DNA of 22,898 nt from a virus: positions 1 to 22,898 of the IMG/VR virus record IMGVR_UViG_3300021365_000126; one strand, given 5' to 3'. Below are positions 1 through 22,898 of the stretch, in pieces. Within the stretch, counting starts at the first letter, position 1, and each line of letters opens with the position of its first letter. A program made the translations under genes and the position numbers. The notes under the pieces are model-generated. The model did no database searches. It was not told the origin of the DNA and saw only the letters and a list, made by a program, of their open reading frames with translations.

Positions 1-9
1 GTTCGCACC

Positions 10-15
10 TATAAT
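10..15 (+). promoter_or_regulatory. possible -10 box upstream of the SET gene
   Basis: A perfect TATAAT stands 28 bases before the first start codon. The matching -35 would lie before the window begins, so this cannot be tied to the promoter family found elsewhere here. AAAGAG at 30-35 could serve as ribosome binding site for the start at 44. Confidence 0.3.
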
Positions 16-43
16 GTAGTAAACTTATTAAAGAGAAAAAGCA

Positions 44-454
44 ATGGACCTAATTCCTCCATCTAAATGTGTTATTTTAAAAACACAGTCAAAAGGCTGG
101 GGCGTTTTTGCTATTGAGCCTATAAAAGAAGGTGAAATAATAGAAGAATGCCCTGTAATAATTGTATACGATAGAAACGATACAAGATTAGACCTGCTGG
201 CTGATTATAGATTTAATTACCCTGCAGGCAGTGGAGCTGACGATTGGCAGTATCAAGTACTTCCAGCAGGTTTTGGTTGCATATATAATCATTCAGATAA
301 TAATAATGCGTACTGGACTAATCATCCTACTAAAGACTTGGTATTTGTTTATGTTGCGGCAAAAGATATACCACAGGGAACAGAAGTCTGTACGTACTAT
401 GGCCCCCAGAATTACTGGGATAGCTATGGTAGAGATAAAGTGGAGAAGCTATAA
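44..454 (+). CDS. SET-domain protein (lysine methyltransferase-like)
   Basis: A 136-residue protein that is essentially one SET domain. SET proteins move a methyl group from S-adenosylmethionine to lysine side chains. Seen: the N-terminal GWGVFA strand (18-23) in the usual place of the 'RGxGvfA' motif, the cofactor-side NHS (82-84) followed by an Asn-rich stretch, and a C-terminal G-T-E-V...YYG (112-120) that supplies the usual aromatic residues. No pre-SET or cysteine-rich post-SET region is present, so it is a minimal SET domain. Whether it is active, and on what substrate (phage protein, host ribosomal or histone-like protein), cannot be read from sequence. The next gene, the endolysin, starts on the last base of the stop codon (TAATG), implying co-translation. 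Confidence 0.8.
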   Translation: MDLIPPSKCVILKTQSKGWGVFAIEPIKEGEIIEECPVIIVYDRNDTRLDLLADYRFNYPAGSGADDWQYQVLPAGFGCIYNHSDNNNAYWTNHPTKDLVFVYVAAKDIPQGTEVCTYYGPQNYWDSYGRDKVEKL

Positions 455-900
455 TGAACAGAGAAGAAATTTTCGAGACACTAAAAGTCGACGAGGGAGT
501 CAAGTATGAAATATATGCAGACCATCTCGGTTATCACACCTTTGGTGTGGGACACTTGGTCACCAACGACGACCCTGAATGGGGTGAACCGTTCGGCACC
601 AAGATCTCCGAGGAGAGAGTATGGGAATGCTTCGAAAAAGACCTCGACACCTCAATCAGTGAGTGTCATGTGTTATACGGCAAAGGGGTCTTTGATGAAT
701 TTCCCGAGACCGTCAAGCAGGTCGTGGTTAATATGATGTTTAACATGGGCAGACCTAGGTTGTCTAAGTTCAAGAAATTCAATGCAGCACTCCTTGCTAA
801 TAATTGGAAGGAAGCAGCAGTTGAGGGACGCGACTCACGATGGCATAAGCAAGTAACGAACCGAGCAGAAAGGCTCATGGTACGTTTAGAGCAAATGTAA
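454..900 (+). CDS. endolysin, T4-lysozyme type (GH24 muramidase)
   Basis: A 148-residue lysozyme that cuts the glycan strands of peptidoglycan at the end of infection. The N-terminus aligns by eye with T4 lysozyme, with the catalytic triad at Glu14, Asp23 and Thr29 inside the 'DEG...Y.D..GY.T.GVGHL' pattern. The C-terminal half has the helical 'VVNMMFNMG' and 'SRWHKQVTNRAERLM' stretches typical of the family. There is no signal peptide, so release needs a holin, which is not obvious nearby. GGAGAAG (442-448) is a good ribosome binding site. Base composition differs from its neighbours: a hand count of 541-660 gives 63 G+C of 120, against 43 of 120 for 121-240 in the SET gene, suggesting recent acquisition. 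It is followed directly by the spanin pair. Confidence 0.93.
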   Translation: MNREEIFETLKVDEGVKYEIYADHLGYHTFGVGHLVTNDDPEWGEPFGTKISEERVWECFEKDLDTSISECHVLYGKGVFDEFPETVKQVVVNMMFNMGRPRLSKFKKFNAALLANNWKEAAVEGRDSRWHKQVTNRAERLMVRLEQM

Positions 901-1397
901 TGCCCTGGCTTATCCTAGTCTTCTTAATGGCTGCAGGAGGTGGATATGCGTATCATACTGCAACTGTCGCTAAACTGGAGAGTGCTGTTGTTCAGCTTGA
1001 AGCTAACAATCGTACTTTAAAAGAGAATCAAGTCCAGATGGAATTAGCAGTACAAACTGCACAAGCATCACTCAAAACTGCTGAAGATAACGCTAAGAAA
1101 TCAGAAGCCGCAATGTCAAGTCTCACCGCAAAAAATATGCAGCTACAAAGAGACAAAGATAATGCAATGAAGATATTCAAAGATCATAACCTCACGAGAC
1201 TTGCGAGAGCAAAACCTGGCATGATTGAGAAACGCGCGAATGCAAAAACTGCAAAAGTATTTAGGGAGCTAGAGAATGATACAAAAGAACTTATGGACGC
1301 TGATGACAGCGAGCCTGCTTCTTCAGGGGTGCCAGTGGCTTCCGAAGTTTCCGGCGGCTCCAATACCTCCGGAACCACAGATAATAACGGTAACTGA
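900..1397 (+). CDS. i-spanin (Rz-like inner-membrane subunit)
   Basis: A 165-residue protein with one N-terminal membrane segment (about residues 2-18, starting PWLILVFLMAAGG), then a long Ala/Lys/Glu-rich coiled coil (about 22-100) and a low-complexity Ser/Gly/Thr tail. This is the layout of an i-spanin: anchored in the inner membrane, reaching across the periplasm to an outer-membrane lipoprotein, and fusing the membranes after the endolysin has acted. Its start overlaps the endolysin stop (TAATG). The o-spanin gene begins inside it in another frame, which is strong contextual support. The low-complexity tail (about 135-165) is encoded by the overlap and may be shaped by the o-spanin frame. 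Confidence 0.8.
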   Translation: MPWLILVFLMAAGGGYAYHTATVAKLESAVVQLEANNRTLKENQVQMELAVQTAQASLKTAEDNAKKSEAAMSSLTAKNMQLQRDKDNAMKIFKDHNLTRLARAKPGMIEKRANAKTAKVFRELENDTKELMDADDSEPASSGVPVASEVSGGSNTSGTTDNNGN

Positions 1398-1701
1398 GAA
1401 AGTACCTCTTCGGATTTACCAGCCACCGTTACCTGCGGAGATTGATTTACTTGATGTAAACTTTTTCGTAATTACGGAGGAGAATCTTGATGAGCAAGTA
1501 AAAACTATCGAGAAGATGTTAGACGGGCAGTTTGTAGTGTTTGCCCTTACCCCCGACGGGTATGAGAAGATGGCAGAGAACTTTCAAGAAGTTCGTAGGT
1601 ACGTTAGACAACAAAAAGAGCTAATCATTTATTATAGAGAAGCAACCACGGAGTCTGAAGGTACTAGTGCTAAAGACTGGATGGAGAGTAATGAACCCTG
1701 A
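1276..1701 (+). CDS. o-spanin (Rz1-like outer-membrane lipoprotein)
   Basis: A 141-residue protein with a lipoprotein signal peptide. A short basic N-terminus and hydrophobic core end in the lipobox L16-Q17-G18 before Cys19, which would be lipidated and sent to the outer membrane. A proline-rich segment follows (about 23-34), as in Rz1 proteins. The start lies inside the i-spanin gene in the +1 frame with 122 bases of overlap, the known 'overlapped' Rz/Rz1 arrangement. GGGAG at 1264-1268 is the ribosome binding site. It is longer than lambda Rz1 and has a helical C-terminal half (about 70-135) that could pair with the i-spanin coiled coil. Confidence 0.8.
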   Translation: MIQKNLWTLMTASLLLQGCQWLPKFPAAPIPPEPQIITVTEKVPLRIYQPPLPAEIDLLDVNFFVITEENLDEQVKTIEKMLDGQFVVFALTPDGYEKMAENFQEVRRYVRQQKELIIYYREATTESEGTSAKDWMESNEP

Positions 1702-1894
1702 GATTATACCGGGCAGTGGGACTCATATAGTTAAATTTAAACATTGGAAAACAGGAGAAATTTTAGAGGTGAAAGGAGAAATCCCAACAACATTAAATAA
1801 TCCTAAATCTGATAGGATAGTAATATTAAACAGTAAAGGCTGGTACGAGGATATAATTAAAAATACTATTGTGAGCGTCTGTAGATGCCCATAG
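1691..1894 (+). CDS. small hypothetical protein (67 aa)
   Basis: I do not recognise this protein. An in-frame start exists further upstream at 1667, but the ATG at 1691 is preferred because it follows a purine-rich GGATGGAGAG and overlaps the o-spanin end by only 11 bases. The sequence looks like a small beta-rich domain (HIVKFKHWKTGEILEVKGEI, then DRIVILNSKGWYEDI) with no cysteine motif or membrane segment. It lies in a run of tiny overlapping genes between the lysis cassette and the MazG-like gene. Confidence 0.5.
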   Translation: MNPEIIPGSGTHIVKFKHWKTGEILEVKGEIPTTLNNPKSDRIVILNSKGWYEDIIKNTIVSVCRCP

Positions 1895-2064
1895 AGAAAT
1901 ATACAGTAGTATTTTATACAATATCCCACAAGCCTGAAGAAAGCGAGTATAATACGGACGAATACAGCAGAGCGCTCTATGTTGCAAATAGAAAAGCTGA
2001 AGAAGGATTCTTACCTGTATATATTGTAGACAACGAACTTGAAGAGGTAGTATTGGACGTATGA
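1885..2064 (+). CDS. small hypothetical protein (59 aa)
   Basis: An ATG-to-TGA frame of 60 codons that overlaps the previous gene by 10 bases and the next by 4 (ATGA). The translation begins MPIEKYTVVFYTISHK, has a charged middle (KPEESEYNTDEY), and ends in a strand-like PVYIVDNELEEVVLDV. The bounded frame and tight junctions on both sides are the main support. No function is recognised. It may be a small alpha/beta fold. Confidence 0.5.
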   Translation: MPIEKYTVVFYTISHKPEESEYNTDEYSRALYVANRKAEEGFLPVYIVDNELEEVVLDV

Positions 2065-2192
2065 GACAGACAGAATTAAATTTAGGTGCAGAACTAAAAT
2101 CTCCCTATAACGGAAAATTTTGGTGTTGGTACAGGCAGGAGTTTTTTACTTGGCCTGAATATATATCTTGGTTTAAAAATAAAGGACTTTGA
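2061..2192 (+). CDS. small hypothetical protein (43 aa)
   Basis: An aromatic-rich 43-residue frame (about ten Trp, Tyr and Phe residues, including FWCWYRQEFFTW) filling the space between its neighbours. It starts within the ATGA junction of the preceding frame, and its TGA stop shares a base with the ATG of the MazG-like gene (TGATG). These overlaps suggest a coupled translation unit. No function is recognised and the length gives little statistical support. Confidence 0.4.
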   Translation: MRQTELNLGAELKSPYNGKFWCWYRQEFFTWPEYISWFKNKGL

Positions 2193-2440
2193 TGGACTTG
2201 AGTAAGCTAAATAAATTAGTAATCACAATGGAAGAGTGTGGGGAATTGATTCGCGCCTGTTCAAAAGTAATGAGACACGGAGTAGATGATCCCAAATATC
2301 TACAAAACTTGCAGGAAGAAATGGCAGATGTAAAGGCTATGATAACGATTATTGGAAAAGCATATGATCTGGATCCTAGCAAAACAGAAGATTACGTGCA
2401 AAAAAGACTCACAAAAATGAGTACTCCAGGGTATGAATGA
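2192..2440 (+). CDS. MazG-like NTP pyrophosphohydrolase (all-alpha)
   Basis: An 82-residue all-helical protein. It carries the two acidic metal-binding helices of the all-alpha NTP pyrophosphohydrolase superfamily (MazG, HisE, dUTPase-2): EECGE at 14-18, and an EExxD-type EEMADV about 30 residues later. Members split nucleoside triphosphates to monophosphate and pyrophosphate. Phage versions are thought to clean nucleotide pools or tune host stress signalling. It is shorter than a full MazG and covers only the minimal catalytic bundle, which usually works as a dimer or tetramer. The ATG at 2192 is preferred over a TTG one codon upstream because it forms the TGATG overlap with the preceding stop. 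Confidence 0.7.
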   Translation: MDLSKLNKLVITMEECGELIRACSKVMRHGVDDPKYLQNLQEEMADVKAMITIIGKAYDLDPSKTEDYVQKRLTKMSTPGYE

Positions 2441-2442
2441 GT

Positions 2443-2480
2443 AAATAGTTCTTGACAAATATCTCTTTTTTAAGTATAAT
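2443..2480 (+). promoter_or_regulatory. promoter P1 (sigma70 consensus, AAATARTTC family)
   Basis: TTGACA (2452-2457), a 17-base spacer and TATAAT (2475-2480) match the sigma70 consensus at all twelve positions. The block AAATAGTTC stands directly before the -35 and recurs at five other promoters in the window. The ATG of the next gene is at 2487, where transcription itself should begin, so the mRNA is expected to be leaderless. Confidence 0.92.
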
Positions 2481-2486
2481 ACTCCC

Positions 2487-3074
2487 ATGAATATATTTGT
2501 ACTAGATGAAAATATCGATTTGTGTGCTCAATACCATATTGATGCGCACTCAGGTAAAATGCAGTTAGAGGCTGCACAAATGCTATGTACAAATCATTGG
2601 GTGGATAAGTATCTAGGTTATGTACCTAGAAAACTAACTTCGGAAGAGTGGGGTATACTTAAAGAAGCCAAGAAAAATACAGACAGGGACTTTCCCTATC
2701 TGCCTACTATGTACAACCACCCTTGTACTATCTGGGCTCGTGAGTCACAACAAAACTATGAATGGCTATTCTGCTATTCACACGCTCTCAACCAAGAACA
2801 TATATACAGAGGTGGAGCAAATCACAAATCTTTTTCAGAAGTTATCAGTAAACTGCCAGACATGGATCACTTACCTAGCACAGGGCTTACTCCCTTTGCG
2901 CAAGCTATGCCAGAAGAACTAAAAAGCAATAATGCAGTAGAGTCTTATCGTATGTTTTATATGAAAGATAAAGCAGCTATTGGTAAAGGTGCTAACTGGA
3001 AAGTTCGCGGTAAACCTTACTGGTGGAGCGAAGAGATAGCAGATTATGATAATAGAATATCAGGACAGAAATGA
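2487..3074 (+). CDS. conserved phage protein, NHPCTIWARES / GLTPFAQAMP family
   Basis: A 195-residue protein that I recall, without being able to search, as part of a family common in phages and lacking an agreed function. Landmarks are the N-terminal 'NIFVLDENIDLCAQYHIDAH' region followed by LEAAQMLC, the central NHPCTIWARES (about 77-87) with a following Tyr-Glu-Trp-Leu, and GLTPFAQAMP (about 133-142). Conserved His, Cys, Arg and Glu residues in these motifs suggest an enzyme or nucleic-acid-binding protein. I do not assign a reaction. The start is supported by the N-terminal motif beginning at once after the ATG. That ATG is only six bases after the -10 box of P1 and has no ribosome binding site. 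Confidence 0.8.
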   Translation: MNIFVLDENIDLCAQYHIDAHSGKMQLEAAQMLCTNHWVDKYLGYVPRKLTSEEWGILKEAKKNTDRDFPYLPTMYNHPCTIWARESQQNYEWLFCYSHALNQEHIYRGGANHKSFSEVISKLPDMDHLPSTGLTPFAQAMPEELKSNNAVESYRMFYMKDKAAIGKGANWKVRGKPYWWSEEIADYDNRISGQK

Positions 3075-3358
3075 AAAAGAATGTAATTGACTGGGCAGGA
3101 GAAGCTAGAGGAACGGCAGATGTTGTGTTTACTAGGCTTTGTAACTTAGAAAGAAGCCGTGTCAATACGGAGACAAACCTAAGTGATATATGGAACTCTA
3201 GGATGCTAAGTACTCTATACACTCATCATATGAGTGTAGAAGATTGTGTTATGTGCTTGGTATACAAAGCTGAGACCGAAGATAAAAAATTAGTAGATAT
3301 ACTAGAAGAAATATTAATAAATAGACGAGAAAAGGTGCTTAAAAATGACAATACGTGA
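3071..3358 (+). CDS. hypothetical protein (95 aa)
   Basis: A 95-residue soluble protein starting in an ATGA overlap with the preceding stop. It is mainly helical by composition, with a cysteine-containing helix around 57-66 (VEDCVMCLVYKAE) and a charged C-terminal helix (LVDILEEILINRREKVLK). The single CxxC is not enough to call a metal site. Its 3' end overlaps the next gene by 14 bases. No family is recognised. Confidence 0.6.
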   Translation: MKKNVIDWAGEARGTADVVFTRLCNLERSRVNTETNLSDIWNSRMLSTLYTHHMSVEDCVMCLVYKAETEDKKLVDILEEILINRREKVLKNDNT

Positions 3359-3551
3359 ATGTCTCACTAACGAAGCTATAGATAAGTTCATGCTCGAAGA
3401 ACTTGATAATGCTTTAGAGAACGCATTAGATCAAAAAGCCCCTAAACATTGGGAAGACGATTCTTTGATAAGATCACTTCATGTTGTAAGAGCATTTTAC
3501 AGTGTGCCAGGAACTTATATGGAAGGTGCATACGATGGATACGATGGCTAA
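3345..3551 (+). CDS. hypothetical protein (68 aa)
   Basis: A small acidic, helical protein (TIRECLTNEAIDKFMLEELDNALENALDQ) ending in a Gly/Tyr/Asp-rich tail (EGAYDGYDG). AAAGGTG at 3331-3337 provides a ribosome binding site eight bases before the start. It overlaps the gene on each side, as is usual in this segment. The acidic, possibly disordered tail overlaps the next start and may reflect the overlapping frame. Function unknown. Confidence 0.6.
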   Translation: MTIRECLTNEAIDKFMLEELDNALENALDQKAPKHWEDDSLIRSLHVVRAFYSVPGTYMEGAYDGYDG

Positions 3552-3927
3552 TCTGGAAGGTATTAAAGAAAAATTTCAAGATAGCACTATGTCTAAGGCT
3601 GGACGTCTTGCAATGGAGCTGAATGCTGAAAAGAAACGTCTCAAGCATGAGATGGAAGAACTACAAGCTCAAGTAGACGACATGACACCAGTCACACCTA
3701 CAGGTACTGTTGATAGCTATGTAAAGTGGGTGGCAACTATAACAGGAGTAGCTGGTGTATTTCTTATGAGTGCAGGCTTTGGAATTGAAGGAGAGTTCGC
3801 ATACCTTGTAGCAGCGTGTAGCTGGGTCTTTGTAGGCAGTGTTTGGAATGATAAAGCAATTATGATAGGCAGTGCCATAAGTGGTACCGCTGTATTAATG
3901 AATATATTAACCCAGTATGTATTGTAG
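3535..3927 (+). CDS. membrane protein with N-terminal coiled coil (holin candidate)
   Basis: A 130-residue protein. The start at 3535 is chosen over upstream 3502 because GGAAGGTG (3521-3528) precedes it at the right distance. Residues about 5-50 are charged and helical (AMELNAEKKRLKHEMEELQA), a likely coiled coil. The rest has two or three membrane segments (about 61-80, 85-103 and 108-130) with many Gly, Ala and Ser. A small protein with two or three membrane segments is compatible with a holin, and none is visible beside the endolysin. The long charged domain ahead of the membrane segments and the distance from the lysis genes are atypical, so this remains a suggestion. Confidence 0.6.
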   Translation: MDTMANLEGIKEKFQDSTMSKAGRLAMELNAEKKRLKHEMEELQAQVDDMTPVTPTGTVDSYVKWVATITGVAGVFLMSAGFGIEGEFAYLVAACSWVFVGSVWNDKAIMIGSAISGTAVLMNILTQYVL

Positions 3928-4057
3928 AAACTGTGGGGAGGATATGAGTGGAGATGGGTACACACTACCTTTCCATTGTATAAATGTTAGTGAAGAGGAC
4001 TGGTGGTATAGTCCACCAGATTCTGGGCCTTACTATTGCGACGGAGATGAAGAATGA
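3917..4057 (+). CDS. small Cys-rich protein, possible zinc ribbon (46 aa)
   Basis: An ATG-to-TGA frame of 47 codons overlapping the end of the membrane-protein gene by 11 bases. It starts MYCRNCGEDM, a CxxC knuckle, and ends near PPDSGPYYCDGDEE, with another Cys (and a His) in HCINV. CxxC plus two later cysteines could bind one zinc ion. I have a memory of similar short phage proteins with a CxxC start and a 'DSGPYYC' ending, but cannot confirm it. Likely a protein-protein or nucleic-acid-binding module; no specific role is assigned. Confidence 0.55.
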   Translation: MYCRNCGEDMSGDGYTLPFHCINVSEEDWWYSPPDSGPYYCDGDEE

Positions 4058-4063
4058 GTTAGT

Positions 4064-4333
4064 ATGGCAAAAAACAAACAAGAAGCATTAGCAGATTTAA
4101 ACAAGCGATATAATAAAACTTTATCGCTTTTACAAGATAAAAAGGAATCAAAGATGAAAGCAGTTGAAGGACGTACAGATAGTGTAAACATCGTATTCTG
4201 TGACAATGGAGTATATATTGAGTATGATGATAAAGATAACAATTGGAAGCATCACAAAAGAGTTTTTACTCAACTTGAAGATGCTCTAGAGGCCGTTAGT
4301 TGGCTATGGAAGCCTGAAGACGAGGAGTGCTAA
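4064..4333 (+). CDS. hypothetical protein (89 aa)
   Basis: A two-part protein: a basic N-terminal helix (KQEALADLNKRYNKTLSLLQ, about 5-35) and a compact beta-rich part (SVNIVFCDNGVYIEYDD, about 40-60) that ends with a helix and a Trp-rich tail (WLWKPEDEEC). No known domain is recognised. The stop shares a base with the thyX start (TAATG), and the coding end supplies thyX's ribosome binding site, so the two are translationally coupled. Confidence 0.6.
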   Translation: MAKNKQEALADLNKRYNKTLSLLQDKKESKMKAVEGRTDSVNIVFCDNGVYIEYDDKDNNWKHHKRVFTQLEDALEAVSWLWKPEDEEC

Positions 4334-5013
4334 TGACAACCGAAGTTAAGTTAGTAGGCATGACTATGCCGAGCGCAATTACAGGGTGTCATACAGCAAA
4401 CGATCTTATAGCTTATGCAGCTCGTGTAAGCAACCCTGAAAATCAAAATAACACAAAAACTTCTTCTAAGCTTTTACGTTATTTGATTAAGGAAGGTCAC
4501 TGGTCCCCGTTTGAGATGGTATCAGTAACTATGGAAATTAAGACAACCCGAGACATTTCTCGACAAATAATTCGCCATAGATCTTTCTCTTTTCAAGAGT
4601 TCTCACAGCGTTATGCTGTTAGTGAGAAATTTAGTGTAACTAGAGAAGCAAGAAAACAGCACCCTACAAATCGTCAGCTAAGTATGCAAGACGAAGATCC
4701 TGTAAAACAGAAAAAAGCTCAAGAAATTTTTAGTGAAATGCAGGCAGAAGTTGCAAGAGTAGCAAAAGATCATTATGAAATGGCATTAAATAGCGGTATT
4801 GCAAAAGAACAAGCCAGAGCTTTATTGCCAGAGGGACTCACTCAAACTACCCTATATATGGCAGGAACTCTAAGAAGTTGGGTTCATTTTTGCGAGCTGA
4901 GGCGGGGTCATGGCACACAAAAAGAACACATGGAAGTAGCAGATCAGTGCTGGGATATTCTTGGTGTACATTTTGCTGACGTTGTAAAAGCTATGGAAGA
5001 AGTAAGTGAGTAA
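4333..5013 (+). CDS. thyX: flavin-dependent thymidylate synthase
   Basis: A 226-residue ThyX, which methylates dUMP to dTMP using FAD, NADPH and methylene-tetrahydrofolate, supplying thymidine for phage replication. The signature RHRxxSxxxxSxRY is intact (RHRSFSFQEFSQRY, 81-94). Upstream GHWSPFEM (about 55-62) and downstream RSWVHFCELR also match family landmarks. Length is normal for the family. The ATG at 4333 is chosen over a GTG at 4327 because GAGGAG (4322-4327) sits five bases ahead of it and it forms TAATG with the previous stop. Confidence 0.96.
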   Translation: MTTEVKLVGMTMPSAITGCHTANDLIAYAARVSNPENQNNTKTSSKLLRYLIKEGHWSPFEMVSVTMEIKTTRDISRQIIRHRSFSFQEFSQRYAVSEKFSVTREARKQHPTNRQLSMQDEDPVKQKKAQEIFSEMQAEVARVAKDHYEMALNSGIAKEQARALLPEGLTQTTLYMAGTLRSWVHFCELRRGHGTQKEHMEVADQCWDILGVHFADVVKAMEEVSE

Positions 5014-5197
5014 TTTAATTATTATATCACAATTCTGGGAGCAGGATAGACGGGCAGTAGTATATAAATCTATTTTAAAACCGGACTATTATGTATCTTT
5101 ATTTCAAAATGATGAGCTATCAGCAGAAGTACAGTGCCATAATAAAGGCATGAATTATGCTGAAGATATTGCAGAAAATTGGGTAACAAGGAGCTAA
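5006..5197 (+). CDS. small conserved phage protein, YAEDIAENWV family (63 aa)
   Basis: It starts with GTG inside the last codons of thyX (8-base overlap). The pattern, a strand-rich body (VVYKSILKPDYYVSLFQNDE) ending in NYAEDIAENWV, is one I recall from short phage proteins, often near nucleotide-metabolism genes. No catalytic motif is visible. The fold is likely a small antiparallel sheet with a C-terminal helix. Function unknown. Confidence 0.65.
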   Translation: MSNLIIISQFWEQDRRAVVYKSILKPDYYVSLFQNDELSAEVQCHNKGMNYAEDIAENWVTRS

Positions 5198-5198
5198 T

Positions 5199-5897
5199 AT
5201 GGTAAGAGGAATTAAGAGAAGAGATTATGAAAAACTTTCGTCGTCTAATATAAGGCATGTTATATCGCTTCTCGAAGATGAAATTAAACCTATATCAAAA
5301 AAAGAAGCATGTTCTATTTTAAATATCGCATATAATACTACTAGACTTAGTAAGATTATTGATGACTTTAAAGACACACTAGAATTTGTTTCTAGAAGGA
5401 AAGCTCAGAACAAGGGAAAGGCAGCAACGCGTGGTGAGATACAACAAGTAATAACGGAGTATCTACAGGGAGACAACATATCAACTATAGCAAAAAGTTT
5501 ATATAGGTCTACTGGTTTTGTAAAATCTATAATTACAAAAGCTGGAGTACCTCAAGTAGATAAGTCTACTTATTGCTACCTCCCGGATGAATGCGTTGCT
5601 GAAACTTTCTATACAGGACAAAGAGTATGGTCTGCTAAATATCAAGCACCCGCAATCATAAAAGATGAAATAAGTGTGGATTATCAAGCAGAAAAAGAAG
5701 GATATAACGATACTAACTACGAGAAGAAATACTTCTCTAAGTGCTATGCAATTTATGTATTTCAAGAGATCAAACAGGAAGTGCAAGAATTTTTTATAGG
5801 AACCTCTACCGGAGGTTTCAATGGGTATTCTCTAGCTTGTGAGTTAGGTAGCTTGGAACATTTAAAAGAGTATGGTGTGGATTTAACTAAACTATGA
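5199..5897 (+). CDS. helix-turn-helix DNA-binding protein
   Basis: A 232-residue protein with two apparent HTH segments in its first half. One is at about 30-58 (PISKKEACSILNIAYNTTRL...); the second is at about 90-120 (QGDNISTIAKSLYRSTGFVK, then ITKAGV). The second resembles modules in the proteins at 6223 and 9208. The C-terminal half (about 130-232) is a separate Tyr/Phe/Cys-containing domain with no recognised family. A DNA-binding or regulatory role is inferred from the HTHs. AAGGAG at 5188-5193 is a strong ribosome binding site. Arginine codons are mostly AGA, unlike the gene at 9208, so it is probably not a very abundant protein. Confidence 0.7.
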   Translation: MVRGIKRRDYEKLSSSNIRHVISLLEDEIKPISKKEACSILNIAYNTTRLSKIIDDFKDTLEFVSRRKAQNKGKAATRGEIQQVITEYLQGDNISTIAKSLYRSTGFVKSIITKAGVPQVDKSTYCYLPDECVAETFYTGQRVWSAKYQAPAIIKDEISVDYQAEKEGYNDTNYEKKYFSKCYAIYVFQEIKQEVQEFFIGTSTGGFNGYSLACELGSLEHLKEYGVDLTKL

Positions 5898-6082
5898 GAG
5901 ATTATAGAGCGTGGCAAAGAGCACAAACAGAGTTAAATGCAGATGGCAATGAAGATAGAGGTAGAGAAGGTGAAGACGAAGCTGATACAAAAGCTCCGGG
6001 ACATTTTAATAGTCGTAAGTTATCAGACGAAGAGTGGATCGAAATCCTTCAAGCTCTTAATGTCGAAGCTACTAAAGACTAG
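5894..6082 (+). CDS. small acidic hypothetical protein (62 aa)
   Basis: It starts in an ATGA overlap with the previous gene. The middle is very acidic and probably disordered (DGNEDRGREGEDEADTKA). The C-terminus is a likely helix (RKLSDEEWIEILQALNVEA) that might be a docking segment. No family is recognised. It closes the transcription unit that began at P1, apart from a possible tiny membrane peptide that overlaps it. Confidence 0.55.
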   Translation: MRDYRAWQRAQTELNADGNEDRGREGEDEADTKAPGHFNSRKLSDEEWIEILQALNVEATKD

Positions 6083-6173
6083 TATTGTATTTTTCCTGCT
6101 AAGTAGCTTTTCCCTACTAGAAAAAGCAGCTAATTTAAAAGGAAAATACCTCCTTTGGAAAAATAATTCTTGA
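6060..6173 (+). CDS. possible 37-aa membrane or secreted peptide
   Basis: An ATG frame overlapping the previous gene by 23 bases and ending with the TGA inside the -35 box of P2. It reads MSKLLKTSIVFFLLSSFSLL and then a basic tail (EKAANLKGKYLLWKNN): short basic N-terminus, hydrophobic core, like a membrane peptide or signal sequence. There is no clear ribosome binding site, and the same frame stays open upstream through the previous gene. Support is weak. The main reason to list it is that it fills an otherwise empty stretch. Confidence 0.28.
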   Translation: MSKLLKTSIVFFLLSSFSLLEKAANLKGKYLLWKNNS

Positions 6174-6198
6174 CAAATATTTATTTATTTATTATAAT
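6161..6198 (+). promoter_or_regulatory. promoter P2 (sigma70 consensus, AAATARTTC family)
   Basis: AAATAATTC leads into TTGACA (6170-6175), then a 17-base AT-only spacer and TATAAT (6193-6198). All twelve core positions match. It drives the HTH-module gene at 6223, whose GAGGAAG (6214-6220) is a good ribosome binding site, leaving a leader of about 18 bases. Confidence 0.92.
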
Positions 6199-6222
6199 AG
6201 TATTTCAAAAATTGAGGAAGCA

Positions 6223-6669
6223 ATGGGCGACCGATTCTACCGACAACAACTAGAGTTCCTGGGTACATGCCCAGGGTATTATGGCAAACCTAAAAGGACA
6301 AGACGCATGGCATGGGATGATGACAAGAAGGCAGAAGCAGTAAGTATGTATACTGAGTCTGATCCTTCTCCTGAAAATTCAATGGAAATTGTAAAAGAGT
6401 TCGAAGAAGAACTTAATGAGTCACCAAACGGTGTACGTATGATTCTGACAAAAGCAGGTGTATATGTAAAAAAGGCTCCTGCGACTGGCGCAACCAAATC
6501 TTCTGGCAGCAACGGTGGTAGTAGCCGAGTTTCAAAAGCAGCAGCTATTGAAAGCCTCTCGGCGGCTCTTACAGACGCAGGCCAAGAAGTAGATGAAGAG
6601 ATTATCAGTAAACTTACGGGTAAAGCAGCAATGTACTTTGCTGGCATTATCTCTAACGTAAACAGCTAA
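6223..6669 (+). CDS. HTH-module protein, conserved in phages (148 aa)
   Basis: Residues 28-85 form one module: a SANT/Myb-like lead-in (RRMAWDDDKKAEAVSMY) and an HTH-like segment (SMEIVKEFEEELNESPNGVR, then MILTKAGV). This strongly resembles the repeats of the protein at 9208. The N-terminal FLGTCPGYYGKPKRTRR is a short basic, aromatic segment. A Gly/Ser/Ala linker (about 86-107) joins to a C-terminal helical domain (about 108-148). It has a dedicated consensus promoter and is followed by strong hairpins, both signs of high expression. The inferred role is an abundant DNA-binding protein, perhaps architectural or regulatory. I recall similar unannotated proteins in marine phages but cannot search. 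Confidence 0.75.
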   Translation: MGDRFYRQQLEFLGTCPGYYGKPKRTRRMAWDDDKKAEAVSMYTESDPSPENSMEIVKEFEEELNESPNGVRMILTKAGVYVKKAPATGATKSSGSNGGSSRVSKAAAIESLSAALTDAGQEVDEEIISKLTGKAAMYFAGIISNVNS

Positions 6670-6686
6670 CTCTAATCTAACAAAAA

Positions 6687-6704
6687 CTCCTCTTTCGAGA
6701 GGAG
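6687..6704 (+). other. RNA hairpin with UUCG tetraloop
   Basis: CTCCTCT (6687-6693) pairs perfectly with AGAGGAG (6698-6704) around a TTCG loop, one of the most stable RNA tetraloops. It lies 17 bases after the stop of the HTH-module gene. No run of T follows, so it is not a classic intrinsic terminator. It may protect the 3' end, pause polymerase, or be part of the larger structured block up to 6811. Confidence 0.8.
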
Positions 6705-6711
6705 CTACTAT

Positions 6712-6739
6712 AACCACGAGAAGGAAACTTCTCGTGGTT
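6712..6739 (+). other. 12-bp RNA hairpin with GAAA tetraloop
   Basis: AACCACGAGAAG (6712-6723) pairs perfectly over 12 base pairs with 6728-6739 around a GAAA (GNRA) loop. Only three T follow the stem's end (TTT at 6738-6740, two of them in the stem), so termination by this hairpin would be weak. Together with the UUCG hairpin seven bases upstream it forms a very stable tandem. GNRA loops often dock into receptors or bind proteins. Confidence 0.85.
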
Positions 6740-6760
6740 TAGTTCGTCTTACAGAAACAA

Positions 6761-6811
6761 CCTTAGAGGTCAGAGACGTAAAAAATTTTACTTACCTGCA
6801 GTACTAAGGAG
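6761..6811 (+). promoter_or_regulatory. leader structure masking the ribosome binding site of the next gene
   Basis: CCTTAG (6761-6766) can pair with CTAAGG (6804-6809), which includes most of the AAGGAG ribosome binding site (6806-6811) of the gene at 6816. Inside this, AGGT (6767-6770) pairs with ACCT (6794-6797), and GTAAAA (6778-6783) with TTTTAC (6786-6791). The nested pairing gives a switch-like hairpin. It is an inference from hand pairing, and no folding energy was computed. No known riboswitch class is recognised. Confidence 0.5.
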
Positions 6812-6815
6812 ATAT

Positions 6816-7082
6816 ATGAGAAAAGAAGAACTAGCAGACACAGTAAAAGAGTATGGCGATGCAGTTATAACTTATAGGAGTGAAAACTCTAATAAGTTAA
6901 AATATAATGTATGTACGCTAGACTTTTCTACCCCCTACATTCAGGATAAAAAGAACAGAGCAAAAGAAACTAAGGACACCCTTTTATTATTTTGCTGGGA
7001 CACTGACTCTTATAGACTCTTGAAACCTAGAAACGTAACTACTATTGTACCGCTTTCGGCCGTACTTAAAAACGGAGGTTAA
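6816..7082 (+). CDS. small conserved phage protein (88 aa)
   Basis: A small protein with a charged N-terminal helix (RKEELADTVKEYGDAV) and a beta-rich remainder (YNVCTLDFSTPYIQDK; LLLFCWDTDSYRLLKPRNVT). I recall phage proteins with this 'FCWD.DS.R.LKP' pattern but know no function. AAGGAG at 6806-6811 followed by ATATATG gives a strong start, though a leader hairpin may mask it. No promoter lies between the hairpins and this gene, so it depends on read-through from P2. The PC4-like gene follows at once, probably as a pair. Confidence 0.65.
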   Translation: MRKEELADTVKEYGDAVITYRSENSNKLKYNVCTLDFSTPYIQDKKNRAKETKDTLLLFCWDTDSYRLLKPRNVTTIVPLSAVLKNGG

Positions 7083-7083
7083 T

Positions 7084-7386
7084 ATGGAGTTATATCAAGC
7101 TCCTGAAACATACGAAAGAGTTATACATTATGATACAGAAAAACAGATTCAAGTAAGGCTAGTAGTAAGTGAGTTTAGGGGTACTGAGTACCTTCACTTA
7201 AGAAAGTATTATTTAGATTTTACAGAGGAATGGAAGCCGAGTAATGAAGGAGTGTCTATGCCTTTATCGTTTGAAAATTCTAAAGAGCTCTTTTCAGGCT
7301 TAGTTGAGATTCTTTCTCTGGCAGAGAGTAAGAATATACTCGAAGAATACTTTTCTGATATTTTAGACGACATGTATCAAAAATAG
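7084..7386 (+). CDS. PC4/YdbC-like candidate ssDNA-binding protein
   Basis: A 100-residue protein; the ATG at 7084 follows GGAGG (7075-7079), and upstream in-frame starts lack such a site. Residues about 20-62 look like the curved sheet of PC4-fold proteins: IQVRLVVSEFRGTEYLHLRK (22-41), then DFTEEWKPSNEGVSMPLSF, followed by a long helix (66-82, KELFSGLVEILSLAES). PC4-like proteins dimerise and bind single-stranded or melted DNA in transcription and replication. Position before the split ligase fits a replication role. The call rests on pattern memory, not a profile search; a generic beta-sheet protein is the alternative. Its stop codon lies inside the conserved block of promoter P3. Confidence 0.5.
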   Translation: MELYQAPETYERVIHYDTEKQIQVRLVVSEFRGTEYLHLRKYYLDFTEEWKPSNEGVSMPLSFENSKELFSGLVEILSLAESKNILEEYFSDILDDMYQK

Positions 7387-7418
7387 TTCTTGACTTTTAC
7401 TCGTTATTATACTATAAT
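7381..7418 (+). promoter_or_regulatory. promoter P3 (sigma70, AAATARTTC family)
   Basis: AAATAGTTC precedes TTGACT (7390-7395, one mismatch), a 17-base spacer and TATAAT (7413-7418). The TAG stop of the PC4-like gene is embedded in the conserved block. It drives the N-terminal ligase gene from GTG 7445, whose ribosome binding site is GAGAGAA at 7434-7440. Confidence 0.9.
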
Positions 7419-7444
7419 ATTGTTTCTGTAATTGAGAGAACCCA

Positions 7445-8365
7445 GTGAAAGAATTTCTTGCACAATGTAATGAGTGTTACTATACAGGCAATCCGATTAT
7501 TTCGGACGCTGAATTTGATATTCTATCGTTAAAGTATGGAAATACTGACGTCGGTCATACGGTAACTGACGGCACTGCACACTGGTTTCAAATGTACTCC
7601 TTACAGAAAGTATTTGATTTGTCAGTATATTCTGACTTAGAAAAATACGTCCGTACTCCAAAGTTAGATGGAGCCGCTGTCTCGTTACTATACGTTGGTG
7701 GTGAGCTTGTTCTGGGACTTACAAGGGGTGACGGAAAGTTGGGCAGAGATATTACAGATAAGGTTAAGCACCTCGCTCCCAATACTTTGGATAGTAAGAA
7801 TATTATTCAAGTAACTGGAGAAGTTGTTTGTCCTTCAAATATCTCTAACGCAAGAAATCTTGCTTCCGGTTCCTTGAATCTCAAGGACGAAAGCGAGTTC
7901 CTAAGTAGGCCTCTGACATTTGTTGCTTACGGGTTACAGTCTGAACAAGATATGTTTTCTTACTTCACTGAAGGGTTAGCTTATCTTGAATCTCAAGGCT
8001 TTAATGTTGTAACAACTTTTAATGTGTCAGAGTACCCTACTGATGGAGAAGTCTTTAGGTTAGATAGTAATTATCTATTTAATAATGCGGGTTACACCTC
8101 ACATCATCCTAGAGGCGCTTTTGCTCTCAAACAACAGCAAAAAGGTATAGTCACTACATTATTGGATGTGACTTGGCAGGTAGGCAAATCAGGGGTTGTT
8201 AGTCCTGTAGCGATACTAAATCCAATTAAAATTGGAGACGCTGTTGTTTCGAGGGCCACCTTGCATAATATGGAATATATAAATGCTCTGGAATTAGAGA
8301 TAGGCTGTAATGTAGAGGTTATTCGTAGTGGCGAAATTATACCTCGTATTTTAAGGCGTGTATGA
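7445..8365 (+). CDS. NAD-dependent DNA ligase, N-terminal half (adenylation and OB domains)
   Basis: A 306-residue protein covering the first half of bacterial LigA, which seals nicks using NAD+. In order: a shortened Ia domain that binds the NMN half of NAD (YYTGNPIISDAEFD, 12-25); the nucleotidyltransferase domain with catalytic Lys73 in KLDG, GLTRGDGKLGRDIT (91-104), GEVVCP (125-130) and Arg/Asn-rich ARNLASGSLNLKD; and an OB fold from about 223 (TWQVGKSGVVSPVAILNP ... SRATLHN ... RSGEIIPRI). Motif IV reads DGEVFR (200-205), with Arg205 where the family normally has Lys. The protein stops where the OB domain ends. The zinc finger, HhH and BRCT domains are a separate gene downstream. T5-type phages are known for a ligase in two subunits. 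The start is GTG. Confidence 0.93.
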   Translation: MKEFLAQCNECYYTGNPIISDAEFDILSLKYGNTDVGHTVTDGTAHWFQMYSLQKVFDLSVYSDLEKYVRTPKLDGAAVSLLYVGGELVLGLTRGDGKLGRDITDKVKHLAPNTLDSKNIIQVTGEVVCPSNISNARNLASGSLNLKDESEFLSRPLTFVAYGLQSEQDMFSYFTEGLAYLESQGFNVVTTFNVSEYPTDGEVFRLDSNYLFNNAGYTSHHPRGAFALKQQQKGIVTTLLDVTWQVGKSGVVSPVAILNPIKIGDAVVSRATLHNMEYINALELEIGCNVEVIRSGEIIPRILRRV

Positions 8366-8383
8366 TTCCTAAGACCTTGTAAA

Positions 8384-8421
8384 AAATAATTCTTGACAAA
8401 AACCCAAAATTTTCGTATAAT
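8384..8421 (+). promoter_or_regulatory. promoter P4 (sigma70 consensus) between the two ligase genes
   Basis: AAATAATTC, TTGACA (8393-8398), 17-base spacer, TATAAT (8416-8421); all core positions match. It lies in the 83-base gap between the ligase halves, so the second half can be made independently and in excess. The leader carries GAGAGAA (8437-8443), the same ribosome binding sequence used by the first half. Confidence 0.92.
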
Positions 8422-8448
8422 ATATTTTCATTTTCTGAGAGAACTAAA

Positions 8449-9204
8449 TTGCTGACCCAGATTACAAGACCACAACATTGCCCTAGCTGCAATAGTATTC
8501 TTGAATGGCTCAGCCCTTTACTCTATTGCCGTAATTCTGATTGTGCTTCACAATCGAGCAAGAAAGTAGAACACTTTGCTAAAACTTTAAAAATTAAAGG
8601 ATTAGGCCCGGCAGCAATCAAAAGATTAGATATTAGAGGAGTTGACGAAATCTACAGCTTCACGGAAGAAGAATTATGTGTAGGACTCGATTCCGATAAA
8701 CTAGGATCTAAATTATTTGCAGAGATAGAAAACTCAAAAAATGCACCATTGAATACAGTTTTAGCGGGGTTCAGTATCCCTCTAATTGGTAAGACCGCAA
8801 GTGAAAAACTAAGCTCAGTATGTGATACTATATATGAAATCAATGAGCAAAGCTGCACTGAGGCAGGACTTGGCCCAAAATCTACTGAGAGTCTAACAAC
8901 ATGGTTAGATGAGGTATTTTACCCAACGCTAGAGGGCTCTTTGCCTTTTAGCTTAAAGTTTAATAAATCACCGCAGAGCTCTCAGGCTGGAATTGTATGT
9001 ATAAGTGGAAAACTGAAGAGTTTTAAAACAAAAGCAGATGCTACAACTTGTTTAAAAGCCGCAGGCTTTGAAGTAAAGACTAGTGTTACAAAAGACGTAA
9101 CACATTTAGTTAATGAAAGTGGTATAGAAACTGCAAAAACCGAAAAAGCCAGACTATCTGGCATAACAATAATTGAAAACTTAAAAAGTTTTTTAGAGGA
9201 ATAA
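8449..9204 (+). CDS. NAD-dependent DNA ligase, C-terminal half (Zn finger, HhH, BRCT)
   Basis: A 251-residue protein equal to the second half of bacterial LigA. A four-cysteine zinc finger comes first (Cys11, Cys14, Cys27, Cys32, in CPSC...CRNSDC). Helix-hairpin-helix repeats follow (KTLKIKGLGPAAIKRL at about 46-61, and further copies near FSIPLIGKTASEKL and EAGLGPKSTESL), then a C-terminal BRCT domain (about 179-250, GIVCISGKLKSF ... VTKDVTHLV). These domains clamp the DNA and would complement the catalytic half in trans. TTG start with GAGAGAA six bases ahead. It has its own promoter, so this is an established second gene, not a frameshift artefact. The HTH-module gene follows after three bases. 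Confidence 0.93.
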   Translation: MLTQITRPQHCPSCNSILEWLSPLLYCRNSDCASQSSKKVEHFAKTLKIKGLGPAAIKRLDIRGVDEIYSFTEEELCVGLDSDKLGSKLFAEIENSKNAPLNTVLAGFSIPLIGKTASEKLSSVCDTIYEINEQSCTEAGLGPKSTESLTTWLDEVFYPTLEGSLPFSLKFNKSPQSSQAGIVCISGKLKSFKTKADATTCLKAAGFEVKTSVTKDVTHLVNESGIETAKTEKARLSGITIIENLKSFLEE

Positions 9205-9207
9205 TTT

Positions 9208-9939
9208 ATGTCAACACTTCCTAAGTGGACCGATGAACGTACAGAAGAGCTAACTACATTTGTAGGCGATGAGTCTCCTGTATCTCAAGAGACTGTAGCT
9301 TCTGCTGCTGATCGTCTTGAAACCTCTACTCGATCTGTCTCTAGCAAATTGCGAAAGATGGGTTTTGATGTAGAACTTGCTTCAGCTCGTGGAGGCCGTG
9401 CCTTCAGCCCAGAGCAAGAAGCTACTTTGTCTTCTTTTGTCACCGACAATAGTAAGCAATATACTTATGCTCAAATCGCTGAGCATTTTGAAGGCGGTGC
9501 TTTTACTGCTAAGACTATTCAAGGCAAAATTTTGTCTATGGAATTGACTTCGCATGTAAAACCTGCTCCTAAGCCTGAGAGTGTACGAACGTACAACGAT
9601 GAAGAAGAAGCCAAGTTTATTGCCATGGTAAACGACGGCGCTTTTGTAGAGCAAATTGCTGAAGCTTTAGGTCGTTCGGTAAACTCTGTACGAGGCAAGG
9701 CTCTTAGCCTTCTCCGCGCACAGTCTATCGATGCAATTCCTCGTCAGGAAACGACTAAAGGCGGATCAAAAGAAGATCCTCTTGCTGCTATCGAAACTGA
9801 ACTGTCAGACATGACTGTTGAGGAGATTGCAGAACAAATCGGGAAAACACCTCGTGGTGTTAAAACCATGTTAACCCGACGAGGTCTTACTGCCTCAGAC
9901 TATGATGGAGCTGCTAAGAAAGAAAAAGCTGCTGAATAA
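9208..9939 (+). CDS. four-repeat HTH-module protein, probably abundant
   Basis: A 243-residue protein built from four related modules at about 5-58, 64-117, 127-178 and 191-234. Modules 1-3 begin with a SANT/Myb-like lead-in (PKWTDERTEEL; RAFSPEQEATL; RTYNDEEEAKF). All four contain an HTH-like core such as VEQIAEALGRSVNSVRGKAL or VEEIAEQIGKTPRGVKTML. It ends in a basic tail (DGAAKKEKAAE). It is likely a multivalent DNA-binding protein. All 14 arginines use CGN codons and none AGA or AGG, whereas AGA dominates most neighbouring genes; that bias is typical of very highly expressed genes. GAGGA (9196-9200) precedes the start and an intrinsic terminator follows 27 bases after the stop. It shares module type with the proteins at 6223 and, more distantly, 5199. 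Function unproven. Confidence 0.8.
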   Translation: MSTLPKWTDERTEELTTFVGDESPVSQETVASAADRLETSTRSVSSKLRKMGFDVELASARGGRAFSPEQEATLSSFVTDNSKQYTYAQIAEHFEGGAFTAKTIQGKILSMELTSHVKPAPKPESVRTYNDEEEAKFIAMVNDGAFVEQIAEALGRSVNSVRGKALSLLRAQSIDAIPRQETTKGGSKEDPLAAIETELSDMTVEEIAEQIGKTPRGVKTMLTRRGLTASDYDGAAKKEKAAE

Positions 9940-9966
9940 AACAACAGCGCTATCTTTCTAACTAGG

Positions 9967-9999
9967 GCAACCATGGTCTACGGATCATGGTTGCTTTTT
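9967..9999 (+). terminator. intrinsic terminator
   Basis: GCAACCATG (9967-9975) pairs perfectly with CATGGTTGC (9986-9994) around a 10-base loop, followed directly by TTTTT (9995-9999). It closes the unit containing the second ligase half and the four-repeat protein. An ATG inside the right arm is in frame with the helicase, but its position argues against use as a start. Confidence 0.9.
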
Positions 10000-10016
10000 C
10001 ATACTCGGGGAATCTT

Positions 10017-11363
10017 TTGAATTTATCTAGTGCGTTGCTGAAACAAATAATTGAGTTACAGGACTTTGATACCTGGACTCAGTTGCGCAAGCACTATTTA
10101 CCCTCCGAATACCAATCTTTATGGTCTGTCGTGCACAAGCATGTAGAGACCTATCACACCTTACCTACTTTCGAGGATCTAAACTATAGCATCCGCGATG
10201 GAGTTACTCGCGAAAAAATTCTAGCTATCTCTAGTGTAGAGGTAGAAGCAGATGCGGGTATGCTTCTAGAGTATCTAAAAAATGACTACGTACAAACAGA
10301 GGCTTTTTCTCAACTAGAAAAGTATATAGATCAGTCTATTGCTTTCGAGAGTGCCAGAGAGACTGTAGATCATTTACATGAACTCGTAATGGAATTAGAA
10401 GAGAAAGTAGAGTTAGAATCTCCAGAGGAGTCTATGCAAAGTATAGCTCTTTTTGAGTCTGACGAAGAAGTTGAAGGCTACCTCCCCCTCGGACTCAATA
10501 CATTATATGATGAGAGTTTTATGTTTTCTCCCCGAGACTTAATTCTTATCGGTGGTCGTAGAGGGGGAGGTAAGTCTATTACGTGCGCTAATATCGCGAA
10601 CAATGTTTACCAGTCAGGAAAAACTGCTATCTACTTCACAATTGAAATGGATAGTAAATCGACTTTACAGCGCTTGTGCGCTATAGCAACAGGAGTCCCA
10701 CACTTAAGACTTCGCTCAAGAAACCTTAGTGTAGTTGAGTGGGAAAAGGTTGCCTCCTGGTGGGCTTCTCGTTTTACGGGAGGAGAAGCGTTGTACAAGT
10801 CTTATTTAGTCGACAGAGATTTTGATAATTTACATCATAAATTACGGACTACCTGCGAGTTAGACCCTGTATCTCAACTTGATATTGTATATGATCCTGC
10901 ATTAACTCTATCTAAAATAAGATCAGAGTTAGATAAAAAAGTCAAGTCTTCTTTAGATGTTGGCGTAATTATAGTTGACTATATAAATCAAGTTAAAAGG
11001 TCTAACATACCTAGTCGCATGGGACAGTATGACTGGACGGAACAGATTGAAGTGAGTAAGGCACTAAAGTCAATGGCACAAGAGTTCAATTCGCCCATAG
11101 TATCTCCTTATCAGATAGATAACAGTGGAGAGGCTAGATTTGCGAAAGGGATTCTTGATGCTGCTGATGCTGCTTTTACTTTGAATCCTTGGACAACCGA
11201 AGATCAATGCATTACTTTTGAGTGTTCAAAAATGAGAAGTGGTAGAATGGAAAATTTTACCTCATTTATGGACTGGGAAACTTTAAGGATTGGTCCTGAG
11301 ACTGTTCTCAGCCCTAAAGAAGCGGATTCTAGTAAAACGGGTGAAGAAATCAACGATATATAA
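10017..11363 (+). CDS. DnaB-like replicative DNA helicase
   Basis: A RecA-fold hexameric helicase that unwinds DNA ahead of the polymerase. Counting from the TTG at 10017 (448 residues): an N-terminal helical domain (1-150), Walker A GGRRGGGKS (179-187), a Glu-containing IYFTIEMD segment after it, Walker B VGVIIVDYINQ (Asp321), then SPYQID (H3 Gln) and CSKMRSGR (H4) near the C-terminus. TTG 10017 is preferred over ATG 9987 because GGGGA (10007-10011) lies five bases before it and because 9987 is inside the terminator stem. No promoter lies between that terminator and this gene, so expression depends on read-through and is probably held below that of the four-repeat protein. Confidence 0.9.
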   Translation: MNLSSALLKQIIELQDFDTWTQLRKHYLPSEYQSLWSVVHKHVETYHTLPTFEDLNYSIRDGVTREKILAISSVEVEADAGMLLEYLKNDYVQTEAFSQLEKYIDQSIAFESARETVDHLHELVMELEEKVELESPEESMQSIALFESDEEVEGYLPLGLNTLYDESFMFSPRDLILIGGRRGGGKSITCANIANNVYQSGKTAIYFTIEMDSKSTLQRLCAIATGVPHLRLRSRNLSVVEWEKVASWWASRFTGGEALYKSYLVDRDFDNLHHKLRTTCELDPVSQLDIVYDPALTLSKIRSELDKKVKSSLDVGVIIVDYINQVKRSNIPSRMGQYDWTEQIEVSKALKSMAQEFNSPIVSPYQIDNSGEARFAKGILDAADAAFTLNPWTTEDQCITFECSKMRSGRMENFTSFMDWETLRIGPETVLSPKEADSSKTGEEINDI

Positions 11364-11375
11364 TCATCTACCTGA

Positions 11376-11413
11376 AAATAGTTCTTGACAAATCTATAAT
11401 TATCTGATATAAT
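11376..11413 (+). promoter_or_regulatory. promoter P5 (sigma70 consensus, AAATARTTC family)
   Basis: AAATAGTTC, TTGACA (11385-11390), 17-base spacer and TATAAT (11408-11413); all core positions match. It drives the run from 11438 that includes primase and polymerase. No terminator separates it from the helicase gene, so it boosts rather than isolates. Confidence 0.92.
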
Positions 11414-11437
11414 ATATGCTTATTATCAGGAGGCTCT

Positions 11438-11749
11438 ATGCCAATAATTAATGGTTCACTAAATCACACTTATAGTGGTAGAAGAAGAAAAGTAATCAGG
11501 AGACAGCATGCAAAACCGACTAAGTTTCAGGAGTACAAACCAAAAAAGACGTATGCAAGTGTTCGTTCAGAGGAGGCAAAATGCTACCCATCGTGCACTA
11601 CTACTATCAAAGCGGCGGCAGGAACTAGAAAAGAGTCTTCCCAATACACCGGAACCTATATCATCGGAATAGCAACGATGCACAAGTCTAATGCTGTACC
11701 TGTAACTAATAAGGAATATGCTAAAGACATATCTAAAATGTCTAACTAA
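11438..11749 (+). CDS. conserved basic phage protein, GIATMHKSNAVPV family (103 aa)
   Basis: A 103-residue protein with a very basic N-terminus (YSGRRRKVIRRQHAKPTKFQ) and a conserved C-terminal block, YTGTYIIGIATMHKSNAVPV, then KEYAKDISKMSN. I recall that C-terminal pattern from many phage hypothetical proteins. The basic half suggests nucleic-acid contact, while the C-terminal block could be an interaction motif. No reaction is assigned. AGGAGG at 11428-11433 is the strongest ribosome binding site in the window, and with P5 immediately upstream it should be well expressed. Confidence 0.75.
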   Translation: MPIINGSLNHTYSGRRRKVIRRQHAKPTKFQEYKPKKTYASVRSEEAKCYPSCTTTIKAAAGTRKESSQYTGTYIIGIATMHKSNAVPVTNKEYAKDISKMSN

Positions 11750-11756
11750 GGATTAA

Positions 11757-11951
11757 ATGAAAAGAGCTTATAAAAAAATAGAATCTTTATTAGATGTTTT
11801 GCAAATTAATATGGAAGCAAATAATTACAAAGAAGCCGAAAAAGTATTCAATTATTTAGACATATACTTCTGTTTTATGAATGATGAGCAGAAAGACTAT
11901 TATCAAGTAGCTAAAGATGCTATAGAAGAAGGGAGGCCCTGGATTATATGA
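11757..11951 (+). CDS. small conserved phage protein (64 aa)
   Basis: A short helical protein (KKIESLLDVLQINMEANNYK; EAEKVFNYLDIYFCFMNDEQ; KDYYQVAKDAIEE) that looks like a three-helix bundle. Similar 60-70-residue proteins with a 'FM.DE..DYYQ.AK.A.E' ending occur in other phages as far as I remember. AAGGA (11748-11752) precedes the start. Its stop overlaps the primase start (ATGA), so it may be co-translated with primase. Confidence 0.65.
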   Translation: MKRAYKKIESLLDVLQINMEANNYKEAEKVFNYLDIYFCFMNDEQKDYYQVAKDAIEEGRPWII

Positions 11952-12778
11952 CAGTACAAGAGCTACTACAATCTAAAGGAATAGATTATCTTGCTAAGGG
12001 AAAAGACTTTCTTGTACGTTGTTTAAATCCCGAACATGACGATAGTAATCCATCTATGAGAGTGGATAGAACTACGGGCATATTTAATTGTTTTTCTTGT
12101 GGATACAAGGGAAACGTTTTTAGTTTGTATGGGGAAAAGGTAAGTCAGTTACAGCTAAAACGTGAACTACTCAAAAATAAGATTAACGAAAAGCGCGCAG
12201 ACAGCGTTGGCCTATCTTTTCCCCTCTCTTACACGTCCTATACTGGGAACTGGAGAGGAATAAAGCCAGAAACATACAAAAAATTTGAAGCATTTCAACA
12301 TCATGATAGAGAATACTTAGGAAGAATAGTTTTTCCTATAAGAGATTTAACTGGGAGAATAGTAGCATTTAATGGAAGACACACAACAAATGGCATACCA
12401 AAATATTATATTGCGCCGCCTAAGGCTAAGCTTCCTCTGTATCCTAGTGATGCTAATCCTATACGGAGTACCTGCTTATTAGTAGAGGGTATCTTTGATA
12501 TGCTGAATCTTCATGATAAAGGTTTAAATAATGCTATATGTTGTTTTGGCACAAAAAATATATCAAAAGATAAATTAGGCATATTAAAACTTCGAGGAGT
12601 GCAAAGAGTAGATATATTTTTTGACGGAGATACTCCAGGACAAGCTGCAGCTTTAGAAGTAAAAGCTATGGCGGAAGAGATAGGTTTATATACTCGAAAC
12701 ATAAATCTTGAGGGACGAGATCCTGGAGACCTTTCAGAAGAACAAGTAGTAAACTTAAAAAACCAATTATATAATTAG
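11948..12778 (+). CDS. DNA primase (CHC2 zinc finger and TOPRIM)
   Basis: A 276-residue stand-alone primase that makes RNA primers for lagging-strand synthesis. Zinc-finger ligands Cys25, His30, Cys48 and Cys51 sit in CLNPEH...FNCFSCGYKGN. The TOPRIM domain has Glu180 (LLVEGIFDML) and the metal-binding Asp226-x-Asp228 (FFDGDTPG), plus a later GRDPGDL loop. A mid-region GRIVFPIRD...GRIVAFNGR matches the DnaG-type core entry. It is shorter than bacterial DnaG (about 580 aa) and lacks a helicase-binding C-terminal domain, so contact with the DnaB-like helicase must occur otherwise. Confidence 0.93.
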   Translation: MTVQELLQSKGIDYLAKGKDFLVRCLNPEHDDSNPSMRVDRTTGIFNCFSCGYKGNVFSLYGEKVSQLQLKRELLKNKINEKRADSVGLSFPLSYTSYTGNWRGIKPETYKKFEAFQHHDREYLGRIVFPIRDLTGRIVAFNGRHTTNGIPKYYIAPPKAKLPLYPSDANPIRSTCLLVEGIFDMLNLHDKGLNNAICCFGTKNISKDKLGILKLRGVQRVDIFFDGDTPGQAAALEVKAMAEEIGLYTRNINLEGRDPGDLSEEQVVNLKNQLYN

Positions 12779-12786
12779 GAGTACAC

Positions 12787-15090
12787 ATGAGCCCTAAGGT
12801 TGCTCTAATAGAAACCAAAACTTCAAGAACAGATTTTCGCTCAGAGTTTGACAATGCTTTTGAATTTGATCAGTATCAATTATGTTCCGATCCTACTATT
12901 AAAAAAGTATTAGTAAGAGATGTAGATATTAACATAGATATTGATTCTTATGACTGGGTTATCCTAGTAGGTTCTGATGCTTTAAAGTATTATACCAAAA
13001 TTAATTCTGTGACGGAATATTCAGGAAGGAAAGTAGATAGTAAATTTCTTCCTGTAATAAACCCCTCTATGCTCGCCTTTAAGCCAGAAGCTAAACCTAC
13101 TTGGGAAAACTCAAAAGCTAGTATTATTTCTTATATTAATGGTGAGATTAATGATGTAGTTATAGACGAGTCTATAGCTAGGGGAATACAAGATACCCAA
13201 GAGGCAAACGCATGGATTAAAGATGCTATTGAAAATGCCGAATATATTGCTCTTGACTCCGAAACTACTGGGTTGTATCCTAGAAATGGGCACATGTTAG
13301 GCATATCGATGTCTTACACGGGCCGTAGCGGGGTCTACATAGACACGGAGTGCTTTGACGAAACTACTGAAGACTTATTAAGAGAACTCTTTTCTACTAA
13401 AAAAGTAATCTTTCATAACGCCAAGTTTGATATGGCCTTTTTTGAGTATCATTTTGGCTTCGAGTTTCCCGACTTTGAAGATACTATGTTGCTTCATTAT
13501 TTAATTGATGAGAACCCAGGAAATCACGGCCTCAAAACTCTATCACTTAAGTATACTCCCTTCGGTGATTATGAAAAACCAATGTATGATTGGATTGCAG
13601 AGTATAAGAAACAAACAGGGCATGACAACTCAAGTTTTACTTGGGACATGATTCCGTTTGATACAATGAAAACTTACGCAGCAATGGATGCTGTATGTAC
13701 TCTACTTCTTTATGAAAAGTTTGTGAAGATTAAGCAAAACAGAAAGCTTAAGTGGGTATATGATAATATTCTTATACCTGGCTGCCGTTTTCTGCTGGAC
13801 GTACAGGACAATGGCGTTCCTTTTGACTCTAAAAGACTATTGACCGCTCAATCTGTCCTTCAAGATGATATAGATCATGCTGTTAGTATTCTCTCTGAGA
13901 ATGAAGCAGTAAGAAAGTTTGAGGCTATTAATGGAAAAGATTTTAATCCTAACTCTACAGTACAGCTAAGAAGCCTTCTTTTTGACTTCTTAGGGTTACA
14001 GCCAACCGGAAAGAAAACAGGAACAGGAGCAAACTCTACAGATGCGGAAGTACTGGAAAAACTTTCAGAAGAGTCGGATATACCCCGGCTCATACTTGAT
14101 ATACGGCAAAAGTCTAAAATCAAGAATACATATCTGGATAAGATCATTCCTCAGCTTGATCGGGATAAGCGACTTAGGACGAATTTTAATCTTCATAGCA
14201 CTACTTCTGGGAGGTTATCTTCTAGCGGTAAGTTAAATATGCAACAACTTCCTCGGGATAATCCTACTGTTAAAGGATGTATTCGTGCCAAACCAGGAAA
14301 CAAAATTGTAGCAATGGACTTAACTACTGCAGAAGTATACGTTGCAGCAGTTCTTGCAAAAGATACTGCCTTGATGGAGGTATTTAAGTCAGGCGGAAAC
14401 TTTCATAGTACAATTGCTAAAACAGTATTTAAACTTTCGTGTAACGTAGAGGACGTTGCTGAAGTATATCCCACACAAAGACAAGCAGCTAAAGCAGTTA
14501 CCTTTGGCATTATGTATGGAGCCGGGCCTGCTAAGATAAGTGAGCAAGTAACTAAAGATAGTGGTACATTTTTCTCAAAACATGAAGCAAGTGAAGTTAT
14601 CACTGACTACTTTAAAACTTTTCACAAATTAAGGAATTGGATTGACAATAATCAGAAATTTATTGCGGATAATGGGTTTATCTACAGTTTTTTCGGCAGA
14701 AAAAGACGACTCCCTAATGTATCGTCTACCGATAAAGGTGTCCAGTCGCATAGCATTAGGTCTGGTCTCAATTTTTTGGTTCAGTCTGCTGCTAGCGATA
14801 TCAACCTACTAGGTGCTATAGACATGAATCAGCACATCAAAACTTCCGGTATGAAGTCTAGAATCTTTGCTCTTGTGCATGACTCTATTCTTGCAGAAGT
14901 GCCCGAAGATGAAATTGATGTATACAAAGAGAATCTTCAACGTTATGTTCAGATGGACAGAGGGTTGAATATTCCAGGGTGTCCTATTGGATGCGACTTT
15001 GAGGTAGTACACGATGACTATTCTAATGGAAAATATGAAAAATTTATGGCGGAATACTATGGGCAAGTGGACTATGGACAAAACGCCTAG
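12787..15090 (+). CDS. family A DNA polymerase with 3'-5' exonuclease
   Basis: A 767-residue replicative polymerase. Exonuclease motifs are complete: Exo I Asp157-x-Glu159 (ALDSETTG), Exo II Asn211/Asp215 (FHNAKFDM), Exo III Tyr297/Asp301 (YAAMD). Polymerase motif A has Asp511 and Glu516 in MDLTTAEVYVAA, unlike the usual DYSQIELR. Motif B has Arg565, Lys569, Phe573 and Tyr577 in RQAAKAVTFGIMYG. Motif C is VHDS (697-700) instead of HDE. Residues 1-130 precede the exonuclease and contain VILVGSDALKYY and FLPVINPSML, which resemble pieces of uracil-DNA glycosylase family proteins; that domain may be a degenerate relic. AGGAG (12777-12781) precedes the ATG. Phe573 predicts discrimination against dideoxynucleotides. 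Confidence 0.95.
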   Translation: MSPKVALIETKTSRTDFRSEFDNAFEFDQYQLCSDPTIKKVLVRDVDINIDIDSYDWVILVGSDALKYYTKINSVTEYSGRKVDSKFLPVINPSMLAFKPEAKPTWENSKASIISYINGEINDVVIDESIARGIQDTQEANAWIKDAIENAEYIALDSETTGLYPRNGHMLGISMSYTGRSGVYIDTECFDETTEDLLRELFSTKKVIFHNAKFDMAFFEYHFGFEFPDFEDTMLLHYLIDENPGNHGLKTLSLKYTPFGDYEKPMYDWIAEYKKQTGHDNSSFTWDMIPFDTMKTYAAMDAVCTLLLYEKFVKIKQNRKLKWVYDNILIPGCRFLLDVQDNGVPFDSKRLLTAQSVLQDDIDHAVSILSENEAVRKFEAINGKDFNPNSTVQLRSLLFDFLGLQPTGKKTGTGANSTDAEVLEKLSEESDIPRLILDIRQKSKIKNTYLDKIIPQLDRDKRLRTNFNLHSTTSGRLSSSGKLNMQQLPRDNPTVKGCIRAKPGNKIVAMDLTTAEVYVAAVLAKDTALMEVFKSGGNFHSTIAKTVFKLSCNVEDVAEVYPTQRQAAKAVTFGIMYGAGPAKISEQVTKDSGTFFSKHEASEVITDYFKTFHKLRNWIDNNQKFIADNGFIYSFFGRKRRLPNVSSTDKGVQSHSIRSGLNFLVQSAASDINLLGAIDMNQHIKTSGMKSRIFALVHDSILAEVPEDEIDVYKENLQRYVQMDRGLNIPGCPIGCDFEVVHDDYSNGKYEKFMAEYYGQVDYGQNA

Positions 15091-15199
15091 CTGTATGTGT
15101 ATACCAGATAGACTAACTTACAACGGAAAAGTCATTGATAAAGCGTATTACATATCAGTCTATTCATTTAATAGAGTTTCCTATTTATCCGATAAGTAG
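15074..15199 (+). CDS. possible 41-aa peptide in alternative frame
   Basis: A frame from an ATG inside the last codons of the polymerase gene, reading MDKTPSCMCIPDRLTYNGKV and ending YSFNRVSYLSDK. It overlaps the following gene by 65 bases in another frame. In its favour, it bridges the 44-base gap after polymerase. Against it, there is no clear ribosome binding site and a long overlap. Only one of the two frames, or a different start for the next gene, may be real over 15135-15199. Confidence 0.25.
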   Translation: MDKTPSCMCIPDRLTYNGKVIDKAYYISVYSFNRVSYLSDK

Positions 15200-15638
15200 C
15201 GACAACCTAGAGTGGACAGATGGATTAGTTTACCTTGATGGGGATATACTTGATGATACTAATCAGTCAGGAAAAACTTTAGGGCATAGAAGGTTACAAA
15301 CTCCCTTCTTGGGTCTATATAGACTTAAGAGCATGGGTCGAGACTATTTAAGCTTATTTCACGGTAAAACAGGACAATATTATATAGATAATTTAGGGAC
15401 TATTTTCTTTTACGAAAAGACTAAATTTGCTAAGATTATATCCAGAAAAATAAAAGACGTAGTGCTTAAAGATACTCATGTAGCTTTAAAAGTGCTTGCT
15501 GTAAATGCAATAGTAATAGTCCCTAGGAGTCCTAGAGCAGAGCATAAGTGGGCGAATATGATATACATAGATTCTTTGCCTTGGAAAATATACAGTTTTT
15601 CTGAAGAAAAACAGGCTTCAAAACGAGTTAAGATTTAG
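15135..15638 (+). CDS. conserved phage protein of unknown function (167 aa)
   Basis: A 167-residue protein with a TTG start. A beta-rich body carries LEWTDGLVYLDGDILDDTN, then GHRRLQTPFLGLYRLKS, and near the end SLPWKIYSFSEEKQ. I recall this pattern, particularly 'LPWKIYSFSE', from hypothetical proteins lying beside phage polymerase genes. It has no catalytic signature that I can name. The start is uncertain because the upstream gap is short and no ATG is available. The conserved-looking FPIYPISSDNLEW begins about 15 residues in, which supports a start near here. Confidence 0.7.
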   Translation: MIKRITYQSIHLIEFPIYPISSDNLEWTDGLVYLDGDILDDTNQSGKTLGHRRLQTPFLGLYRLKSMGRDYLSLFHGKTGQYYIDNLGTIFFYEKTKFAKIISRKIKDVVLKDTHVALKVLAVNAIVIVPRSPRAEHKWANMIYIDSLPWKIYSFSEEKQASKRVKI

Positions 15639-15641
15639 AGT

Positions 15642-16304
15642 ATGGCACAAAAACGTAGAAAGACTTTAAGAGATACAAATTTATTATTAACACCCATAGA
15701 CCCTTTAACAAGGAACCAAGTAAAAGCTTTTGAAAGCGAGAAGAATCTAGTACTGCATGGAGTTGCCGGTACAGGAAAAACGTTTATTTCCTGCTATCTT
15801 GCTTTCGATGATATAGATAAAAACTTATATCAACAATTAGTTATTATAAGAAGTGCCGTTCCTACTAGAGATATTGGATTTTTACCTGGAACCGAGAAAG
15901 AGAAGGCAGGAGTATACGAAGAACCTTATAAAAATATAGCTGTTGAATTATTTGACAGAGGAGATGCTTATGAGATTCTTAAACAAAAACAAATAATACA
16001 TTTTATGACTACTTCCTTTATAAGGGGAATAACTTTAAAAGATTCCGTAGTTTTAATAGATGAATGTCAAAACATGACATTTCATGAGTTAGATTCTATC
16101 GTAACTCGAATGGGAGAAAACTGTAAAGTTATTTTGTGCGGGGATTTTAGACAAGCAGACTTATCTAGAAATGGGCTATCAGACATACTACGAATATTTA
16201 AAGCTATGGATAACTTTGATTTAATCGATTTTGAAATAGAAGATATTGTAAGAAGTGGCTTTGTAAAGCAATATATTATGGCAAAACATAAGCTAAGACT
16301 ATAG
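15642..16304 (+). CDS. phoH: PhoH-like P-loop ATPase
   Basis: A 220-residue ATPase of the PhoH family, common in marine phages. Walker A is GVAGTGKT (40-47), the family loop RSAVPTRDIGFLPGTEKEK lies at 70-88, and Walker B is VVLIDECQN with Asp140/Glu141. A sensor-like LCGDFRQADL follows. PhoH proteins are related to helicase ATPase cores; proposed roles are in RNA metabolism or phosphate stress, but none is settled in phages. Length is normal for the core domain. It is followed by a GTG-started small membrane protein in a TAGTG overlap. Confidence 0.93.
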   Translation: MAQKRRKTLRDTNLLLTPIDPLTRNQVKAFESEKNLVLHGVAGTGKTFISCYLAFDDIDKNLYQQLVIIRSAVPTRDIGFLPGTEKEKAGVYEEPYKNIAVELFDRGDAYEILKQKQIIHFMTTSFIRGITLKDSVVLIDECQNMTFHELDSIVTRMGENCKVILCGDFRQADLSRNGLSDILRIFKAMDNFDLIDFEIEDIVRSGFVKQYIMAKHKLRL

Positions 16305-16465
16305 TGAAAACTTTTTGGAAGATATGGCAATACTCTCTAGGAGGTTACTCTGATGATAAGACAGAGCCTTACGATAAATATATTACAATAGTACGAACTT
16401 TAATTGTGGGAGTAAATTTTATGACTTGTTTTTTTATAATGGCAAACGTGGTACATAACTGGTGA
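16304..16465 (+). CDS. small conserved phage membrane protein (53 aa)
   Basis: A 53-codon frame from a GTG that shares a base with the phoH stop (TAGTG) to a TGA that overlaps the next gene's GTG by two bases. The translation begins MKTFWKIWQYSLGGYSDDKT and ends with one membrane segment (TLIVGVNFMTCFFIMANVVH, about 32-51). I recall short phage proteins with this 'FWKIW.Y.LG' start and 'VR..IV..N..TCFFI.A..' anchor. Probably a single-pass inner-membrane protein. Function unknown. Confidence 0.6.
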   Translation: MKTFWKIWQYSLGGYSDDKTEPYDKYITIVRTLIVGVNFMTCFFIMANVVHNW

Positions 16466-16869
16466 TTGTTGGATTTACTGCTAGTACTTTTGATCTTCTT
16501 CATGCAGGACATTGTTCCATGCTTAGAGAGGCAAAGACTCAATGTGACTATTTGATCTGTGGCTTGCAAGTCGATCCTGGAGTAGATCGCTTAGAAAAAA
16601 ATAGACCAGTACAAACATTACCAGAAAGGTATATACAACTGTCAGCAGTAAAATATGTTGATGAGATTATACCATACGAAACAGAAATTGATTTAAAGGA
16701 TATTTTACAAACGCTTAATATTGATGTTCGTATTCTTGGCGATGAGTATCGTAACCTAGATTTTACTGGAAAGGGAGTATGTCAACAACGCGGAATTAAA
16801 CTATATTTTAACAAACGAGATCATAGGTTTTCTACTACTGATTTGAGAAGAAGGATACGTAACAGCTAG
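16462..16869 (+). CDS. cytidylyltransferase-like nucleotidyltransferase
   Basis: A 135-residue protein of the HxGH nucleotidyltransferase superfamily. GFTASTFDLLHAGH (4-17) has the nucleotide-binding HAGH, and HRFSTTDLRRRI (about 121-132) corresponds to the C-terminal 'RxxSTTxL' motif. Size and motifs fit glycerol-3-phosphate or ethanolamine-phosphate cytidylyltransferases, or the RfaE C-terminal domain, which make CDP- or ADP-activated headgroups or sugars. The phage substrate is unknown; options include modification of host envelope precursors or nucleotide salvage. It sits between the membrane peptide and the helicase with tight overlaps and a GTG start. Confidence 0.85.
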   Translation: MIVGFTASTFDLLHAGHCSMLREAKTQCDYLICGLQVDPGVDRLEKNRPVQTLPERYIQLSAVKYVDEIIPYETEIDLKDILQTLNIDVRILGDEYRNLDFTGKGVCQQRGIKLYFNKRDHRFSTTDLRRRIRNS

Positions 16870-18152
16870 TGAAAGCAGTACTCAGCGATAGAATTTATCT
16901 ACAAGTCAACTCGGATCAGAAGAAAGAGATAGGCGAGGCTCTTACGTATGTAATCCCCGCAAGGATCCCAACGGATCGTCCCCAAGTCATAAAAAATATG
17001 AACAGAATACGGGACGATCTTATTAGTATACCTATTGGTAGGTCAGACCTTATACCTGAAGGTTTTGAGATAGTAGATAAAAGACACAAAGAACCTGCGG
17101 ACTTCCCTGAATTTAGATTTCCTTTGAGAGATAGTCAAAAAGCAGTTTATGATGCATTAAATGATAACGCAATTATTAACGCCTGGGTAAGCTGGGGTAA
17201 AACTTTTACAGGATTAGCAATTGCAGGAAAACTTAAACAAAAAACGCTAGTCGTTACACATACAATTCCACTGAGAAATCAATGGGCAAAAGAAGTAGAG
17301 AAAGTATATGGCATACAACCAGGAATTATTGGCAGTGGTAAGTTTGATATTGATTCTCCTGTGGTCGTGGGGAACGTACAAACTCTTTACCGGAATTTGG
17401 AATCCGTATCAAAGCATTTCGGAACTATTATTTTGGATGAGATGCATCATGTCTCGTCTCCGACGTTTTCTAGGATTATAGATAAAAGCTATGCTCGATA
17501 TAAGATAGGGCTCTCTGGTACACTTGAAAGAAAGGACGGCAAGCATGTAGTTTTTCGGGATTATTTTAGTAACACAGTTTTTAAACCGCCTGCAGAAAAC
17601 TACATGATGCCTGAGATAGATATTTACAAAAGTCAAGTAAGATTTATGGACGGATCTAGAACACCTTGGGCGAATAGAGTCACAGCTCTCTGTAATAACG
17701 AGGAGTATAGACATTCAATCGCTTTAATGGCAGCTTCATACGCGGCTAGAGGGCATAAAGTTCTTGTAGTAAGCGATAGAGTACACTTCTTAAAAGCCTG
17801 CGCTGAATTAGTAGGGGATAAAGCAGTCTGTGTAACAGGAGACGTGGGACATGAAGATCGTGAAAATTTATTAGCTGATATAAGAAATAATAAAAAAGAA
17901 ATACTGTTTGGAACTCAAGCAATATTCTCTGAAGGTATTTCTGTTAATAATCTTAGTTGTCTCATACTAGGCACTCCCATAAATAATGAACCGCTCCTGA
18001 CTCAGCTCATAGGGCGCGTTATAAGGGAGGATAGTAATAAAAAGACCCCTAAAATTGTAGACACTCACCTATTAGGTAACACGGCCAAGCGGCAAGCCTC
18101 TAACAGGATGGGATACTACATTAAACAAGGTTGGAAAATTAACCAACTATAA
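16869..18152 (+). CDS. UvsW-like superfamily 2 DNA helicase
   Basis: A 427-residue SF2 helicase. In T4 the comparable UvsW unwinds branched DNA and R-loops and helps switch to recombination-dependent replication. Motifs: FPLRDSQ before motif I (84-90), motif I WVSWGKT (106-112), Ia VVTHTIPLRNQW, II DEMHH (190-194), III LSGTLERKDGKH (215-226), and VI QLIGRVIRED (379-388). Motif I lacks the first glycine of a standard Walker A. A GTG start overlaps the previous stop (TAGTG). It lies upstream of SSB and SbcCD genes, fitting a recombination role. Confidence 0.9.
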   Translation: MKAVLSDRIYLQVNSDQKKEIGEALTYVIPARIPTDRPQVIKNMNRIRDDLISIPIGRSDLIPEGFEIVDKRHKEPADFPEFRFPLRDSQKAVYDALNDNAIINAWVSWGKTFTGLAIAGKLKQKTLVVTHTIPLRNQWAKEVEKVYGIQPGIIGSGKFDIDSPVVVGNVQTLYRNLESVSKHFGTIILDEMHHVSSPTFSRIIDKSYARYKIGLSGTLERKDGKHVVFRDYFSNTVFKPPAENYMMPEIDIYKSQVRFMDGSRTPWANRVTALCNNEEYRHSIALMAASYAARGHKVLVVSDRVHFLKACAELVGDKAVCVTGDVGHEDRENLLADIRNNKKEILFGTQAIFSEGISVNNLSCLILGTPINNEPLLTQLIGRVIREDSNKKTPKIVDTHLLGNTAKRQASNRMGYYIKQGWKINQL

Positions 18153-18155
18153 TAA

Positions 18156-18193
18156 AAATAATTCTTGACATTACATTGAAATTTTAGTATAAT
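18156..18193 (+). promoter_or_regulatory. promoter P6 (sigma70 consensus, AAATARTTC family)
   Basis: AAATAATTC, TTGACA (18165-18170), 17-base spacer, TATAAT (18188-18193); all core positions match. It stands upstream of a conserved gene, SSB and sbcDC. The first start codon of the next gene (18195) lies before the expected transcription start near 18200, which is a conflict. Confidence 0.9.
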
Positions 18194-18194
18194 T

Positions 18195-18602
18195 ATGATT
18201 CTCTACAACTGGCCCAAAATCTTTACTCTTAGTAAGGGAAGCGCAAAACAGATGTATCTTATTATTAAGATGATTACTAATAATGAGATACCACAAAATA
18301 AGCGTGATCCCTTATACAGGTATATGGACGTAGATTTTTCTGGAATTAGCTTTTTAGTTCATCCAGAGGTCTTAGTCTATAATAGTTATGCGTACAGTTA
18401 TAGAGACATAGGAGTATATCTAGCCCTAGCTTCTGCAAGAAATCTTATGGATTTTAAATTAACGGGTGACACACGTTTAGCTCTGGAACACTGCCCTGTG
18501 GAAGGAGTAACCGATTACTTAATAGAAAATAGACTACTTTATATAAAAGATGATTATATTCATTTTATCTATGAGGAAGTTACAAAGGAGAATACACACT
18601 AA
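18195..18602 (+). CDS. conserved phage protein, start uncertain (135 aa or shorter)
   Basis: A 135-residue reading from ATG 18195, containing LYNWPKIFTLSKGS, LVHPEVLVYNSYAYSYRDIG, YLALASARN and a C-terminal YLIENRLLYIKDDYIHFIYE. I have a weak memory of relatives beginning with the 'YNWPKIF' segment. If so, this start is right, but it lies one base after the -10 box and upstream of the expected transcription start, with no ribosome binding site. The alternative ATG at 18252 follows AAGGGAA (18234-18240) at 11 bases and gives 116 residues. The stop overlaps the SSB start (TAATG). Function unknown. Confidence 0.65.
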   Translation: MILYNWPKIFTLSKGSAKQMYLIIKMITNNEIPQNKRDPLYRYMDVDFSGISFLVHPEVLVYNSYAYSYRDIGVYLALASARNLMDFKLTGDTRLALEHCPVEGVTDYLIENRLLYIKDDYIHFIYEEVTKENTH

Positions 18603-19240
18603 TGGCTATTGGATTTAACAAAACTAAAGGCGCTGCCAAAAAAGGAAATATTGTATCGTATGCTTATCGCGACGGTGATAACGACGTTCGTCTCGTAGGA
18701 GATGTTCTTGCTCGATACGTTTATTGGATTCCTGGAGAAAACAATAAGGATATTCCTTTTGAGTGCCTGTCTTTTGATAGAAACGAAGAGAAGTTTAACA
18801 ATTTGGAAAAGGACTGGGTACGAGAATATCATCCAGACCTTAAGTGCACTTGGAGCTACGCTATGCAGTGCTTAGATAAGGGTGAATTAAAAGTCATCAA
18901 TCTAAAGAAAAAGCTTTTTGAGCAAATTCTTACTGCTGCGGAAGATTTAGGCGATCCCACAGATCCACAAGACGGCTGGGATATTAAATTTAAGAGAGCA
19001 AAGACTGGCCCTCTTCCTTACAATGTTGAATATCAACTCCAAGTTTTGAAGTGCAAGCCCAGAAGTTTATCTGAAGCAGAAATGACTGCTATTGAATCTC
19101 TGAAGTCTATGGATGATGTTATGCCTCGTCCTACTACAGATGCTCAAAAAGAGCTTTTAGATCGTTTACGGTCTGGCGGATCAGATAAGACCTCTGATGA
19201 TATTGATGAAACTATTGAAAAAGAATTTAACATCGCATGA
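18602..19240 (+). CDS. single-stranded DNA-binding protein (gp32-like)
   Basis: A 212-residue protein with features of T4 gp32-type SSBs: a basic N-terminal segment (FNKTKGAAKKG), a core containing GWDIKFKRAKTGPLPYNVEY (about 124-143), and a Ser/Asp/Glu-rich acidic C-terminal tail (SGGSDKTSDDIDETIEKEF) like the protein-docking tails of SSBs. I do not see an obvious zinc ribbon as in gp32. Codon use leans towards CGN arginine more than most neighbours, fitting abundant expression. AAAGGAG lies about 11 bases before the ATG. Position between the UvsW-like helicase and SbcD supports the call. Core similarity is from memory. Confidence 0.75.
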   Translation: MAIGFNKTKGAAKKGNIVSYAYRDGDNDVRLVGDVLARYVYWIPGENNKDIPFECLSFDRNEEKFNNLEKDWVREYHPDLKCTWSYAMQCLDKGELKVINLKKKLFEQILTAAEDLGDPTDPQDGWDIKFKRAKTGPLPYNVEYQLQVLKCKPRSLSEAEMTAIESLKSMDDVMPRPTTDAQKELLDRLRSGGSDKTSDDIDETIEKEFNIA

Positions 19241-20190
19241 TTTTATTTACAGCCGATTGGCATTTAAAACTCGGGCAAAAAAATGTCCCAAAAGAGTGGT
19301 CTTTAAACCGATATCGGCTATTCTTTGATGAAGTTATATCGTTAGAAGCAGAGTGTAATATGCACATTATAGGGGGCGATCTTTTTGATCGCCTTCCTAA
19401 TATGGAAGAGCTGGAACTTTATTTCTCTTTTATTAGAAGAGTAAGTATTCCTACTATTATATACGATGGCAATCACGAAGCTACTAAAAAGGGAAAGACT
19501 TTCTTTTCTCAACTTAAACAAGTAAGTAGAGATATCAACCCTTTAATTCATGTAGTAGACACTTCTTGGATGGATACAGATATAGGATTTAGTATCTTAC
19601 CTTATCGTGAACTACATAGTAAGGGTAGTATAGAAGCTCTGGACTTTAGAAAGCCTGTGTTTACTCATGTTAGGGGAGAAATACCTCCTCATGTAAAGCC
19701 TGAGGTAGACCTTAGTCGATTTGAAGATTTTCCTGTAGTTTTTGCAGGAGATTTACATTCACATAGTAACACTCAAAAAAATATTGTATATCCAGGCAGT
19801 CCTATGACTACTTCTTTTCATAGAACAAAAGTAGAGACTGGCTATATATTAATTAATGAATCTGATTGGTCTTGGCTATGGTGCCCTTTTAAGCTGCCCC
19901 AACTTATAAGAAAAACTGTATCATCTACAGAAGAGATGGTACCTACCGAATTTGACCACACAATCTATGAGATTGAGGGAGATTTAAAGCAGCTCGCTAA
20001 TGTTAAGAACACAGAGTTATTGGATAAGAAAGTTATAAAAAGAGCCTCAGAAGCTACCTTAATTATGGATAAGGAAATGTCCATACAAGAAGAAATAAAG
20101 GAATATTTACTTTATATACTAGAATTGGATGATTCTACTATATCTAGTATTATAGATACATTTAACGAATACTCAGGTACCTCATTATGA
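19237..20190 (+). CDS. SbcD/gp47-like nuclease subunit (metallophosphoesterase)
   Basis: A 317-residue Mre11/SbcD-type nuclease. Metal ligands appear in order: DWH (Asp7, His9), GGDLFD (46-51), GNHE (78-81), a later THVRG, and GDLHSHS (about 170-176). Residues from about 250 are a capping and coiled-coil-binding region with acidic helices (MSIQEEIKEYLLYILELDDS). Together with the next gene it forms the ATP-driven complex that processes DNA ends for recombination-dependent replication and host DNA breakdown. Its start overlaps the SSB stop (ATGA). Confidence 0.92.
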   Translation: MILFTADWHLKLGQKNVPKEWSLNRYRLFFDEVISLEAECNMHIIGGDLFDRLPNMEELELYFSFIRRVSIPTIIYDGNHEATKKGKTFFSQLKQVSRDINPLIHVVDTSWMDTDIGFSILPYRELHSKGSIEALDFRKPVFTHVRGEIPPHVKPEVDLSRFEDFPVVFAGDLHSHSNTQKNIVYPGSPMTTSFHRTKVETGYILINESDWSWLWCPFKLPQLIRKTVSSTEEMVPTEFDHTIYEIEGDLKQLANVKNTELLDKKVIKRASEATLIMDKEMSIQEEIKEYLLYILELDDSTISSIIDTFNEYSGTSL

Positions 20191-21983
20191 TTACTCTGGA
20201 AACTCTTTACTGGAATAACTGTTTTAGTTATGGTCCAGATAACTTTTTAGATTTAACCACTGACTTAGTTACTCAAATAGTAGGTACAAATGGTACAGGT
20301 AAATCCTCTATACCCCTAATTATAGAAGAAGCTTTATACAACAAAAACTCAAAAGGTATAAAGAAGGCAGATATTCCTAATAGGTTTATAGGGGAGGGTT
20401 ATGACATAACTCTTACGCTATCAAAAGATGAAGACAAGTATGTTATAATTATTAATAGGAAAAGCGGAGTAAAGGCAACTTTATTAAAAAACGACGAAGA
20501 TATAAGTAGTCATACTGCTACAGAAACTTTTAAGACTATACAAGAAATAATTGGTGTAGATTTTAAGACGTTTTCTCAGCTAGTGTACCAAAGTACTACC
20601 GCTAGCTTGCAGTTTCTAACAGCAACGGATACAAATAGAAAAAAGTTTCTTATTGATTTATTGCAGTTAGAAAATTATATTACACTCTTTGAGCTTTTTA
20701 AAGATAACAGTAAGGCTATTAGTACAGAAATTTCTTCTATCTCAGGTAAACTCAGCACTATTGAAAAGTGGTTAAAAAATAATAATCTCACAGATACTAC
20801 CATACTTCCAATGTTGGATATAACAATTTCTACGGAATCTGATGAGAAAGCTTTCCACAAACTTAAGACAGAAATTGAAAATATTTCGGAAAAAAATAAA
20901 AAAATTTCTAGAAATAATAGTTATAAACAAGCTTTAAAAGGGTTACCTATAGAAGAAGCTCAAAAGATAGAAGGCACCGAGAAAAAATCTTACGATGATC
21001 AACAAAAAGAGCTTGGAGCTTTATCAGGGGCGGTAACGGGGTTAAAGAAATTTCTGGAAAAAGTAAACAATTTGGGAGATGCATGCCCAACTTGTGAGCA
21101 GAAAATACCTCCTGAGTTTAAAATGTCTCTGATTGAAGACACGGAGACAGAATTATCTGAGCTTCGAGTGAAAGGAAGAGCTTTACAAGAATTTATACAA
21201 GAAACTCGGTCAGTTAATGCTAAAATTGACTACCGAAATAAGATAGAAAGGGAATGGAAAGATTTATATAATTCAATAGATCAGACACTTCCTGCTAACA
21301 TTTTGGACGAGAAATTTCTAACAAGAAACTTAAAAGAAGTTTCACAGAGAATTTCTGAAGCAAAGTCTGAGATTAAAAAAATTGAAAAAGAGAACGCAAA
21401 ACGATTAGAGAACAATACTAGAATTAAAGTAATACAAGAGCAAAAAGACTTATATTTGGTAGAACTAGAAGAGCTAGAAAGTTCTTTGAAAGATTTGGAA
21501 GTTACTCTTTCTAATTTGGAAGTTTTGAAAAAGACTTTCAGTACTAACGGCTTAGTTGCTTATAAGATTGAAAATCTTGTAAAAGAGTTAGAGGATATGG
21601 TAAACCATTACCTAGGAGAGCTTTCTGATGGTAGATTTACTCTTGAATTTGTAATACTAAATGATAAATTAAACGTAGAAATTACAGATTCAGGCAATGT
21701 CATAGACATTCTTGCGCTCTCTTCAGGAGAACTAGCAAGAGTAAATACTGCTACTTTATTAGCTATTCGTAAGTTAATGAGTAGTATATCTAAATCTAAG
21801 ATTAATATACTTTTCTTAGATGAAGTAATTAACGTATTAGATGAAGTAGGCAGAGAAAAGCTCGTAGAGGTTCTTCTTAAAGAAGATCTGAATACTTATA
21901 TAGTAAGTCATGGATGGTCTCATCCTCTTCTAAGCAAAATAGAAGTAACTAAAGACGAAAACATTTCTAAGCTAGAAATGTAA
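20187..21983 (+). CDS. SbcC/gp46-like SMC ATPase subunit
   Basis: A 598-residue Rad50/SbcC ATPase. Walker A is GTNGTGKSS (33-41). Long coiled coils (about 165-285 and 315-455) flank the zinc hook CPTC (Cys300, Cys303). The ABC signature LSSGELAR lies near 511, and Walker B is NILFLDEVINVLDEVGRE. A late VSHG provides the switch histidine. It is close in size to T4 gp46 (about 560 aa) and much shorter than E. coli SbcC, so it has short arms. The start overlaps the sbcD-like stop by 4 bases, so the two are co-translated. Confidence 0.93.
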   Translation: MITLETLYWNNCFSYGPDNFLDLTTDLVTQIVGTNGTGKSSIPLIIEEALYNKNSKGIKKADIPNRFIGEGYDITLTLSKDEDKYVIIINRKSGVKATLLKNDEDISSHTATETFKTIQEIIGVDFKTFSQLVYQSTTASLQFLTATDTNRKKFLIDLLQLENYITLFELFKDNSKAISTEISSISGKLSTIEKWLKNNNLTDTTILPMLDITISTESDEKAFHKLKTEIENISEKNKKISRNNSYKQALKGLPIEEAQKIEGTEKKSYDDQQKELGALSGAVTGLKKFLEKVNNLGDACPTCEQKIPPEFKMSLIEDTETELSELRVKGRALQEFIQETRSVNAKIDYRNKIEREWKDLYNSIDQTLPANILDEKFLTRNLKEVSQRISEAKSEIKKIEKENAKRLENNTRIKVIQEQKDLYLVELEELESSLKDLEVTLSNLEVLKKTFSTNGLVAYKIENLVKELEDMVNHYLGELSDGRFTLEFVILNDKLNVEITDSGNVIDILALSSGELARVNTATLLAIRKLMSSISKSKINILFLDEVINVLDEVGREKLVEVLLKEDLNTYIVSHGWSHPLLSKIEVTKDENISKLEM

Positions 21984-22001
21984 AGGCTATGAGGCAATAT
22001 A

Positions 22002-22217
22002 ATGAAGAAAAAAGAAATTTTAAGAAAAATAGTGATAGACGCTTTAAAGGATTCTTTTATAGGTAAAATTGAATACCACAAAGCCAATGTAGAAATTTAT
22101 CTTAATAATCCCACAGGGATAGGAGAACATCCTGATATATTGGGCGCAATAGAAGACGAGTTAGAAAAAATTGCGGAGTACCAAGAAAAGTTAGATGTTT
22201 TAGAAAATAGTTTTTAA
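22002..22217 (+). CDS. small conserved phage protein, YHKANVEIYLNNPTGIGEH family (71 aa)
   Basis: A helical protein of 71 residues with the central YHKANVEIYLNNPTGIGEHP, then a charged helix (ILGAIEDELEKIAEYQEKLD). I recall the 'YHKAN.EIYL.NP.GIGEH' pattern as a very common small phage protein with no known function, often near structural or recombination genes. It starts 18 bases after the SbcC stop. The ribosome binding site is weak (GGCTATGAGGCAATATA). Confidence 0.75.
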   Translation: MKKKEILRKIVIDALKDSFIGKIEYHKANVEIYLNNPTGIGEHPDILGAIEDELEKIAEYQEKLDVLENSF

Positions 22218-22219
22218 TT

Positions 22220-22669
22220 ATGGTAGATTCAAGAGCTAAAGGAGCTAGAGGGGAATATCTCGTAAGAGATTTATTACGAGAACATACAGGGTTACAATTT
22301 GAACGAGTTCCTTCAAGTGGCGCCTTAGACTATTTAAAAGGAGATTTATATGTTCCACATTACAAGAACTATTTTTGTATAGAAGTTAAAAATTATCAAG
22401 AGAGTCCTCTTTCTGACAAAATTTTTACTCAGAAAAGGACAAATAATCTTATAAAATGGTGGAAAAAGTTACAGGAGCAGGCAGAAGGAGGAAGTCAAAA
22501 ACCTCTTCTATTTTTTAAATACAACAGAAGCCCCGTTTATGTCGTGACAGAAGTTGAGCCGCAGAATACAGAAGATTGGATGTATATAAAGTTTTTAAAC
22601 TGTTATGTGCTACTAGGAGAACATTGGTTAATTACGGAGAATATCAGTTTTGGACATGAGTTTACATGA
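22220..22669 (+). CDS. Holliday-junction-resolvase-like nuclease (PD-(D/E)XK)
   Basis: A 149-residue nuclease resembling Hjc-type resolvases. RAKGARGEYLVRDLL (5-19) supplies the N-terminal Glu helix, RVPSSGALDYLKGDLYVP contains the catalytic Asp (GDL), and FCIEVKNY contains the ExK pair. It ends with strands and a LLGEHWLIT segment. The predicted role is cutting branched DNA produced by UvsW/SbcCD-driven recombination, or resolving branches before packaging. It lies directly after the recombination genes. Other PD-(D/E)XK activities cannot be excluded. Confidence 0.8.
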   Translation: MVDSRAKGARGEYLVRDLLREHTGLQFERVPSSGALDYLKGDLYVPHYKNYFCIEVKNYQESPLSDKIFTQKRTNNLIKWWKKLQEQAEGGSQKPLLFFKYNRSPVYVVTEVEPQNTEDWMYIKFLNCYVLLGEHWLITENISFGHEFT

Positions 22670-22898
22670 AATAGCCGAGTCAAAAGTGCCTTTAGTTAGT
22701 GATAAGGCTTGGTCTCATGATTATTACAGGCAAGTATACCAAAAAGTGTTGGGAGGCTTAAAAGACAGAGACTTTACGCTTCTAGAAATAGGCATATATC
22801 ATGGATACTCTCTAGGGGTTTGGAGAGAGTATTTTAATAATGCAACAATTATAGGAGTGGAGATAGATCCGTATAATTTGTTTCCTTATAAACCCGAT
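22656..22898 (+). CDS. class I SAM-dependent methyltransferase, 3'-truncated by window end
   Basis: The first 81 codons of a gene that runs off the window. The start overlaps the resolvase stop by 14 bases. It has motif I LLEIGIYHGYSLGVW (about 42-56), with Glu44, Gly46 and Gly50 for S-adenosylmethionine binding, and an acidic loop IIGVEIDPYN (65-74), with Glu69 and Asp71 at the ribose site. The pattern resembles sugar or antibiotic O-methyltransferases of the macrocin type more than DNA methyltransferases, but the substrate region is missing. Confidence 0.7.
   Translation, partial: MSLHEIAESKVPLVSDKAWSHDYYRQVYQKVLGGLKDRDFTLLEIGIYHGYSLGVWREYFNNATIIGVEIDPYNLFPYKPD

Follow-up and report, generated by a model that had tools for sequence, protein, structure and literature searches.

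In a large group of uncultured T5-related viruses, most of them from the ocean, a consensus promoter abuts the start codon of a small gene. We found the arrangement in a T5-like phage fragment from IMG/VR (record IMGVR_UViG_3300021365_000126), all 22,898 nt of which were analysed (the window). It is not due to chance, since every one of the 127 distinct relatives among the matches listed has it. The promoter, P6, stands at the head of a gene that, judged by profile match, is a homologue of the T5 gene T5.125, and directly behind that gene lies one for a single-strand DNA binding protein (SSB). The reading that we consider probable is that P6 makes a messenger for SSB and the genes downstream that would lack the AUG of the T5.125-like gene, and that the small protein would be made from read-through RNA.

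Geometry of the promoter and the start codon

P6 occupies positions 18165–18193 on the plus strand. It consists of a −35 element, TTGACA (18165–18170), a 17-nt spacer and a −10 element, TATAAT (18188–18193), and matches the consensus at 12 of 12 positions. The ATG of the T5.125-like open reading frame (ORF) at 18195–18197 stands 1 nt past the −10, its A being 2 nt past it, and is followed by ATT (18198–18200) as codon 2; the closest in-frame stop on the 5' side is TGA at 18177–18179. An A-rich stretch, TAAAAATAATTC (18153–18164, plus strand), precedes the −35 and is kept over 183 sequences, with the clade consensus AAAAATAgtTC; a comparable A-rich stretch also precedes the other promoters of the window. 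Exact TTGACA-N17-TATAAT sequences occur five times in the window, P6 included, and never in 100 dinucleotide shuffles, which rules out P6 as a chance match. Together with one site matching at 11 of 12 positions, they make up six promoters in the window, all on the plus strand.

Sigma70 RNA polymerase prefers to start 7 bp past the −10, with positions 6–9 all cheap to use (from the accessible portion of PMC5730371). By this rule, P6 RNA would be expected to begin at about 18199–18202 on the plus strand, within codons 2–3, and to lack ATG 18195. The first-pass annotation had pointed out that the −10 ends at 18193, with the first ATG at 18195, and that a transcript starting near 18200 would lack this ATG. 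The sequence confirms this geometry, with the ATG on the 5' side of every normal sigma70 start site. By the same rule, in general, a gap of 4 nt or less between the −10 and the ATG leaves out the A of the ATG, and a gap of 6–7 nt would give a leaderless mRNA. The start-codon A of the T5.125-like ORF is not at the position about 7 nt past the −10 that characterizes a leaderless gene.

Other promoters of the same phages served as a control. Of 60 distinct promoter contexts not associated with a T5.125-like gene, 41 yielded a first ATG and 19 did not; some of the 41 may be chance promoters. Gaps to the first ATG were 23–33 nt in 23 of the 41, 6–7 nt in eight and elsewhere in nine. A gap of 4 nt or less occurred once, at a TTGAGA-type sequence (L116, gap 2) with a second ATG further down. 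The sorting behind this comparison admitted only gaps of up to about 6 nt to the class of T5.125-like genes, whose 131 members are close-set by construction. Within the window, four of the six strong promoters are followed by a leader that carries a Shine–Dalgarno-like sequence, and their start codons lie 24–27 nt past the −10. The promoter at 2452–2480 (plus strand) has leaderless spacing, with an ATG at 2487 after 6 nt, and the three relatives of this ORF (2452–3074 region) keep gaps of 6, 6 and 7 nt. Leaderless genes such as ORF 2487 share the sigma70 promoter type of P6 and likewise lack a Shine–Dalgarno sequence, but their gaps of 6–7 nt place the start site at or beside the A of the ATG, whereas the gap of 1 nt at P6 places it after the ATG. 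Both leadered and leaderless layouts thus occur in these phages; the T5.125-like gene follows neither pattern.

Two side observations concern these control genes. The product of ORF 2487 shows a weak similarity to pyrimidine dimer glycosylase (Pfam E = 0.002, below the cut-off). Two consecutive ORFs at 7445–8365 and 8449–9204 each have their own strong promoter and leader; they look like an NAD-dependent DNA ligase in two pieces, the arrangement of T5.

Identity and true start of the T5.125-like protein

The ORF following P6 (18195–18602, plus strand) encodes 135 residues and lacks a Shine–Dalgarno sequence. It matches phrog_4258 over its full length (E = 5.5e-18), residues 1–129 aligning with profile positions 1–118 of 120. 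The surrounding genes follow the order of T5: DNA polymerase, D10-type helicase, the ORF, SSB, and SbcD and SbcC types. The order D10-type helicase, T5.125 family, SSB/D11 and then D12/D13 is shared by T5, Slocum, Eos, My1, PM135 and other phages. The UvsW/D10-type helicase gene (16869–18152, plus strand) ends with a stop codon at 18150–18152, leaving 42 nt before ATG 18195, about the length of a promoter.

Several lines of evidence bear on where this protein begins. In tblastn comparisons with named phages, 15 of 15 matches begin at query residue 1. Across 154 distinct proteins (these, like the 183 distinct ORFs used below, include sequences from a pattern-selected set), residues 1–10 have a mean pairwise identity of 0.69, the highest of 14 blocks, and different codons are used in 41% of the pairs that share an amino acid there. 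Single-base differences between close pairs in codons 2–19 were synonymous in 2,884 cases and not in 1,756, compared with 11,312 and 2,553 in codons 20–60 and 14,102 and 5,262 in codons 61–135. Residues 11–19 are more variable than the rest, yet by these substitution counts codons 2–19 are still under coding constraint. The same-codon fraction by block gave no clear signal of DNA-level constraint past the ATG: it was 0.59 in residues 1–10, 0.41–0.56 in the blocks from 11 to 100, 0.67 in 101–110 and 0.85 in 131–140. The AlphaFold model has a mean pLDDT of 91.5, and in it residues 1–10 (pLDDT 97) contribute to a strand (2–4) and a helix (6–12). N-terminal conservation, the starts of the homologues and the model together indicate that the true start is ATG 18195 or something upstream.

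The earlier suggestion to align homologues over residues 1–19 was therefore informative: the segment is conserved, and homologues begin at codon 1, not at the internal Met. That ATG 18195 is misannotated and the true protein starts at Met20 is hardly credible. The position of the promoter, taken alone, would suggest it, as would the internal start annotated in many T5 records, but it is refuted on homology, both by the tblastn matches and by the fact that the best-conserved block, with its synonymous change, is the one it would discard, and the modelled fold appears to need the N-terminus.

A related proposal is that two proteins are made from the gene, 135 residues from read-through RNA and 116 residues from P6 RNA, starting at Met20. 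The window offers a candidate start for the short form, AAGGGAA (18234–18240) followed by an in-frame ATG (18252–18254, plus strand), with a Shine–Dalgarno energy of −5.3, and Met20 is kept in the nearest relative (L004, 79% identical). Across the family, Met20 is present in 23 of the 154 distinct proteins, in 53 of the 183 distinct ORFs codons 4–40 contain not a single in-frame ATG, and internal starts with a Shine–Dalgarno sequence (66 of 154) fall at scattered codons, so that no conserved internal start with a ribosome site was found. The short form would also lose strand 2–4 and helix 6–12, modelled at high confidence. We consider two forms improbable, and the idea of a P6-made short form with a shared function did not hold up. 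A minor Met20 form in the window genome alone is possible, given the moderate Shine–Dalgarno-like sequence (−5.3 kcal/mol). A leaderless start at ATT 18198, raised in the first-pass annotation, is unsupported; the second residue varies freely between I and L.

Database searches gave few leads to the function of the small protein. The best Pfam match was SocA_Panacea at E = 0.079, below the cut-off, NCBIfam gave none, and a PDB sequence search returned one match (E 0.22). No PDB fold matched at E ≤ 0.001, the best Foldseek value being 3.9; a viral fold library gave two matches below 0.001, the PM135 homologue and one unnamed protein. The model also contains helices at 69–80 and 84–90 and a C-terminal strand pair. 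The C-terminal half looks like a winged helix only by eye and in very weak matches (Foldseek E 3.9, VIA-align Z 2.4); the three VIA-align rows (Z 2.1–2.4), which include winged-helix-type proteins, are too weak to use.

The gene probably served by P6 RNA

The SSB gene (18602–19240, plus strand; phrog_1607 single-strand DNA binding protein, E = 3.7e-32) occupies the position of T5 D11. Its ATG overlaps the TAA stop of the T5.125-like ORF, and it has a Shine–Dalgarno sequence, AAAGGAG (18584–18590, plus strand), with an energy of −8.7. Pairing energies with the 16S tail had a median of −0.4 at the start of the T5.125-like ORF (183 ORFs; +0.4 in the window) and of −6.6 at the SSB start, where the value was −4 or lower in 179 of the 179 relatives with SSB found. 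In 174 of 175 relatives, the 268 nt upstream contain no second promoter that matches at 10 or more of 12 positions (best 9/12 or less); a second promoter just 5' of P6 in the marine clade was considered, and none was found. Because the ORF lacks a Shine–Dalgarno sequence, SSB has a good one and no other promoter is at hand, SSB would be the first clear product of P6 RNA. Without the AUG on that RNA, the T5.125-like ORF would have to be read from RNA entering from upstream.

We propose the following mechanism. P6 would act as a strong host-type sigma70 promoter whose RNA begins inside codons 2–3 of the T5.125-like ORF and carries no AUG for it. The first well-marked translation start on this RNA would be that of SSB, some 400 nt further on, with the SbcD/SbcC-type genes (D12/D13) behind it. 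The 135-residue protein would come only from upstream-entering RNA, that of the replication operon running through the helicase gene, and from a start without a Shine–Dalgarno sequence. In this way, P6 would uncouple the expression of SSB, which would be high, from that of the small gene beside it, which would be low. That the long form arises only from read-through RNA was one of several options in the first-pass annotation, and it is the best supported of them.

Internal (intragenic) promoters can drive a downstream gene of an operon. P6 resembles the known examples in that its RNA would begin in one gene and serve the next, and SSB has the ribosome site of its own that such a downstream gene needs. 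P6 differs from them in that the start is predicted within the first codons and in that a deep clade has preserved its contact with the start codon. Three considerations speak against the proposed mechanism: Rho or RNases could attack the RNA along the roughly 400 nt of untranslated leader before SSB, the overlap of the SSB start with the ORF end would also suit translational coupling, and the leader and ribosome site in the ancestral-type phages (see below) indicate that the promoter once served the ORF itself.

Conservation and meaning of the contact

To survey the family, we used four protein-profile searches in which the promoter played no part. The best 80 of 419–571 relatives from each, with at least 50 nt upstream required, yielded 127 distinct start regions. 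Of the two peptide patterns that each profile search used, one begins with the N-terminal Met, which favours ATG as codon 1 but not any particular gap. Among these listed matches, the gap from the −10 to codon 1 was −2 in three regions, 0 in 84, 1 in five, 2 in 32 and 3 in three, and no gap of 5 nt or more occurred. At gap −2, the −10 hexamer overlaps the ATG (TATAATG). The −35 at spacer 17 matched at six of six positions in 113 of the listed regions and at five of six in 13, and one region has an 18-nt spacer.

Codon 1 is ATG in 123 of the 127 listed regions and ATA in four, all of one subclade (L417, L421, L427 and L437). The ATA loci have an in-frame ATG 24 nt upstream, between the −35 and the −10, which gives a possible 8-residue N-terminal extension (MSSKFCYN-). 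If this spacer ATG serves as the start, the P6 transcript cannot carry it. Loci with less than 50 nt upstream (for example L168, L175, L418 and L436) were excluded from the 127, as were L521 and L526, where the match begins at residue 15 or 18; the sequences at excluded loci include TATAATATA (L418), TATAATatATG (L168) and TATAATATG (L436). A separate pattern search for TATAAT within 8 nt of an ATG gave at least 120 loci, 118 of 120 being relatives among the matches listed, with gaps of 0–4 and never 5–8; this set demands TATAAT within 8 nt by design and was kept out of the frequency claim. In L385 and L386, a second TATAAT lies within codons 4–5 (tat aat), a frequent spelling of a conserved Tyr-Asn, and may be a decoy −10.

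The gaps bear on whether P6 RNA might carry the AUG after all, which would require a phage-modified RNA polymerase to start 1–3 nt past the −10 and would make this an extreme leaderless gene. Leaderless-type spacing does exist elsewhere in the phage, at ORF 2487 and its three relatives, and T5 modifies the host polymerase through gpT5.026 (in the accessible part of PMC7472727). However, those leaderless genes, in the same genomes, use 6–7 nt, and among the matches listed the −10 meets the ATG with no gap in most regions and overlaps it in some. Start sites so near the −10 also lie outside the known range, as far as the accessible portion of PMC5730371 goes. We regard this explanation as very unlikely.

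Cultured relatives show how the layout varies. Touching was seen in three of 13 reference regions: Slocum (gap 2), Eos (gap 1) and IME260 (gap 4), so that the layout is present in culturable Klebsiella (IME260) and Serratia (Slocum) phages. Eight of the 13 have a leader of about 19–29 nt (T5, Salmonella 1-19, 26175III, My1, PM135, Brizo, VF16 and D232), PG07 has a gap of 11, and Akh-2 has no TATAAT at that place. Tandem promoters lie about 100 nt upstream in Slocum, Eos, IME260, T5 and PM135. On a tree of the ORF and SSB (68 rows; a quick method, with some long branches), at least three changes are required to account for the touching state, which occurs in the marine clade (50 of 50 representatives), in Slocum, and in Eos together with IME260.

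T5 itself has T5.125 (T5p123), of the same family, in the same position between the D10 helicase and D11/SSB and with a sigma70-type promoter just upstream. There the −10 is 29 nt before a start codon ATT with a GAGGAG ribosome site, whereas in the window the leader is gone. The T5 copy seems to start at this ATT (L136, AY692264, about 2995–2997; about 67606 in the record): the 40-base start stretch is the same in 183 of the 209 phage records that match, and where T5 has ATT, a close relative from Salmonella has ATG. The T5 record places the start internally, at 67684, about 25 residues after the ATT. Family proteins are often annotated too short at the N-terminus, as in PM135 (L014, 92 residues) and Vibrio phage pVp-1 (BFVD H6WXA1, 67 residues), where the short annotations are apparently internal starts. 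In the ancestral-type phages T5, My1, PM135 and Brizo, the promoter comes with a leader and ribosome site for the ORF, which indicates that it once served the ORF. The discriminator of T5 early promoters reportedly contains ATATT (accessible part of PMC7472727); here the ATG fills this place (ATATG or ATGTT), and the contact may have arisen so.

Why the contact is so tight can be read in two ways, both with P6 serving SSB. In the first, to which we give slightly less than even weight, it has no regulatory meaning: once the ORF was independent of P6, its leader and ribosome site had no further use and were lost by deletion until the promoter met the gene. The helicase gene presses from the other side as well, with 39–48 nt between its stop and the ATG in 156 of the 183 distinct ORFs and 14–25 nt, so that the stop lies inside the promoter, in eight. 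The gap also varies (−2, 0, 1, 2, 3 and 4), as if the upper limit alone mattered. Drift alone, however, should sometimes cross that limit, and gaps of 5 nt or more are absent from the 127 regions (among matches listed) and from the pattern-selected set, while other promoters of the clade stand at 6–7 nt and the touching state took several changes on the tree.

In the second reading, which we put forward tentatively as the less likely, exclusion of the AUG is a selected switch. As long as read-through RNA is the only kind present, the small protein would be made; when P6 becomes active, its RNA would give SSB but no small protein, and polymerase on P6 would block read-through; sitting there, it is proposed to melt the ATG itself. 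The small protein, possibly a winged helix, could act on P6 or other early promoters and close a loop, and T5 would reach a similarly low output by another route, its ATT start codon. Selection is favoured by gaps that stop sharply at 4, short of the 6–7 nt that would restore the AUG, across a deep clade and at least three lineages.

A literature search returned no paper on T5.125 or its start codon and, among openly available papers on T5 promoters, no start-codon-touching promoter as a conserved phage feature. For annotation, these findings warn that pairing a promoter with the next ATG can be wrong, and they would move the start of T5.125 in T5 to the ATT codon, the present annotation being about 25 residues too late. 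If the 5' ends are as predicted, P6 would be a widespread promoter that touches a start codon and is kept to leave the gene out, not to express it. These phages would then set the output of an abundant replication protein apart from that of its small neighbour, with neither a terminator nor a second regulator involved.
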